A program made the translations under genes and the position numbers. From an uncultured Methanobrevibacter sp. (GTDB lineage Archaea; Methanobacteriota; Methanobacteria; Methanobacteriales; Methanobacteriaceae): a DNA stretch of 64,000 nt. The number at the start of each line of letters is the position of its first letter. Within the stretch, counting starts at the first letter, position 1. Below, in pieces: positions 1 through 64,000 of the stretch. Under the pieces are notes generated by a model. That model was not told where the DNA came from. It searched no databases and was given only the letters and a program-made list of their open reading frames with translations. Where the stretch lies: positions 1 through 64,000 of the forward strand of contig NZ_CADAJR010000026.1 in NCBI RefSeq assembly GCF_902788255.1, given 5' to 3'.

Positions 1-1134
1 AGGAAGAATGGTGATGAGGTCATCAGGAATTACTATAACATGATCAAGAATGTTATAGGAGAGGATGGAATAATCTGCCGATTGGGCGGAGATAAATTCA
101 TCGGTATCTTTCCTCCGGAGAAGAAAGAAGAGATGTTTAAGATATTTAAGGGCGTTCCGATAACCTTCGGTGCAGAAGGGGAGAGACGGGTTGAGATATC
201 TTCAGCAGCAGGCATCTACGTCCTTCCGAATACATTTGTGGCTGCAAATTCGGGAGACATTATGGATAAGATCACTATGTGCTCATCCATGGCCAAGAGG
301 AAAAATGAAGGAACAGCCATCATTTATGACCAGACATTAAATAATCTTGATGAACGTGCAAAGTGGGTCAAGAGAAAATTCAAAAATGCACTGGAGGATG
401 GAGAGTTCCATGCATTTTATCAGCCTAAGGTCGATATAGTCAGAAAAGAGATAATAGGTGCCGAGGCACTCTGCCGCTGGTTCCATGAAGGGCATATAAT
501 TCCGCCGATGGAATTCATACCGATCCTGGAGCAGGGCATGGAGGTCTGTGATCTGGATTTCTACATCCTTGACCGGGTGTGTGCTGACATAAGAAGATGG
601 CTTGATGAGGGCAGAAATGTCGTTAAGATTTCTGTCAATCTCTCAAGAAAGCATCTTGTGGATGTGGATCTTCTGGAGCATATCATGACGATCATCGACA
701 GACATGATGTACCGCATAAATATATTGAGATAGAGCTTACCGAGACTACTACGGATGTTCAGTTCAAGGATCTCAAGAGAGTAGTTGCAGGACTTCGCCG
801 CGAGGGAGTAAGTACTGCGGTTGATGACTTCGGTATCGGATATTCTTCACTTAACCTTATCAGAGAGATCCCTTGGGATGTCCTTAAGGTTGATAAGGAT
901 TTCCTCCCTCTCGATAATGAGAATAAAACAAGCGTAACCAGCATAATGTTCAGACACGTTATCGCACTTGCTCAGGAAATGGGACTTAAATGCGTAGTCG
1001 AAGGCGTAGAGTCAGAGAAACAGCTGGATACACTTAAAGATAATAACTGTTTTATCGCTCAGGGATTTTATTTTGATAAACCGCTTCCGGTTGAGATCTT
1101 TGAGAAGAAAATGGAATCTAAGATATATGAGTAA
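1..1134 (+). CDS. GGDEF/EAL cyclic-di-GMP phosphodiesterase, 5' truncated
   Basis: The frame is open from the first base, so the gene starts before the window. The N-terminal part is the end of a GGDEF domain with a degenerate signature (RLGGDKF), so it is probably not an active cyclase. The rest is a complete EAL phosphodiesterase domain: the EALCRW signature, ELTETTTD, the metal-binding DDFGIGYSSL, KVDKDF, VVEGVES and QGFYFDKPL are all present, so c-di-GMP hydrolysis to pGpG is likely. It is followed by a bacterial-style terminator. C-di-GMP enzymes are not expected in Methanobacteriales, and base composition differs from everything right of about 1,420. I infer that this is bacterial DNA, perhaps from a Lachnospiraceae-type gut bacterium. 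Confidence 0.9.
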   Translation, partial: RKNGDEVIRNYYNMIKNVIGEDGIICRLGGDKFIGIFPPEKKEEMFKIFKGVPITFGAEGERRVEISSAAGIYVLPNTFVAANSGDIMDKITMCSSMAKRKNEGTAIIYDQTLNNLDERAKWVKRKFKNALEDGEFHAFYQPKVDIVRKEIIGAEALCRWFHEGHIIPPMEFIPILEQGMEVCDLDFYILDRVCADIRRWLDEGRNVVKISVNLSRKHLVDVDLLEHIMTIIDRHDVPHKYIEIELTETTTDVQFKDLKRVVAGLRREGVSTAVDDFGIGYSSLNLIREIPWDVLKVDKDFLPLDNENKTSVTSIMFRHVIALAQEMGLKCVVEGVESEKQLDTLKDNNCFIAQGFYFDKPLPVEIFEKKMESKIYE

Positions 1135-1160
1135 AACCTCTGGATACATGAGGGGTTTTT
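1135..1160 (+). terminator. Intrinsic terminator after the EAL gene
   Basis: AACCTC and GAGGGGTT form a hairpin directly after the EAL stop codon, followed by a T run. This is a bacterial rho-independent terminator shape. Confidence 0.75.
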
Positions 1161-1173
1161 ATTAGCATGGAAA

Positions 1174-1205
1174 GACCCTTACCTACATAAATGGTGAGGG
1201 CTTTT
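1174..1205 (+). terminator. Second GC-rich hairpin with T run
   Basis: CCCTTACC pairs with GGTGAGGG (one wobble pair) across a 9-base loop and is followed by CTTTT. It sits between the EAL gene and the next bacterial-looking gene. It could be a second terminator or part of a leader. Confidence 0.55.
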
Positions 1206-1247
1206 CATTATATAGAGATAAAAAACCGTTAGTGTGGGGTAAGTTAT

Positions 1248-1415
1248 ATGACATGGGGAACAGCATTTCTTATAACAGGCGGGTGGATCGTCGGGTTCAG
1301 CCTTTTGATTATAATTTTAAGCTATCTTGATAAGGTCTTTCATTTTTATGACCATTCAGGCTGGAGTGATCTTGGACGTTTGATCATGCAGGTCATATTT
1401 CTTTTCGCTGTGCCT
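1248..1415 (+). pseudogene. Bacterial membrane protein N-terminus, cut by a junction
   Basis: An ATG preceded by a purine-rich GTGTGGGG opens a protein with two strongly hydrophobic segments (residues about 4-26 and 43-60) and a short polar loop. I do not recognise the family. The reading frame continues past about 1,415 only into sequence that is the antisense of an archaeal secreted-protein gene, so its natural C-terminus is missing. Base composition goes with the EAL gene to its left. Confidence 0.5.
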
Positions 1416-1425
1416 GTCATATGTG
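1405..1425. other. Putative bacterial/archaeal chimeric junction
   Basis: A bacterial-like membrane gene running rightward and an archaeal secreted-protein gene running leftward both lose their natural C-termini at the same point. Composition changes here, from GC-richer DNA with intrinsic terminators to AT-rich DNA with archaeal signals. The archaeal reading frame matches its paralogue at 33905-34504 up to about residue 103 and then turns into antisense of the bacterial gene. Confidence 0.7.
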
Positions 1426-1721
1426 GTAAAATGAATGGCGTCATGGCCGCTGACATTCACCTTTTTTGCACTGTTGTGCTCGATGAAATAGCCGTAAAGG
1501 TCCATTATCGCAGGGTTGACGTATCTGATTGTAAACCTGTCAATGTCATAGTCGTATTCATACATGTTGAAGTCGCTTGAGTATGGGTTTTCATACTCCG
1601 GAGGTATCCTGAACTCCTCATATCCGACAGTTGCGGTTGTCCAGTTTGATGAGTCGACCGCACCAACAGCATTGATTAAGACAAAGAGTGCCAGAAGAAA
1701 AATCAATATCTTTCGAATCAT
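1410..1721 (-). CDS. Secreted protein, C-terminus lost at the junction
   Basis: It begins with a clear signal peptide (RKILIFLLALFVLINAVGA), with a GGTGAGAA ribosome site just upstream. The remainder is a short extracytoplasmic domain without a family I can name. It is a paralogue of the secreted protein at 33905-34504: both have a signal peptide, an EFRIP/SFEIP strand about 15 residues later, and a SGHDAIHFTTYD / SNHPVKFYYQYN stretch. The paralogue continues for about 90 more residues, while here the sequence switches to foreign DNA, so the visible protein is 5'-complete but 3'-truncated. Confidence 0.6.
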
Positions 1722-1729
1722 ATTCTCAC

Positions 1730-2296
1730 CTAAATAACAATTTCAAAGTCAATCTTTCTGTTTTCCCGTCTTCTTGAATCCATGTCCACGAAATCGTATA
1801 CCAATGGATTTTGGATAAGTATCTTCCATACCTCATATGTTTCTTTTATAAAATCATCCCTGAATGGAATGTGATCCTCTATTATCGGACATTTGTATGG
1901 AAATTCGGTTTCATCAAGCACCAGGTGAAAGCTGCCGTCTTTTGAGATGTGCGGAACCAGCGGAAATGTCCTGCACTGGATAGGCCTTATTGACCTGTCG
2001 CATCTTGGAGGATTTCTGCATTTTACAAGGCACACCTCCCCTTTCCATGAATGGGGAAAGTCCAGTTCGGCCGCATCTATATAATAGAGGTCAAACTCTT
2101 CTGAATCCTCATACATGAGCTCCTCGCCCGGCATCAGGAAAAGTGCAAGCTCATCGTTCGGATATTCCTCACTGTCGTATACGCAGCATATTTCTCCACA
2201 TAATTTTCCACAGTCAAAATCAACCGGTGAGACCGCATCAAGTCTTTGGTATAATTTTTCAATTGACTTTTTCATTTCACTAGCGCCATCTTCCAT
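1730..2296 (-). CDS. YkgJ-family cysteine-cluster protein
   Basis: The CGKLCGEICCVY cluster near residue 30, the EELALFLMPGEE-like segment after it and a second cysteine set (CLVKCRNPPRC, then QCRTFPL) follow the layout of the YkgJ/Fe-S-cluster (CxxxCxxCC) family, which is thought to bind zinc or an Fe-S cluster. The biochemical role of the family is not established. The gene ends 8 bases before the start of the secreted-protein gene that follows on the same strand, so the two may be cotranscribed. No strong ribosome site precedes the first ATG; an internal ATG at codon 8 (MKKSIEK) is an alternative start. Confidence 0.7.
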   Translation of the reverse strand: MEDGASEMKKSIEKLYQRLDAVSPVDFDCGKLCGEICCVYDSEEYPNDELALFLMPGEELMYEDSEEFDLYYIDAAELDFPHSWKGEVCLVKCRNPPRCDRSIRPIQCRTFPLVPHISKDGSFHLVLDETEFPYKCPIIEDHIPFRDDFIKETYEVWKILIQNPLVYDFVDMDSRRRENRKIDFEIVI

Positions 2297-2395
2297 ATTT
2301 TTAAGTTTATTTGGAAATATTTAAATAATTTTTCAAAAAATTTTTAAATCCGTTAAATCGAATTAATTTTGATATAATCTAATCAGATATTGTCA

Positions 2396-2575
2396 TATTT
2401 TATATGTACGTTTTCAAGCGGAAGTACATACGGACACGTTTGGGTTCAGGTACTGATTGGTGATACATGGGTATGTGCTGATGCAACAAGTTCAAGAAAC
2501 TCTTTAGGAGAAATAGTTAATTGGAACACCAATTCATTTCACCTAAACGGTATATATGATAGTCTTCCATTCTAA
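2396..2575 (+). pseudogene. Remnant of a transglutaminase-type surface protein
   Basis: The last ~55 residues match the C-termini of the genes at 2666-4969 and 6302-8908: FSSGSTYGHVW, then WVCADATSSRNSLG, VNWNT and a final GIYDSLPF. These hold the catalytic His and Asp of a transglutaminase-like domain, but the catalytic Cys half, the Ig-like repeats and any signal peptide are missing. Homology breaks down just before 2,396. It is most simply the tail of a deleted third tandem copy, lying immediately upstream of an intact one. Confidence 0.7.
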
Positions 2576-2665
2576 TTACTATTTCTTTTTTTATCATTTT
2601 TTTAGTTCCCCATCAAAAATTTTATATTGTTTGTTCAATTTAATTAATAACATTGGGGGAAAATT

Positions 2666-4969
2666 TTGAAAAAATCATTAATTTTGATATATTTATTTTT
2701 AATTCTAATATTTTCAGTTGTGGCGGTGAATGCCGAGGACGTAAATTCGACAGATTCAAGTATAGTAAGTTTAAATGACACTGTTGGCAATTATGATTCA
2801 TTGAAATCCTGCAATTCTGATTCATTATTGAATGATGCTTCCAAAAACATGACAGAGCTTGATTCACATTCCAATGATGTATACTATAAGGGAACTTATC
2901 AGGTGAGTCTGAAGGATTCGAATTCAGGAATTGCACTTGCGAACAAGTCTGTCACTTTCAGCATTGAAGGTAAAAACTACACTGCCCTAACCGATGATTA
3001 TGGTGTTGCCTGGTTGAAACTGAATTTGAATGTTGGAAGGCATACAATAACTTCCGCTTTCAGTGGCGATGATATACATGAAAACTGCACTTTGACCTCA
3101 TATGTTAATGTGCTTTCCACAATCATTGCATCAGACATCACAAAATACTACAAGGCAGGCACTCAATACACAGCAACATTTCTTGACAGTCAGGGAATCC
3201 CACAGGCCAACAGGAATGTGAACATAACCCTCAACGGCAAGACATACTCAAAAAAGACCAACTCAAAGGGAGTTGTGAGCATGCCTGTAAATCTGAATCC
3301 CGGAACTTATAAGATAAAATCAACCGATCCCCTTACAGGATATAAGCTCACCACCACATTCAGGATTCTTGAGACAATTACATCATCCGATGTGCAGAAG
3401 TTCATCGGTGACGGCAAGAAGTTCACAGCCAAGTTTTATAAAAGCAACGGCAAGCCTTTGGCCAAAAAATATATCAAATTCATTCTAAAGGGAAAGACAT
3501 ACAAGGTCAAAACCAATGCAGACGGCAAGGCTTTTCTGTCCTTAAATAAACTTAAAAAGGGAACATATAAGATCGTCTGCTGCAACAGCGACGGATATAA
3601 AAAGACATTCAAGATTCAAATCTACAATAAGAAGGCCACCACAAAATTAACCACAAAGTTCTACACCTTCTTTGAGGACGATACAAAACAGATTGCAGTC
3701 AAGTTCAAGACAAGCATTGGAGGCCCATCCTTTTCAGGAAAAGCAATCAAGATTAACATCAACGGAGATACATACTCCAAAAAAACCGATGCCAACGGTA
3801 ATGTTTTACTTGACGTCTCTGACCTTTCCAAAGGAATCTACACAGTAAGCTACAGTTATGCCGGTACAAAGTACTTCAAGCCATCCAAATCAACCAATTA
3901 TGTCACAGTCCTTAATAAAACAGACACTCGCCTTAAGGTTAAAAGCACAACCAGTTTCGGATATGGTGCGGGAACAGAGTTTAAGGTTTTGCTGAGTGCA
4001 GGTGGCGTGCCTTTGGCTAAAAAAGCAGTCACATTCAAAATATGCTCCACCAAATATGTCAAAACCACAGATTGTAATGGTATTGCGACATTACCTATCA
4101 ATCTTGCAATCGGCAACTATACAGTCAAATATTCCTTTGCAGGTGATTCATATGTCAATGAATCATCCGGTAGCTGCGATATTGATGTTTTCAAAAGGGA
4201 CAATACTAAACTCACATGGATGAGTGGAAGTTCATTTAAGGATTCAATCCAGATATTCAAGATAAAACTGACCGATTCTGATGGAAATCCTATTGAAGGT
4301 GAAAGAGTTATCCTGAAAATTGATGGTGGAATATACTATGCAACCACATCATCAAAGGGAATAGCCACATTCAAAACAGTAGTCGCATTCGGAGGATATA
4401 AGGTTTCATTCAGGGTTGACGGAAATAACTTCTATATGCCATCATCCGCTTCAAAATCAATAAAAGTCAAGCTGTCCTCATTCGGTAATGGAGTAAACCA
4501 GAAGGCATCAGGCATATCCTCAAAGTATCTAAAATCCTCAAGTTACTGTAAGGTGGGAACAAAGGCGGTCAAGAAGCTTGTCAAGAAACTCACCAAGGGA
4601 ATGAAAAATAATGAGGATAAGGCAAAGGCAATCTTCAATTACGTGCGTGACACATTAAGTTACAGATATTACTATGACACAAGATACGGTTCATCAAAAA
4701 CACTGCAGTATAAGGCGGGAAACTGCGTTGACCATTCACACCTGCTGGTTGCAATGTTCAGGACAGCCGGTCTGAAGGCAAGGTATGTCCATGGAACATG
4801 CACCTTTTTAAGTGGAAATGTCTATGGACACGTTTGGACACAGGTTTATATAGGCAATCATTGGGTTTGTGGAGATGCGATAAGCTATTCCAACCAGTTG
4901 GGTAAGATACAGAACTGGAATACCAAAACCGTCAAGGTACATGCGGGATACCGCAGTCTTCCGTTCTAG
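2666..4969 (+). CDS. Adhesin-like protein: Ig-like repeats plus transglutaminase domain
   Basis: The start is TTG, placed 5 bases after GGGGGA. A signal peptide (to about residue 24, ending VNAED) is followed by a Ser/Asn-rich linker. Six Ig-like repeats of about 80 residues come next, each with the NGKTY / TNSKG / GTYKI pattern. The C-terminal transglutaminase-like domain (about residue 620 to the end) has catalytic residues C687 (GNCVDHSHL), H722 (YGHVWTQV) and D737. It is expected to be exported and surface-located, where it could cleave or form isopeptide bonds. Unlike its neighbour at 6302 it has no pseudomurein-binding repeat. The stop shares a CTAG with the stop of the convergent hydrolase gene. 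Confidence 0.85.
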   Translation: MKKSLILIYLFLILIFSVVAVNAEDVNSTDSSIVSLNDTVGNYDSLKSCNSDSLLNDASKNMTELDSHSNDVYYKGTYQVSLKDSNSGIALANKSVTFSIEGKNYTALTDDYGVAWLKLNLNVGRHTITSAFSGDDIHENCTLTSYVNVLSTIIASDITKYYKAGTQYTATFLDSQGIPQANRNVNITLNGKTYSKKTNSKGVVSMPVNLNPGTYKIKSTDPLTGYKLTTTFRILETITSSDVQKFIGDGKKFTAKFYKSNGKPLAKKYIKFILKGKTYKVKTNADGKAFLSLNKLKKGTYKIVCCNSDGYKKTFKIQIYNKKATTKLTTKFYTFFEDDTKQIAVKFKTSIGGPSFSGKAIKININGDTYSKKTDANGNVLLDVSDLSKGIYTVSYSYAGTKYFKPSKSTNYVTVLNKTDTRLKVKSTTSFGYGAGTEFKVLLSAGGVPLAKKAVTFKICSTKYVKTTDCNGIATLPINLAIGNYTVKYSFAGDSYVNESSGSCDIDVFKRDNTKLTWMSGSSFKDSIQIFKIKLTDSDGNPIEGERVILKIDGGIYYATTSSKGIATFKTVVAFGGYKVSFRVDGNNFYMPSSASKSIKVKLSSFGNGVNQKASGISSKYLKSSSYCKVGTKAVKKLVKKLTKGMKNNEDKAKAIFNYVRDTLSYRYYYDTRYGSSKTLQYKAGNCVDHSHLLVAMFRTAGLKARYVHGTCTFLSGNVYGHVWTQVYIGNHWVCGDAISYSNQLGKIQNWNTKTVKVHAGYRSLPF

Positions 4970-5676
4970 TTTAACCTGTTGATGAAATCAACCATTGCAT
5001 CTATACTTTTTTTCTGCTGTTCATCGTGAGTGATAGTAGCCCTGCCGTCTTTTTGCTGGTTGCCGTAATTTCCTACCTGTCCATGGTTTCCGCCGTCTAT
5101 TATGATTTCGGTGAGGTTCTTGTCAATGAGATGGCGGGATTCATTGTATTTTTCAAGATTCAATATCTTGTCGTTGGATCCGTATATGGAAAGAACAGGC
5201 TTGTTGATTTCCTTTGTTGAGTATGCGCCAAAAAGTATGAGTCCGCTAACATTTCCTGAACTGTTCACGTATTCCGATGCCATGGCCCCTCCGAGGGAAT
5301 GGCCTGAGAGGTAGTAATGCTCATAATTTGAATCCCTCATTATGTCGCCAGCGAGATCCTTTCCAAGGAATGCCAGATTGAATGGCATTTCAACCAGATA
5401 GCAGTCAACGCCCCTTTCGGACAGGTGGGTAAGCATCGGAAGATAGGATGTGTATTCTACTTTCGCACCAGGATAGAATATCAGTGCGGTGTCGTTTCCG
5501 GGGCCGTCCAAAAGAAGGCCGTTATCCAGTTTTGTGACAGTTACATTCCTGGTTCCGTTGAGGTATTGATTTACAGTGTCGTCTGCATGATAGTAGTCGT
5601 TTACATAGTATATTCCATATGCAAAGACTGCCAGCACTATAATTAAAATAATAACAATGATTGATTTTTTCTTCAT
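4966..5676 (-). CDS. Membrane-anchored alpha/beta hydrolase
   Basis: One N-terminal membrane segment (residues about 5-24) is followed by an extracytoplasmic alpha/beta-hydrolase domain. The nucleophile elbow is GHSLGG with S127. A LSIYGSNDKIL strand carries the likely acid, and DGGNHGQ the catalytic His. The early FYPGAKVEY motif supplies the oxyanion region. Substrate is unknown; an esterase or lipase-like role at the outer face of the membrane is the safest reading. It is convergent with, and overlaps by four bases, the preceding surface-protein gene. Confidence 0.8.
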   Translation of the reverse strand: MKKKSIIVIILIIVLAVFAYGIYYVNDYYHADDTVNQYLNGTRNVTVTKLDNGLLLDGPGNDTALIFYPGAKVEYTSYLPMLTHLSERGVDCYLVEMPFNLAFLGKDLAGDIMRDSNYEHYYLSGHSLGGAMASEYVNSSGNVSGLILFGAYSTKEINKPVLSIYGSNDKILNLEKYNESRHLIDKNLTEIIIDGGNHGQVGNYGNQQKDGRATITHDEQQKKSIDAMVDFINRLN

Positions 5677-5733
5677 ATTTGCACCCTTATATTATTATAT
5701 ATATTAATCATATAAATCATCACAAGTTCGGTA

Positions 5734-5837
5734 ATTGATGAGTCCGACACCTTTTTAGATATTGAAAAAAATCTTAAGGAAAAGTCCCGATGGCAAATAT
5801 ATCTTCCAGTGACGTGAGTGAAATTGTAGGCAAATGA
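5734..5837 (+). pseudogene. Short degraded coding fragment
   Basis: Two adjacent frames read like natural protein: VIDESDTFLDIEKNLKEKSR, then after a shift of frame NISSSDVSEIVGK and a stop. Neither has a proper start for the whole segment. It looks like the 3' end of a frameshifted, otherwise lost gene. I cannot assign a family. Confidence 0.25.
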
Positions 5838-6213
5838 TTATTTCATTTCTTTTAAAAACTGTCAATTTGCATTGATTTTATGATTTTAGGAAAATTTTTA
5901 AACATTTTTCACAAATATCATTAAAATATCTTATTTTTCAAATAAACTAATAAAATGGAATAATATCTGTTTTATTTAGGTGAATAGTATTGTTTTTTAA
6001 TTTAAAAACTTGTATATATGTATTGATTTAAAATACAGTGCTTGGAGTAGGTAGTTTATTTCTAGTTTAGTTTTTCAGCTCAATATATTAAATTACATAG
6101 TTTAATCTTTTTACTGATTGTTTAAAGTAAAAATCAATATAATGTAAAATTTTAGTAATGTATTAACCTTATTTTTTAAAATCAAACTCATTTAATAGGA
6201 TTTAGCTAATAAA

Positions 6214-6230
6214 AAGGTTTATATAAGATA
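6214..6230 (+). promoter_or_regulatory. Archaeal promoter (BRE/TATA) of the 6302 gene
   Basis: AAAGG followed by TTTATATAAG fits a BRE plus TATA box. Transcription would start near 6,250, giving a leader of about 50 bases that ends in a strong GGAGGT site at 6288-6293. Confidence 0.6.
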
Positions 6231-6301
6231 TTTGCATTATATATTAGTGAGCGGGATTAAATTCCCGTAGAATATTCATTTTGTTATGGAGGTAAAATAT
6301 T

Positions 6302-8908
6302 TTGAACAGAAAAATATTACTCACTTTGATATTTGTTCTGGTTGCTGCATTATCAGTCGGTTCAATATATGCAAGTGATGTAAACAGTACAGGTTCACAT
6401 GTTTCTAGCGTTGATGATTCAGATGCTAAAATCAGCGTCGAATCACAGGATCTGCAGGCAAGTGAAGCTGTAGTTGATAACGATTCATCAGTAGATGTTT
6501 TGAAATCTGAAAATTCAAGTACTTTATCAACTAACACACAAGAAGTAAATCTTTTGGCATCTGATAATAATGCCACATCATATCTTGATGCGTCCAAGAC
6601 TATCAATGCAAAAGGTACTACTAAATATTACAAGGGAAGTACAAAATACACCGCAACTTTCTTAGACTTGAACGGAACAGCATTGAACAATACAAAAGTT
6701 AAAATTGTTGTGAACGGCAAGACTTACACTAGAACAACCGACAGTAAGGGTGTAGTTTCCTTGGACATTAATCTTAAGCCTGGAACATACAAGGTTACAG
6801 CAACAAATCCTGTAACAGGTTATAGTTTGACCACCAATTTCAAGATTTTGTCTACTATTTCCGCAAAGAACATCAATAAGGTTTATACTGATGCCAGAAA
6901 ATTCTCCGCTACTTTCTATAAGAGCAACGGAAAGGTATTGGCCAACAAATATATTAAATTTAAGATTAATGGGAAAACATACAAAGTTAAAACCAATAGT
7001 AAGGGAGTAGCTAGTCTTTCAGTAAAAAATCTAAAGAAAGGTACTCATAAAATTATTTCATACAACAGAGATAGTTTGACTAGAACCAACACTATAAAAG
7101 TTGTTACATCAGCTAAAACATCTTTAACTGCTAATGATTACACATTCCTTAGTAAGGATACCAAAAAAATCAAAGTCAGATTACTTAATGAATTTGGATA
7201 TGCTCCTTTAAAAGGTAAAGTTATCAAATTCACTGTAAATGGTAAGACATACAGGGCAAATACCAACAAGTATGGTTATGCTACTTTGAAATTGCCTTCA
7301 CTTAAAAATGGAGTATATAACGTTAAGTATAGCTTTGCAAAATATGGTTATTACAAAGCATCTAGCACAAAAGCTAAACTGACTATCATTCCAAGTAAAA
7401 CTCCTACCTACACAGTTAAAAGTACAACCATTTTCGGTCATGGTGCTAAAACACCGTTCAAAGTGGCTCTATCATCAGGTAGTGTGCCTCTTGCAGGCAA
7501 AAAAATCACAATTAACGTAGATGGAAAAACATATTCCAGAACAACCAATAGTCAAGGACTTGCTGCAATAACTATAAACTTGGACATTGGTACCTATAAG
7601 ATTACATATACTAACGATGCTGAATCAAAAATCAGCAAAAAGACTGAATCAACTACAATCCAAGTTGTTGAAAGGAATGCAAGTTCCATTAACTGGAAAA
7701 GTTCAACCACTTTCAACCAGGGTACCCAGACAGTTAAACTGTTAATACTTGACAGCAACGGTAAGGCCGTTTCAGGTGGAGCCGTAAAATTAAATGTTAA
7801 CGGAAAGGAATATAGTGCTACAACCGATTCAAACGGATATGCAACCATAAGTGCAAGTTTCACACCTGGTAACTACAGTGTCTCATATTCATTCGAAGGA
7901 GACAACCTGAATGCTCCTTCAACAGGACAAACTGATTTGCATGTTGAAAAGCTTTCCACAGTATCTCTTGCCAATGTGATTACTGCTGCAAAAAGCTTGA
8001 AAAACTCCATTGCAAATAACAATAAGTTACCAACCACTGTTTCATGTGGCGGACTTACATTTACCGTACCTGAATTCCTATATATTATGTGTCAGGCAAT
8101 TAATGAATTGGGCAATGCCAAAACAAGTGCTATCGCATTTATCACTGGTGTTGAAGATCCTACTTCACCATCCGGTGACGCAATCAGTACAACAGAGTTG
8201 TATAAATCCGGTTATCTGGCCCTCGCTAAAAACGTTGCAAACTTTATTAGTACCAACAAACAGGCACCTAATTATGCATCATCAGCTGTAGGTAACATCA
8301 TCTACAATGAACTGGTCGATGCAACTGCAAGAATTTTAGCGTGGTACGGTGATAACGGCAAGGTACTTCCTAATTATGTCACAATATCCTATGGTGACGG
8401 TGGAGGAGTTTCCCCAACAGGAACCGGTATCAATGAAAAGAATACCATTAAGGACTTAACTCCATATCTTAAGTCTACAACCAATTGTCCAGTTAATAAT
8501 GATGCTATTAAAAAGGTTGTTGACGGTGTAACTAAAGGTTTAACAAGTGCTTCAGCAAAAGCTAAAGCCATATTCAACTATGTAAGAGACTACATTTCAT
8601 ATAGTTTCTATTATGATACAAAATATGGTGCAGTCAATACCCTGAAATACAAGACAGGAAACTGTGTTGATCAGTCACACTTATTGGTTGCTATGTTTAG
8701 AACAGCTGATTTGCCTGCTAGATATGTTCACGGAACATGTAGATTCAGCAGTGGAAGTACTTATGGACATGTATGGACTCAAGTGTTAATTGACGGTAAG
8801 TGGACAGTTGCAGATGCAACAAGTTCAAGAAACTCTCTTGGAAGCGTAGCTAATTGGAATACTAAATCCTTTAATCTTCATGGGATTTACAGTAGTTTGT
8901 CATTCTAA
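6302..8908 (+). CDS. Pseudomurein-binding, Ig-repeat transglutaminase surface protein
   Basis: The start is TTG, 8 bases after GGAGGT. Signal peptide (to about residue 25), a Ser/Asp-rich linker, then five Ig-like repeats. Residues about 550-700 hold two, perhaps three, pseudomurein-binding repeats (for example NNNKLPTTV followed by PEFLYIMCQAI, and NGKVLPNYVTI). A transglutaminase-like domain with C788 (GNCVDQSHL), H823 (YGHVWTQV) and D838 ends the protein. The combination of pseudomurein-binding repeats with a Cys-His-Asp transglutaminase fold is that of the phage pseudomurein endoisopeptidases (peptidase C71), though here as a long chromosomal surface protein. A role in self cell-wall turnover or in attack on related methanogens is inference. 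Confidence 0.85.
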   Translation: MNRKILLTLIFVLVAALSVGSIYASDVNSTGSHVSSVDDSDAKISVESQDLQASEAVVDNDSSVDVLKSENSSTLSTNTQEVNLLASDNNATSYLDASKTINAKGTTKYYKGSTKYTATFLDLNGTALNNTKVKIVVNGKTYTRTTDSKGVVSLDINLKPGTYKVTATNPVTGYSLTTNFKILSTISAKNINKVYTDARKFSATFYKSNGKVLANKYIKFKINGKTYKVKTNSKGVASLSVKNLKKGTHKIISYNRDSLTRTNTIKVVTSAKTSLTANDYTFLSKDTKKIKVRLLNEFGYAPLKGKVIKFTVNGKTYRANTNKYGYATLKLPSLKNGVYNVKYSFAKYGYYKASSTKAKLTIIPSKTPTYTVKSTTIFGHGAKTPFKVALSSGSVPLAGKKITINVDGKTYSRTTNSQGLAAITINLDIGTYKITYTNDAESKISKKTESTTIQVVERNASSINWKSSTTFNQGTQTVKLLILDSNGKAVSGGAVKLNVNGKEYSATTDSNGYATISASFTPGNYSVSYSFEGDNLNAPSTGQTDLHVEKLSTVSLANVITAAKSLKNSIANNNKLPTTVSCGGLTFTVPEFLYIMCQAINELGNAKTSAIAFITGVEDPTSPSGDAISTTELYKSGYLALAKNVANFISTNKQAPNYASSAVGNIIYNELVDATARILAWYGDNGKVLPNYVTISYGDGGGVSPTGTGINEKNTIKDLTPYLKSTTNCPVNNDAIKKVVDGVTKGLTSASAKAKAIFNYVRDYISYSFYYDTKYGAVNTLKYKTGNCVDQSHLLVAMFRTADLPARYVHGTCRFSSGSTYGHVWTQVLIDGKWTVADATSSRNSLGSVANWNTKSFNLHGIYSSLSF

Positions 8909-8948
8909 TTAACTATCCTTTTTTTCTTTTTTTTATAAATTTTACAAA

Positions 8949-8960
8949 TATTTATATACT
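8949..8960 (+). promoter_or_regulatory. TATA box of the 40-residue protein gene
   Basis: TTTATATACT lies about 50 bases upstream of the ATG at 9009, preceded by an A-rich BRE position. A T-rich stretch right after the 6302 gene stop probably ends the upstream transcript. Confidence 0.5.
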
Positions 8961-9008
8961 ATTTCTTACAAACTTAAATTTAGGTACAACTAAATTTGAG
9001 GTGAAATT

Positions 9009-9131
9009 ATGGATAGTATGGTTGAAGCTAGAAAAAACATGCACAAAAGAGATGCAAAAATCGAAGCGGACAAAAAATCAACATCAAAAAAGATTAAAAA
9101 CTTCTTTTTTGGATGCTGCAAGAACAAATAA
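9009..9131 (+). CDS. 40-residue basic protein with C-terminal CC
   Basis: A perfect GAGGTG site lies 5 bases before the ATG, and the gene has its own TATA box. The product is MDSMVEARKNMH... ending NFFFGCCKNK: a charged, probably helical protein of 40 residues with a hydrophobic FFFGCC near the end that could sit in a membrane or bind metal. I do not recognise it. It is followed by a long perfect palindrome shared with the convergent transporter gene. Confidence 0.6.
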   Translation: MDSMVEARKNMHKRDAKIEADKKSTSKKIKNFFFGCCKNK

Positions 9132-9154
9132 TCTTATTTTTTTAAAAAAAAAGA

Positions 9155-9178
9155 ATGAATTGATATATATCAATTCAT
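9155..9178. terminator. 24-bp perfect palindrome between convergent genes
   Basis: ATGAATTGATAT and its exact reverse complement abut without a spacer, directly next to the stop codon of the leftward transporter and downstream of the 40-residue gene. A/T runs flank the left side. It fits a bidirectional terminator. Confidence 0.6.
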
Positions 9179-10560
9179 CTATTCAGTATTGAACTTGTCA
9201 GTGGATTTTATTCCGACAAGTGAAGCAAATACCGCAAGCACACAAGCAACTGTGCATATCAGACAGATGATTTGTGATGCTTGAACGATCATCAAAGCAT
9301 ATTTAGGTGCAAGTTCCAGATAGCCCATCACCCATGAAAATACAAGTGTCAAAAGACCCAGGCTCATGGTCTGGCCTATTGTCCTCATTGTTGCCTGAGA
9401 AGCTGAGGCTGTAGGGGCATCCCTTGGAGGAACTGAACTCATGATTGCGTTCATGTTAGGGCTTGAGAAGAGTCCCATACCAACACCCTGAAGGACCATT
9501 GCAAGAATTACAATATAAAGCGGTGTGTCTCCTGTGAGGAATGTCAGTATTGCAAGCGCAACGGCAGCTATTCCGATACCTGTTGCCGCAAGCTTCTGCG
9601 GATGAATCTTATCAGATAATTTTCCTGCGTTTGGAGCCATTATTGCCATTATTATTGGTGTGATAATCAATATCATACCGGACATCTGTGCATCCCATCC
9701 GCGTACATACTGGAAATGGTAGTTCAGGATTGTTGTAACGACCATGATTGCCAGATAGCTGCAAAGTGCCGCAATGTTTGATGATGTGAACTTCTTGTTT
9801 TTAAACAGGTTCATGTTGAATACCGGAGACTTTTGCCTCAGCTCATATGCTCCAAATATTACTAGCAAAATAATTCCAAGAACGGTTAATAATTTACCTG
9901 GTGTTGTTATCAAACTGGTAAATCCGTAAATGAAAAACAAAATTCCTATACCATACAACATAGAACCAACTTTATCAATCTTGTCATCTTGATATGTCTT
10001 CCACTCTTTAGGTATTTTGGTGAACATGAGTATTATGCACAGTACCAGAAACGGTATCACAAAATAAAACATTGACCTCCATCCGAGGTTATGCACCAGA
10101 AATCCGCATATACAGGTGAAAGTGATGTCGCAAGATATACTCCTGTAACTGTAAAACCCAATGCCTTTCCTCTGTTTTTCGGTGAAACCGCATGCACAAC
10201 CATGGCCATTGCGGATACATTCAGAAATGCGACTCCCGCACCCTGCATTATTCTGAAAACCAGAAATGATTCGGTTGAAAATGACAGGCATGCGCCGATT
10301 GAACCTATCAGAAATACCATAATTCCCGCAAGCAGTGATTTTTTTACTCCGAATTTTCCTGAAATCTGTCCTGCCGGAACGGTGAACACCGCAACGACAA
10401 GGAAAAATATTGTCGGTACCCAATTCTGTATAACATTATTCATTGCAAAGTCCTGTGCTATTGCCGGAACACCTATGATTATCCCGTTTGACAGAAAGAC
10501 CGCAAAAAATGATGTTATGAACGATACGAATACTACTGTTGTCTCAAGATTTAACTTCAT
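9179..10560 (-). pseudogene. MFS drug-efflux transporter with one frameshift
   Basis: The gene is a DHA2/EmrB-like major facilitator (about 460 residues, predicted 14 membrane segments) split by one missing base near 10,110-10,114. The first part reads to GVYLATSLSPV and the second resumes at ICGFLVHNLGWRSMFYF; restoring one base joins them into the normal family sequence. Start ATG at 10560 has a GAGGGAT site and lies 2 bases after the stop of the MarR gene, so both form one operon. The pairing suggests MarR-controlled efflux of a toxic compound. Whether the indel is real or a sequencing error cannot be decided here. Confidence 0.8.
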
Positions 10561-10562
10561 TT

Positions 10563-11012
10563 TTATCCCTCATTATTTTCAGTTAGCTTCATTCCATTAA
10601 TTGCAATTTCCCTTATTCTATTTTTAAGTTCCAGTTCATCCTCTCCGATGCCGACTTCAAGTTCCCAGTTTTTTGATAATTCTCTGTATTTTGGAACCAG
10701 CTGGCGTCCCTTTTCGGTTGTATTCAATTTGTATTTTCGTCTGTTTTCAGGATCAACTTCCCTTTTGATGAATCCCCCATCCTCGAGTTTTCTTAAAACC
10801 TTTGCTATATTTCCCTTGCTCTGGCAGAACATGTTTACCAAATCCTCCTGTGAGCAGTTGGGGTTGTCATAGATATACATGATATATCTCACGTCATGGC
10901 CCAAATCAAGGTCTTTGAATTTTCTTTTCATATATTTTTGCTGATTGAGCGAGATGTTGTGAATCCATGCTATTATGGGTGAGCTGTCCATGATTGCCTG
11001 ATGGCTTTTCAT
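10563..11012 (-). CDS. MarR-family transcriptional regulator
   Basis: A 149-residue winged-helix protein. The core NCSQEDLVNMFCQSKGNIAK helix-turn-helix, the following VLRKLEDGGFIKRE and the wing DPENRRKYKLN are typical MarR features. Start ATG has an AGGTGAT site. It leads a two-gene operon with an efflux transporter, the classical arrangement for a repressor released by the transported ligand. A 16-bp inverted repeat lies against the promoter and is the likely autoregulatory operator. Confidence 0.85.
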   Translation of the reverse strand: MKSHQAIMDSSPIIAWIHNISLNQQKYMKRKFKDLDLGHDVRYIMYIYDNPNCSQEDLVNMFCQSKGNIAKVLRKLEDGGFIKREVDPENRRKYKLNTTEKGRQLVPKYRELSKNWELEVGIGEDELELKNRIREIAINGMKLTENNEG

Positions 11013-11053
11013 ATTATCACCTGATATTTAATATGTTGTGATAAAAATATAAA

Positions 11054-11069
11054 TGTTTCCTATGAAACA
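11054..11069. promoter_or_regulatory. Candidate MarR operator TGTTTC-N4-GAAACA
   Basis: This is a perfect inverted repeat with a 4-base spacer, immediately upstream of a TATA-like TTTATATTT (leftward, about 11,042-11,053) of the MarR gene. A similar TGTTTC-AAT-GAAA lies at 11148-11160 beside a second TATA-like TTTTATATAC. Protein binding here would block TBP/TFB. Confidence 0.5.
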
Positions 11070-11347
11070 GTTAATAATAAAACAATTAAGTTTTTCTGCA
11101 AAGTTTAAATATTTCCTTATTTTGAGAGCCGATAGTTTTATATACTATGTTTCAATGAAAGCAATTTTTCAAAGTGAATACAATATTTTAGAGTCACTAC
11201 AATTGGATTAAGCTTAAATAAGATGAATATGATACTAAATATTGAAAATAAACAATTCAGGTTCCAGCAACTATGGTCAGGAAAGATAATATTGTGCTGA
11301 TGATATTGCTGCATGTCTGTATTAAAATAAACTATTGGAGTGATATT

Positions 11348-11500
11348 ATGAAAATCCATCTGAATGTTGGGATTTATCAGACCTTTTACATCATGAGGGA
11401 TATTAACTATAAGCTCAACAACCCCCTTGAAACCAGAAAGGCTTCAAGTGCGGAAATTAACCTTCGATGGAACAAGCATCAAAAGGTAAAACTATATTAA
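11348..11500 (+). CDS. Small hypothetical protein (50 residues)
   Basis: The ATG is placed after GGAGTGAT, a good ribosome site for this genome, 3 bases upstream. The product is basic, begins MKIHLNVGIYQTFYIM and has no recognisable motif, signal peptide or membrane segment. It could equally be a chance frame in the region between the MarR operator and the secreted protein that follows. Confidence 0.4.
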   Translation: MKIHLNVGIYQTFYIMRDINYKLNNPLETRKASSAEINLRWNKHQKVKLY

Positions 11501-11532
11501 ATCATTTCATAATACTATTAATTGGTGATTAA

Positions 11533-11961
11533 ATGAATTCCAAGTTAAAAATAATGTTCGCATCACTGATACTCTTGACATTCGCAATGGGAATCGTCTC
11601 AGCAGAAGGCATAACCGACTATAATGCTCCTTTGGATTTCGATAGGGATCCTGTGACATTCACTCATGATGACTTTGAAATGAGAATGGATTCATATTCC
11701 GAATTCATCGACTATGATGACAAGTTTGAAAACAGGGACGACTATAAGGTTACAGTCAACGGAACCTTCGCACAGTACACTAACAAGCTGGAAGATAAAG
11801 TCGGCGTTTTGGAAATCCTTGAAATTAAAGGGGACAAATATCTTGTGGAATGCTCCTTTGATGAACTTCAAAATTCCAAAATCAGTGCATGTCAAAAGTA
11901 TTTGGAAGAGTTCAACGACCTGAACAAATTCAAACCATTAAAAATAGAAAAAACAGAATAA
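11533..11961 (+). CDS. Small secreted protein of unknown function
   Basis: The ATG follows GGTGATTAA. A signal peptide (residues 1-24, ending GIVSAEG) precedes a 118-residue acidic domain rich in Asp and aromatic residues (FDRDPVTF, EFIDYDDKFENRDDY). No cysteine pair is conserved enough to suggest a fold, and no family is recognised. It stands alone, convergent with the TPR-HIRAN gene. Confidence 0.7.
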   Translation: MNSKLKIMFASLILLTFAMGIVSAEGITDYNAPLDFDRDPVTFTHDDFEMRMDSYSEFIDYDDKFENRDDYKVTVNGTFAQYTNKLEDKVGVLEILEIKGDKYLVECSFDELQNSKISACQKYLEEFNDLNKFKPLKIEKTE

Positions 11962-11975
11962 CAGCAATTCTGCTG

Positions 11976-12779
11976 TTATTTAATTAATTTTGCAATTACA
12001 TATTCACCAAGATACACAAACAGTATCTCGGCCTTCTGCTCATCACCGATCATGTTTTTTATGACGCTTGCGCTTTTAACCTCGTCAATCAGGGTATATG
12101 AGCTGTTTGCAACATATCCTTTTACATCACCGCCAATGACAACGGCAACGGCATCGGGATCATGCTCGTTTTCCTCATCCTTGATGAGGCTTAGGATGTC
12201 TCCGCTTTTTGGAACATAATTATAGAAATCGCATCCTACAATATTTATGAGGGTGTCATTTGTGCTTTTAAGATAATCGATCTGTTTTTGAAATTCATCA
12301 AGCTTGTCAAATTCCTTGTATGCCTTCAGATAGTATTTGTGGGCTTCAACAAGTTCATTCATTCCCTCAAAGATTTCAGCCTTTAAAAAATAGTATTCAG
12401 AGGCGTCTTCACCTTCAGGCAATGTTTCGATTCCTGAGTCTATTAAGGTGATTGCCTTTTCATAGTCTTCGGCCGGGAAGAATGTTACCTTTGCCCAGTT
12501 GTAATAGGCCTCTGCCTTGTTTTTTAGAATTTCATTACTTCGGGTAATCTCCAATGCCTCATCAAAGGCAGCGATTGCCTTGTCAAACTCTGACATCTTA
12601 TCCAGTATTGTGCCCTTGAGGTTCAGATTGTCGCTTGTATGGTCTGTTTTCAATAGCTGATTGATTTCAGAGAGTGCCTCATCGTATTTCCTTTCCCTGA
12701 TTAGATGATCAATCTTCGGTGTGTCTGAAACCTTGAATGTTGCCTGTCCTGTGCCGTCAATGTTTAGATAGTCCTTCAT
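11976..12779 (-). CDS. TPR-repeat protein with C-terminal HIRAN-like domain
   Basis: Residues about 20-175 are tetratricopeptide repeats (KYDEALSEINQLL, KAIAAFDEALEIT, EAHKYYLKAYKEF). The last ~90 residues resemble a HIRAN domain: INIVGCDFYNY, then ILSLIKDEENEHDPDAVAVV and GYVANSSY match its NxHDxxAV...GYV pattern. HIRAN domains bind DNA ends in helicases or occur alone; linked to TPRs it suggests a scaffold in DNA or stress biology. The ATG chosen overlaps the upstream context GTTGAT; a TTG three codons earlier is the alternative. It follows the M14-like gene with no gap, so they are likely cotranscribed. Confidence 0.65.
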   Translation of the reverse strand: MKDYLNIDGTGQATFKVSDTPKIDHLIRERKYDEALSEINQLLKTDHTSDNLNLKGTILDKMSEFDKAIAAFDEALEITRSNEILKNKAEAYYNWAKVTFFPAEDYEKAITLIDSGIETLPEGEDASEYYFLKAEIFEGMNELVEAHKYYLKAYKEFDKLDEFQKQIDYLKSTNDTLINIVGCDFYNYVPKSGDILSLIKDEENEHDPDAVAVVIGGDVKGYVANSSYTLIDEVKSASVIKNMIGDEQKAEILFVYLGEYVIAKLIK

Positions 12780-12780
12780 T

Positions 12781-13467
12781 TTAATCAACGTATCTGCTTA
12801 TTAGGTCAAATAGTTCCTTAGTCTTTCCTGTGGATGTTCCTTCTGAGATGTCTTCTGGAATCTCATATACGAATGTCGGATATCCTGCCTGTGCGATAGG
12901 CTTTGAGACAAGAACTGCGGAGGTTGACTTGTATGTCTCGTTTCCTGTAACAGGATAGTAGTTGAAATCGCTGCTTGCGCTTATCTTTTTTGCAATGTCA
13001 ACTGATGCATTGTCCATTTCGGGTGTGGCCAGATAGAACCAGTCCCCGTAATCCGGATTGTGTGAATGGCTAATTACAACCGCATCTGCATCGGACTCAG
13101 TTACATGGGGGTTTACATAGTTATGTACCAGGCTTTCACCGTTGGCCCTTCCCTCAGCATAGTTTTCGGGATTTTCAGTAACGGTTACCTTGTAGTGTAT
13201 GATTTTAACGTCATCGTTTCCGAACTGCCTTGCCGCTTCTATTTCAGGCTCGATTGATAATGTTTCCCTTGGATGTATGCCTGTAATCAGTGCAATTGCC
13301 TTTGTTGCATTTTCATTTCCTGAAATTCCCACCTCAACAGTGCCTATGCTTGTATTTCCCAGGGTGGTGTATTCAATATTATTGTAGTGTACGGTTTCAA
13401 ATATGACAATGGATCCGATTACTATTGCCAAAACAACAATCAGTCCGATTTTAGTGTTGCGTTTCAA
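12781..13467 (-). CDS. Membrane-anchored M14-like metallohydrolase (paralogue 1)
   Basis: I place the start at a TTG preceded by AGGTGAGG, inside the end of the TlyA gene (17-base overlap). One N-terminal membrane segment is followed by an outside domain with a possible HxxE zinc motif (TGIHPRE), the segment NGESLVHNYVNPH and a later His cluster (VISHSHN). This resembles the zinc carboxypeptidase/succinylglutamate desuccinylase (M14) layout, though at low similarity. It is a paralogue of 15784-16521, which lies just across the divergent FAD oxidoreductase. Substrate unknown; a cell-wall peptide is one guess. Confidence 0.55.
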   Translation of the reverse strand: MKRNTKIGLIVVLAIVIGSIVIFETVHYNNIEYTTLGNTSIGTVEVGISGNENATKAIALITGIHPRETLSIEPEIEAARQFGNDDVKIIHYKVTVTENPENYAEGRANGESLVHNYVNPHVTESDADAVVISHSHNPDYGDWFYLATPEMDNASVDIAKKISASSDFNYYPVTGNETYKSTSAVLVSKPIAQAGYPTFVYEIPEDISEGTSTGKTKELFDLISRYVD

Positions 13468-14248
13468 TTTCCTCACCTTTCTTAACGATTTGGGATATAT
13501 CAATTTCAATCTCTTCAGCGTTTCTTTTAAAGTGGCTTACATATTCTATGTTTCCGCTTTTGCCGGGCATTCCGGATACGTCCAAATCAATCATTGTATA
13601 TTCCTTTGTCCTGAAGTAATCCCTTATGTCACATATAACATCCTCATGAACGCTCATGTCTGTTATTACACCCTTGAATTTGTGGGCGATTTCCTTTCCG
13701 CATTCAAACTGCGGCTTTATGAGAAACACAAGTTCAAAGTCATCATCTTCAAGGGATATTCGGTCGATGATGTGCTTTAGGGAGATGAAGGACACGTCGG
13801 ATACGATAATGTCGATTCCATCAAACAAGCGTGAAGGGGCATCCTTGAAGTTCATCTGCTCATGGAGTTCTACCCTCTCGTCATCTCTTAGAGCCTGTGC
13901 CATCAGGTCGGTTCCAACATCAATGGCAACAACCCTTTTAGCACCGTGCTTTAGTGAGCAGTCGGTGAATCCTCCGGTTGATGATCCGATATCCATCACG
14001 CTTTTTCCTTCAAAGTCAATATTGAATGAGTCAATGGCACCGTCCAGTTTAAGCCCTGCCCTTGAAACATACTTGAGATAGTCTGTATCAATGATTTCAA
14101 TTTCATCGTTGGCCTTGACCTTATAGCTGGATTTGGTAACAACTCTGTCATTGATTTTAACGTTTCCTGACTTTATCAGTTCCTTTGCCTTGGTTCTGCT
14201 TGATATGAAACCTTCTGTTACCAAATGTTTGTCCAATCTCTCCTGCAT
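13451..14248 (-). CDS. tlyA: TlyA-family rRNA 2'-O-methyltransferase
   Basis: An N-terminal S4 RNA-binding domain (RLDKHLVTEGFISSRTKAKE, then SGNVKINDRVV) precedes an FtsJ-like SAM methyltransferase fold with VMDIGSSTGGFTD, VVAIDVG and a SDVSFISLK stretch. The family methylates ribosomal RNA ribose in bacteria (TlyA) and has homologues in methanogens; the hemolysin label is historical. It is first in a leftward operon with the M14-like and TPR-HIRAN genes and is divergent from the FAD oxidoreductase. Confidence 0.85.
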   Translation of the reverse strand: MQERLDKHLVTEGFISSRTKAKELIKSGNVKINDRVVTKSSYKVKANDEIEIIDTDYLKYVSRAGLKLDGAIDSFNIDFEGKSVMDIGSSTGGFTDCSLKHGAKRVVAIDVGTDLMAQALRDDERVELHEQMNFKDAPSRLFDGIDIIVSDVSFISLKHIIDRISLEDDDFELVFLIKPQFECGKEIAHKFKGVITDMSVHEDVICDIRDYFRTKEYTMIDLDVSGMPGKSGNIEYVSHFKRNAEEIEIDISQIVKKGEEIETQH

Positions 14249-14335
14249 GTCTCCATCAACTCAACATATCATTGATTATAAATTTTGATTATATTTTATA
14301 TATAATTTTTAACAAATTAATATTCAGTGATTATT

Positions 14336-15784
14336 ATGGATTATGATGTCATTTATATTGGAAGTGGAAATGCCGCATGGCAAGGGGGCCGATTTTTAAG
14401 AAAAGCCGGCCTTAAGGTGTTGATAGTTGAAGAAAACCTATACGGTGGAACCTGTGCAAACAGGGGCTGCAATACAAAGGCCCTTCTGGATGCACCATAT
14501 GAAATCAAGGCATTGGCGGACAACTTTGAGGGTGTCGGAAAGGGCAGTGAATTTGAGGTTGACTGGAATGCACTGATGGAGTTCAAGCGTAAAAGAATCG
14601 CAAACATGGCGCCGTTTCTGGACGGCAAGTTCAGGGAATATGACCTTGATGTGGCCCATGGCAAGGGAGTAATCATCGATGAGCATACCGTTGAGGTGGG
14701 CTCTGAAAGGTTTACAACAGATAAGATTGTAATATGTACCGGCCTGAAGCCTGTAATACCAGACATCCCAGGTAAGGAGTATCTCCATGACAGCACCGAC
14801 TTTTTGGACATTGACCATTTGCCGAAACATGCAATAATCATCGGTGCAGGATTTGTGGGCATGGAGTTTGCATCAATTCTTGCAGAAGCCGGTCTTGAGG
14901 CGGATGTCATAATCAGGGGAGACATGGCACTCAAGTACTTCCACCAGCCGTATGTCCAGAAGGTAATTGAAATCCTAAAAGAAAAAAATATCCGTTTCCA
15001 CTTCAACCAGACCGTAAAACAGGTCATAAATAATGTTGAAATCGATAATCCTTTAGAAAAGATAAACAATTTTGAAAATGCAATGAACACCGATTCCGAA
15101 CTGAGGGATCCCGACGCCAAGGTTGACAACAGGGCATATGAAAACGGATTTACAGTGGAGTGTGAAAGCGGCTTGAGCCTCACCGGCGACTATGTCGTCG
15201 CCGCAATGGGAAGGGAGGCAAACGTTGAAGGAATAGGTCTTGAAAACGTTGGCCTTACAAGCACAAGAAGCGGAATAAAGGTTAACGGACACCTCCAGAC
15301 AGATGTGCCTAACATTTATGCCTCAGGAGATGTTGCCGATACAGGAATAGCCAAGCTTGTAACCGTTGCAATACACCATTCCAAATATCTCGCAAAGGAG
15401 CTTTTGGGGGAAGCTGATGAAATCACCTATCCTGTGGTGCCTGCGGTTGCATACACAATTCCAAGAATAGCCACAGTGGGTGTGCCTGCATATGTTGCAG
15501 AAAAAAGCGATGAGTATGATGTCCATCAGATACGATATGGAAACTCATACTCCCTGGAGCTTAAAAACGACACCACCGCAGAGGCAAAGGTCATAGTCGA
15601 CAAGGATCTCCAGATTGTCGGTGCAGAGATATATGCGGCCGATGCGGAAAACGTTGCAAACATGTTCGCTTTCATCATAAACAAGAAAATCACACTTGAA
15701 GAGCTTGACTACATGATTTACGCATTCCCTTCAAGCAGTTCCGTATGTTTATACAAGCTTCACAATATCCATTATGATCTGTAA
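14336..15784 (+). CDS. FAD-dependent pyridine nucleotide-disulfide oxidoreductase
   Basis: FAD site YIGSGNAAWQGG, redox-active pair C40-ANRG-C45, NAD(P) site GAGFVGMEFAS and the second FAD motif IYASGDVADTG place it among dihydrolipoamide dehydrogenase/mercuric reductase-like flavoproteins. At the C-terminus the usual catalytic HxxxxxE is absent: the segment reads YAFPSSSSVCLY, so proton transfer must differ. About 50 residues around 225-275 form an unusual acidic insert (NNVEIDNPLEKINNFENAMN). An ATG at 14336 is preferred because GTGATT serves as its ribosome site. It overlaps the M14-like gene by one base (TAATG). Confidence 0.85.
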   Translation: MDYDVIYIGSGNAAWQGGRFLRKAGLKVLIVEENLYGGTCANRGCNTKALLDAPYEIKALADNFEGVGKGSEFEVDWNALMEFKRKRIANMAPFLDGKFREYDLDVAHGKGVIIDEHTVEVGSERFTTDKIVICTGLKPVIPDIPGKEYLHDSTDFLDIDHLPKHAIIIGAGFVGMEFASILAEAGLEADVIIRGDMALKYFHQPYVQKVIEILKEKNIRFHFNQTVKQVINNVEIDNPLEKINNFENAMNTDSELRDPDAKVDNRAYENGFTVECESGLSLTGDYVVAAMGREANVEGIGLENVGLTSTRSGIKVNGHLQTDVPNIYASGDVADTGIAKLVTVAIHHSKYLAKELLGEADEITYPVVPAVAYTIPRIATVGVPAYVAEKSDEYDVHQIRYGNSYSLELKNDTTAEAKVIVDKDLQIVGAEIYAADAENVANMFAFIINKKITLEELDYMIYAFPSSSSVCLYKLHNIHYDL

Positions 15785-16521
15785 TGATAAAAAGGGATTA
15801 TATAATAATTGCGGCACTTCTGATATTCATCGTGATTGTCAGCATGCTCATAATAGACAAGGCATTAATTAAAAATGATGAGGTCAAGGTCAATACCTCC
15901 TCACCTTATCATGTAACCCTTTCAAACTCCAGCGATGAGCCCGGAACCGTTGAGGTCATAAAAAACATCGGAAATCCAAACGGAAAAAGAATAGCATATG
16001 TGGTGGGCTTGCATCCTCTGGAGCATGAAACCCATGAGACAATGATAAAGCTACTTCCAAACATGACAGACCTCAAACACTGCTATGACTTATATATCAT
16101 CAATGTAACCGAGGGCGTGGGCCATTACGGTGAAGGTTATGACGATGATAATAATCCGGGAAGGCAGAACGGACAGAACCTTGCGCACAAGTATGTTTAT
16201 CCGGAAATCCTTGAGGGAGACTATGAGCTTGCCGTTGATGTACATTCCAACATTGGGGCATATGAATACAGGACATTTGTCTTCAGCCCGGTCAAGGAGG
16301 GTATGGGTGTGAAATATGCAAGTGAAGTGGAAAGTAACTGCGAAAACATAACCTACTACGCACCCGAGTCAACAACCAGCGGTCCGTATCTTACAATACC
16401 TCTTAATGAAAACGGGGTTCCAGCATTCTACTTTGAGGAGTACAGCTTTGCACCGCAGAACGTCAAGGACTCACACATGCAGGAGCTGATATCAGCTGTT
16501 GACAATTTGAATTTCGATTAA
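15784..16521 (+). CDS. Membrane-anchored M14-like metallohydrolase (paralogue 2)
   Basis: Translation is probably coupled to the oxidoreductase, since its ATG overlaps that stop codon. One N-terminal membrane segment (residues 6-24) precedes an extracellular domain with VVGLHPLEHETHE (candidate HxxE zinc ligands), GQNLAHKYVYPE and VDVHSNIGAYEYRTF, where the later His could be the third ligand, as in M14 zinc carboxypeptidases. The gene at 12781-13467 shares the same pattern at the same positions. A PAFYFEEYS segment near the end might supply the catalytic acid. Family assignment is by pattern only. Confidence 0.55.
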   Translation: MIKRDYIIIAALLIFIVIVSMLIIDKALIKNDEVKVNTSSPYHVTLSNSSDEPGTVEVIKNIGNPNGKRIAYVVGLHPLEHETHETMIKLLPNMTDLKHCYDLYIINVTEGVGHYGEGYDDDNNPGRQNGQNLAHKYVYPEILEGDYELAVDVHSNIGAYEYRTFVFSPVKEGMGVKYASEVESNCENITYYAPESTTSGPYLTIPLNENGVPAFYFEEYSFAPQNVKDSHMQELISAVDNLNFD

Positions 16522-16578
16522 AAAGATGAATATTTATATGTCTATTGATATAAACTTTAAACAATCGTTGGTGATAAC

Positions 16579-16998
16579 ATGAAAAAATATGCGATTTTTC
16601 TTATTGTGCTGATTGCTGCCGTGTCCATATCCGCAGTTTCAAGCATAGATGCAAACCAGATCGTTGACGGACTCAATTCAACTTCAAACATCACCCAGGC
16701 ACTGGATGAGTGTAAGCTTCAAAACAAGACCCTGTGCATATACTTCGAACAGGACAGCTGCTATTACTGTGACTTGTTCAAGTCAGATGTTCTCTCAAAC
16801 AGGGATGTGCAAAAGGAGCTGAATGACCGCTTTGTCTTTACAAACATTGACATAAACAAATATCCTCAACTTGCAGGACAGTTAAGGGTTGTCGGAACAC
16901 CTACCGTAGTCTTTTTGGATTCCAACAGCACTGAAATTCAAAGGGTTGACGGATATGTTCCGGGTGACGAGTTCATGAAAACTCTTAAGGAGATTTAA
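16579..16998 (+). CDS. Secreted thioredoxin-like protein
   Basis: The ATG follows GGTGATAAC, with a TATA-like TTTATATG near 16,533. A signal peptide (residues 1-22) is followed by a thioredoxin fold with active site C61-YY-C64 and the cis-proline loop RVVGTPTVVFLD. The spacing fits the DsbD-gamma/thioredoxin_7 group. It should act outside the membrane, reducing or isomerising disulfides, supplied with electrons by the membrane protein encoded immediately downstream. Confidence 0.85.
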   Translation: MKKYAIFLIVLIAAVSISAVSSIDANQIVDGLNSTSNITQALDECKLQNKTLCIYFEQDSCYYCDLFKSDVLSNRDVQKELNDRFVFTNIDINKYPQLAGQLRVVGTPTVVFLDSNSTEIQRVDGYVPGDEFMKTLKEI

Positions 16999-17610
16999 AT
17001 GGAAGTTCTTCCCTTAATCTCTTTTACAACAGGGGTAATATCAATATTGTCTCCCTGCATTCTTCCTATTCTACCTATTTTTGTAAGCGTCAGCCTCAAA
17101 TCCAAATCCAAAAGGGAACTGTTTTCCTTCATTGGCGGACTTCTCACCATCTTCATAGTAATCATATTCCTTACCGGATTTTTCACATCAATCCTATACG
17201 CATACATCACTCCGATAAGGATTATATCTGCATTCATATTGCTCATAATAGGCATATTGATGCTTTTTGACTACCAATTCACATTTAAAACAATAAATCC
17301 CAATAAGAACACCTCCTCATACATGATGGGCGTTTTGACTTCAGTTGCATGGGCACCATGCTACAGCGGATACCTGATATCATTAATCACATTGCTGATC
17401 AGTTCAAATGATCCGGCATATGCTGTTTTAAATATAATAATCTATTCCTTAGGCTTTGCCCTGACATTGCTTGTTTTAAGCTATTTCATTTCAAGAATAA
17501 ATCTTGAAAGACTTATTTCCAGGACAAAATATGTGCCGAAAATCTTTGCCGGACTTGTCATTATGGGTGCGCTATACCTGCTGTTTGAATCACTTAAGGC
17601 AATCTTATAA
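16999..17610 (+). CDS. ccdA: CcdA/DsbD-type transmembrane thiol transporter
   Basis: The ATG directly follows the stop of the thioredoxin gene. Six predicted membrane segments and two conserved cysteine-proline motifs, SPCILPILPIF (first helix) and SVAWAPCYSGYL (fourth), identify the CcdA/DsbD family that carries reducing equivalents from cytoplasmic thioredoxin across the membrane. Together with the secreted thioredoxin it forms a minimal extracytoplasmic reduction pathway. The FAD disulfide oxidoreductase encoded upstream on the same strand could feed it, but that link is only positional. Confidence 0.85.
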   Translation: MEVLPLISFTTGVISILSPCILPILPIFVSVSLKSKSKRELFSFIGGLLTIFIVIIFLTGFFTSILYAYITPIRIISAFILLIIGILMLFDYQFTFKTINPNKNTSSYMMGVLTSVAWAPCYSGYLISLITLLISSNDPAYAVLNIIIYSLGFALTLLVLSYFISRINLERLISRTKYVPKIFAGLVIMGALYLLFESLKAIL

Positions 17611-17734
17611 AACTCAACATTTAATAGATAACTATAACAAAATTCACGGTCCTAATCCTAATGTAATCATTGCTTCATTATGGGAACGCATGACCATTGA
17701 TGACATTATTCAAATGGAACAGCAGAACCAATAG
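17611..17734 (+). pseudogene. Possible gene fragment after ccdA
   Basis: One frame reads DNYNKIHGPNPNVIIASLWE and then RMTIDDIIQMEQQNQ with a stop, which has natural protein character but no start codon of its own. It may be the 3' scrap of a lost gene. A T-rich run follows the stop. Confidence 0.3.
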
Positions 17735-17876
17735 CTCTTTTTTTATAAATTTTAATGTTTGAAGTGTTTTGCACTTCACAATATTTTTTCTCATTTTCTC
17801 ATTTTTAACTATTTTTAAAAAAGTTTTTTATAGCCAAGATACAAATATTATACATATTTAATTGGTTGGAAATCTT

Positions 17877-18836
17877 ATGAATATTGAAAAGTTGATTGGT
17901 AACACACCAATGATAAGGATTAATTACGAATATGAAGGTAAAGTAAGTAGCATTTACACTAAACTTGAATACTACAATTACACCGGAAGCATTAAAGATA
18001 GGATTGCATATTACATTATCAAAAAATCACGTGAAGAAGGAATCTTAACTGACGGGCAGCCTATCGTGGAGGTTACAAGCGGAAATACCGGAATCGCATT
18101 CAGTGCAATCGGCACACTCTTCGGCCATGATGTCCATATATTCATGCCGGACTGGGTTTCTCTGGAAAGAAGAAACCTTATAGAGATGTACGGTGCACAT
18201 GTGCATCTTGTCTCAAAAGAGGAAGGCGGATTTAAAAGGGCACTGGAGCTTGCCGAGGAGTTTGCAATTGAACATGACGCATTCAGACCGCTTCAGTTTG
18301 ACAATAAATACAATCCCGAAGCGCAATACCTCACCACCGGAAATGAAATAATCGAGGCGGTTCCTGATGTGAACGCATTCGTCTCAGGCATAGGTACCGG
18401 AGGAACACTGATAGGTATCGGAAGAAGATTAAAAGACAATGACCCATCCTCAAAGGTCTTTGCTCTTGAACCGTCCACACTCTCCATCCTTAAGATGGGC
18501 ATGGAAGAGGGAAGCCACATGATTGAGGGAATAGGCGATGACTTTATTCCGGGCATTGTTGATGAGGATTTGATAGATGACATTGTCCTTATTGAGGACT
18601 GTGATGCAATCAACATGTCAAAAAGGATAGCCAAGGAATTCGGTTTGGGAATCGGAATTTCAAGCGGAGCGAACTTCCTTGCGGCAGTCCTGATGGACAG
18701 TGACGATTTAAAGATGGCTACCGTTTTTGCAGACGACAACAAGAAATACATTACAACAAAACTGTCCGAGGAGATTGACGACAATCCCGATTTGATCTCC
18801 AATCATATTAAGCTTTTGGGCTTTGAAGTAATTTAA
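17877..18836 (+). CDS. cysK: Cysteine synthase family PLP enzyme
   Basis: The ATG at MNIEKLIGNTPMI is the usual family N-terminus. The PLP-binding lysine is K40 in YTGSIKDR, the substrate loop is TSGNTG and the phosphate-binding loop is GIGTGGT. Length (319) fits O-acetylserine sulfhydrylase, but fold type II relatives (cystathionine beta-synthase, O-phosphoserine users) cannot be excluded by eye. A TATA-like TTTTTTATA lies about 50 bases upstream. The next gene encodes a pyridoxal kinase, which fits cofactor supply. Confidence 0.8.
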   Translation: MNIEKLIGNTPMIRINYEYEGKVSSIYTKLEYYNYTGSIKDRIAYYIIKKSREEGILTDGQPIVEVTSGNTGIAFSAIGTLFGHDVHIFMPDWVSLERRNLIEMYGAHVHLVSKEEGGFKRALELAEEFAIEHDAFRPLQFDNKYNPEAQYLTTGNEIIEAVPDVNAFVSGIGTGGTLIGIGRRLKDNDPSSKVFALEPSTLSILKMGMEEGSHMIEGIGDDFIPGIVDEDLIDDIVLIEDCDAINMSKRIAKEFGLGIGISSGANFLAAVLMDSDDLKMATVFADDNKKYITTKLSEEIDDNPDLISNHIKLLGFEVI

Positions 18837-18853
18837 GTTAAATAGGTTATATT

Positions 18854-19693
18854 ATGAAAGATACAAAAATACTCACAATCCAGGACATTTCATGTTTTGG
18901 ACAATGTTCAATTACAGTAGCACTGCCTATGATTTCAGCATTCGGAATAGAAACTGCAATTCTTCCTTCAGCAATCCTTTCAACACATACGTCAGGTTTC
19001 ACTGATTTTACAGTAAGGGACCTTACAGAAGATTTACCATCCATCAGAAGGCATTGGGAAAAGGAAGGAATTGATTTCGATGCAATTTATACTGGTTTTA
19101 TCGCCTCTGCAGAACAGCTAGGCTATATAAAAGACATCATAGATTCAAGATTAAGGTCCGACGGACTCGTATTCGTTGATCCCGCCATGGCAGACAACGG
19201 CGAATTTTACAGTGTATTCGACCAGGAGTTTGCAGATAGGATGGGGGAGCTTTGCAAGTTAGGGGATTTTATTCTACCGAACACTACAGAAGCATGCTTT
19301 TTACTCCATAAGCCATGGAAACCTCACTTTTCAAAGGAGGAAATGCTGGAAATGGCACATGAGCTTGCCGATTTCACCAAAAGGTATGTGATTCTTAAGG
19401 GATATGAGAGTAAAAACCATGAAATGGGAATGATCATTCTTGACAAAATAGAGTCAACAGTCGAGATAGTCTATAATGACAAGGTGGATTACATGTCACA
19501 TGGAACAGGCGATGTTTTTGCATCCGCATTTGTTGGATCTGTAATGGTCGGCAAGTCACCGTCCCAGGCCGCAAAGATTGCCGGGGAGTTTACCAAAAAG
19601 GCTATTGAAAGGACAATGGGTGATGAGACTCATACTTATGGAGTGAAGTTCGAACAGGTCATTCCTGAACTTTACGACTTATTGAAACTTTAA
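18854..19693 (+). CDS. pdxY: Pyridoxal/pyridoxamine kinase
   Basis: A ribokinase-like fold in the PdxK/PdxY branch: the N-terminal QDISCFGQCSITVALPMISA, the STHTSGF loop, FVDPAMADNGE, LPNTTEA and the anion-hole motif SHGTGDVFAS are all visible. The enzyme phosphorylates pyridoxal-type vitamers to PLP precursors with ATP. It lies 17 bases after a PLP-dependent enzyme on the same strand, so the pair is probably an operon. A hairpin terminator follows. Confidence 0.85.
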   Translation: MKDTKILTIQDISCFGQCSITVALPMISAFGIETAILPSAILSTHTSGFTDFTVRDLTEDLPSIRRHWEKEGIDFDAIYTGFIASAEQLGYIKDIIDSRLRSDGLVFVDPAMADNGEFYSVFDQEFADRMGELCKLGDFILPNTTEACFLLHKPWKPHFSKEEMLEMAHELADFTKRYVILKGYESKNHEMGMIILDKIESTVEIVYNDKVDYMSHGTGDVFASAFVGSVMVGKSPSQAAKIAGEFTKKAIERTMGDETHTYGVKFEQVIPELYDLLKL

Positions 19694-19708
19694 AAAAAGA
19701 AAAAAAAT

Positions 19709-19732
19709 AATTCTCTAAATGTCTAGAGAATT
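19709..19732. terminator. Hairpin between pyridoxal kinase and adhesin remnant
   Basis: AATTCTCTA and TAGAGAATT pair perfectly around a 6-base loop, with an A run on the left and T's on the right. It can serve both convergent units, and it overlaps the end of the degraded leftward gene. Confidence 0.6.
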
Positions 19733-20307
19733 TTAACTTTTGTTTTTATTGTATCCTTCAGATAACTGATTTTTACCGTGTTTTTTCCCTTCTGAACTTG
19801 TTTTTCTTGAGGGTCAGTTTTGCAATTCCCTTCTTGTTGGTTTTCGTCTGTCTTGTAGGTGTATTTCTTGCTGTTGATATATACGGAAACGCTTTTGGAT
19901 GCAGTTTCTGCCTTTCCGTCATCGCCTATTATCTTTGCGGTGTATTTCTTGTTGCTGTTATAGTAGACGTTCATGTTTCTGGTGTTCTGGACACGTTTTA
20001 CAATCTTTAATGTTTTTGCAGTGCTTTGGTTTGTGAGAGGTGTTGAGATGCCTACCTTATATGTACCGACATTCAACCCGACTTTGAGCATTGCCATACC
20101 GTCACCATCTGCCATGGCATAATATTCATTTTGTCCTACAGTAAATTTAACCAATTTATTTGAAATGCCATTTCCTTTATCATCCATTAATTTTATTTGA
20201 TATTCATTGCCACTATTAAATCCGCGAGTCATGTCATATGCATCAAGCACAACAGTTTTAACATGAAATTTTATCGTTATACATATTAAAAATAATCTCT
20301 TTTTCAA
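19723..20307 (-). pseudogene. Decayed Ig-repeat surface protein
   Basis: Two Ig-like repeats (GNEYQIKLMDDKGNGISNKL...; NKKYTAKIIGDDGKAETASK...) match those of the big adhesins. The N-terminus has no signal peptide or earlier repeats, and near 19,800-19,850 the reading leaves frame: the natural sequence KKGIAKLTLKKNKF is in a neighbouring frame, and the original frame returns at GKNTVKISYL. Two compensating indels and lost export signals indicate a dead fragment. Confidence 0.7.
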
Positions 20308-20352
20308 AAATTCCTAAATGTTAAAATACTATCATTTATAAAATTATTATTA

Positions 20353-21336
20353 ATGTTTAATGAAAACGGTCAAGATAAATTTTCCCTCAAATACCGTGAA
20401 GAGGTGCCTGAAGGCTATGATATATCTGAAATGCAGTTTACCTTCGATTTCATCTATCTGGTTTTCAAGTGCGATTCGGATATTGACAGTGCAATTAAAA
20501 GAGTCTCTGGGGAATATGATTTATCTGAAAGTTATCTAAAAAAGTTTCTTATTGAAAACAAGTTTATACTAAATAAGATTAACAAGATCGAATTTTCAAA
20601 ACGACTTAAAAAGTACAATACCAAATCCCTAAAAAAGATTTTAAAAAAGCATCACCTTAAGACCTCCGGAAAAAGAAGCCAAATTGAGCAAAGGATTTTC
20701 AGGAACAATCTTTTAGGCGACGATTATCATCTATCTTCAAAATCCCGAGTTTTCTATAAAAACAAGAAAAGAAGAATGGACATATTCGCAGATTATCTAA
20801 CAGACTATTATTATTTCAATGAATTCAATGATTTCTATATGCAAAACTACAGAAAGAAGAGAGCCAAAATACCTGTTGAGTATATCAAAAGACATATAGA
20901 CAAGGCAACTGACGACAGGGACCATGAAAGATTCATATCCAACACCCAGATAATGGCTGACCATTTCCTCATTAGGGATAACTATAAGGAAATGCTGGAG
21001 CATGTACTGAAGATTTTCTGCATGAACCTAAATCCGGTATGGAAAATTGACGACTTGAAAAACCATGTTGCCATAAGCCGCAACACCCATGACAATCTTA
21101 ATTTGCTTGAAGAAAAAATCGGTAAAAACAGGATCATTTCAGCCTACTATGTTATTTGGGATTCATTCAACTTTGAAAAGATAATCGTGCCGAAATATGA
21201 AGGCTACAGATGTCTCAAGGACATGCTGAATCAGAAGGATTATCTGAGGATTAACCAGAAACTGGATGAGAAGTTCTACGGAAATCAGGATTTGAAGATT
21301 AAAAAGATTACGCAAAAGACACTGTTCGATTTTTAA
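20353..21336 (+). CDS. SAP-domain protein
   Basis: Residues about 85-118 (KYNTKSLKKILKKHHLKTSG then SQIEQRIFRNN) form a SAP motif, a short helix-extended-helix that binds DNA in chromatin and repair proteins. The N-terminal 80 residues and the C-terminal ~200 (basic and aromatic, with a PVEYIKRHIDKATDDRDHER stretch) match nothing I can name. It is cytosolic with no membrane segment. It precedes a ferredoxin-type gene by 16 bases, so the two may be cotranscribed. Confidence 0.65.
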   Translation: MFNENGQDKFSLKYREEVPEGYDISEMQFTFDFIYLVFKCDSDIDSAIKRVSGEYDLSESYLKKFLIENKFILNKINKIEFSKRLKKYNTKSLKKILKKHHLKTSGKRSQIEQRIFRNNLLGDDYHLSSKSRVFYKNKKRRMDIFADYLTDYYYFNEFNDFYMQNYRKKRAKIPVEYIKRHIDKATDDRDHERFISNTQIMADHFLIRDNYKEMLEHVLKIFCMNLNPVWKIDDLKNHVAISRNTHDNLNLLEEKIGKNRIISAYYVIWDSFNFEKIIVPKYEGYRCLKDMLNQKDYLRINQKLDEKFYGNQDLKIKKITQKTLFDF

Positions 21337-21352
21337 AAAGTGAGGAAGGTTT

Positions 21353-22129
21353 ATGAAATCAGTTGTTAATGAGGATATATGTGTTTCTTGCGGATGCTGC
21401 ATTAAAGTTTGTCCGAAGGATGCAATCGATATAAAAAAGGGGATGTATGCACATGTAAATCCCGATTTATGTATAGAATGCGGAAAATGTGTTCGTGAAT
21501 GTCCCGCATCAATCATTGAAGGGGAATTTTCAAGAAGGGACAATAAGGTTCGCTTTAAAAACTGGTATGACTACCTGTGGATTTTTACAATCGTTTATTT
21601 CAGCCTCGGATTTTTCAACATAATATTTGCATGGCTGGGCATGATCTGTTTTATAGTTCCGTTGTTGTTTGCAGTATTCAAGACAGACAAGGGATTCTGC
21701 AACCGCTACTGTGACAGGGGTCAGCTTTTGGGATTGCTCGGAGGACGCTTAGGTCTTTCCAGAAAAAGGGACGCTCCAAAATGGATGTATTCAAAGGCAT
21801 TCCGTTATGGATTTCTGATATTCTTCTTTGCAATGTTTTTTGTGATGCTGTGGAATACATATCTCGTATTTGCAGGAACAAAAGGTCTTTCACAGGCAGT
21901 GACACTATTGTGGACTTTCAATGTTCCATGGAACTGGGCATATCACGGAAATGTTATTGCCCCATGGGTTTCACAGTATGCATTCGGTTTCTACAGCGTG
22001 ATGCTTACATCAACAATACTGGGACTTTTGACCATGGTCCTCTTCAAGCCTAGGTCATGGTGTGTGTACTGTCCTATGGGAACAATGACCCAGGCAATCT
22101 GTAAGGTTAAAACAAGATTTCAGAGATAA
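21353..22129 (+). CDS. Membrane polyferredoxin-type 4Fe-4S protein (NapH/NosR-like)
   Basis: Two classical 4Fe-4S motifs at the N-terminus (CVSCGCCIKVCP and CIECGKCVRECP) precede four predicted membrane helices. Between and after the helices are further cysteines (CNRYCDRGQ; WCVYCPMGTM), as in NapH/NosR/RdxA-type membrane ferredoxins. A GTGAGGAAGG site precedes the ATG. It should carry electrons at the membrane; the partner is not obvious from its neighbours (a SAP protein and SurE). Confidence 0.8.
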   Translation: MKSVVNEDICVSCGCCIKVCPKDAIDIKKGMYAHVNPDLCIECGKCVRECPASIIEGEFSRRDNKVRFKNWYDYLWIFTIVYFSLGFFNIIFAWLGMICFIVPLLFAVFKTDKGFCNRYCDRGQLLGLLGGRLGLSRKRDAPKWMYSKAFRYGFLIFFFAMFFVMLWNTYLVFAGTKGLSQAVTLLWTFNVPWNWAYHGNVIAPWVSQYAFGFYSVMLTSTILGLLTMVLFKPRSWCVYCPMGTMTQAICKVKTRFQR

Positions 22130-22149
22130 GATTTAAAGGTTTTGATAAT

Positions 22150-22965
22150 ATGAACATTTTGATATCAAATGATGACGGTGTTTTTGCACCTGGAATACTT
22201 GCGGCAAAACAGGCCGTTGAGGATATAGCAAACGTCACCGTTGTGGCACCAAACGAAAACAACAGCAGTGTAGGTCGCCGCCTTACTCTCTTCAAGCACC
22301 TGAAGCTTGAGGAATGTGAGCTTGAGGATGGAAGTCCTGCATATTCACTTGCCGGAAGTCCTGCCGACAGCGTTGTTGTCGGTGCAAATTACGTGATGGA
22401 CGCCAAGCCCGATTTGGTGATAAGCGGAATAAATCAGGGAGTAAACATCAGCAGCGACATCACATCATCAGGTACGGTTTGTGCCGCACTTGAAGCCGTC
22501 AGCATTGGCATTCCGGCAATTGCAGTTTCACTGTTTATGGATCCTGAAACATCATACAAACAGGATGAGAACGGTGAATGGTATGTCGATTATGACTTTG
22601 AGCTTACAAAAAAGGTTTTGCATGACCTTGTATCCAAGATAATTGAAAAGGGATTTCCCGAAGGGGTCGATTTATTCAATCTTAATGTTCCGTCAAACTA
22701 TGAATCAGAAGAGGTGATGGTCACCCATCTTTCTCACAAGATGCTTGACAAGAAAGTCATTGATGAAACCGATAAGGAAAAAGAAAAGATTTTCAACTAT
22801 CCCCTGGAGGACGGTCAGGACAGTGACGGCCTTATTATGATTACACCTGATTTGGTGAAGGATTATGATGACGGAAGTGACGGTTATGCGCTTCTTGTTG
22901 AAAAAAGACCAAGCCTCACCCCGCTCAATGTCGACATGACATCTCACGGACTCGACAACTGGTAG
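22150..22965 (+). CDS. surE: 5'/3'-nucleotidase SurE
   Basis: The N-terminus ILISNDDGVFAPGI holds the metal-binding Asp pair. AGSPADSVVVG, ISGINQGVNISSDITSSGTV and AVSIGIPAIAVS are SurE signatures, and the length (271) is normal. It removes phosphate from nucleoside monophosphates. It follows the ferredoxin gene by 20 bases. Its stop codon abuts the stop codon of the convergent MFS gene without a spacer. Confidence 0.9.
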   Translation: MNILISNDDGVFAPGILAAKQAVEDIANVTVVAPNENNSSVGRRLTLFKHLKLEECELEDGSPAYSLAGSPADSVVVGANYVMDAKPDLVISGINQGVNISSDITSSGTVCAALEAVSIGIPAIAVSLFMDPETSYKQDENGEWYVDYDFELTKKVLHDLVSKIIEKGFPEGVDLFNLNVPSNYESEEVMVTHLSHKMLDKKVIDETDKEKEKIFNYPLEDGQDSDGLIMITPDLVKDYDDGSDGYALLVEKRPSLTPLNVDMTSHGLDNW

Positions 22966-24354
22966 CTATTGATTTTCCTTCATGGTCTGGAACTGTTCGT
23001 CACGGTTTTTTAGCTTCAAGGAGAACATGAAACCTATGAAAGCAACTACGGCAGATAGGATAAGACTGACCTTGAAACCAAGTATTCCTGAAAATGATGC
23101 TATAATACCACCCATCAGGGCTCCGCCAATCAACTGTCCCACACTTGATAGCATGTTTACTATTGCCTGACCGGCGCCCCTTTCAAATGGCCGGGTTTCA
23201 CACAACACGATATATCTCAAAGGTGCACCGATTATTGTTGCAAGGCCTATTCCAACCAAAAAGCTTGAAATTACAAACAGAATCAAATGATTAGGATATA
23301 TTGAGATTATTATCAATCCTACTGCAAGCATTACAGTTCCGGCAATCATGATTTTACGTGACCCTACAGAGTCCAGTATCCTTCCAAGTATAGGTGCTGC
23401 AAATGCATTTGAACCCAATATCGGTATCAGAAGCAGACTGGCCATCTGGTCATTGAAACCCATTGAAAGAATCACAAGTGAAGGTATGAAAATCACCGCT
23501 GAATATACAAGACCGTATGTCAGTGTTTCCATGCATGCAATGGCCATTTCTCTATTTTTCAAAAGATGCAGTGCCACAATGGAGTCCTTGGCGTTTTTTT
23601 CTATTCTAACAAATATCGGTATTAAAACTATAAACATTATCAGGAAGGGTGCCACTTTAACTGACAGCAGACTGCTAATGAAATTACTTGAATCGATCTG
23701 ATTGAGCCCGTATGCCAGAAATACTGACAGCAATGTCAAAACGGCAATGCCCAAATAATCAATTTTTAACTTTCGGTTGTTCTGAGAGTCGGGAAGAATG
23801 TAATATGCATATACTATCAGAAATATTGCAATTGGAATGTTGATGGTAAAGCACCATTGCCATCCGTAGGGAATGAGAGCCGCTCCAACCAGCGGACCTC
23901 CCAAAGCGGATATTCCAAATACGCTTCCAAGAATTCCCAATGCCTTTCCCCTTTCTTCAATAGGAAAATGGTCTCCTATGAATGCTGCACCTACAGGAAA
24001 TATTCCTCCAGAACCTATTCCCTGTATTATCCTTCCAAAAAATATCCATTCGATACCTGTTGAAAATGCAATCATGCAGGACCCCAGGCCAAATAGTATC
24101 ACATCGCCAATGAAAATCCATTTTCTTCCGTAGAAGTCTGAAAATTTCGCCATTATCGGAGAACCGATCATGAAAAATATTACGAAAAGTGTGAATATCC
24201 AACTGGATTCCCTGCTTGTAATATGGAAAGTGTGTTCTATTGACGGAAGGACCGGACCGATGATTCCAGTGTCAAGGGAGCCCATGAATGCTCCAATTAA
24301 GAATAGAAGAAGTATCAAGTTACGAGTTTTTGTGTCTAGTGTTTTTGCCTGCAT
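22966..24354 (-). CDS. MFS transporter, DHA2 (EmrB/QacA)-like
   Basis: Intact 462-residue major facilitator with predicted 14 membrane segments. Motif A-like GSPIMAKFSDFYGRKW, motif C-like GSVFGISALGGPLVGAALI and IPYGW are typical of drug:proton antiporters of the DHA2 group. It is distinct from the frameshifted transporter at 9179-10560 and has no adjacent regulator. Substrate unknown. Confidence 0.85.
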   Translation of the reverse strand: MQAKTLDTKTRNLILLLFLIGAFMGSLDTGIIGPVLPSIEHTFHITSRESSWIFTLFVIFFMIGSPIMAKFSDFYGRKWIFIGDVILFGLGSCMIAFSTGIEWIFFGRIIQGIGSGGIFPVGAAFIGDHFPIEERGKALGILGSVFGISALGGPLVGAALIPYGWQWCFTINIPIAIFLIVYAYYILPDSQNNRKLKIDYLGIAVLTLLSVFLAYGLNQIDSSNFISSLLSVKVAPFLIMFIVLIPIFVRIEKNAKDSIVALHLLKNREMAIACMETLTYGLVYSAVIFIPSLVILSMGFNDQMASLLLIPILGSNAFAAPILGRILDSVGSRKIMIAGTVMLAVGLIIISIYPNHLILFVISSFLVGIGLATIIGAPLRYIVLCETRPFERGAGQAIVNMLSSVGQLIGGALMGGIIASFSGILGFKVSLILSAVVAFIGFMFSLKLKNRDEQFQTMKENQ

Positions 24355-24551
24355 AGTTATTCAGTCTTAATGTTTTAATTGAATTTATTTTGTCTCCTAA
24401 ATTATTTAAAATTATCAAGACATTTCGCATTTTGGTGAATATAACCTTCCTCAAGACAAAACATGAACTATTAGAATAATTAATTTTAGGATATTTTATT
24501 TTATAGTTTAAATCAATAAGTAGTAGAATAAATAATCGTATATTTAATTTA

Positions 24552-24570
24552 ATCAATACATTTAAATATA
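24552..24570 (+). promoter_or_regulatory. TATA region of the histone-fold gene
   Basis: ATTTAAATATAACC lies about 90 bases upstream of the ATG at 24652, which itself has a GAGGTATA ribosome site. The leader is therefore rather long, with a T/A run (TTTTTTTTAAAAAAA) near 24,610. Confidence 0.4.
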
Positions 24571-24651
24571 ACCTAAAACAGATATTATATTAGACACATG
24601 TAGTTCTATTTTTTTTAAAAAAAGTGTCCAACCATCAAAGAGGTATATATA

Positions 24652-25071
24652 ATGTCTGAAGATATGAAAGTTAAAAACAATACTGAAAAAGAAAAATTGC
24701 CGTTTGCCAAAAATGAGGTCTACCGTCTCATGAGAGAAAATCTCGACTCCGACAAAATGATAAGGGACCAGGTAAAAGTTGAAATGAACAAGTTTTTAGG
24801 TGAAATCCTTAAAAACGTGTGCAGACAGCTAAACGAATATCCATACACAACCATCGAATATGAAATGCTCAAGGAATGCATCTACCCATACACCAACATC
24901 GAAAGAATCAACGAGGAAAAGGAAAGGATACTTCTCCATTTAAATGCAATCAAGGCTGATTGTGATGCACTGGCAATGGATGTTCAAAAGACATTGAAAA
25001 TGAAAGATACAAGAGAAGAAGAAAAATTCATTGACTTTACAGCTAAAAATGAAGATGAAAAAGATGAATAA
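24652..25071 (+). CDS. Histone-fold protein with C-terminal helical extension
   Basis: Residues 16-78 align in pattern with archaeal histones: [14 protein letters not shown] (helix 1), a long central helix ([20 protein letters not shown]) and [13 protein letters not shown] where histones have RKTIKAEDIELAV. About 60 extra residues follow, mostly one charged helix ([20 protein letters not shown]) and an acidic tail. The loop that normally supplies the DNA-contact Arg-Lys reads YPYTT, so classic DNA wrapping is doubtful. Variant histones with a C-terminal coiled coil are known in methanogens; this may be one. It is convergent with the phosphatase genes. Confidence 0.6.
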
Positions 25072-25095
25072 TCTTTTTCTATAATTATATTTTTT

Positions 25096-26979
25096 CTAAT
25101 TTTGCTTTCCAAACCTGATGACAAACATTGTCGTATCGTCAAACAGGTCTCCACCATTGTAGAAATCGTTGATGTCCTCATCAATTGATTTAATGATATT
25201 GTCCAAATCATCATCCTTATGACTATTCAAAATGTTTTCAAGCCTTTCCTCACCATAAAATCCATTATAGTCAATGTTTGCTTCGGTAACTCCGTCTGTG
25301 TATAGGAACAATGAATCTCCAGGCTTCAACTGTATGGTATGTTTTTCATAAGGCATGTCCTCCATTACTGCCAGCACTAGTCCGTGTTCTGTATCCAGAT
25401 ATTTGAACCCATCATTTCCCTGCTTAATCAATGGAGAATTATGGCCTGCATTGACATAGGAAAGTTCTCCTGTTTTTATGTTGAGTTTACCGAGCCAGCA
25501 GGTAACAAAAAGCTCCTCCACATTGCCTTTGCAAAGCTCATTGTTTATTCTGAAAAACGCTTCTGAGAGGTCATCATACTCATTTGAAAAGTCCTGAATT
25601 GAGGTCATGGCCTTTACCATAATTAGTGCGGCCGTAACTCCCTTGCCGCTCACATCTCCAATGACAAAACCGATATTCTCATCATCTATTTCAAAATAGT
25701 CATAAAAGTCCCCTCCCACTTCACGGGCAGCTTTCATGGATCCCCATAGGGAAATATTTTTGTCTTTAGAGAACTCATCAAAATCGGTAGGTATCATTGA
25801 ATTTTGAATCTCATGAGCCAGATTCAGTTCGGTTTCAAATCTTTCGGTTTCTTTTGTTAATTGGATTAAATTTTGACTGTAATCATACAGTTCATTTTCC
25901 ATATTAACCAAGGATTCAGACAATGACTTGACTTCATTGTTACCTTTGATATTTTTTAAATAATCATTTAGATCCTTATTATTTTTTAGATTACTAATGT
26001 CACTTGACAGATATCTGGACAATTGTTGAATAGGTTTTACTACTCTTTTTTCCAAAAACATCATGTATATTATTAGTAGAAGGATAAATATCAATAATAG
26101 TCTTAAAAAAGATTCCAGAAATTCAAAAACAAATAACCCAAGGTCTATACCACCCATCATGGCGATGACAGATATGGTGGATAATATTGCAGAAATTATT
26201 ACCATTACTGCAAATATTGAGATAGTTACCTTTGAGAAGATATTTAGTTTTGAGGTCTTGTTTAATTTGAAGACCTCCTCATCGTATGGTTTAAATAGGA
26301 ATATGACAATTATCAGCAATACTACAAAACTTAAATGGGTATTGTTGTGATAAAATGATAAAAGAGCACCCGCTTCTATAATCAATGCAATTAAAAGAAA
26401 TATGTCATATATATAATCAGGCATTATTCTTTTCAGTTGTGTATTTGGAGTAAAATACGGAAGTTCATATCTGTTCCATATTATTATACCAATTAACAAT
26501 AGTATAACTCCCGCTGCAATATTTCCATATTCCAATGATACTGTGGCACTGGCAAACATTTGGAGGTTTGTTTGAAAGAAGAAAATGTACTGTAATATGA
26601 AAACTGCCAAAATGATTGCAAGTTTAACAAAGTTGGCCAATCTGTTGATATTGAGAACTTCTACAGGTTGTTTTGGATATATGGAGTACCATAGTTTCCA
26701 GGGAAGTATTCCTATAATTATAATTAGCACAACATTTATTAACATTCCAGTTATATTAGTTTCCCCTAATGAGATTATCCAATAAGGTATTTCAATGAGA
26801 ATAAAACCGACCGCTCCATATGGACCCAAAATCAGGGTTAAAACAGGAAGAAAACCAAACTCATAAAAGATTACATATCCCCCAAACACAGCATTTTCCA
26901 GAATGATGGTCACAAGAGTGATTATCATTGATAAAGCAACAATAAACTTTCTTGAAATGAATATTTCTTTTCTAATCAT
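25096..26979 (-). CDS. Membrane SpoIIE/PP2C-type serine phosphatase (copy 2)
   Basis: I place the start at the ATG 8 bases after GGAGG, which overlaps the end of the upstream paralogue by 8 bases. About ten N-terminal membrane segments are followed by a HAMP-like stretch (RVVKPIQQLSRYL), a short coiled coil (ENELYDYSQNLIQL) and a PP2C/SpoIIE domain with GGDFYDYF, GDVSGKGVTAAL, NAGHNSPLI, LFLYTDGVTEA and DDTTMFVIR. This architecture belongs to RsbU-like phosphatases that act on STAS-domain anti-anti-sigma factors in bacteria. No STAS or kinase gene is in the window, so its target here is unknown. Confidence 0.85.
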   Translation of the reverse strand: MIRKEIFISRKFIVALSMIITLVTIILENAVFGGYVIFYEFGFLPVLTLILGPYGAVGFILIEIPYWIISLGETNITGMLINVVLIIIIGILPWKLWYSIYPKQPVEVLNINRLANFVKLAIILAVFILQYIFFFQTNLQMFASATVSLEYGNIAAGVILLLIGIIIWNRYELPYFTPNTQLKRIMPDYIYDIFLLIALIIEAGALLSFYHNNTHLSFVVLLIIVIFLFKPYDEEVFKLNKTSKLNIFSKVTISIFAVMVIISAILSTISVIAMMGGIDLGLFVFEFLESFLRLLLIFILLLIIYMMFLEKRVVKPIQQLSRYLSSDISNLKNNKDLNDYLKNIKGNNEVKSLSESLVNMENELYDYSQNLIQLTKETERFETELNLAHEIQNSMIPTDFDEFSKDKNISLWGSMKAAREVGGDFYDYFEIDDENIGFVIGDVSGKGVTAALIMVKAMTSIQDFSNEYDDLSEAFFRINNELCKGNVEELFVTCWLGKLNIKTGELSYVNAGHNSPLIKQGNDGFKYLDTEHGLVLAVMEDMPYEKHTIQLKPGDSLFLYTDGVTEANIDYNGFYGEERLENILNSHKDDDLDNIIKSIDEDINDFYNGGDLFDDTTMFVIRFGKQN

Positions 26980-28906
26980 CCTCATTTCCTCCATCATACC
27001 TTATTGCAATCATGGTCATGTCATCGAACTGGTCCGGGTTGTTGCAGAATTCATCAATGTCACGTTTAATTTCACCGATAATTTCAGACAGCTTTTGATT
27101 TTTAAGTTTATTGACACCATCCCTAAGGCGGTCTTCCCCATAAAATCCATTATAATCATAATTGGCTTCAGTAACTCCATCGGTGTATAAAAATACCATA
27201 TCACCAGGATTCAATTTGATTTCACCTACATTATAGGCAATGCCTTCAATTGCCCCGCTCACCAAATCAGGACTGCCTTGCATATATTCGAAATCCCCTT
27301 TTTTCTGGCGAATCAAAGGAGGGTTATGACCTGCATTGACATATGACAATTTACCGCTCTCAAGGTCCAGTCTTCCAATCCAGATTGTTACAAAAAGCTC
27401 CTCATCGTTTCTTTGACATAACAGATCGTTGACATTCTCCATAACTTCGGCCAAATCATCGTCAAAGCGGGTATGATTTCTGATTAGATGCATTGTCTTT
27501 ACCATAAACAGTGTTGCAGGGATTCCCTTGCCGCTTACATCTCCAATGACGAAAGTGATGTTGTTCTCACCATTGTCAAAAAAGTCATAAAAGTCTCCTC
27601 CAACTTCCTTTGCGGGATTCATGTACGCATATATTTCAAATGGTCTTTCAGCTGAAAATTCATCAAAATTCTTTGGAAGCATGTTTGACTGGATATTGCT
27701 GGCTACATTAAATTCTGTTTCAAATCTTTCAGTTTCTGCGGTTGCCTTTTGTATCCTATTTAAATGGTCTTTAATATTGGCAGTTAATGTGTAATATGAT
27801 TTTACAAGCACTCCAACCTCATCATCGTCCTGTGAACGACGGTACAAATTACTGTCCAAATTTTCAATCTCTCTAGTTTCACCATATCTTTTTGTAGAAT
27901 TAATCAGTCCATAGATGGGATCTGTTATGATATTTTGAACATAATGAATGTGTATTATTGAAAATACCAATATCATAATTGTTAAAACGGCAATGATACA
28001 TAATAACCTAAATGAAGCATCTGCATTTCCCCATATCATTTGAGGAACCAAGTCAAAAAAGTCGACAAAAAAGAACAGTGCAATGGCCATTACAGCCATA
28101 AAGATCAATATGACCTGTTCGATAATTGAATAATTCTTGTCCTTGTATGAAACATTAAAGTCACGCGTATTTAAAACGAATAATAAGGTGATGATTATCA
28201 TCAGGATAAAAGAGAACTCATTCACAAGAGTATTTTCCAATATGGTGAATACATTCATATAGAAAATTCCGGTCAGTATCACAAAAGCTATTGCAAAATA
28301 TTTGTAGTCAATTTTTATTTTTGTAATCCATCTTTTAGGGGTTTGCAGAGGAATCCTAAGGGTGTTAAATCCGCTTATTAAAAGCAGCCCCAATAGGATT
28401 GAGAAAGTGAAGTGATTTAAAAAATATGCAAACCTGTCCAAATTGGAATGGTAGGGATAAACTGAGGCAAAATTTGCATAAGTATCATATGAAACTTCAA
28501 GTAATGCCAAATAAACGATTGAAACAATAAACATTAAAGTTAGGAATTTGGCCAGATTGTAAATTGAATTGAACCTTGGAATATCCATTTTTGTCCTGTC
28601 AAACATGGTATACCATAGTTTATATGCAAAAACTCCCATAAAAACCATGATAAATGAATCCATAAAGGCTCCAAACACATCCATCTGCTGTATGATTTCA
28701 CATATGAATGATGCGCAGGCAACTCCCAAAGCGCCAACAGGGCCAAACATCAATCCGGCAACTGGAGCAAATCCAATATCCACAAGCAGGTATTCACCAG
28801 TGAAATATGTATATTCAAACAGATAATACAATATGCATTCCACAATGAATGTGAATATGAATATAAACCTTTTGTCCCTGAACAAGTCCCTAAACATTTG
28901 AACCAT
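26972..28906 (-). CDS. Membrane SpoIIE/PP2C-type serine phosphatase (copy 1)
   Basis: It is a paralogue of the following gene with the same plan: multiple membrane helices over the first ~310 residues, a HAMP-like link (IITDPIYGLINSTKRYGE), then the phosphatase domain with GGDFYDFF, GDVSGKGIPATL, NAGHNPPLI, FLYTDGVTEANYDYNGFYGE and DDMTMIAIR. The two share the last block almost word for word, showing tandem duplication. The divergent N-termini probably sense different signals. The first residues (MFGPVGALG...) resemble a sensory transporter-like membrane module. Confidence 0.85.
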   Translation of the reverse strand: MVQMFRDLFRDKRFIFIFTFIVECILYYLFEYTYFTGEYLLVDIGFAPVAGLMFGPVGALGVACASFICEIIQQMDVFGAFMDSFIMVFMGVFAYKLWYTMFDRTKMDIPRFNSIYNLAKFLTLMFIVSIVYLALLEVSYDTYANFASVYPYHSNLDRFAYFLNHFTFSILLGLLLISGFNTLRIPLQTPKRWITKIKIDYKYFAIAFVILTGIFYMNVFTILENTLVNEFSFILMIIITLLFVLNTRDFNVSYKDKNYSIIEQVILIFMAVMAIALFFFVDFFDLVPQMIWGNADASFRLLCIIAVLTIMILVFSIIHIHYVQNIITDPIYGLINSTKRYGETREIENLDSNLYRRSQDDDEVGVLVKSYYTLTANIKDHLNRIQKATAETERFETEFNVASNIQSNMLPKNFDEFSAERPFEIYAYMNPAKEVGGDFYDFFDNGENNITFVIGDVSGKGIPATLFMVKTMHLIRNHTRFDDDLAEVMENVNDLLCQRNDEELFVTIWIGRLDLESGKLSYVNAGHNPPLIRQKKGDFEYMQGSPDLVSGAIEGIAYNVGEIKLNPGDMVFLYTDGVTEANYDYNGFYGEDRLRDGVNKLKNQKLSEIIGEIKRDIDEFCNNPDQFDDMTMIAIRYDGGNEDD

Positions 28907-29023
28907 TTGCCTATTTAATTAGCTTTTAATACATATATTTCTATATAATAATAGTTAAAAGTTTAGGTGGAAGAAAAATTTTCTAATATTTAGAAAAAAT
29001 AGAAAAATTGGGTTAAAACCCAA

Positions 29024-29671
29024 TCAAAGTCCAAATATCCAATCTGAAAACGGAACTGAGAAATATGCCTCAATTGGAGCTGCAATCGCCATGAGTATTG
29101 TTGCAAAAATTATAATTGCAACACTTTGAATCAACACCTTCTTATTCTTCTCAAAGGATTGGCGTACTGAGAGTCTTTTTCCGTTGTCTTTGATTGCAAT
29201 GTTTTTCAAAAATACCCATATGAATTTGAACAGAAGGATTCCGGCTGCTGACTGAAGGATGGTTCCGGTTATTTCAAATATTCCATGGGGAATAAGATAT
29301 ATAATATACTGGAGTCCTCCACCGGCATGCACCGCTTCGAGTACCGGTCCAACTGCACCAAGATTTAATCCATTGTATATGACCTGTACAATTGCAGGAA
29401 TTGCAAAGAATATTGATCCCAGATAATAGATAAATCCCCCAACTCCATTATGAATGAAAAGATCAAGCGGGCTTAGATCACTAACAACCGGAGAGGGTGT
29501 TGCGGCAGACATGTTTTGAATGTTTTGAAATGTTGAACTTGCCGAATCTGAAACAAATAGCCATGATCCGATAAATAATATTATAAACACTGCGTAAAGG
29601 ATTATGATCATCTTTTTGTGTTCTTTCAATGCCTCAATTAACACGTCTTTAAATGTTGTAATAAAATTCAT
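29024..29671 (-). CDS. SpoIIM/DUF95-like membrane protein
   Basis: Five or six membrane segments; the core NGVGGFIYYLGSIFFAIPAI and the GLNLGAVGPVL...LIPHGIFEITGTILQ stretch are typical of the SpoIIM (stage II sporulation protein M) family, found widely in non-sporulating archaea with unknown function. An ATG three codons inside the first possible start is chosen because GTGATT then lies as the ribosome site. It follows the two SpoIIE-type phosphatase genes on the same strand side but is transcribed separately. Confidence 0.75.
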   Translation of the reverse strand: MNFITTFKDVLIEALKEHKKMIIILYAVFIILFIGSWLFVSDSASSTFQNIQNMSAATPSPVVSDLSPLDLFIHNGVGGFIYYLGSIFFAIPAIVQVIYNGLNLGAVGPVLEAVHAGGGLQYIIYLIPHGIFEITGTILQSAAGILLFKFIWVFLKNIAIKDNGKRLSVRQSFEKNKKVLIQSVAIIIFATILMAIAAPIEAYFSVPFSDWIFGL

Positions 29672-29761
29672 AATAATCACTTTATCCTTTAATTAATTTA
29701 TAGATATTGTAAAAAAATAGAGTTAAAGCGGAAGTAAGATAATTCAGCTTTATGTAATTAA

Positions 29762-30262
29762 TTATTTTCTTTTGAATGCTGCATAACCGCCTAATACAGC
29801 AATAACTGCAAGTAATATTAAAATTGGATTACCTGTAGCTAACATTGTATGGGTTGTTCCTGCAGTTGCATTGGTTTCGTTTACTGGTTCTCCTGCAGCT
29901 TGGGCAGTTGTGTTGGTTGCATTTGTAGGTTCTCCAGCAGCGTTTGCAGTTGCATTTTCTAAAGTTTCATTGTATTGGCTTCCTGCATATCCACTATCAT
30001 CAGCTGCATATCCGGTATCGTCCTGATAGTTGCTTCCTGCATATCCGCTATCATCAGCTGCATATCCGGTATCGTCCTGATAGTTGTTTACTGCATATCC
30101 GCTATCATCAGCAGCATATCCAACATTGTCAGAGTAGTCGCTTCCTATATATCCGCCCATATCGTCCGCATAACCGAAGTTATCTGTTGCACAAACTGCA
30201 CCTGCAGATGCAAGTACACAAAAAATTGCTAGTATTGCAAATATTTTTTTTGAAAGATCCAT
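29762..30262 (-). CDS. Secreted repeat protein with C-terminal TGNPI anchor
   Basis: The ATG follows GGTGATTATC. A signal peptide (to about residue 25, VCATDN) leads into four 18-residue repeats (consensus GYAADDSGYAGSNYQDDT), two 14-residue repeats (AAGEPTNATNTTAQ) with N-glycosylation sequons and a C-terminal ATGNPILILLAVIAVLGG-like helix followed by FKRK. The last part resembles a cell-surface anchor, and the same ATGNPI-helix-basic pattern ends the fragment at 32050-32511. Function unknown; likely a structural or decoy surface protein. Confidence 0.75.
   Translation of the reverse strand: MDLSKKIFAILAIFCVLASAGAVCATDNFGYADDMGGYIGSDYSDNVGYAADDSGYAVNNYQDDTGYAADDSGYAGSNYQDDTGYAADDSGYAGSQYNETLENATANAAGEPTNATNTTAQAAGEPVNETNATAGTTHTMLATGNPILILLAVIAVLGGYAAFKRK
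29960..30175 (-). repeat. Four 54-bp tandem repeats in the secreted protein gene
   Basis: The 18-codon unit GYAADDSGYAGSNYQDDT is repeated four times; three copies are close at DNA level and the first is degenerate (GYADDMGGYIGSDYSDNV). Such repeats can change copy number by slippage. Confidence 0.75.
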
Positions 30263-30340
30263 GATAATCACCTGTAAATATTAATTGTGCCATGTTATTT
30301 GAAATAACACTTCTTTGCACAAGTAATTATATGAATAAAG

Positions 30341-30352
30341 CCATATATAAAG
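30341..30352 (-). promoter_or_regulatory. TATA box of the secreted repeat protein
   Basis: CTTTATATATGG (leftward strand) lies about 80 bases upstream of the ATG at 30262, giving a predicted start near 30,322 and a leader of about 60 bases. Confidence 0.5.
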
Positions 30353-30534
30353 TTTTTCGAATGTAAGTGCCCACTTGCAACTTTAAAATAAAAAATAATG
30401 ATTTTAAATTAAAATAAAATAAAAATAACAAATTTAAAATCGATACTTTAAAAATAAAATTGTTAAATAGTGATTCAAGTTCATTGAAATGTCAACCATT
30501 ACCATTATCATATAATCCTGACAAATATATCATC

Positions 30535-30867
30535 ATGAAAAAAGTAAAAATTACCATACTCAAGACAACCCTGCAGGAAGATCTTGCACGCGAATATGGC
30601 GTTGATGGACTCTCCACATGCCCTTTGATGAAGGAGGGTGAAGTATATTACGCCGACTATTCAAAGCCTGAAAATTTTTGCGATGAAGCATGGAAGGCAA
30701 TATACCAGTATGTTTTTGCCCTTGCCCATGGTGCACAGGAAGTCTGGTATTATTCAGACTGGATCAAGACTCCCGGAGTTGCAATCGTTTCATGCAATGA
30801 CGGATTAAGGCCGGTCATAATGAAACTTGAGGCAACCGACATCGAATCCGTATCAGGTGATGAATAA
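30535..30867 (+). CDS. TIGR04076-type small protein
   Basis: The sequence KKVKITILKTTLQEDLAREY and the downstream CPLMKEGEVYYADYS, AWKAIYQYVFALAHGA and a late CNDGLRPVIMKLE fit the small TIGR04076 family found in many anaerobes. Three cysteines (C30, C46, C85 region) may bind a metal. Function is unknown. Earlier in-frame starts lack homology, so the ATG shown is preferred. It stands alone about 70 bases before a flavoprotein gene. Confidence 0.7.
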   Translation: MKKVKITILKTTLQEDLAREYGVDGLSTCPLMKEGEVYYADYSKPENFCDEAWKAIYQYVFALAHGAQEVWYYSDWIKTPGVAIVSCNDGLRPVIMKLEATDIESVSGDE

Positions 30868-30940
30868 ACTGATTCACCATTTACAAAATTTAAATATTTA
30901 AAACTGCAATATATATTATTATAATTTTGGAGATATTATT

Positions 30941-31495
30941 ATGAAAGTTTTAGGAATTAATACAAGCCCAAGAGGAGCAAGTAATGTAAGAATAGCTTTG
31001 GAAGCTGCATTGGATGGCGCTTCCTCAAAAGGAGCTGAAACTGAAATTGTGGATGTTAACAAATTAACAATCACCCCATGTCAAGGTGACAACTACTGTA
31101 AGGAGCATGACTCAGAATGTGCCTTAAATGATGACATGCAGGACATCTATCAAAAAATTGAAGAGGCTGACGGAATCATCCTTGCAAGCCCAATCTACTT
31201 CTGTGACGTTAACGCTCAGGCTAAACTCGTTATAGACAGATTATACTCTTATTTCATGAACCCTAAATTCAGTGAATTGTTCTCAAACAAGAAAGTTTCA
31301 ATAATTGCAACCCACGGTGCCGTTCCTTTAGAAGCATTTGAAGGTTCCCTGAATACTCAAATGGCAGCGTTTGAGGTATTAGGATTTAAGACCAGGGACA
31401 TCATCAATTTGGATGACAACAATGTTCCAGGTGCAATCAATGATAAGGAAGAACAGCTTCAAAAAGCTAGAGAAATTGGTGAAAACTTAATTTAA
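30941..31495 (+). CDS. NADPH-dependent FMN reductase / iron-sulfur flavoprotein-like
   Basis: Flavodoxin-like fold with the FMN phosphate loop NTSPRGASN, ADGIILASPIYFCDV as the isoalloxazine loop and ISIIATHGAVPLE-like third strand. A cysteine set after strand 2 (PCQGDNYCKEHDSEC) resembles the iron-sulfur flavoprotein family, though only three cysteines with altered spacing are seen, so cluster binding is uncertain. A GGAGAT site precedes the ATG. A small cysteine-containing protein gene follows 16 bases later. Confidence 0.75.
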   Translation: MKVLGINTSPRGASNVRIALEAALDGASSKGAETEIVDVNKLTITPCQGDNYCKEHDSECALNDDMQDIYQKIEEADGIILASPIYFCDVNAQAKLVIDRLYSYFMNPKFSELFSNKKVSIIATHGAVPLEAFEGSLNTQMAAFEVLGFKTRDIINLDDNNVPGAINDKEEQLQKAREIGENLI

Positions 31496-31511
31496 ATCAA
31501 TGGTGATATTA

Positions 31512-31670
31512 ATGACCAATATACATGAAAACTGTGACAACTATGTAAAAAGCAAGGACATGTGCCTGAGATTCTTTGAAATGGGCATCAGTGACGTAAG
31601 TCAATATGATGAATGCGCAGAAAAAACCGTTTTCAACGATAAGGACCTTCAAAGAAAATGGAGTAACTAA
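31512..31670 (+). CDS. 52-residue cysteine-containing protein
   Basis: GGTGAT lies 4 bases before the ATG, and the gene follows the flavoprotein by 16 bases, so it is probably in the same operon. The product, beginning MTNIHENCDNYVKSKDMCLR, is acidic with cysteines at 8, 18 and 35 and no membrane segment. It might be a partner or small metal-binding protein for the flavoprotein; the family is not recognised. A strong hairpin overlaps its stop codon. Confidence 0.65.
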   Translation: MTNIHENCDNYVKSKDMCLRFFEMGISDVSQYDECAEKTVFNDKDLQRKWSN

Positions 31671-31688
31671 TCTCTCGGAGAGATTAGT
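31666..31688. terminator. 11-bp-stem hairpin at the end of the flavoprotein operon
   Basis: ACTAATCTCTC and GAGAGATTAGT are perfect complements around a single base, spanning the stop codon of the 52-residue gene, followed by an A-rich run. It probably ends or protects the transcript. Confidence 0.55.
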
Positions 31689-31728
31689 CAAAAAAAATAA
31701 ATTTTTAATTGTAAAAAATAAATGTTTT

Positions 31729-31770
31729 GAATTTTAATTGAATTTTGCATTTCGCAATCAATTAAAATTC
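31729..31770. repeat. 42-bp perfect-arm hairpin
   Basis: GAATTTTAATTGA and TCAATTAAAATTC are exact complements, with an inner TTGC/GCAA pair around ATTTC. It lies between the flavoprotein operon and the TraX remnant. It could be a terminator or the end of a lost element. Confidence 0.5.
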
Positions 31771-31829
31771 TTCTTTCAATCACCACCAATTATTCAACAA
31801 CCAATCAAATGGTCGAATTCATCTCAACA

Positions 31830-32045
31830 TTAAAAGTTGAGTAGGCACAATCTGATTAATCCTATGACCAGCAAATGTGCCGGATAGAATACATAGAAAA
31901 ACCATTTATGTATTTCTGCTTTTGATCCACTCTCTCCATTGTATAATGTGAAAAAGAAAGGAACTAAAAATACTCCGAATTTTGCCATTTGACTGAAATC
32001 CATGCTGAATTCAAAAACAAATGGATTAGCAAAGAATGTAATGTT
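31830..32045 (-). pseudogene. TraX-family fragment (C-terminal)
   Basis: The reading frame ends with FLVPFFFTLYNGESGSKAEI, HKWFFYVFYPAHLLVIGLIR and a stop, the conserved end of TraX-type membrane acetyltransferase proteins. Only the last ~70 residues are present; the earlier membrane helices are missing and the sequence passes directly into an adhesin fragment reading the other way. It is a remnant left by recombination. Confidence 0.6.
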
Positions 32046-32049
32046 AAAT

Positions 32050-32511
32050 ATGTACATTAATGCAACCGGTGTCAAGGCTACAGACAAATTGCCAAACGCA
32101 TTAAGCTATATTTCACAATCCGCAAGCAAAGGAGAATTCGATCCGGAAACTGGAATTTGGAACATTGGTGAATTGGCAGTCAATGAGACAGTGACATTGG
32201 AAATTACCTCCGAAGCTGTTAAAGCAGGTAAATTCACCAATACTGTTACTGTAAGCTCAAATGAGGATGACTACAACACTGCTAACAATGAAGCTGAAGC
32301 AACAGTTGAAATAACTGACAGTGATGATGACAATCAGGATGATGAAAATCATGCAGATGACAATCAAGATGAGGAAGATGATGCAATTACAATCAATAAG
32401 GAAATGCAAAAATCAACTTCAAAAACTGACAGTCATGCAACAGGAAACCCTATATTGCCGGTCTTATTGGCATTAGTTTCAATGTGCGTTGCAGCGAGAA
32501 GAAAACTTTAA
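32050..32511 (+). pseudogene. C-terminal fragment of a DUF11-type adhesin
   Basis: One DUF11-like (conserved repeat) domain is recognisable: VKATDKLPNALSYISQSA, GIWNIGELAVNETVTLEI and NTANNEAEATVEI. An Asp/Asn-rich linker and an ATGNPILPVLLALVSMCVA-type anchor ending ARRKL follow. There is no signal peptide or start with a ribosome site. It is the tail of a larger surface protein, fused at about 32,045 to an opposing TraX fragment. Confidence 0.65.
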
Positions 32512-32793
32512 ATTAAAAGGGAAATATATTTTTCCCACTTCTATTTTTTTAAATCATTATTTCTCGGCTTTTTCAAGTGGTGTATGGAACTATTTTACTT
32601 TTACAAATATTGGCTACTGCATATTAATTATATTGAAACTGAGGTTTTGAGTGGAATTAATAAATGTATAATCGCCGAATTATCAAAAAAAACACTCAAA
32701 TAATAAAAAATTAACAAAAGTCAATCTAAAACCCTAAAATATTTATATAATATTAAATAAACACAATAATAATAGTGGAAGTGTGATTATAAT

Positions 32794-33786
32794 ATGATAA
32801 AAAATCAGCGTATTAATAAATAGGATAACTTAAAAGGAATAGGAATATTTTTAATTGTTTTAGGACATATGCTTTTTTTAACTGGTCATCGCTCTGTTGA
32901 GTTTTTACATGATTTCATATATATAATTCATTTACCAATATTCTTTTTCGTTGCAGGGTATTTCTCAAAAATAGGTCCTGATGAACCAATAAAAGCTTTT
33001 AAAAGATTGATAATACCTTTTATTATCTTTAACATATTATTTAAGATATTTATGATAATTATTGGCAACCCTGATAATAATGTACTGTTTTTAACTCCAA
33101 CTTATGCATTATGGTTTTTATCAGCATTATTCCTGATGAAAATGGTTCTACCAATCTATGACAGGCTCAAACATCCAATTGCAATAGCCATAATTATAGC
33201 ATTGGGATTGGGATTCCTTGATTTCACTTCATATTTTGGATTTACAAGATTCATTGCATATACACCAATATTTTTAATTGGTTTTTACTTTAACCAAATA
33301 AAAGAAAACATTGAGGAAAACTACAAGTCAATCACTAGACTGTACAATAATAGGATTATAATGATTCTATTTACACTTTTGGTTATTATTTTATGCGCAT
33401 TTGTTGCTTTAAAATTCCCATTTAAAGTCATAAATTTTACAATAAATTATGGTAATAATTTTGATTTAATCAGAAGGGCAATAGTATTTATGCTTGGAAT
33501 AGTATCAACACTAATTTTTAATCATTATGTTTCAAACAGGAAAAGCATTTTTACAAAATTCGGAAAAAATTCATTAGCAGTATATGTACTTCATGTTTAC
33601 ATTATAAAAATTTTCCATTTAATATTTAACCATATTAAAGTTCAAAGTGGTTTATTATACATAATTTTTGCTATTATATCCACATTTGTTATTGTCTTCT
33701 TATTGTCCAGAGATTTCATTAGTATTTACTTAAAAAAACTATTTGATCTTGTTTCCAATTTTTTAGTGAGGGAAAATAAAACTTAA
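32794..33786 (+). pseudogene. Membrane acyltransferase (family 3) with in-frame TAG
   Basis: The frame starts MIKNQRINK, meets TAG at codon 10 (32821-32823) and continues in the same frame with DNLKGIGIFLIVLGH, the exact conserved start of acyltransferase-3 proteins (usually RINYIDNLKGI). The conserved first-helix His (GH) lies after the TAG. The remaining sequence is intact, with about ten membrane segments and an AVYVLHVYIIK C-terminal pattern. A GTGTGATT site precedes the first ATG. If translated only from the ATG at 32869 it would lose the catalytic first helix. It likely modified a cell-surface glycan or lipid. Confidence 0.75.
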
Positions 33787-33904
33787 TATGTTTTTTAGGG
33801 TTCTAGATAAAATATTGTTATATTTTTATCCATACTAAAACATTCATTTTAATCGTTTATTGATAAATCTTTTTAATATATGAAAAGTATAATAGTTACT
33901 GATA

Positions 33905-34504
33905 ATGATGAAAAAGATCTTGATTATTTTAACTGCAATACTAATACTCATTAGCTGTGTTCATGCCCAAGTCAATACAACCGTTGAAATAAAGGGAGTA
34001 AGTTTTGAAATTCCAGAAAAATATAATGGCGGAAATATATATAAAAATGGTTATAGTGCGGATTATTTTCATTTAACATGCATTGATGATAATATACCTA
34101 AATCAATTGGTTTGTGGGCTTGTGAAAAAGATTATGAGGAAAATATAACTATATCAAATCATCCAGTGAAATTTTACTACCAATATAATCCATCTATCAA
34201 AGATAATTATTCTCATGCATATTTTGCTTCCGGAAATTCCATCTATGAACTTAGTTGGATGGGCAATAATATAACATCAGATATTGAAAAATTAATTAAA
34301 GACACACCTCCTTCTAAAATAAATGAAGATAAATTTTATTCCCTGATAGATGAATCTATCAAGACATATAAAATTATTAAAAATCAGCAAGATGAATGGG
34401 ATGCAGAATATAATTATTTGGAAGCTAAGTATCATGAATCATTATCAAAAAATTCAGATGACAGGCAAACAAAAGAACTTTTAATAACCTTGATAAATAA
34501 TTAA
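33905..34504 (+). CDS. Secreted protein, paralogue of the truncated 1410-1721 gene
   Basis: Signal peptide (residues 1-22, ending SCVHAQ) followed by one extracellular domain. Common features with the truncated gene at 1410-1721 are the early VSFEIPEKY / EEFRIPPEY strand and the HPVKFYYQY / HDAIHFTTY strand. Here the domain continues with SHAYFASGNSIYELSW and a helical tail (DEWDAEYNYLEAKYHESL). No function is known. This gene supplies the model for what is missing at the left junction. Confidence 0.7.
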   Translation: MMKKILIILTAILILISCVHAQVNTTVEIKGVSFEIPEKYNGGNIYKNGYSADYFHLTCIDDNIPKSIGLWACEKDYEENITISNHPVKFYYQYNPSIKDNYSHAYFASGNSIYELSWMGNNITSDIEKLIKDTPPSKINEDKFYSLIDESIKTYKIIKNQQDEWDAEYNYLEAKYHESLSKNSDDRQTKELLITLINN

Positions 34505-34644
34505 ATTTCATGAATAGTAATAATGCCCTATTTTAGATTTGAAAAAGGATTCCTAAAAATATCTTAAATCAATATTAACGTTTTTTATATGTGAATCAAA
34601 TATTAAATCTATATTTAAATCTTATAAAAAAAGTTCTGATACTA

Positions 34645-34680
34645 TTCTGAATTTTTCACTACAAAACATTCATTTTAAAC
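34645..34680 (+). repeat. 36-nt direct repeat, left copy
   Basis: It begins TTCTGAATTTTTCACTAC and ends CATTCATTTTAAAC. It differs at one position from the copy at 36616-36651. A degenerate third piece (ACTAAAACATTCATTTTAAT) occurs near 33,834. Confidence 0.8.
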
Positions 34681-34754
34681 GAAATAATAATTATAAAATT
34701 TCAGCAAAAAGTAAAATAACAATAAAATAGTAAAATTAAATTAAGGGTTTAATC

Positions 34755-36569
34755 ATGTTTAATAAGAAAAGTTTTTTTATTTCAATGTTGCTTTTAATTT
34801 TTCTAACTATTGGAATGGTTTCTGCATCAGACAATTTGACTGATGAAGTCTCTTTAGATGATGCATCTGCTCAAAGCATTGAAACTCCAATATCCTCTGA
34901 AATTGAAAGTAATGCAAATGAATCTTCACAGATTAGTGAAGATGCTCCAAGTCAAGTGAATACAAAAATGGAAGCTAAGGATGTAACAACTTATTATAAG
35001 GAGAAATCTGAATTGGTAGGTTATCTGAAAGATACCAATAATCAGCCAATTTCCGGCAAAAAGGTTTCCATTTCAATAAATAACAAGGTCTATGATAAAA
35101 TTACTGATAATTCAGGTAAGGTTGTTTTGAAACTTAACTTAAAACCTGGAACATATACTGCTTCAGTTAAGTTTGCAGGTGATGAAAACTACACTGCAAG
35201 CAGCATAAACACAATCGTTAAGGTAAATAAGGCTTCCTTGAAAGTCACCACTAAAGACTTTAAAACCTATTTTGAATCTGGATTCTATTTTAAAGCAAAA
35301 GTCATAAATAAAATTACTAAAAATCCGGTTCAAGGCGTTAAAGTGGCATTTAAAGTTTTTAAAAACAACAAATACAAAACCTATTGGGCAACTACTGATA
35401 CTAACGGTATTGCAAAGCTAAAAAAGAATCTTAACGTTGGAAAATATAAGGTTATCACTTCCATTAAAAAGAGCAAGTATTTAAAAGCTAAAAAAGCCAA
35501 GGCTACTTTGACTATTAAAGAAACTGCAGAAATGGGTTGTACATCTTTATATGTTCAGGTAAGCAATACTGAAGCTGTTGCAGGATTTAGAAGGGATGCA
35601 ACTAATGCCAAAACATTACATATTGTCAAGTATAAGTTGAATGGCAAATGGGCTGTAAAGCAATATAAGAAAAACAGCTATTTCTTCCATTCCTTGACAA
35701 CTTCTGACGGATGGATGGCCGGAACTGGAGGTTGGGATAATCCGACCATAAATCATGCTATTGAAAGGTTGGCAGGTAAAATGGTTAAATCCGGCAAAAT
35801 CAAAAAGGCATATTTAAAAAAGATTCAAGGTTATGAAAGACAATTAAGAATAGGTCACTTTTCAATCAAGGCTCCAAATGGCAAATATGCTGTTGTGTGG
35901 GGTAGTGGAATAAAATATGGTAAATTAAAACCGGGTGAATATTTTAAAGCCCCTAATGCAAGATCATTATTCCATCAGGGCACATATGATCATTTCAGTA
36001 AAAATCCTGCAAAAGCAGCAATTAAAATAGCAGCATCTGATTCCTTCGGTGTCAACAGAAGAGATGCAACAGCATTCCATTGGAAAGCTACAACTGATGA
36101 GGGTAAGACAACTTCAACAGTAAAAGTTTATGCTGCAAATGACAACGGGCGTTTGGCTGGAAGAGGTACTGGACATTTAAAGGATGATGTCAGATTCAGA
36201 GGCAAATTCATATCCAAAAACAGTTTGCCAAAAACTCCTTCCTCAAAATTCCTTGGAACAGTCAAAATGGGAAATATTGACAAGTTGATTAAATCGCAAA
36301 CTACTGTCAAGGCTCCAAAATTAACTAAAAACATTAATGAATCAAAAACATTTGACATTACTGTTAAGGATAAGAAAACTAAAAAACCTGTTAAAGCTCT
36401 TGTGCTCAAATTAAAAATTGGCAAAAAAGTTTTCACTGTAAAAACAAATTCCAAGGGTATTGCGCATTTCAATCCTAAATCATTAAATGCTGGAAGTTAT
36501 AAAGTGGCAATCTATACAGACAATATTAAATATTTGGTTTCAGCTAAAAGTACAGTTATGATTAAATAA
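34755..36569 (+). CDS. Ig-repeat surface protein with possible Ntn-hydrolase core
   Basis: Signal peptide (to about residue 25), Ser/Glu-rich linker, two Ig-like repeats (residues ~75-160 and ~170-255), a central domain of ~250 residues and one more Ig-like repeat at the C-terminus. The central domain starts GCTSLYVQVSNTEAVAGFRR and carries TTSDGWMAGTGGWDNP, RIGHFSIKAPNGKYAVVWGS and ASDSFGVNRRDATAFHW. The GCTS and RRDATN motifs suggest, weakly, an N-terminal-nucleophile (C45/choloylglycine hydrolase-like) amidase needing self-cleavage before the Cys; this is a guess. The gene sits between two nearly identical 36-nt repeats. Confidence 0.7.
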   Translation: MFNKKSFFISMLLLIFLTIGMVSASDNLTDEVSLDDASAQSIETPISSEIESNANESSQISEDAPSQVNTKMEAKDVTTYYKEKSELVGYLKDTNNQPISGKKVSISINNKVYDKITDNSGKVVLKLNLKPGTYTASVKFAGDENYTASSINTIVKVNKASLKVTTKDFKTYFESGFYFKAKVINKITKNPVQGVKVAFKVFKNNKYKTYWATTDTNGIAKLKKNLNVGKYKVITSIKKSKYLKAKKAKATLTIKETAEMGCTSLYVQVSNTEAVAGFRRDATNAKTLHIVKYKLNGKWAVKQYKKNSYFFHSLTTSDGWMAGTGGWDNPTINHAIERLAGKMVKSGKIKKAYLKKIQGYERQLRIGHFSIKAPNGKYAVVWGSGIKYGKLKPGEYFKAPNARSLFHQGTYDHFSKNPAKAAIKIAASDSFGVNRRDATAFHWKATTDEGKTTSTVKVYAANDNGRLAGRGTGHLKDDVRFRGKFISKNSLPKTPSSKFLGTVKMGNIDKLIKSQTTVKAPKLTKNINESKTFDITVKDKKTKKPVKALVLKLKIGKKVFTVKTNSKGIAHFNPKSLNAGSYKVAIYTDNIKYLVSAKSTVMIK

Positions 36570-36615
36570 TTGTACTATTTATTTTATTATGGGAATTTTT
36601 GAAAAGCGTATTTTG

Positions 36616-36651
36616 TTCTGAATATTTCACTACAAAACATTCATTTTAAAC
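36616..36651 (+). repeat. 36-nt direct repeat, right copy
   Basis: It matches the copy at 34645-34680 at 35 of 36 positions and lies about 50 bases after the surface-protein stop codon. Together they bracket a 1.97-kb unit holding a single gene. Confidence 0.8.
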
Positions 36652-36703
36652 TTAAAAAAAAATAACTATTTAAATCAGATAGTTAACAAAATTACACCCA
36701 ATT

Positions 36704-36745
36704 TGCGATTCATCCTCGACTTACAGAAGTCGAAGTATTCTCGCA
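36704..36745 (+). repeat. IS200/IS605-type end hairpin (copy A)
   Basis: Inner stem TCGACTT-ACAG-AAGTCGA inside an outer TGCGA/TCGCA stem, flanked by ACCCAATT and AAGATAA. The copy at 39873-39915 has the same plan in the same orientation, with different paired bases. Such hairpins mark IS200/IS605 element ends or their guide-RNA region. Confidence 0.55.
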
Positions 36746-36763
36746 TTTTTAAGATAAATTATA

Positions 36764-36855
36764 ACTAGTATGATTAAAAATACTAGTCTTTTATATATAA
36801 CTAGTATGATTGAAAATACTAGTCTTTAAATATAACTAGTATGATTAATACTAGT
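36764..36855 (+). repeat. Three tandem hairpins with ACTAGT arms
   Basis: Units at 36764-36787, 36800-36823 and 36835-36855 each read ACTAGT, about 12 bases (TATGATTAAAAAT-like), ACTAGT, repeated every 35-36 bases. They lie between two IS-type hairpins. I know no standard element of this form. Confidence 0.7.
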
Positions 36856-36873
36856 GTAATTTATATTGAACTA

Positions 36874-36943
36874 CCTCAACTTATGGAAGTTGAGGATTCT
36901 TACTTCACGGGCTGTATACTCTAATGAGTATAGGATTACCGTG
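36874..36943 (+). repeat. IS200/IS605-type end with two stems (copy B)
   Basis: CCTCAACTT-ATGG-AAGTTGAGG is followed by ATTCTTACTTCACGGG, then CACGG...CCGTG enclosing TATACTC-TAAT-GAGTATA. The arrangement resembles the structured end of IS200/IS605 elements. No tnpB is present nearby. Confidence 0.5.
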
Positions 36944-37144
36944 CTATCCCCCTAGTCCCTAAGGTTCAACAATCAATTTTTAAATCATTTTTTATTTCAA
37001 CTTGGCTATCGTTGAAAATTTAATGAATTAAGTTGATTGTTATCTATTATTTTAATTTTAGTAATATTTAAATCAAATGAGAGAGCTATGTCCTCAAATG
37101 AATGGCATATGTTAGTGCAGTCCTAAATGACTGATAACACTGTT

Positions 37145-39360
37145 GTGCGTGTTATTCTCCCTTGAAACTGCATCACTGGCAACAATGATGTGGGTTGCAT
37201 GATAGGTTAAAGCCTAATCTTAGTATAACTTCCAATACTAAGAGGGCGAGAGAAAGACTGGCATGGTTAACGAAAGTGAACTCCTGAGTAAAAGCGTCAT
37301 TATGCTCAGCAATGGGTAGGAAGTTTCGAAGAGCCATTGTATTGTTAGTTAAAGGTCATACATAAGTTTTTCAGTATGTATATAGGTTACAACCCATAGA
37401 TACTAACTGGCGTAGTTGGAGAACCTAAACTAGTCGTTTCTAACAATTGGTTAACTCGGTAAGCCCAGAACTGCCCATATTTATAATATGGTAGGGTGAC
37501 CGTGAGGAAATCTGATGTTCTTTTCTGGGTAAAGGATGCTAAAGAAAGCAAATGCCCACTTAATCGAAAGATAGCAGAAAACTGACAAATATAATAACTG
37601 TGTGGGATAAGCAGACTTTTAGCAGGTGTATCTTGCTTTATTTAAAACGGCAGATATCATTAAATGTGTAAAAAAAAAATTTTTTATGAGTGTGATTTTG
37701 GCAATGAAAACTGAATATAATAATTTAAATATATTACAGTCTGTAAAATCAGACGAAGAGATACTTGACAAGGAATGGAAAGATATTAACTGGAAATCCA
37801 TCGAGTACGACATATTTAAGATACAAAAACGGATATTTAAAGCAGAGAAGGAAGGCAATTATAGAAAAGTTAATAAACTATGTAGATTATTAGTTAATGA
37901 TAAAAGGAGTTTATTATATGCAATAAATCTTGTAACAAAGAAGAATAAAGGTAGAAAAACTAGTGGTATTGATAATAAAGTCTTCAAACACGATTATGAA
38001 CGAATGGCATTATTTTATAAACTGAAAGATTATAAAATCAGTTTACATAAACCCAAACCTGTTCAGAGAATTTATATCCCAAAGAAAAATGGTAAAAAGC
38101 GACCATTAGGTATTCCAACAATTATTGATAGGATTTATCAAGAAATCTGCAAATTAGCATTGGAACCTATGTGGGAAGCTAAATTTGAATCAACTAGTTA
38201 TGGTTTTAGACCTGCTCGTGGAGTAAGCGATGCTATAGCAAAGATTCATAGTTTTACAAGAGGATTAAATCGACCTTATATTTTTGAAGGCGATTTTAAA
38301 TCGTGTTTTGATACTTTAAGTCACCAACACATATTGGATAAATTAGGTAATTTTCCACTTAAAAATCTAATCAAAAGATGGTTAGAAGCCGGATATTTAG
38401 AAAACAATGTGTTCTACAATACTAGAACCGGTACTCCCCAAGGAGGCATCATATCCCCATTACTGGCAAATATTGCACTACACGGAATGGAAGAAGCACT
38501 AAACATTGAGTATAAAGAAATAAAGTATGGAAATAACAATACCTATTCAAATAAGTCCAAATATGTAGTTATTAGATATGCCGATGACTTTATAGTTTTA
38601 TGTAAGACCTTAGAGGATGCTGAAGATGTTTATACTCTTTTAGAGGATTACCTTGATGAAAGAGGTTTAACTTTAGCTCCGGACAAAACCAAAATTACAC
38701 ATATTAATGATGGTTTTGACTTCCTAGGATTTAATATTCGATGTTACAATGGATATGATCGAGATAAAGTATTAATAAAGGCATCTAAAGATAGTATTAA
38801 ATCATTCAAGAGAAAAGCTAAATACATAATCCGAAGATGTTATCCTTGGAACCTTGAAGAAAGTATTATAAAACTTAATAATTTAATTATTGGGACTAGT
38901 AACTACTGGAAAATGGCATCTAACAAAAGGATATTTAGTAAAATGGATAATTACATTTATGAACTTCTACTCAGGCAAATTAAACGATGGTATCCCAATA
39001 AACCAATCAAATGGATGGTCAAAAAACATTTTAAAACTCATTTACACTCAATATACAATGATAAATGGATTTTTACAGACCCAATCACAAATTGCCAAGT
39101 GGAAAAAATGTATTGGACAAGAATAAAATATTCCAGATGCATTAAGTATAAAGCAACCCCATATGACTCCTCATACGATGAATATTTCCTTAAAAGATAC
39201 GGAAAAACCTCATTTGAATATCTATATGGCTAAACAACTTTATAAACATTTCTATAAATATGCATGAATTCTTATAAGTATGCTTGAGCCGTATGTCTTA
39301 AAAGGGACACGTACGGTTCTTAGAAGAGGGGAGACAAGTAATTGTCTCTTCTTATTCGAC
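37145..39360 (+). ncRNA. Group II intron
   Basis: The 3' part is clear. Domain V is the 34 bases at 39286-39319, beginning GAGCCGTATG and ending GTACGGTTC. Domain VI follows with a GAGACAA/TTGTCTC stem and a bulged A at 39354, exactly seven bases before a final ...CGAC (39360). The 5' end is proposed at GTGCG (37145), the only good match to the GTGYG start, followed by structured sequence with GAAAGTGAACTCC-like helices before the reverse-transcriptase gene, which sits in domain IV. The 5' boundary is less sure than the 3' one. The intron lies in intergenic, IS-rich DNA. Confidence 0.8.
37686..39233 (+). CDS. ltrA: Group II intron reverse transcriptase/maturase
   Basis: RT blocks 0-7 are intact: KPKPVQRIYIPKKNGKKRPL, GIPTIIDRIYQE, STSYGFRPARG, FEGDFKSCFDTLSH, TGTPQGGIISPLLANIALH, the catalytic VIRYADDFIVL and FLGFNIR. 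The maturase X domain follows (SNYWKMASNKRIF; IKRWYPNK). The C-terminus lacks a complete HNH endonuclease: no CxxC/HH set is seen, only a WTRIKYSRCIKY end. It should promote intron splicing and retrohoming. Start is uncertain; an ATG at 37704 is also possible. Confidence 0.9.
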   Translation: MSVILAMKTEYNNLNILQSVKSDEEILDKEWKDINWKSIEYDIFKIQKRIFKAEKEGNYRKVNKLCRLLVNDKRSLLYAINLVTKKNKGRKTSGIDNKVFKHDYERMALFYKLKDYKISLHKPKPVQRIYIPKKNGKKRPLGIPTIIDRIYQEICKLALEPMWEAKFESTSYGFRPARGVSDAIAKIHSFTRGLNRPYIFEGDFKSCFDTLSHQHILDKLGNFPLKNLIKRWLEAGYLENNVFYNTRTGTPQGGIISPLLANIALHGMEEALNIEYKEIKYGNNNTYSNKSKYVVIRYADDFIVLCKTLEDAEDVYTLLEDYLDERGLTLAPDKTKITHINDGFDFLGFNIRCYNGYDRDKVLIKASKDSIKSFKRKAKYIIRRCYPWNLEESIIKLNNLIIGTSNYWKMASNKRIFSKMDNYIYELLLRQIKRWYPNKPIKWMVKKHFKTHLHSIYNDKWIFTDPITNCQVEKMYWTRIKYSRCIKYKATPYDSSYDEYFLKRYGKTSFEYLYG

Positions 39361-39404
39361 TATTCGACCTAATCATTTCAAATGAAAATTATTGATTAAT
39401 TATA

Positions 39405-39813
39405 TTATTTTTCTCGTTGCCGTTCAATATACTGACGGATTGTTTCAATATTCGCTCCACCAGTTGTTGTAATAAAAATAACCTGTTTTTCCAAAAAGCA
39501 CTTTTCCATAAACTCTTTTTTTATAACTGGATATTGTTTCTTTATTATTCTACTACTTGCACTTTTATAAAGAATTAATATAATTTAACCAAATTTGTAC
39601 TTGGTTTGGCTTCAAATAAAATATGAATATGATCAACTCCCAATTCGCTTCTTTAACTTGAATACCATATTTAAAACCAATATTATCAAAAATAACCATT
39701 AATGAATCGAATATATCTTCATTAATTACCTTTCTACGATATTTAATCACCAATACTAAATGATAAGTTAATATGTATACTGAATGCTGATTCCTATTCA
39801 AATTACTGCTCAT
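39405..39813 (-). pseudogene. IS200/IS605 TnpA (Y1 transposase), frameshifted
   Basis: Start region SSNLNRNQHSVYILTYHLVL is followed by KYRRKVINEDIFD. The frame is then lost; in a neighbouring frame come ELGVDHIHILFEAKPSTNLV (the HUH metal motif HIH) and, after a second shift, YKSASSRIIKKQYPVIKKEF, FITTTGGANIETIRQYIERQ and a stop. The order is that of a Tyr-HUH TnpA, but two indels make it inactive. It begins 45 bases after the intron's 3' end. Confidence 0.75.
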
Positions 39814-39872
39814 AATAATTATTATAAGAAAATAACCATTTAAAAGTTAAAAAAATAATAGTATACCCAACT

Positions 39873-39915
39873 TGCAATTCATCCACAACTTTACAGAAGT
39901 TGTGGTATTCTTGCA
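39873..39915 (+). repeat. IS200/IS605-type end hairpin (copy C)
   Basis: Inner stem CCACAACTT-TACAG-AAGTTGTGG within an outer TGCAA/TTGCA stem. Compared with copy A (36704-36745), both stems have changed on both sides so that pairing is kept. It lies about 60 bases beyond the start of the TnpA remnant. Confidence 0.6.
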
Positions 39916-40053
39916 TCATTTAGATAACTACATTTTATTACATTCATATTTTTAAATCTAAAACCCGATATAAAACCATTTAATTTACCTTATTTAATAT
40001 TTAACAGGTTATTTAATTCTATTTCATCATTACAATAATTATTAGAGATTATT

Positions 40054-40305
40054 TTAACTTTTTAACATGTAAGTAAGCACTTGCATGCGAATATCTTTAT
40101 ATATTCCGTTTTTATCTGTTTTAGCAGTTATGGTCTTGCCGTTGATGATGAATATTACGGATTCACCGCTGAGAGCAACTTTACCATCACTGGAAACCAC
40201 TTTAACGGTAAAGTATGATCCGCCAGCATAATCAACTGCAATGTTTTTAGCAACGAGTTTGGAATTCTGTGAGTCCATTGTTACAGCAACATTGTTTTTA
40301 TAGGA
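40054..40305 (-). pseudogene. Ig-repeat adhesin fragment
   Basis: NNVAVTMDSQNSKLVAKNIA then YFTVKVVSSDGKVALSGE and IINGKTITAKTDKNGI match one Ig-like repeat of the large adhesins (compare the C-terminus of the 53782-56724 protein). After KTDKNGI the frame becomes YKDIRMQVLTYML and ends, unlike the intact repeats. No start or signal peptide. It is a dead scrap at the edge of the mobile region. Confidence 0.6.
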
Positions 40306-40389
40306 TTGATATTATGCCAAACAAATAACAACCTATAAATAAGTTTTTTGACTGAAATTTCTTTAGAGACTAATTGAGAAGGGCAAGAT

Positions 40390-41079
40390 ATGGTCAATTT
40401 TTGTACTAACTGTAGAGCCAAAATAAGAAATGGCGACAAATTCTGCACAAACTGCGGAACAAAAATAATAAATGAGGATAATTTCTGTGTCAACTGTGGA
40501 GCCAAAATAAGAAATGACGATAAATTCTGCACAAACTGCGGAACAAAAATATACAAATCCGTAAAACAGAAAAATTCCTTATTTAAATCAGTGAAAGACA
40601 GTATAGAAAAAAATACAGCCAAATTAAATGAGGAACTAGATAGAATAGATCAAGAAAACGAAGAAAAAAAGAAGAAACTGAAAACACTTGATGAGATATT
40701 TGAATCAGATGAAATTAAATCTGAAATAAGAAAAAACAAGGCAGGTCCAAGTGACGTTAGCCATATTAAAGATATTCTGAAAAATAAGATTGTCAACAAA
40801 AAAGAAAATTTGAGCAATGCCGAAATTAAATCCTTCATTAAAAAAGAATTAAAAAATATTAGAATAGCAAAAGAAAAAGAAATGGAAAGGAGAAGAATAG
40901 AAGAAACCACAATGCACCATGGAGGATACTGCAGTATGAATTGCAGACATTACTATGAAGAATTTTTTGACAGCGGTGGAGGAATAGTCGGTGATTTTGA
41001 TTGTGAAGGATATACTGAGTATTACTGTAATTTAGGACATCAATTGTGCGACGGACGTTTTTGTGAAGATTATGAATGA
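40390..41079 (+). CDS. Zinc-ribbon protein with coiled coil and Cys-rich tail
   Basis: Four CxxC knuckles arranged as two zinc ribbons (FCTNCRAKIRNGDKFCTNCG and FCVNCGAKIRNDDKFCTNCG) occupy the first 55 residues. A charged helix (residues ~70-170, SIEKNTAKLNEELDRIDQEN-like) follows, then a cysteine-rich tail (YCSMNCRHYYEE, FDCEGYTEYYC, GHQLCDGRFCEDYE) that could bind another metal. No enzyme motif is seen. A TATA-like CCTATAAATAAG near 40,332 fits its promoter. The two ribbons come from a recent 84-bp tandem duplication. Confidence 0.75.
   Translation: MVNFCTNCRAKIRNGDKFCTNCGTKIINEDNFCVNCGAKIRNDDKFCTNCGTKIYKSVKQKNSLFKSVKDSIEKNTAKLNEELDRIDQENEEKKKKLKTLDEIFESDEIKSEIRKNKAGPSDVSHIKDILKNKIVNKKENLSNAEIKSFIKKELKNIRIAKEKEMERRRIEETTMHHGGYCSMNCRHYYEEFFDSGGGIVGDFDCEGYTEYYCNLGHQLCDGRFCEDYE
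40408..40551 (+). repeat. 84-bp-period tandem duplication in the zinc-ribbon gene
   Basis: 60 bases starting AACTGTAGAGCCAAAATAAG (40408) recur at 40492 with only a few changes. This shows recent duplication of one double knuckle. Confidence 0.75.
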
Positions 41080-41132
41080 TTTGTTAGTTTTTAAATCATA
41101 TATCCTTAAAAATAAGTAATTTTTTAAAAAGA

Positions 41133-41336
41133 TCATTCCAAGTCATCCAAGAAAAATACTTCAGAGAAATATTTCTTATTTAATGCCTTTTTAATCTTAT
41201 GTGCATCAATCAATGATGGCTCGACTTGACCGGTTTCAATTGAGTTTAAGTTTTCAACTGAAATGCCAGTACTCTCAGACAATTCAGTTTGAGAAACATT
41301 TAGTTCATCACGTAATTGTTTAATCTTGTTTTTCAT
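41133..41336 (-). CDS. XRE-family helix-turn-helix regulator
   Basis: A 67-residue Cro/C1-type helix-turn-helix: IKQLRDELNVSQTELSESTG followed by ISVENLNSIETGQVEPSL. It has no other domain. The last residues (SEVFFLDDLE) resemble the tail common in small archaeal XRE proteins. It is convergent with the zinc-ribbon gene, and its target is unknown. Confidence 0.8.
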   Translation of the reverse strand: MKNKIKQLRDELNVSQTELSESTGISVENLNSIETGQVEPSLIDAHKIKKALNKKYFSEVFFLDDLE

Positions 41337-41389
41337 AATACCTATGTAATATATTCATTACATGACTTAAATAGTTTCTCAAAAAAAAA

Positions 41390-41782
41390 TTATTTAGGAA
41401 CAACAGTCACATTGCCCCCATAAGTACAACTGAGATATTTACCATTGCCTGCAAAGGTAAAATTTCCATAATAATTTTCATCACCTGCATCAGGCAAATA
41501 TTCTGCATTTTCAATAGTGAATTCACCCTTTTCATCCGTTTGCGCAACAACAATGGTGCCTAGTTTAGAACCGGGTTTGTGAAAAGACACTGTCTGGTTG
41601 GCAACACCATAGCTGTAGGCATCCATCAGCATTCCTGAAAAAGATTCGCCTTCACTGACTTCGGTTTCATTGATAATAATAAATGTGGAAACATTATTAT
41701 TGAACTGGAACCAGAATACTGCCATACATATTACAAATGCAACCAATAGGATTATTAGATAATAGCTTTTACGTTCCACCAA
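41390..41782 (-). CDS. Membrane-anchored single Ig-like domain protein
   Basis: One N-terminal membrane helix (residues 7-26) is followed by a short Ig-like beta domain (GESFSGMLMDAYSYGVANQT; TDEKGEFTI; YGNFTFAGNGKY) like those of the adhesins but as a single copy. It sits outside the cell. Function unknown; it may dock to pseudomurein or be the minimal member of the surface-protein family. GGTGAT precedes its start, and it lies close to the COG1325 gene. Confidence 0.6.
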   Translation of the reverse strand: MVERKSYYLIILLVAFVICMAVFWFQFNNNVSTFIIINETEVSEGESFSGMLMDAYSYGVANQTVSFHKPGSKLGTIVVAQTDEKGEFTIENAEYLPDAGDENYYGNFTFAGNGKYLSCTYGGNVTVVPK

Positions 41783-41823
41783 ATCACCTTTATTAATTAT
41801 ATTTAAAATAATATAAAATAAAG

Positions 41824-42246
41824 TTAACTTCTTTCCAAAATGGCTTCACGGACCTTATCAACAGCAATCTGTTTTTTTGCAGGAAAAGCGGCAATTTTAA
41901 CTTTAAGATGAATTGAATCACCATTATCCAAAATGGTCCATTTTTCATCCAGAGCGTCAGTCTTGTCAAATCTCAAAAACCAGTTACCTTTCTCATCCAT
42001 CTTACGCTCTAAATCGCCATTCAATTTATCCAAATCGGTCCACTCTAAAAGAGTATTAAAAAAAGTCTTTGTGTATCGTTTTTTAGAAACAACACCTGAT
42101 AAAATAATAATCTTGTCATCCAACATCCCTTCAGCCTCTTCAGCTTCGATTTCGGCTTCGGGAAGTATGTTCAAAATAGCGTCAGTTATTTCATCAACGC
42201 TTTCATCCTCATAAACGAAAGCTCTAAATTTAATATTATGAATCAT
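41824..42246 (-). CDS. RNA-binding exosome-associated protein (COG1325)
   Basis: The sequence starts IHNIKFRAFVYEDESVDEIT and continues GMLDDKIIILSGVVSKKR, WFLRFDKTDAL and a DSIHLKVKIAAFP end, as in the archaeal COG1325 family, predicted to work with the RNA exosome. It follows the L15e gene on the same strand by 28 bases, a linkage common in euryarchaea, so cotranscription is likely. Confidence 0.75.
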   Translation of the reverse strand: MIHNIKFRAFVYEDESVDEITDAILNILPEAEIEAEEAEGMLDDKIIILSGVVSKKRYTKTFFNTLLEWTDLDKLNGDLERKMDEKGNWFLRFDKTDALDEKWTILDNGDSIHLKVKIAAFPAKKQIAVDKVREAILERS

Positions 42247-42274
42247 TTAAATCAAAAAAAGGAATGAAGAAAAA

Positions 42275-42832
42275 TTAGATTTTTCTTCTTCTAGCTTGTT
42301 CTGAGCCTTTTCCTTTAGATTTGATTCCACGTCCTTTGTTACCCGCACTGGTTAAGCCTCTGAGAGCTCTGTTAGTGTGTTTTTTGGAACAGATCCAATT
42401 GATTTTCTTATCGTTAATGATAGAAGGACTTTGTGGATCAACTAAAATTACTTCATAATATTTATATTTTCCTGTAGACCATACCCAGTAAGAGTTTAAA
42501 ACTTCCATGTTAGGGTATTTTTTAGCTACACGTTCTTCAGCAATTCTTTGAATTGATTTTGCTTGGGTAATTTTGTTTACACCCATTCTTTTAGGTTTAC
42601 GACCATTGAAACGACGAGTTTTTCTTCTTCCACCACGTCTTACTCTGGTTCTTACTACAATGAAACCTTTTTTAGCTCTGTAACCTAAACTTCTAGCTCT
42701 GTCGAGCCTGGTAGGTCTGTCAATTCTTTGAACTGCTCCTTGTTTATTCCATTTAGGAGCTCTTTGCCACATGAGTTCACGTACGTAGGACTCATCTGGG
42801 TTTTTCCATGCGTCTCTAATATATTTGTACAT
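42275..42832 (-). CDS. rpl15e: 50S ribosomal protein L15e
   Basis: The full-length sequence of an archaeal/eukaryotic L15e is seen: [20 protein letters not shown] start, [40 protein letters not shown] and the basic C-terminus ([17 protein letters not shown]). It is a large-subunit protein absent from bacteria, so it fixes the archaeal identity of this part. An AGGTGTTAATTT site precedes the ATG. Confidence 0.97.
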
Positions 42833-43075
42833 AAATTAACACCTTTTTGTTCAGCCACTAGGGCCACATCCATATGGGAACTTATCCCAAAAAAAGTAAT
42901 TAAATCACTGCTATAAAATAACAGTAATCAAATATTTGTTTTGACTATTTATAAATGTATCGTAAAATTAGATATCTCAATGAAATTTAATCCCAAAATC
43001 ATCATAATACTTTTCAAGTTAATTCAAAAAAAATGTGTGAAAAAAATAGTAAAAAAAGGAGTGTTAACCCCTTGT

Positions 43076-43375
43076 TTAGCCCGATACCATGACCAGCTCC
43101 CCGGTGTCCGGGTCTTCATAGACCTTTCCGACTTCACTGTATCCGCTGTCTTCCAGTCCTCCGGCATCAGTGTAGTTCTGGGTGAAAGTATCAGCTGTTG
43201 AGACATCCTGAGTGGATTGGGATTGGGTGATCATGTCCGGATTGGCTGAAAGCGCCATGATTGCAAAAATCAGAAAACCCAAAGCCAGCACTAGCATTGC
43301 ATCCGAAAGGTTATTCAATCCTCCCATAGGGTCATCGTCAACAGATTCTGAAATTCTTCTTCTTTTCCTAAGCAT
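43076..43375 (-). CDS. DUF2149 (ExbD-like) membrane protein
   Basis: A short basic N-terminus (LRKRRRISESVDDDPMGGLN) precedes one membrane helix (LSDAMLVLALGFLIFAIMAL) with the Asp position expected for an ExbD/TolR-type proton-channel subunit, then a 50-residue outside part. In methanogens DUF2149 accompanies ExbB-like and DUF2162 genes. The ATG is 4 bases downstream of the ExbB-like stop codon. Confidence 0.75.
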   Translation of the reverse strand: MLRKRRRISESVDDDPMGGLNNLSDAMLVLALGFLIFAIMALSANPDMITQSQSTQDVSTADTFTQNYTDAGGLEDSGYSEVGKVYEDPDTGELVMVSG

Positions 43376-43379
43376 AATC

Positions 43380-44021
43380 TCACCATTTGTTTATGGTTTC
43401 AAGTTCCGCTTCGGCAACTGTTTCAACATCAATTAGTTCTGACTCATACCATTGCTTTTTATATTTGGAAATCAGAAATGCAATAGCCCCAACAGTCAAA
43501 CCTGTAACGGTAGTGTCGAATGCAATTGTCAGGGATTGTGCAAGGGTTGCAATGTCCCCTGTTCCAAGTGCTGCAAGACCAGGACCCAATGGTATCAATG
43601 TTCCCAAAAGACCTAGAATAGGACCTACACGAACAAGGACGTCTGTCTTGTTGGTCTTTTTAATCAATCTTGTCTCATGTGCTGAGATGAGTTCGCTTGC
43701 AAGTGCCTTTCTTGCTTCAGAACCTATGTCATGATTGTCCGCAATTCTTGTCAATATCTCCTTTTGATAGTGGAACAGATCACTGTTGGCGATTTCCTCT
43801 TTCATCTGACCTACATTAGTTGAAAATGAAACACGTCTCACCAGGTCCTCCAGATTTGCAGAGGATATGGCCTTCCTTGAAATGAACTCATTAATCAGTC
43901 CTCCGAATGACAGGATAACAATGACGATTGATATTACAAGCAGTATGACAACCGGTGTCAGAAGGCTTTCGGAGATGATGTGAATCAATGAGGTCAATGT
44001 TTCGGTTCCTTGAATAATCAT
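43380..44021 (-). CDS. MotA/TolQ/ExbB-type proton channel subunit
   Basis: Three membrane segments and the conserved core KTDVLVRVGPILGLLGTLIP followed by LGPGLAALGTGDIATLA and TTVTGLTVGAIAFLISK identify the MotA/TolQ/ExbB family. These channels turn proton or sodium flow into mechanical work. It overlaps the DUF2162 gene by 4 bases and is followed by the ExbD-like gene, so the three form one operon. Confidence 0.85.
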   Translation of the reverse strand: MIIQGTETLTSLIHIISESLLTPVVILLVISIVIVILSFGGLINEFISRKAISSANLEDLVRRVSFSTNVGQMKEEIANSDLFHYQKEILTRIADNHDIGSEARKALASELISAHETRLIKKTNKTDVLVRVGPILGLLGTLIPLGPGLAALGTGDIATLAQSLTIAFDTTVTGLTVGAIAFLISKYKKQWYESELIDVETVAEAELETINKW

Positions 44022-44671
44022 TTATTTCCCCCTCTTGTATCATTTATAAGGACACCAGCAACCAAGACAACAATGATTCCTATAACAACGTAAATCAGCT
44101 GATAGGTAGGGGTCAGGATTAAGAAAGGAGTGAACTTACTGTAGTCCAGAGCCATTGTGGAATTGTATGTCAATGCGAAAATGAACATCAATATTGAAAA
44201 CAGACTCATGTATTCCCCTATTATTACAGGATATTGTCTTTTTGCATGATGCAGCAATTTTATGAGTTGATAAACAACAAATAATATTATGAAAACGAAT
44301 AAGGAATATAAAACCATTGTTAACATGTCAAGACTTGTCTGGGAGGAAAAAAGCACTGTTGAAACTGCAGATGCCAATATGATTGCATAAAACGGCAATC
44401 TGAAATCATTCTGGCGGATATAATATATGACAGATGCAAAGATTACTATTGTAATGATTAAAAATAGATAGCTGAAATTATACAATAGAAATGCCAATGG
44501 CGCTTTCAGATAAGCTGAAACACTCATCAATGCAAAAGTGACCACAGCACATGCCAATGCAAGCACCATTACCTTCACATTATTCAAGTTATAATTTCCA
44601 AGCATCAGTGCGACATTTGCCGCAAACAACACCAGAATTATTAACAGGTACCCTCCAATCAAATCCATCAT
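44018..44671 (-). CDS. DUF2162-type multi-pass membrane protein
   Basis: Seven predicted membrane helices over 217 residues, no soluble domain. Position upstream of ExbB- and DUF2149-type genes and length fit DUF2162, the third partner of this methanogen cluster. It may be the periplasmic-side or anchoring component driven by the proton channel. A TATA-like TTTATATATTC lies upstream near 44,716. Confidence 0.65.
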   Translation of the reverse strand: MMDLIGGYLLIILVLFAANVALMLGNYNLNNVKVMVLALACAVVTFALMSVSAYLKAPLAFLLYNFSYLFLIITIVIFASVIYYIRQNDFRLPFYAIILASAVSTVLFSSQTSLDMLTMVLYSLFVFIILFVVYQLIKLLHHAKRQYPVIIGEYMSLFSILMFIFALTYNSTMALDYSKFTPFLILTPTYQLIYVVIGIIVVLVAGVLINDTRGGNK

Positions 44672-44885
44672 TTAACCTTTTTATACTCGTTATCTAATTT
44701 AATATTAGACAACATGAATATATAAACATATCGAAATGAATTAATTAAAAATAAAATAAAGATTAAATATTTAATTAAATAGTTTAATAAAACTTATGGA
44801 TTTAGTAATAGAAAAATAAGTGAAATATTTTGAATTAAATATGAAAAAAAATGAAAATAAAAAGAAAAATAAAATACAATGTAAA

Positions 44886-45455
44886 TTATTCTTCAATTAA
44901 CTCGTAATATGACCCTTCGGCACATGACTTGCAAACCGGCTTTCCACCAATGAGCTTGTGCCTTCCGTCGGAAACCTTCTCTCCACAAACTGAACAGAAT
45001 GCTGTGGTGTAAGGCTTACCCGGCATGTCCCCAGGACCTAGCTCAATTTTGACCTTATCTACCTTGAAAAGCTCTTCGGGAGGAGTTCTTCTGAATCTTG
45101 CAATCATCTCATCTTTTGTTTCCTCATCCTTGAATTTCTTGTTGGCGTCAGCATCAGTAATCCTTAATGCCTCACCAGTGTCCTGGTTCATGAATGTTGC
45201 TGCAAACTTGCCGTAATACATTTGTTTCAGGGTTCTTTTACCCATTGAGCATCCTGTTACTGACTGCACAGCATCGGACATGCACCTGTCGATTTCCAAA
45301 AACACAATAAGATTTTTATGTCTCTGGTTCAATTCCATACCCAAAAGCTCCAGTCCATACATTGCAAGCTTTGTTCCAATGGCTATTCCTCCACAGATAT
45401 GTCCGTGAAACTCAGCAGCCTTCGCCAATTGCTCATCATAATCCTTTTCATTCAT
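44886..45455 (-). CDS. fmdE: FmdE-family protein
   Basis: AAEFHGHICGGIAIGTKLAM and EIDRCMSDAVQSVTGCSMGK are the FmdE signatures; the C-terminus adds a zinc ribbon (FCSVCGEKVSDG and VCKSCAEGSYYEL). FmdE is named from the molybdenum formylmethanofuran dehydrogenase operon, but its exact job is unclear and family members often sit beside FecCD-type transporters, as here. The ATG follows GGTGATAATT. Only 12 bases separate it from the ABC ATPase gene. Confidence 0.85.
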   Translation of the reverse strand: MNEKDYDEQLAKAAEFHGHICGGIAIGTKLAMYGLELLGMELNQRHKNLIVFLEIDRCMSDAVQSVTGCSMGKRTLKQMYYGKFAATFMNQDTGEALRITDADANKKFKDEETKDEMIARFRRTPPEELFKVDKVKIELGPGDMPGKPYTTAFCSVCGEKVSDGRHKLIGGKPVCKSCAEGSYYELIEE

Positions 45456-45467
45456 AATTATCACCTT

Positions 45468-46271
45468 TTATAAATCTAATGTTAAGTTTGTTTTCATTGG
45501 TACACAAACCTTTCTTTCATCATCCAGTTCCATCAGTCTAACGTCAATGGAATATGCTTTTCTCAAATTATCCTCTGTCACCACATCATCAGGAGTTCCG
45601 AAATCGATGAATTTCCTGTCTTTCATGATTGCCACTTTTGTTGAGCTTAAGAAAGCATGGTCCGGGAAGTGCGATGACATGATAATGGACAGTCCGCTTT
45701 TGGCCAGATTGTCGATTATCTCCAATAGCTTTATCTGATTTCCAAAATCCAAATGGGATGTCGGCTCATCCAATATGAGTATGTCTGGCTTTTGGCACAG
45801 CACCCTTGCCAGGAAAACCAACTGCCTTTCCCCACCGCTCAGGTTGGTGTATTCCTTGTCCTTCAAATCATCAATCCCAAGTGTCTTCAGGGCGTCAAGA
45901 GCAATCTTTTTATCCTCCTCTTTCGGAGAATCTGTAAGGTTCAGGTATGGTGCCCTTCCCATCAAGACCACGTCAAACACCTTGAACGGAAATGACGGAA
46001 TATGTGCCTGTGGAATGTAGCCTATATGTTTTGAAATTTGCTTGAATGACAACTTTTTGATGTTTTGGCCGTTGATTAGTATTTCTCCTGAGTTAATGTC
46101 ATGAAGACCATTCAGGCATTTTATCAGTGTGGTCTTTCCAGTTCCGTTTGGCCCGAGAATGCACAGCACGTCACCCTTATCAATGGAAAAGCTGATATTG
46201 GAGAATATCTCCTCACCGTCATAATCAAAGGAAATGTTGTTGACTTCAAATAGCTTGTCTTCTATGACCAT
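45468..46271 (-). CDS. ABC transporter ATP-binding protein, FecE/BtuD type
   Basis: Walker A GPNGTGKTT, Q-loop GYIPQAHIPSF, signature LSGGERQL, Walker B ILILDEPTSHLD and switch His SSHFPDHA are complete. With the permease (10-base overlap) and binding protein upstream it forms an importer of the iron-siderophore/B12/molybdate group. Downstream FmdE suggests a metal or metal-cofactor cargo. Confidence 0.9.
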   Translation of the reverse strand: MVIEDKLFEVNNISFDYDGEEIFSNISFSIDKGDVLCILGPNGTGKTTLIKCLNGLHDINSGEILINGQNIKKLSFKQISKHIGYIPQAHIPSFPFKVFDVVLMGRAPYLNLTDSPKEEDKKIALDALKTLGIDDLKDKEYTNLSGGERQLVFLARVLCQKPDILILDEPTSHLDFGNQIKLLEIIDNLAKSGLSIIMSSHFPDHAFLSSTKVAIMKDRKFIDFGTPDDVVTEDNLRKAYSIDVRLMELDDERKVCVPMKTNLTLDL

Positions 46272-47275
46272 TCTGAATAACCTCTCTTAAGTAAGTATAG
46301 GAAAATCGGCACGCCAATTATCGCCGTAAGTATTCCAATCGGTATCTCGATTGCTATCACTGCACGTGAAATGTTGTCGATTAACAATAAAAAGCTCGCA
46401 CCCAGGCTCAGTGAAGCGGGAAGCAATACTCTATTGTCCGGTCCCACAATCATACGAGACATATGAGGAATGATTAGACCAATCCATCCGACAATACCAC
46501 TTATTGAAACCGCAGCGGAGGTTAAAAGGGTACATCCTGCAATAATCAGCAATCTGATTCTTGACGGATTCAATCCAAGGGATTGTGCCTCCTCATCACC
46601 CATTGCAAGAAGATTCATTTGCCATCTCAATGCCAAAAGAACCACAAGCCCGATAATGACAGGTATTGCAATCATCAATAGCTTGTCGGCATTGATTGAT
46701 GCCAATGATCCCATGAGCCAGTAAACGATTTCAGGGAGCTTGTCGTCAGGATCTGCTATGAACTTGATTGCTGATATCAGTGAGTTGAAAAATGCTGATA
46801 TTGCAACACCTGAAAGCACCAGCACAAGGATTCCACCGGCCTTGTATGATTTTGATATCAGGTATGTTGCAGCCACTGATATCAGCCCGAATATGAATGC
46901 GAAAATCTGGGTTATGATGTTGGCTCCGCTTAAAAGGATTCCCAAAGCCGCACCAAAGCCCGCACCGTTTGATACACCAAGCAGGTCTGAAGATACCAGA
47001 GGGTTTTTGAATATTGACTGGAATGCAGCACCAGAAATGGCAAGGCATGCTCCAACCACGATTGCCCCTATGATTCTTGGAAGCCTTATCTCAAAGACTA
47101 TTGTCGTTATTGTGGATGAAACTTCCATCTGCGGAAATATCGGTGAGAGCAATGTGCTTACAACATCGACTGGACTTATCGGATACCTTCCTATCAGAAA
47201 TGAAGCGAAAAATAAAACTATTGGAAAAAAGATTAGAAGTATGATACTTATAATCTCTTTTGTTTCCCTATCCAT
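46262..47275 (-). CDS. ABC transporter permease, FecCD/BtuC type
   Basis: About ten membrane helices and the family blocks RLPRIIGAIVVGACLAISGA, NPLVSSDLLGVSNGAGFGAA, VYWLMGSLAS, LGLNPSRIRLL and VGWIGLIIPHMSRMIVGPDN are present. It pairs with the ATPase that follows. Confidence 0.9.
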   Translation of the reverse strand: MDRETKEIISIILLIFFPIVLFFASFLIGRYPISPVDVVSTLLSPIFPQMEVSSTITTIVFEIRLPRIIGAIVVGACLAISGAAFQSIFKNPLVSSDLLGVSNGAGFGAALGILLSGANIITQIFAFIFGLISVAATYLISKSYKAGGILVLVLSGVAISAFFNSLISAIKFIADPDDKLPEIVYWLMGSLASINADKLLMIAIPVIIGLVVLLALRWQMNLLAMGDEEAQSLGLNPSRIRLLIIAGCTLLTSAAVSISGIVGWIGLIIPHMSRMIVGPDNRVLLPASLSLGASFLLLIDNISRAVIAIEIPIGILTAIIGVPIFLYLLKRGYSEWS

Positions 47276-47283
47276 TTGAATCC

Positions 47284-48390
47284 CTATAGATTTGACTCCT
47301 TCAATCCTGAATCAAGCAGGATTTGTTTTGCCTCATCATCACTCAAGTCGAAGTGATAGAAGTTTGAGTAGAACTCTTTTGTGGCATCGACCATATTGAT
47401 GTCCTTGTAATCATCAGGATAAATCACTTTTGCAGTCCATGGAACACCTATAATCATATTGGCTCCCACTGGCCTGTCGAACCATTTGAATGGGGATTGA
47501 GGTGAAAGGTAAACTTCCTTGTTTTTGACTGCGTCAAGCTTTGCCCAGTTAGGATTGTCATAGACTCTTGCATAGAATTCCGGATCGTTGGTTATGATAA
47601 CATCCGGGTTCCAGGCGATTACCTGTTCGATTGACACCTGAATTCCGCTAGTGGTGTTTCCCTGGTTCAGTGAGTCAGCAACATTGACACCGCCGACAAG
47701 GTCAATCAGCTGGCCGTGTGTTGAGTGTGAAGGGTTGGTTTGAAGCCCGTCGTCACCCTGTGCGTAGTAGACTTTTTTCTTATCGGCATCTGAGAGCTTG
47801 GATGACTTGTCCTTAACCATTTTCAAGTACCTGTCGTTGAAGTCGTTGAGTTCCTTTGCCTTGTCCTCGGCCCCTACAACCTCTCCCATGAATGTGATGG
47901 ACTCGCCTATTGTCTCCACATTTGTGGTGTCCTTAACCGCAATCACAGGTATTGTTCCGAATTTTTCCTGACGTTCCTTGACTGTTGATGCGTCACCGTC
48001 TCCTCCCTCGTCAATTGATTCGATGACAATGTCCGGTTCTGAGGCGATGAATTCCTCATAGCTTCCGTCCTGTGTACCGTACCATCCTCCAACTACCAGG
48101 AAGTTCTTATACTGTGAGGGAACATATTTCATCTCGTCATCTGTCCACTGGAAGTTGACAGCCTTCAACTTGTCCGGTGCAATCATATAAAGCACGGTGG
48201 TCATTGGAGGGCTTGTCGCAACGACATTGCTGACTGATGCAGGTATTTCAACATCCCTTCCAATCATGTCTGTGACGTTTTTGGACCCTACTGTCTCTAC
48301 GGTCGAAGGTGTTAGAAACATGTGTGTGGCAACACCCGCCACAACTAAAACAACTAATAACAAGATTATTACTTTGATCTTCTTTTCCAT
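47284..48390 (-). CDS. ABC transporter substrate-binding protein (TroA/FepB-like)
   Basis: One N-terminal membrane anchor (residues 4-22) precedes a TroA-fold binding protein: VTDMIGRDVEIPASVSNVVA, EPDIVIESIDEGG, then SIEQVIAWNPDVIITNDPEF and SPFKWFDRPVGANMIIGVPW. The SPFxWxDRPxG pattern is seen in binding proteins of iron-complex and molybdate/tungstate importers of this class, so the cargo is not settled. The start at MEKKIKVI follows a GGGG site; a longer frame upstream is unlikely. Confidence 0.85.
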   Translation of the reverse strand: MEKKIKVIILLLVVLVVAGVATHMFLTPSTVETVGSKNVTDMIGRDVEIPASVSNVVATSPPMTTVLYMIAPDKLKAVNFQWTDDEMKYVPSQYKNFLVVGGWYGTQDGSYEEFIASEPDIVIESIDEGGDGDASTVKERQEKFGTIPVIAVKDTTNVETIGESITFMGEVVGAEDKAKELNDFNDRYLKMVKDKSSKLSDADKKKVYYAQGDDGLQTNPSHSTHGQLIDLVGGVNVADSLNQGNTTSGIQVSIEQVIAWNPDVIITNDPEFYARVYDNPNWAKLDAVKNKEVYLSPQSPFKWFDRPVGANMIIGVPWTAKVIYPDDYKDINMVDATKEFYSNFYHFDLSDDEAKQILLDSGLKESNL

Positions 48391-48421
48391 TATATAAACC
48401 CCGAAAGATTCTTTTCGATAA

Positions 48422-48433
48422 GAATATATATTC
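48422..48433. promoter_or_regulatory. Palindromic TATA region upstream of the ABC operon
   Basis: GAATATATATTC is a 12-bp perfect palindrome placed about 35 bases before the chosen ATG, where a TATA box is expected. It could double as a metal-regulator operator. Confidence 0.35.
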
Positions 48434-48651
48434 ACTAAGTTATTTAATAAGTTTTCTAATTTAATTTATTGCAATCAAAAAATAATTGATACGATGTGAA
48501 AAATAAATTAAAGAACATATATACAATATAATTAATATAAAATGATTTATATTGATTATTTATGAAAAATAAAAATTTTAATCGTTAAAAATATTTTTAT
48601 AATTGATATCATTAAATAACTTTATTAGTTTCCTCAACTAAACTAGTAATT

Positions 48652-49053
48652 ATGAAAATGCCTAACGAACTTGATTCAAAACTGCTTGCACCATGCGGAA
48701 TCAACTGCATAAGCTGTAAAAAATTCCAGAACCCCTGCGGAGGATGTTTGATTAGTGATGATGGAAAAAGCAAGGCTAGTTTAAAGTGTAAAATTAAAAC
48801 ATGTTTTGACAAGAAGAATTTCAGCTACTGTGGACGCTGCAGCGAGTTTCCATGCCCACAGATGAAAAAGCACTCTAAAAAATATGTAAAAAGGCATGAC
48901 CTGAATACTTTAGACAGCGCCAAAAGAATCAAGACCACCGGCATCGGAAAGATGATGGCACAGGATCGTGAAAGGTGGATGTGTCCGGAATGTGGTGGTG
49001 TTGTGAAATTCCAAACCAAAGCCTGCAGCGAGTGCGGATTTAAAATTGATTAA
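48652..49053 (+). CDS. DUF3795 cysteine-rich protein
   Basis: LAPCGINCISCKKFQNPCGG, CKIKTCFDKKNFSYCGRC and FPCPQMKKHSK fit the DUF3795 family. A further zinc ribbon at the C-terminus (MCPECGGVVKFQ, CSECGFKID) is an add-on. It likely binds zinc or an Fe-S cluster; role unknown. It stands alone between the ABC operon and the large adhesin. Confidence 0.75.
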   Translation: MKMPNELDSKLLAPCGINCISCKKFQNPCGGCLISDDGKSKASLKCKIKTCFDKKNFSYCGRCSEFPCPQMKKHSKKYVKRHDLNTLDSAKRIKTTGIGKMMAQDRERWMCPECGGVVKFQTKACSECGFKID

Positions 49054-49215
49054 ATAAAATGGTTGATTAATTATTTAAATATTTCAATTAATTAATGCCA
49101 ATTTAATTGATGTTATTATTAATTTAAATTGACTTATTTTTAAAAATAGCTTTACGAAATTGAGTTGCCTATATGAAAAAATAAAAAAAGAACAAATATG
49201 TTAAAAACATATTTG

Positions 49216-52200
49216 TTAAGCTGGAATTTCACCTTCTGGAACTTTATAAAGGTAAGTTACCTTGAATACCCTTGATGTTGAATCAATCAAAGACCCTATA
49301 GATATTTCAATGACATTATTACTGGAATTGAAATTTGAAGAATCGAATGTGAATGTTCCCACACCATCGACTACATTGAATGCAATTTCCTTCTGTTTAT
49401 CGGTTCCACGATTCAAGGTTGCAAACATATCAAATTCAGGCAGATTTGAATCATACTCTCCATTTTTATAAAACGTGATACTGTAATTTCCAGGACTGTT
49501 AAAAGTCATGTTGAATTCAATATTAGTTGTATTGATTCTAGGACACATTGTCCCATAACCGACAACTCCGGTATCATTGTCCCAAGTGACAAGGTTATTT
49601 GTTCCATACCAATTTGCTTCCAATTGCAGCTTTTGGCTAGGGTCTAATAATCCCCCACCATAAATACCGAATGGATTTGCACTCATCTCACCTAAAATCA
49701 TCATACTAGGACCCCTTGCATTTCTATATATTGCATTATCTGTTACATGAGGCAAAATAGCATTTTCGGCAAGATCATATCCCGCATTGAATCTGATTCC
49801 TTCAAGAACATTGTCAGTAATAGTATTTTGAGTAATTACAATACCTGTTGAAAAATTTGCATCCAAAGAAATACCCAAGTGATTTGCATAAATGTGGTTG
49901 TGATTGATGGTTACATTAACCGCTGAATTATTTAAGAGTAATCCGTATCCTGTTGGACCTTCAGGAACTGTCATAATGTATAATCCGATTTGATTAAATA
50001 TATTATTGTTAGTGATTTCAGTATTTGCAACACCCCAACCATATGTTACACCATAATTATTCTCTCTTAATGTATTATCATCAATGACAATGTATGAAGA
50101 TTCCTTAGCAAATATTGCACTTTCAAATGATTTTATATCATTTTTAGATAACTGTATATTTCTTGCATTTGCAATAGATATACCATATCCGGGCAGGTTA
50201 ATATTTCCGGCATTATACTCTGCAAGTTTATCCTCATCCAACTTATTTGAAATGAGATTATTCTCAATATTTACATTGTCTGCACCATCAATGACAATGG
50301 CACTTCCAGAGTTTCCATTAATTGAAAAACCTGAAACATTGACATTATCCGATGATATAATAAATACCGGACTACTGGATTTCGCATTTAAACTGGTTGA
50401 ATTTGTAGAGTAAATGTTCAGACCTTTACTAATAGTTAATGAAATATCAGAATATCCTTTTCCTAAAAACTCAATATTTGATCCGATTGCTGCATTATCC
50501 AAAATACTTTGGATTTCAGAGTTCGGCAAATTTTCATCCACAAATACTGTATTCAGTTTATCTGAAATTGTTATCTTATTTGTTTTGGAAAATGATTTGT
50601 ATTTGTCATTGCCTGCAAATTTTACAATAATATCAAAAGTTCCCTCATTCAAGTCATTAATGGTTAACTTTGCAACACCCTTTGAATCGGTAGTTTTAGT
50701 ATAGCTTTGACCATTAATATCAAATGAAACGCTCTGACCTGGCAATTGATTATTGGATTTATCTTTTAATGTAATTTGATACTCTTTTTGAGCATCCTTG
50801 GAGAATGTCTTGTCGTAACTGACAATCTGAGTATCCATTTTTGAAACGGTTATCTTACCGGTAGCTTTTGATGCCTGATAAATTCCATTTCCATTATAAT
50901 TTACATTAACAGTATAAATCTTTTCATCTGCAAAATTAACGCTTACACTAGCTTGGCCTTTACCATCAGTTGTTTTTGCGTATGTTTTACCATTAATTTT
51001 GATAGTTAATTTCTGTTTAGATAAAACCTTACCGTTTGCCTTTAAAGTTACTGTATATGTTTTTGACTCTTTTGGAAGCATTGAAACAGCAGGAACGGTG
51101 ATTTTAGTAGGTGTTTTGGCAACCTTAATCTTACCGCCTGATGAAGCCTTTTTATAAATTTTACTTCCCTTGTATGTTGCTTTAACCTTATAAGTTTTCA
51201 ATTTAGAAAATTTGACTTTAATTTTGATTTGGCCCTTGGAATTGGTCTTTTTAACATATTTCTTACCATTAATCTTAACAACCACTTTTTGTTGGGATAT
51301 TGATTTACCATTGACATCCTTCAAACTGACTGAGTAATATTTGGCAGTTTTTGGTGGAATGGTAAGTGTAGGAGTTGTCAATTTGACCTTTTTAGAGGAA
51401 TATTTAACAATAATCTTATTTGACTTTGAAATCGCCTTGTACTTATTGCTTCCTTTGTATGAAATAGAAATCTTATATGTCTTCTTATTTTTATTAAACT
51501 TGAGTTTAACTTTAGCAATGCCTTTGGAGTTGGTTGTTTTTGTGTATGTTTTACCATTGACCTTAAATGTTACCTTTTGATTAGTCAATACCTTTCCAGA
51601 AGCATCCTTTAACGTGATTGAGTAATATTCAGCCATTTTTGGAATCATGTTCAAATTTGAAGAAATGATTTTTATAGTCTGTTTTTTAACAACAACCTTG
51701 GATTGATTGTTAGATCCATAATAATCTATTCCTCCATCACCTGCAAAACTGACTTTAAGTGTATAGCTTCCCTCTTTTGATTCAGATATACGTATTTGAG
51801 CTTTTCCATTGCCGTCAGTGCGAACATTATAAGTTTTTGAATTGATTTTGAATGTCAGTATTTCTCCTACAATAGGCTTTTTATTCTGATCAACCAAAAT
51901 GGCAACAATTACCTGATTTGAATTTGGATAAGTGTTTAAATTGGAAACGCTGATTGAAGTGTTGGATGGGATTCCAGGAATATTATCATCATCAATAGCT
52001 AATGTTTTAGCTACCTTATTGTCAATGTTTGTGCCGGGTGTAGGAAATACTGCTGTAATGATATTTCCGGATTTATTGAATTCATCCATATAAAATCTGA
52101 CTGTTGCAGTACCATTCTTCATCATTACGGTTTTGTAGACATCTCCTTCTTGAGGAGATGCGGTTTTGCCAATCTTATTTAAATAAAATGTTACAGGAAC

Positions 52201-53625
52201 TGAACTAATGTCTGTTGCAACGTTACCATTTGCATCAACAATGGAAATGGAATAGATTCCTTTTTTGACTTGTGTGATTTCACTTAATTGAAGTTCATAA
52301 TTTCCTGATTTTGACCATACATTTTTAGGAGAATAATAAATGTTAGGACAGCTCACAAATTCATTTATCTCAAAAACATAGCCCAGATACATTATTCCCT
52401 GATGGCCATAATAATCACCATTTCCCTCACCTACATAAACATAAACATCCTTGGCAGCATCATAATTATAGTCCCCAATGCTAGGTTTATATTCATATAC
52501 CTGAGTCCAAACCGGTCTGTCCCTATCTCCTGTACCATATCCTCCGTAATTGATCATATAATTGTTATTAATTATTTCCAAATTATTTGCATCCTTAATT
52601 GATACGTCATTGAGATTTTTAACATGGAAATCGTTGAAGACTTCCCACAAGTGATTCTGATTAAAGAAATTGCCTTTTATCTCTATTTTTGTAATATCAT
52701 AATCAACATAAACTCCATTGTTTGTATTAAATGAGATATAATTGCTTAAAATATAAATATTGTCTGAAGAGGTCAATCTTATCCCATTTGTATTTTCAGT
52801 GATGTTGTTGTGACTTATTGTCAGATACTTGCCGTTTCCTGAAAATGAGACTCCTGCAACATTATTATTAGAAATATTATTGCTTGATATTGTTGTTGAA
52901 GATGAATCAACAATATTTACCCCATTTTTAGAACTTTTCAAAGTAGATGACCTGACATTAACATTCTGTGAATTCTTAATGTTGATTGCATTATTTGCAT
53001 TTAACGCTGTAACATTTTCAACAAGGCAGTTTTTTGCATTTTCTATTCTTACAGCATCCGAATATCCAATATGATTAATGTTACAATTTCTGATTTCAAC
53101 ATTATTAGCCTTAACCAGTATTCCATAATCATTTTCATTGTAAACGTTATTATTTATGGTAAAACCTTCAATGACCGTTCCGCTGGCGCTAGGGGATATG
53201 TAAAATATTCCTTTATATCCAGAACCTTGGGTGCTTGAACACACCTCCATAGTGGTCCCCACATTGCTTTTAATAGTTAATTTTTTATTGATTATAAAAT
53301 GGCAGTGCACATAACTTTTACCTTCAACAATGATTGTATCTCCTGCATTGGCGCTGTCAATTGCCTTCTGGATTGTTGGTTGACTCATTTCATTGTGATC
53401 ATCTTCAATTTCTTCAACAATGATTGTTTGAGGTGAAGATAATGTCGAATTATTTTCATTTGATGTTTCCAAGCAATCCGGATTATTATATGATTGTATA
53501 ATAGAATAAGATGAATCCGAAGTTAAGTTTCCGCCAATATCGTCTTCACTAGCAGCAACCGACGATATGCACAACATGGCGACTACTAAAAAAGACAATA
53601 GCAATAAAGTTTTATGAAATTTCAT
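49216..53625 (-). CDS. Giant adhesin-like protein: beta-helix, five Ig repeats, beta-helix
   Basis: A GGGAGG site precedes the ATG. Signal peptide to residue ~25, then a right-handed parallel beta-helix (residues ~65-360; TIIVEGKSYVHCHFIINKKL, many NNNxxNN turns), a linking beta domain (~360-560), five Ig-like repeats (~560-990) with the KTYTKTTNSKGIAKVK pattern, and a second beta-helix (~1000-1370; FLGKGYSDISLTISKGLNIY). No transmembrane anchor is seen at the C-terminus. The product should be displayed at the surface; related proteins in Methanobrevibacter are thought to mediate binding to other cells. Two beta-helices flanking Ig repeats is a less usual order. Confidence 0.85.
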   Translation of the reverse strand: MKFHKTLLLLSFLVVAMLCISSVAASEDDIGGNLTSDSSYSIIQSYNNPDCLETSNENNSTLSSPQTIIVEEIEDDHNEMSQPTIQKAIDSANAGDTIIVEGKSYVHCHFIINKKLTIKSNVGTTMEVCSSTQGSGYKGIFYISPSASGTVIEGFTINNNVYNENDYGILVKANNVEIRNCNINHIGYSDAVRIENAKNCLVENVTALNANNAINIKNSQNVNVRSSTLKSSKNGVNIVDSSSTTISSNNISNNNVAGVSFSGNGKYLTISHNNITENTNGIRLTSSDNIYILSNYISFNTNNGVYVDYDITKIEIKGNFFNQNHLWEVFNDFHVKNLNDVSIKDANNLEIINNNYMINYGGYGTGDRDRPVWTQVYEYKPSIGDYNYDAAKDVYVYVGEGNGDYYGHQGIMYLGYVFEINEFVSCPNIYYSPKNVWSKSGNYELQLSEITQVKKGIYSISIVDANGNVATDISSVPVTFYLNKIGKTASPQEGDVYKTVMMKNGTATVRFYMDEFNKSGNIITAVFPTPGTNIDNKVAKTLAIDDDNIPGIPSNTSISVSNLNTYPNSNQVIVAILVDQNKKPIVGEILTFKINSKTYNVRTDGNGKAQIRISESKEGSYTLKVSFAGDGGIDYYGSNNQSKVVVKKQTIKIISSNLNMIPKMAEYYSITLKDASGKVLTNQKVTFKVNGKTYTKTTNSKGIAKVKLKFNKNKKTYKISISYKGSNKYKAISKSNKIIVKYSSKKVKLTTPTLTIPPKTAKYYSVSLKDVNGKSISQQKVVVKINGKKYVKKTNSKGQIKIKVKFSKLKTYKVKATYKGSKIYKKASSGGKIKVAKTPTKITVPAVSMLPKESKTYTVTLKANGKVLSKQKLTIKINGKTYAKTTDGKGQASVSVNFADEKIYTVNVNYNGNGIYQASKATGKITVSKMDTQIVSYDKTFSKDAQKEYQITLKDKSNNQLPGQSVSFDINGQSYTKTTDSKGVAKLTINDLNEGTFDIIVKFAGNDKYKSFSKTNKITISDKLNTVFVDENLPNSEIQSILDNAAIGSNIEFLGKGYSDISLTISKGLNIYSTNSTSLNAKSSSPVFIISSDNVNVSGFSINGNSGSAIVIDGADNVNIENNLISNKLDEDKLAEYNAGNINLPGYGISIANARNIQLSKNDIKSFESAIFAKESSYIVIDDNTLRENNYGVTYGWGVANTEITNNNIFNQIGLYIMTVPEGPTGYGLLLNNSAVNVTINHNHIYANHLGISLDANFSTGIVITQNTITDNVLEGIRFNAGYDLAENAILPHVTDNAIYRNARGPSMMILGEMSANPFGIYGGGLLDPSQKLQLEANWYGTNNLVTWDNDTGVVGYGTMCPRINTTNIEFNMTFNSPGNYSITFYKNGEYDSNLPEFDMFATLNRGTDKQKEIAFNVVDGVGTFTFDSSNFNSSNNVIEISIGSLIDSTSRVFKVTYLYKVPEGEIPA

Positions 53626-53781
53626 TTTTTCCTCCCTAATTTTAAAATTTTATGTTCAATATATAATAATATAACTATCGATATATTTAATATATTTCGG
53701 TTTATTTGTCAATTAAAGCCAAAATAATAAAAATAAAAAAATTGATTTGAAGTTGATTTCATAAAGAAGACAGTTAAATTG

Positions 53782-56724
53782 TTATCTTTTAACTTTTAAA
53801 ACTGCTCTTTTAGTCAGCTTCAAGTATGTAATTGAAATCTTATATTTCCCGGCTTTTAGATTCTTTAAACTAACAGTCGCAATTCCTTTTTTATTTGTTT
53901 TTATCTTGTAAGTTTTGCCTTTAACTTTAAAAGTAATCTTTTTACCTGAAATAGATTTTCCTCTACTGGTTTTAAGACTGGCAGAATACTTGATTTTTTT
54001 AGCCTTTTTCTTGGTGACACTTTTAACCTTTAGGACATTTTTAATCACAATACTGTTTTTTACAGAAAATCCCTTATATGATGTCGTAATGGAATATTTT
54101 CCAGGAAGCAAACTGAATGTTTTGGATGCATATCCTCTTTTATCAGTTTTTACATTATAGGTTTTTCCGGCCAGCTTCATGACCACAATTTCATTTTTAC
54201 CCACAACCTTACCATTTGAACCTATTACACGAACTTTAAATGTTACTTTTCCACTATAATCCGCAGCAATATTTTTATTATTGATTATTTTTGATGGATT
54301 ATGACTCACAGCCAACACAAGGGTTTGATTATCTACTTTAGAGACAAGTGATGAAATTTTAGAAATGTATAATGATTTCAATCCTGATCCCTTTTCAACA
54401 GATAAGATGTCACCGGTAGACAAGCTAACCTTAAAGATAGGCAACTCTTCAGGATGACCAATTTGCGAAATCAAATTGTTTCGGTTCTTTAATTCATTAA
54501 ACCCGATTATGACCTTTCCATTTTCATACTGCATTAACTGTTCAACACATTTAAAGGACATTATAATCCATGTGAACTCATCGGAAATGTTAAATCTGAT
54601 TAAATTTTCAAAATCCGGATTGTTGCTTCCCCACCAATTTTCAGATAGATTACTATTATTGTTATTCACATATATTGCACTGCCATTAGGTGCCTGATTG
54701 TTAAATAATGAACTATGAACTATATTAATATCCTTTCTTGCAATTATTGCTCCTCCTTCAGCACCTGCAACATTGTTTTCAAATATAGATCCAAAAACAT
54801 TCAAAATATTATTGTTATCGATAGCTCCCCCATTTACGGTTGCCTTATTGTTTGTGAAGTTTGAATGAATGATTGTCATATTTCCACCATTATCTATAAC
54901 TCCTGCACCATAAGCACCATTATTATCAAATAATGAATTTACAATGGTCATTTCTCCAGAATTATCAATAGCTCCACCATAACTTTTAGCCTTATTTGAT
55001 TTAAATTGGGAATTGGAAATGTAAACATCAGAACCATCGTTAAATATTACACCCCCCTCATCGGCACCTGTGTTAAATAAAAACACTGAATTATCAATTG
55101 TGGCATTTCCCACTGCAAGATACAATACTCCTCCTTTACGATTGATTTGATTATTGTTAAATTTTGAATTGTTTATTTTCAAATTGGAAGATGAATAAAT
55201 TACTCCTGCTTGAGATGCCTTGTTAGAATTGAACTCAGAATTTCCAATGGTCATCTTTGCAGTGTTATAAATTACTCCGCCAAAATAGGCTTCGTTGAAC
55301 CCTGATTTTAAATCATTGATAAGCGAATTTGCACAATTATAAATTACTCCTCCGTTTTGAGCAGCAATGTTATTATTTGCGGTGCCCCTTTCAATATTTA
55401 ATTCCTTTTTATTGTATATTCCGGCACCGTTAACAGCATTATTTGAATTTAATGTTGAATTTTTCAAATTAAATTTTCCTGAATTGTAAATCGCTCCCCC
55501 CTCGTTTGCATGATTATTATTCAATTCACTGTTCACTATATTGACCATAACTCCACTTACATAAATTCCTCCACCGTTAACAGCAGAGTTATTATAGATT
55601 TTACAGTTATCAATTATCCCCTCGTCAATATTACGTAGAGACAAGCAGCCACAATATATTCCTCCGCCGCTGGTTTTTGCAGAATTATTGGATATTACAG
55701 AATCAGTCAGTGTGATGGATCCATCATTATTATCAATTCCCCCTCCACGATTAGCTGAATTATTTATTATTGAAGTGTTTTTAAGAGTCAATTTGGCTTT
55801 GGCCTCTACATAAATTCCACCACCATTGACCGCAGAATTATTTAAGACCAGACAGTTTTTAAGAAGCAATGAAAATTCAGAAACATAAAAACCTCCACCC
55901 TGCCTTAGAGGATTGGTATTGTTTATGATAATCGAATCGTAAACTTCACAAACGCCCCAACTTTTTATTCCCGCACCCAAGTCAGTTCCTATATTTGATA
56001 TGACTTTAGTATTATAAACTTTCAGAATCCCTCGATTGTTGTAAATAGCTCCTCCTCTCTCAGCGGAGTTGTACATGAAGGTGGAATTGTATACATTCAT
56101 TTGACCCCAAATGTTATAGATTGCTCCACCCTCTTCACAGACATTATTAGTGAAAGAGGAATTTATAATATTGACCACACCATTTGGATTGTCATTTTCA
56201 ATTGCAGCACCAGAATCTGCAGTATTGCCATCAAAATTAGTATAATAAACATTAAGATTGGATTTATCCGAACAGTATATTCCTCCACGTTCAGCATGGC
56301 TGTTAATTATTGTAGAATTGAAGATGCTTAATTTACCTTGATTATAAATTGCCGCACCAACAGAATCCGAATAACCGTTGGTCATTGTCAATCCAAAAAT
56401 ATTAACCTTAACATTTTTTGAAATTTCAAAGATTCTAGATGTATTATTCGCATCAAGAACCGCATTTGAGTCAGATCCATAAATGTTAATATCCTTATTA
56501 ATTTTTATAGGATTTCCATCACTTACATATGTCTTGTTTTCCAAATAAATCGAATCTCCAGAGCTTGCATCATCAATTAGAACCTGTATCGTATCAAACT
56601 TTTCATCAGTCAGATTAGCCTCAATTTCACTATCTCCAGCACAAACAACATTAATAACCAATAAAGAAAAAAATAGCATGAATATGAACAGTAATTTTGA
56701 TTTTCTAATATAAATCTCCCCCAA
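53782..56724 (-). CDS. Adhesin-like protein: GGAIYN beta-helix plus Ig repeats
   Basis: Signal peptide, then a long beta-helix (residues ~40-690) whose turns repeat NNxAxxGGAIYN-like motifs, reminiscent of Chlamydia-type PMP repeats. A spacer and two Ig-like repeats (~800-980) end the protein; the last is Lys-rich, as often found in wall-binding ends. The start is uncertain: the TTG at 56724 overlaps the GGGGGAG ribosome site, whereas the best-spaced codon is ATT (56709-56707), followed by RKSKLLFIFMLFFSLL. It lies about 160 bases from the next surface-protein gene. Confidence 0.8.
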   Translation of the reverse strand: MGEIYIRKSKLLFIFMLFFSLLVINVVCAGDSEIEANLTDEKFDTIQVLIDDASSGDSIYLENKTYVSDGNPIKINKDINIYGSDSNAVLDANNTSRIFEISKNVKVNIFGLTMTNGYSDSVGAAIYNQGKLSIFNSTIINSHAERGGIYCSDKSNLNVYYTNFDGNTADSGAAIENDNPNGVVNIINSSFTNNVCEEGGAIYNIWGQMNVYNSTFMYNSAERGGAIYNNRGILKVYNTKVISNIGTDLGAGIKSWGVCEVYDSIIINNTNPLRQGGGFYVSEFSLLLKNCLVLNNSAVNGGGIYVEAKAKLTLKNTSIINNSANRGGGIDNNDGSITLTDSVISNNSAKTSGGGIYCGCLSLRNIDEGIIDNCKIYNNSAVNGGGIYVSGVMVNIVNSELNNNHANEGGAIYNSGKFNLKNSTLNSNNAVNGAGIYNKKELNIERGTANNNIAAQNGGVIYNCANSLINDLKSGFNEAYFGGVIYNTAKMTIGNSEFNSNKASQAGVIYSSSNLKINNSKFNNNQINRKGGVLYLAVGNATIDNSVFLFNTGADEGGVIFNDGSDVYISNSQFKSNKAKSYGGAIDNSGEMTIVNSLFDNNGAYGAGVIDNGGNMTIIHSNFTNNKATVNGGAIDNNNILNVFGSIFENNVAGAEGGAIIARKDINIVHSSLFNNQAPNGSAIYVNNNNSNLSENWWGSNNPDFENLIRFNISDEFTWIIMSFKCVEQLMQYENGKVIIGFNELKNRNNLISQIGHPEELPIFKVSLSTGDILSVEKGSGLKSLYISKISSLVSKVDNQTLVLAVSHNPSKIINNKNIAADYSGKVTFKVRVIGSNGKVVGKNEIVVMKLAGKTYNVKTDKRGYASKTFSLLPGKYSITTSYKGFSVKNSIVIKNVLKVKSVTKKKAKKIKYSASLKTSRGKSISGKKITFKVKGKTYKIKTNKKGIATVSLKNLKAGKYKISITYLKLTKRAVLKVKR

Positions 56725-56798
56725 TAGAATTCATAATGTAAAAATAACAGCATAAATATTAAAAAATGTCAAAAAAAGAAAAAAAGAAAATTGTTGTT

Positions 56799-58616
56799 TT
56801 ATTTTTTAACAACAATTTTACCAGCTTTAAGTCCTGAATTATATGCACTGTCACCAGCAAAACTAGCTACGTAACTGTAAGTACCTTTTTTAGTTAATTT
56901 AACTTTAATAGTTGCTACACCTTTTTTGTTGGTTTTAGCTGAGAAGGATTTACCATTAACATTAATAGTGACTTTTTTACCAGCTAAAGCTTTACCAGCA
57001 GATTTTAAAGTTATTTGAACTTTTTTAACTTTTTTAACTTTAAATTTCTTATTAGGAGCTTTGAGTGTAACAGCTTTTTTAGATACAGTTTTGGTAACAG
57101 TTTTGGTAACAGTTTTGGTTACAGGAGTTAAGGTGATTGAATTTGCAGAAGCTGCAAATTTGTCTGTTGCTGCAAAATTAATAGAAACAAGTTTACCGGA
57201 TTCACCATTGATGATGAAAACACCATTATCATCTGTAGTAATATTCACCGCAGCACCATTGTTGATAGAGTAGGATAAAGCAGCACCATCAATAACATTT
57301 CCTGAAATGTCTTTTAATACACCAGTAATTTTGGTTCCATCTACAGCAGTAATAGCGATTTGGGTTTGAACTAATTCAGCTTTAGGGATTACAACATCAC
57401 TTGGACTTGCATCTTCACTACCCCAGTCATTACACCATACGACTAAAGTTCTTGCTCCATCAACCACTTCATTTCCGGAGATTTGAATTTCTTCATATGG
57501 GTTTAACATTCCTGATCTGCATAGGATGTGTAATAATGTTACACCGGAAGTAACAACATCGTCTTTATATTTTTTTACGATATTATTGGTTACGTTAATG
57601 TTACCTAAAGTACTTGGATAACCGTGAGCGGTGTTTCCTTGTTCAGCTGCAATTAACCAGTTATTGTCAATTACTTCAAAGGTGTTGTTGCTAATGAAAA
57701 CTCCACTGGAAGCCTTTTGGATACTGATTACTGGATATGCATCCCATGAGTGAACACGATCATCAAATGAACCACAATTTGTGAAGGTGTTGCCTGTGAT
57801 GTAAGTTCCATCGGTAGATGCTCCTCCAAAGAAGATTGAATAAACATTATTTTTGAATGTGTTGTTTATGATTTTTGCATCTCCACTTCCACCTGCAATG
57901 GAAATAGCATCCAATACTACACCATCAAAGGTATTGTTTAATACGGTGATGAAATGAGATCCCATTACACTGATTACTTTGGAACCTTTTTCTTTGTTAA
58001 CGGTAGGGTCGTTAAAAAGTTTTGTTGCATATCCACCATTGAATTTACTGTTTTTAACAGTGATGTAATCACATGATGAAACATCAACTGCGTGGTTGAA
58101 ATCTTGGAAAACACAATTATCTATGATCCCACCTTCAGCAACAGATCCTGCAAAACGGATACCCCATCCATTTACTGAACCATCATAACGCAAATCATTT
58201 TTAGGATTGGTGTCTATGAAAGTTATTCCTTGAATTGTAACTCCTTTACTAGTTACAGCGAAAATTCCATTATTATCCCCATATCCTAAGATTTTTGTAT
58301 TTCCATTACCTTTTATTACTAAATTATCTTTAGCAATGGTTATAGTCTTATCAGTTATATTATAAATATCAAAATTACTTAAATCAACAGTACCTCCATC
58401 TTCAGCTGTATCAACTGCGGTTTGAATAGCATCAGAGGTGTTAGTTGTTGGTGAGATTGGATCTGCAGCCAATAACTCAACATCTTCTACTGCTACAACT
58501 TCCGCATCATCAGTTGCTACAATATCTTCAGTAGCATCTTCCGCAGAAACTGAACTAACAGAGAATGCAATTAAAACAACTAAAAAGATAGATAATAAAA
58601 TCTTTTTATTATTCAT
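56799..58616 (-). CDS. Adhesin-like protein: beta-helix plus Ig repeats
   Basis: The start at MNNKKILLSIFLVV follows GGGAG, giving a normal signal peptide ending VSSVSAEDA; longer upstream reading is not supported. An acidic linker (DIVATDDAEVVAVEDVE) precedes a beta-helix (residues ~75-410: GDAKIINNTFKNNVYSIFFG), one Ig-like or carboxypeptidase-regulatory repeat and a C-terminal Lys-rich Ig-like repeat. A VTKT tandem (VTKTVTKTVTKTV) joins them, from 12-base repeats near 57,082-57,120. Confidence 0.8.
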   Translation of the reverse strand: MNNKKILLSIFLVVLIAFSVSSVSAEDATEDIVATDDAEVVAVEDVELLAADPISPTTNTSDAIQTAVDTAEDGGTVDLSNFDIYNITDKTITIAKDNLVIKGNGNTKILGYGDNNGIFAVTSKGVTIQGITFIDTNPKNDLRYDGSVNGWGIRFAGSVAEGGIIDNCVFQDFNHAVDVSSCDYITVKNSKFNGGYATKLFNDPTVNKEKGSKVISVMGSHFITVLNNTFDGVVLDAISIAGGSGDAKIINNTFKNNVYSIFFGGASTDGTYITGNTFTNCGSFDDRVHSWDAYPVISIQKASSGVFISNNTFEVIDNNWLIAAEQGNTAHGYPSTLGNINVTNNIVKKYKDDVVTSGVTLLHILCRSGMLNPYEEIQISGNEVVDGARTLVVWCNDWGSEDASPSDVVIPKAELVQTQIAITAVDGTKITGVLKDISGNVIDGAALSYSINNGAAVNITTDDNGVFIINGESGKLVSINFAATDKFAASANSITLTPVTKTVTKTVTKTVSKKAVTLKAPNKKFKVKKVKKVQITLKSAGKALAGKKVTINVNGKSFSAKTNKKGVATIKVKLTKKGTYSYVASFAGDSAYNSGLKAGKIVVKK

Positions 58617-59170
58617 AATTTTTTCTCCCTTTAAATCTAATTTAATCAAACTAATATAAAATAAAAAAAAAATCATCATACTCAATTTGAACATTTTTAT
58701 TCAGATATTAGTCACTTAATATTTTTTATCGATAAGTAATATAAATCTTATTGTTTATCGCTAATAAATAAATTTTAATAAAATTAGTTATATTCCAAAA
58801 AAATAACATATAACCATAAATAAATAAAATTAAGAAATATACTACTAAAATATAATTAAATTATAATTATTTAAGTCTAAATTAATGATTTTAATGATTT
58901 AAAATGATTAAAAAAAATATGAAAAATAATTCATAACGATAAAAAAGCAATCCATATTCTAAATTATACATAAACATTATAACCATTATAAAATAATAAA
59001 TAAATGCTTTAAAAATAGTTATTAAATAATATACAATCAAATTAAAAGTTACACACAATTTTGATTAAAAATTGAGATAATCTTTAAAATTATGAAAAAA
59101 TCGATATAAAAATAAATATATATCATATTTTTCAAAATAAAAGTATAGTTTCTCTAAAAAAGCAAAGGAG
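58617..59170. other. 554-bp AT-rich divergent intergenic region
   Basis: This region separates two surface-protein genes transcribed away from each other. It is extremely AT-rich with many TATA-like stretches (for example TAAATATATATCATA near 59,112 as probable promoter of the rightward gene). No coding frame or RNA gene is seen. Confidence 0.6.
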
Positions 59171-60754
59171 GTGAAAACAATCAATGCAAAATATTATCTC
59201 ATACTGGGCATTATGATTATTTTGATAAGCATTTCTGCTGCAAATGCAACAGATGTGAGTAATTCGACTACGGATATATCTTCATATGATGAAATTCGGC
59301 TAGATTCCTCTTCAAATTTAAGTAAAGAGTTATCAAATGCAAATGATAACGATATAATCATACTTGAAAAGGGAACATACAAAATCAGCGATTTTGAAAT
59401 TACAAAAAATCTGACGATAAAAGGAAATGCCGATCCTCTTGATGTTATCATCGATGGAGAAAAAAAGTCAAGCATTTTTCTTATAAGAAACGATGCATTG
59501 CATGTCTCTTTTAAAAACTTGACATTCATCAATGCAAATGCAGAAGGATTTGGTGGGGCGATTTCAATGGAAACAGGACATGTATATGCAGATAATTGCT
59601 ATTTCATAAATAACACCGCCAGCGTAAATGCAGGGGGAATATCAAACTATGGAAACGAAACCCATAGAGGATACTTACTATTAAACAATTCCTTTTTCAT
59701 GAATAATCATGCAGGACATGACGGAGGGGCAGTAACCACCTGTTTTGCAGATTCATACATTTACAATTGTGTTTTTATCAATAATTCAGCACACAGAGAC
59801 GGTGGAGCAATAAGAGTGAGTGTTTCTGGATTCGGAAATGTTGAAGATTGTATTTTCATGTTTAACCATGCTGATGAATGGGGCGGAGCATATTACAGCT
59901 GGTCCGGCGAATCACATATCAACAGATGCATTTTCATGAACAATACTGCCGGAACAAACGGTGGCGCAGTGATGGTTTCAGGAAATATAAATCTGGAAAA
60001 TTCCATCATCACCAATAATGATGGCGGAGAGACTGGAGGCTCTTTCTACATACAACAACCCATGTACGATGCAAAAACCGTGATAAATATCCACAATAAC
60101 ATAATTACCAATAATTCATCACCTTACGGCAAAGAGATATTTATCAAATGGAAAGACACTAACCATTTGTATACCAAATTCGATAACAACGATTGGGGAG
60201 ATGAGGATCCAAATGATTCTTCCGTGATTGACCCAAACCATGTGACAGACAGAAGCCGGGTATCATCAACAATTAAATCCAATTTGTTTAGCATTCTAAA
60301 TGTGAATTTATTAGATAAATATAGCGATTTGATTAAAGACTTTTTCCCTGATGATTCAATGGACAATCTGAAAAGTCAATTTAAATCTCCGGAGTCCAAT
60401 CAAAATGAAAATAATACTAACAGCCATAAACATGCTTCAAATGATTTAAAAAATTCAAGTATTATAAGAAATTCAGATACCTTTAAATCAATTGAAAATA
60501 ATGTGAATAATGCAAAAACATCAAATTCCAAAGCTGAATTCAACTTTATTGAAAGCAATGCAAATCAACAGTTAATCGTAGGAAATTCAACATCACACGG
60601 TGATGAAGGCAATGCTTATGAATTAAACAAAATTGATAGCAGTTCAGTAGCTAAACAAGCTAATTTGAATATTGGAATATTCATTGCAATTATTGCAATA
60701 GTGTTAATCCTATTGGCTATCGGTTATAGAAAAGAAAAAAAGAACAGTAAATAG
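59171..60754 (+). CDS. Beta-helix surface protein with C-terminal membrane anchor
   Basis: A hydrophobic leader (YYLILGIMIILISISAANAT) is followed by a beta-helix (residues ~30-345: GGAISMETGHVYADNCYF; GGAVTTCFADSYIYNC), a Ser/Asn-rich stalk and one C-terminal membrane helix (IGIFIAIIAIVLILLAIGYR) with a basic end. Start is uncertain: GGAGGTG occupies 59167-59173 and includes the GTG, so a codon 6 bases later (ATC) or the ATG at 59213 may be used. Confidence 0.75.
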   Translation: MKTINAKYYLILGIMIILISISAANATDVSNSTTDISSYDEIRLDSSSNLSKELSNANDNDIIILEKGTYKISDFEITKNLTIKGNADPLDVIIDGEKKSSIFLIRNDALHVSFKNLTFINANAEGFGGAISMETGHVYADNCYFINNTASVNAGGISNYGNETHRGYLLLNNSFFMNNHAGHDGGAVTTCFADSYIYNCVFINNSAHRDGGAIRVSVSGFGNVEDCIFMFNHADEWGGAYYSWSGESHINRCIFMNNTAGTNGGAVMVSGNINLENSIITNNDGGETGGSFYIQQPMYDAKTVINIHNNIITNNSSPYGKEIFIKWKDTNHLYTKFDNNDWGDEDPNDSSVIDPNHVTDRSRVSSTIKSNLFSILNVNLLDKYSDLIKDFFPDDSMDNLKSQFKSPESNQNENNTNSHKHASNDLKNSSIIRNSDTFKSIENNVNNAKTSNSKAEFNFIESNANQQLIVGNSTSHGDEGNAYELNKIDSSSVAKQANLNIGIFIAIIAIVLILLAIGYRKEKKNSK

Positions 60755-60761
60755 ATTTTTT

Positions 60762-61193
60762 CTATTTACTATCTACTATTTTTTTATTAATATTGCGTGC
60801 AAGCAGGTAATCATACACATAAAATCCACACCAAAATACCGCTGCAAATACACATGCAATGACAATCCATGTGATTACCGGTCCGATTCCCAAGTCAATC
60901 GGCATCCATTTCAGGTATATTGCTATTAAAAACAAAACTGTCATTCCAATACCCATCTGGAATATTATCTGAAACGGCAATGGCAATTCCTCCCTTTCAT
61001 ATATCAATCCTGTCAATGAGAATCCCCAACCGGCGACAATACATCCGAAGAAGAGATTGATTATATCTGTTCCTGAAAAGCTGATGTTTTGAGGACCTGT
61101 CTGATATGAGATTAAAACCGCAACAAGCAATCCAATAAAACAACCTACAAAAGCGCCTAACGCAAGACTTTCTATTATATCTGTGAACTTCAT
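60762..61193 (-). CDS. DUF3021-like four-helix membrane protein
   Basis: Four predicted membrane helices over 143 residues with short loops; the first (ALGAFVGCFIGLLVAVLISY) and the last (FAAVFWCGFYVYDYLLARNI) fit DUF3021. In firmicutes DUF3021-like membrane proteins follow LytTR genes and inhibit the regulator they are paired with. Here it likewise follows the LytTR gene by 8 bases, so it is the proposed membrane partner. Confidence 0.65.
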   Translation of the reverse strand: MKFTDIIESLALGAFVGCFIGLLVAVLISYQTGPQNISFSGTDIINLFFGCIVAGWGFSLTGLIYEREELPLPFQIIFQMGIGMTVLFLIAIYLKWMPIDLGIGPVITWIVIACVFAAVFWCGFYVYDYLLARNINKKIVDSK

Positions 61194-61201
61194 CCTATCA
61201 C

Positions 61202-61642
61202 CTATAAATCCAATGCCCTTTTGAAATCCGGCAAATATTTTCTTGAGATATTGTCCTTCAAACCATTCTTAAGCTCAATGAACATCATTCCCTTAAGTGA
61301 AGGGGCAACCCTTTTAACTTTTTTGAGATTGACAATAGTTGTTTTTGAAACTCTCACAAAATCCCCAGTTAAACCCTCTTCAACTTGATACAATGGCTTT
61401 TTAATCATATAATCATCATTTTCAGTGTATACTCGGACTTTCCTGTCCTCAACACGGACCATGTAAATGTCCTTCAACTCCAAAAGCGTAATGTCTGAGT
61501 CATTATTGACCGCCATCATCTCGCTTTGGTCATCGCTTTCAAGAATGTTTATGGCCTTTGAGATGTTTTCTGTCAACTCATTTGTGTGAATGTCCGCATG
61601 AGGATTTTCAATATCTCTTGAAACAAATAAATTTACCTTCAT
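61202..61642 (-). CDS. LytTR-domain DNA-binding regulator
   Basis: The last ~95 residues are a LytTR domain: LLELKDIYMVRVEDRKVRVY, FVRVSKTTIVNLKKVKRVAP and GMMFIELKNGLKDNISRKYL. The N-terminal ~50 residues form a small domain without a phospho-acceptor pattern, so this is not a normal two-component regulator but a stand-alone LytTR protein. It lies in a three-gene unit with a 2TM protein before it and DUF3021 after it. Direct repeats with LytTR-type spacing lie upstream of the operon promoter. Confidence 0.85.
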   Translation of the reverse strand: MKVNLFVSRDIENPHADIHTNELTENISKAINILESDDQSEMMAVNNDSDITLLELKDIYMVRVEDRKVRVYTENDDYMIKKPLYQVEEGLTGDFVRVSKTTIVNLKKVKRVAPSLKGMMFIELKNGLKDNISRKYLPDFKRALDL

Positions 61643-61645
61643 TGT

Positions 61646-61921
61646 TTAATTCCTTAACTTTTCCATTTCTTCCTGGATCTTGCGTTCCCTGTAGCTTTCA
61701 CTGTCAAAATCATCAATGAACACATATGCCTTTAAAAAGTCGGCGATGACACCGATTCCCCAGAAAAATACAGGAAACATTACCCACCAAAAGCTTGGTG
61801 AAAATAGCCAGTTTATAATAAATAATATTGCATTAACAATTATATATGCTTTTAAGTTTCTATAAAATTTTATTTTGAGATTAACCCTTTCTTCTGCTCT
61901 TGCCCTTAAGTTATCTGTCAC
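61646..61921 (-). CDS. 2TM-domain membrane protein
   Basis: The chosen start is GTG after GGTGATAAT; an ATG 12 codons upstream is less well placed. A short charged leader (TDNLRARAEERVNLKIKFYR) precedes two membrane helices (LKAYIIVNAILFIINWLF; VMFPVFFWGIGVIADFLKAY) and a charged tail. This is the 2TM domain, often next to or fused with LytTR or sensor proteins. First gene of the LytTR operon, 3 bases before the regulator gene. Confidence 0.75.
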   Translation of the reverse strand: MTDNLRARAEERVNLKIKFYRNLKAYIIVNAILFIINWLFSPSFWWVMFPVFFWGIGVIADFLKAYVFIDDFDSESYRERKIQEEMEKLRN

Positions 61922-61961
61922 ATTATCACCTTTAAATCGATAATAATACTTGGTCAAAGCA

Positions 61962-61970
61962 CATATAAAG
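61962..61970 (-). promoter_or_regulatory. TATA box of the LytTR operon
   Basis: On the leftward strand it reads CCCTTTATATG, so BRE-like CCC precedes the TATA. It is placed 41-49 bases before the GTG start, giving a start of transcription near 61,941. Confidence 0.5.
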
Positions 61971-61989
61971 GGCTAATTATCACATTGAC

Positions 61990-62019
61990 TGAAGTGCAGA
62001 AAATGATGAGTGAAATGCA
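61990..62019. promoter_or_regulatory. Candidate LytTR box: TGAAGTGCA-N12-TGAAATGCA
   Basis: Two 9-base direct repeats (61990-61998 and 62011-62019) differ at one position and are separated by exactly 12 bases. LytTR regulators bind pairs of 9-base direct repeats with 12-13-base spacing. The pair lies about 20 bases upstream of the operon's TATA box, a position suited to activation. Confidence 0.6.
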
Positions 62020-62043
62020 AAAAAATAGAATTGAAATTAGTGG

Positions 62044-62742
62044 CTATAATACAGCCACCAAGTAATATAAGATTGAAGTTATTGCCGGAACTGTCAGGTT
62101 GTCAATTCCACCATAACTGAAGGCCTCACATAATGTTGCAACCGCTGAAATCATTATGATGTAAACGAGGTTGAATTCAGGCATTGTGCATCCGATTGAT
62201 GTGAAAACCATCCAGACAAATACACTCATAACGGTTGTCACAACAAACATTGTAAGTGATCCTTCGAGGGATTTTGTGCCTCCGAATACTGTGTATTTGA
62301 CTTTACCGAATTTCTGACCGATTAATGCTGCAAATCCATCACCGTATACCATTGGAACAATGGCCAGTGCAACAATCCATATGAAGAATTTCGGATCGTT
62401 TGCAGGTGAAAGCATGGAATAAACTGCAATCAGTATTGTCCATATTCCCGCATAGAAGAACAGCCCAAGCGCATGGCCTGATTCGGTTACGCTGTTTTCT
62501 ATTTTGACAGGTGAATATTCTGTCAGGAAGAACAGTGCTATTGTGATAGGCAATGTCAAAAACCAAACCATTACCCATGGATCTGAGAAAAATGGCATGG
62601 CAAATATCATGTTACCTACCATAATATGTAAAAATTTACGTGAAACTTCAGGTCGTGTCTTTAAAACCAATTCAGCTACAACGAAAATGACAGCAACATA
62701 AACATATACGATAATTAATGCAAGGATATCCGAGAATATCAT
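62044..62742 (-). CDS. SEC59/DGK1/VTE5-family prenyl or lipid alcohol kinase
   Basis: Six or seven membrane helices with PEVSRKFLHIMVGNMIFA, PMVYGDGFAALIGQKFGK, GTKSLEGSLTMF and VATLCEAFSYGGIDNLTVP, the conserved cytosolic loops of CTP-dependent dolichol/phytol/diacylglycerol kinases. In archaea this group may phosphorylate geranylgeraniol or an ether-lipid alcohol. The ATG overlaps the stop codon of the tocopherol-cyclase-like gene by one base, so translation is coupled. Confidence 0.8.
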   Translation of the reverse strand: MIFSDILALIIVYVYVAVIFVVAELVLKTRPEVSRKFLHIMVGNMIFAMPFFSDPWVMVWFLTLPITIALFFLTEYSPVKIENSVTESGHALGLFFYAGIWTILIAVYSMLSPANDPKFFIWIVALAIVPMVYGDGFAALIGQKFGKVKYTVFGGTKSLEGSLTMFVVTTVMSVFVWMVFTSIGCTMPEFNLVYIIMISAVATLCEAFSYGGIDNLTVPAITSILYYLVAVL

Positions 62743-63860
62743 TAGTCATCATACTCCCCGTATTCGCAACCTGCATTTTCGATTTTCACATGGTCAATTA
62801 GGGTTCCGTCTTTCTTGTATAATTTTATTTCACCCCAACCGTTTCCACCGTTCCATAGGCGGTTGTGTCTTTTGGTTCCGTTAGGTGCCTCATAGTTGAA
62901 AAGCATCATTTCGTCACGTTTGCAGTATAAAACCAATTCCATCTTGGAGTTCTTATTGCTTGCATTGATGTGCCATGTGTTAACGTCTTCGCCTTCCTCA
63001 AAGTCAAAGTCGATTTTAACGAGGTTCCAGAATCTTGCGAAGTTATATTCGTACATGGTCCCTTCATAATAGAATCCAATCAATAGCTTACGTGGAATTT
63101 CAATACCGAAAGCCTTTGGCCTTCCTCCCCCGGCTTCAAATGCGGAGTTGTTCAGTTTTTTACCGGTTATCAAACTTGTAATGTTACATGAGGAAATCCA
63201 TAGCCATGGTGAGGTGAAGTCTCCTCCCCAGTTCTTGTCGGCATATCCGTAAGATTTTTCAGGAATCACTTCGTATTCTTCTCCATCCAGCCAGATAGTT
63301 CCGCTGTATTCTGTTTTGATTCCTTCCGCATGCCAAAACATTTCAAATGCGTTTAGTTTCCTGAAAAATGAGTTAGCACCATATCCCACATTAAAAGTGA
63401 TTTTCTTGTCAATGTCCAAGTCCCACATCATGTCCCCTGCATCTGACATGTATTCAGGGTGGTTTTTGGCATCCTCTTCAGACACTCTTGAAAAACCGCT
63501 CATGTGTGTTTCTGTAAGGCTGCAGTCCCCGACTTGAATGTTGAGCTCGTCATCAGGGCAGTTGAAGTATTTCATTGAGTAAAAATTATGAATCTGTTTT
63601 GGGTTTTTACCCCATGTTCCTGCCTTGATCATACAGTATGATGGTTTTTTACCTGCTTTTTGGTTTTCAGGCAATTGTCCGAGTGTTGGTTCTTCTTCTG
63701 CTAAATCTGGGTTGCATACGAAGTATTCTATGAAGAATGGTTTCGGTTCTCCTGTCTTTTTATTATATGCTGTTAATGAATGCCACCACCAGTCATATCC
63801 CTTTTTGGCAAGTGGTCCCTTGAGCATGTAATAGTCTCTTTTCAAATCACTTTTATTCAT
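62742..63860 (-). CDS. Tocopherol-cyclase-like (lipocalin-type) protein
   Basis: A soluble protein of 372 residues, no signal peptide or membrane segment. The segment SYGYADKNWGGDFTSPWLWI followed by SSCNITS matches the core of tocopherol cyclase and related lipocalin-like enzymes (YxEKNWG...WxWxQxN). The N-terminal YDWWWHSLTAYNKKTGEPKP and the C-terminal WNGGNGWGEIKLY resemble the beta strands around it. It is translationally coupled to a VTE5-like kinase. A TATA box near 63,895 and a GGAGGG site precede the ATG. Substrate unknown; a prenylated molecule is likely. Confidence 0.65.
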   Translation of the reverse strand: MNKSDLKRDYYMLKGPLAKKGYDWWWHSLTAYNKKTGEPKPFFIEYFVCNPDLAEEEPTLGQLPENQKAGKKPSYCMIKAGTWGKNPKQIHNFYSMKYFNCPDDELNIQVGDCSLTETHMSGFSRVSEEDAKNHPEYMSDAGDMMWDLDIDKKITFNVGYGANSFFRKLNAFEMFWHAEGIKTEYSGTIWLDGEEYEVIPEKSYGYADKNWGGDFTSPWLWISSCNITSLITGKKLNNSAFEAGGGRPKAFGIEIPRKLLIGFYYEGTMYEYNFARFWNLVKIDFDFEEGEDVNTWHINASNKNSKMELVLYCKRDEMMLFNYEAPNGTKRHNRLWNGGNGWGEIKLYKKDGTLIDHVKIENAGCEYGEYDD

Positions 63861-63888
63861 ATTATCCCTCCAAAGGTAAGATAATATG

Positions 63889-63902
63889 TAATATATTTAA
63901 AA
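63889..63902 (-). promoter_or_regulatory. TATA box of the cyclase-kinase operon
   Basis: On the leftward strand, TTTAAATATATTAC lies about 35 bases before the ATG; GGAGGGATAAT is the ribosome site. Confidence 0.5.
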
Positions 63903-63958
63903 TGTATTAAATAATTTATTATTTAAATTAGAAAAAAAAGAAGAAAAATAGATGAATT

Positions 63959-64000
63959 TTACATTTTAGATTTCATTTCAGATATATCTTCACGATAATA
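63959..64000 (-). CDS. Possible C-terminus of a gene beyond the window
   Basis: The leftward frame reads YYREDISEMKSKM and then TAA, and it is open to the right edge. It may be the end of a gene that starts outside the window; too short to identify. Confidence 0.3.
   Translation of the reverse strand, partial: YYREDISEMKSKM

Follow-up and report, generated by a model that had tools for sequence, protein, structure and literature searches.

Analysis of a 64,000-nucleotide stretch of Methanobacteriaceae DNA (hereafter the window), whose nearest relatives carry the name Methanobrevibacter, points to an archaeal control circuit of the LytTR–DUF3021 type, in which a LytTR protein would activate both its own operon and an ABC exporter operon while membrane partners hold it inactive, a reading that we regard as probable. 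Circuits of this kind, termed LRS, combine a LytTR activator with a membrane protein that inhibits the activator (PMC6193735). On comparative evidence, the locus is real and functional, and cross-genome sequence comparison establishes its genes, their operon, an operator of fixed geometry, a second target, and the disappearance of the exporter operator from two relatives that lack LytTR.

The operon consists of three minus-strand genes separated by short gaps, in the order 2TM, LytTR, and DUF3021, in a genome of 2.2 Mb and 69 contigs (G000). The first gene (61646..61921) encodes a 2TM protein of 91 aa (PF13239, 79 bits), for which the GTG at 61921 is more likely the start than the TTG at 61957, since it has AGGTGAT in front of it, homologs align from this position, and transcription is expected to begin downstream of the TTG. 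The second gene (61202..61642) encodes the predicted DNA-binding regulator of 146 aa, the sole LytTR protein of its genome, and its match to PF04397 (78.4 bits) stands well above the curated cut-off of 22.6 bits. The profile search found PF04397 as the single domain of this protein and no receiver domain, and a scan of five adjacent genes around the operon found no histidine kinase. The third gene (60762..61193) encodes a DUF3021 membrane protein of 143 aa (PF11457, 77 bits), which is the candidate inhibitor or sensor. The initial annotation had placed 2TM, LytTR, and DUF3021 genes in one unit, and this was borne out by the three profile matches and by a gene order conserved in about 60 loci of Methanobrevibacter and Methanosphaera. 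On the downstream side, an adhesin-like gene (59171-60754) converges on the DUF3021 gene with 7 bases separating the two stops, and an AAATAG/CTATTT inverted repeat near 60755-60790 may terminate both transcripts. The upstream neighbor (62742-63860) has a tocopherol cyclase match (PF14249, 45 bits), which is unusual in a methanogen.

The LytTR protein was detected in 49 out of 60 genomes of the genus (G000 included) and in none of 40 more distant genomes, and DUF3021 in 84 of the 152 genomes of the phylum and in 10 of its 20 genera, those among the matches listed all belonging to Methanobacteriaceae. In nearly all archaeal loci, DUF3021 lies directly downstream of LytTR and 2TM upstream of it. 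Many operons carry two tandem 2TM or 2TM-like genes ahead of LytTR (e.g., L007, L036, and L057), where G000 carries one, and in these tandem arrangements the operator precedes the first 2TM gene. Two deviating regulators were also observed: the LytTR frame at G009:C3:55904-56188, in a genome 99% complete, contains one TGA and one TAA, the operator being intact, and reflects either a decaying regulator or a sequence error, and G002:C53:9741-10016 encodes, within a 233-aa frame, a further LytTR domain (47 bits) that is divergent and unlike the operon regulator.

Upstream of the operon, the minus strand carries a direct repeat of two 9-bp boxes followed by a TATA element. The distal box 1 (62011..62019) reads TGCATTTCA on the coding strand and TGAAATGCA on the plus strand, the proximal box 2 (61990..61998) reads TGCACTTCA and TGAAGTGCA, respectively, with a family consensus of TGCATCTTG for the latter, and the TATA element (61963..61969) reads TTTATAT, or ATATAAA on the plus strand. 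The resulting coding-strand layout is TGCATTTCA-N12-TGCACTTCA, then 20 bp, then TTTATAT, so that the positions and letters of the repeat, its 12-base gap, and the 20 bases between TATA and the nearer repeat had all been read correctly at the outset. The TATA element occupies the place of the bacterial -35/-10 elements, and the end of box 2 lies at a near-invariant 20 bp from it. Within the window, this repeat is weak against chance, with two matches at no more than one mismatch where 0.69 are expected and 14 out of 100 shuffles reaching two; being non-significant in the window by itself, it needs cross-genome conservation to be decided.

Lack of conservation upstream of homologous operons had been named beforehand as grounds for abandoning the operator, which withstood this check. 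We searched upstream of 64 non-redundant Methanobacteriaceae operons, allowing periods of 17-25 and TATA offsets of 22-36, and observed a period of 21 in 60 of them, counts that, owing to kinship among the genomes, do not represent independent events. In 59 of these 60, the TATA element lies 29 bases after the start of box 2, as it does in G000, and in the remaining one 28 bases. Across the operator-bearing operons, the information content averages 1.59 bits per column in the boxes versus 0.71 in the 12-bp spacer. Four operons do not have the standard site, three of them truncated by contig ends (L051, L071, and L074), the fourth being L072 (G034:C117), whose promoter carries no site. Another contig of the same genome, G034:C75 (L190), holds a perfect site of the autoregulatory type with its TATA element, followed 618 bases further on by a 534-aa ORF taken for a transposase; this looks like an insertion element separating the promoter from the operon or an assembly break at such an element. 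The most distant archaeal homologs, those of Methanobrevibacter L087 and L088 (44-47% identical), were inspected by eye and preserve the exact geometry with altered half-sites (CTCATTTTA/ATCAACTTA and CACATTTCA/AACACTTTA, respectively). The repeat is thus best described, from its conservation, as an operator upstream of TATA, for which a LytTR-type regulator is the most probable ligand.

Scanning whole genomes with the pattern TGCAYYT-N14-TGCAYYT-N22-TTTATA returned two perfect matches in G000, at the LytTR operon and at C13:60212, and none with one mismatch. At the level of the genus, 53 out of 60 genomes have matches, against two matches in total for a reversed control pattern. The second perfect operator of G000 (C13:60212-60267, about 2713-2768 of L177) precedes a MacB/FtsX-type ABC exporter operon, made up of genes for a 369-aa MacB_PCD/FtsX permease and a 232-aa ABC ATPase. 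The initial annotation had proposed looking for the repeat elsewhere in the genome, which yielded this one further site, and had missed the exporter as a target. The gap of 20 bp between box 2 and TATA is that of the LytTR operon promoter, and the permease ATG, 28 bases from the first base of TTTATAT, is placed as expected for a leaderless transcript. Almost all matches in the genus other than the autoregulatory ones sit before the orthologous exporter, and both boxes are kept (at least 16 of 18 positions) in all 41 LytTR-positive genomes examined. For G006, G050, G053, and G030, the exporter promoter was judged from the pattern match, the script having taken a wrong paralog.

The exporter site has been lost in two LytTR-negative genomes. 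In G007, the exporter is 89% identical and its TATA element intact, and both boxes are gone; the boxes are likewise lost in G012. The LytTR-negative genomes G030, G035, and G037 (81-91% complete) retain the site, for which a missing piece of assembly or a different binder are possible reasons. The exporter ortholog itself is commoner alongside LytTR, being present in 42/49 LytTR-positive versus 5/11 LytTR-negative genomes (Fisher p = 0.009). Genomes of other genera in the family mostly have one site each, so the exporter target seems mainly a feature of this genus and appears to have been added later. In six genomes (L197, L210, L185, L188, L215, and L216), a class I methyltransferase-like gene (MNAKEKTK..HF) has a third operator of the same geometry in front of it, and G000 has no site of this type at up to one mismatch. 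The one-mismatch matches G007:C25, G016:C5, and G052:C2 share near-identical letters and seem to represent a single conserved coding region.

The boxes of the exporter operator extend into a divergent DUF3781 gene, overlapping its leader and, in box 1, its start codon, so that repression of this gene probably accompanies activation of the exporter; the near-palindromic TATA may also serve it. The overlap means that the start codon could partly account for the conservation of box 1. As the sole reason for keeping box 1, this was rejected, because inspection by eye revealed that G007 retains an ATG at the equivalent position with both boxes gone, and because no divergent gene is present at the autoregulatory site.

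An AlphaFold model of the LytTR protein (pLDDT 85) matches solved LytTR domains, with 3d6w, 4g4k, 3bs1 (AgrA with DNA), and 4cbv (full-length ComE) as the best PDB matches (E 1e-8 to 7e-4). Alignment of archaeal and bacterial rows revealed nine invariant columns, including the Ser and Asn of RxSKxxIxN and the Arg of SRKY, and the bacterial homologs align across most or all of the protein. The bacterial comparison consists of seven loci from a plasmid collection, and the tree built with them places the archaeal proteins in one group (support 95/95), a rough result in which the bacterial branches are long and the bacterial loci, by their small number and strong divergence, do not point to a donor. 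DUF3021 lies downstream of LytTR in 6/7 bacterial records, from Staphylococcus, Lactobacillus, Vescimonas, and Paraclostridium (the last with one gene between), the seventh record (Listeria) being unannotated. A tblastn search of the plasmid collection with DUF3021 gave no match, so the bacterial link of this protein rests on Pfam and gene order. A clear 9-N12-9 repeat precedes LytTR in 6/7 loci; upstream of the Paraclostridium LytTR gene, no clear LytTR-like repeat of this layout was seen, and in Listeria GCATCTTAG matches the archaeal box 2. The bacterial LytTR–DUF3021 loci with similar upstream repeats, near-identical in Listeria, make a transfer from Bacteria together with the operator likely, and convergence of the half-sites on a shared DNA-binding surface is a possible alternative.

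Several described systems allow a closer comparison. LytTR is among the scarce families in a survey of archaeal transcription factors (PMC8253408), and Zou et al. (2018) already cover LRS, a putative LytTR–DUF3021 LRS, and LRS in "some archaea" (PMC6193735). The S. aureus pair SACOL_RS12395/RS12400, termed a "putative novel LRS" by these authors (PMC6193735), resembles the archaeal operon in its LytTR protein (147 vs 146 aa, full-length homology, 25.5% identity for the plasmid copy), in the DUF3021 gene directly downstream, and in a 9-N12-9 repeat upstream of the promoter; it differs in its -35/-10 promoter, its half-sites (GCCACTTAA/ACCATTCAA), and in having neither 2TM nor a further defined target. 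DUF3021 is the partner of this S. aureus type (PMC6193735); an S. mutans-type LRS is defined by a membrane protein related to one of five S. mutans types. The operator of the Listeria monocytogenes lmo0984-0987 LRS (TTGCATCTTAG-N12-GCATGTTAC) is nearly archaeal in letters and spacing, and this LRS, like the archaeal regulon, includes an ABC transporter. There, however, the transporter lies within the same operon under a bacterial promoter, no 2TM gene is described, and the LytTR protein does not group with the archaeal ones in the small tree. In the HdrRM system of S. mutans, a 9-N12-9 repeat lies directly ahead of the promoter; the regulator binds it, and autoactivation depends on it (PMC6193735). 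Positive feedback is proven experimentally in S. mutans for HdrRM/BrsRM, which differ from the archaeal system in their membrane protein families, in having the regulator gene first, and in their bacteriocin and competence targets.

That such a system had not been described in methanogens, as was initially proposed, is not strictly true. Table 3 of PMC6193735 contains one archaeal LRS, that of Thermoplasmatales archaeon BRNA1 (TALC_RS05580/05575), a rumen methanogen from the methanogenic order Methanomassiliicoccales (PMC5011839), and the claim of novelty has to be softened for this reason. The BRNA1 system differs in its S. mutans-type membrane protein, its 11-bp spacer, and its repeat (TCCGTCGGT/TACGAGGGA); a bacterial -35/-10 promoter was assigned to it and its conservation was not examined there (PMC6193735). 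For Methanobacteriaceae, our literature search turned up no paper that deals with LytTR. What the present comparison adds is an operator held at a fixed distance from TATA, targets in an exporter and a methyltransferase gene, the disappearance of the site from two genomes that lack LytTR, and 2TM as an almost constant third gene.

Every feature of an LRS that can be read from sequence is present in the LytTR operon, and a mechanism can be proposed on this ground. LytTR would occupy both half-sites (TGCAYYTYR-N12-TGCAYYTYR) from the same side of the double helix, immediately ahead of the BRE/TATA region, and would then activate transcription, presumably by aiding the loading of TBP/TFB or RNA polymerase. 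Its targets would be its own operon, the MacB/FtsX-type exporter operon, and in some species the methyltransferase gene. The DUF3021 protein, and probably 2TM, would keep LytTR inactive, to be released by a signal at the membrane or envelope. Here, we infer the binding, the activation, the inhibition at the membrane, and the nature of the signal; restraint by DUF3021 is suggested by analogy with bacterial LRS, and the positive feedback by the same analogy together with the position of the site.

Alternatively, LytTR could bind the operator as a repressor that blocks TFB/TBP beside BRE, the membrane proteins acting as co-repressors or as anchors that hold it on the DNA. Repression is common among archaeal regulators, and the exporter-locus boxes overlap the DUF3781 leader and start, where repression is likely even with the exporter activated. 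In archaea, however, a position upstream of TATA and clear of BRE and the start site is usually bound by activators rather than repressors; with 20 bp between the proximal box and TATA, both target promoters have this arrangement, which fits an activator. Bacterial relatives of the same layout autoactivate (PMC6193735), and we consider repression of the main targets unlikely. Even less credible to us is that the repeat serves another transcription factor, with the LytTR operon as merely one of its targets. The three LytTR-negative genomes that keep the exporter site speak for such a factor, yet 9-N12-9 is the known layout of LytTR sites and a Listeria LytTR operon carries nearly the same letters; moreover, G007 and G012, both without LytTR, have lost the site, and in the distant homologs altered half-sites go with an altered LytTR sequence at unchanged geometry, so we hold this reading very improbable.

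Activation by LytTR could also proceed without any gating. DUF3021 and 2TM might accompany LytTR passively or play an accessory part in the exporter response, with LytTR constitutively active; we found no inhibition test of any DUF3021 protein in the literature searched, and the S. aureus pair goes no further than "putative novel LRS" in Zou et al. (PMC6193735). The strict three-gene linkage across the family argues against passive partners, as does the LytTR–DUF3021 pairing of Firmicutes, which parallels the proven HdrR/HdrM inhibitor pairs, and we regard such a role as rather doubtful. The gated activator may be taken further, to a complete autoactivating, membrane-gated switch present since early in the Methanobacteriaceae, with a TATA-locked operator through which a beta-fold LytTR protein would work via TBP/TFB, an exporter recruited in one genus, and 2TM as a third component, of a kind not reported from bacterial LytTR systems; for this fuller version, we see the case for and against as evenly balanced.

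Known regulons are few among host-associated methanogens, as are archaeal activators whose operators have been defined; the LytTR system yields a regulon of two to three promoters with exact sites. In gut methanogens (Methanobrevibacter and relatives), a control circuit of bacterial type seems to have been adapted to archaeal transcription, which shows a way for a bacterial activator family to move onto TBP/TFB promoters, apparently with its operator included. For the organisms themselves, the regulon points to an inducible, drug-exporter-like transporter that may shield rumen and gut methanogens from membrane-active compounds, a possible protection that bears on efforts to inhibit them.
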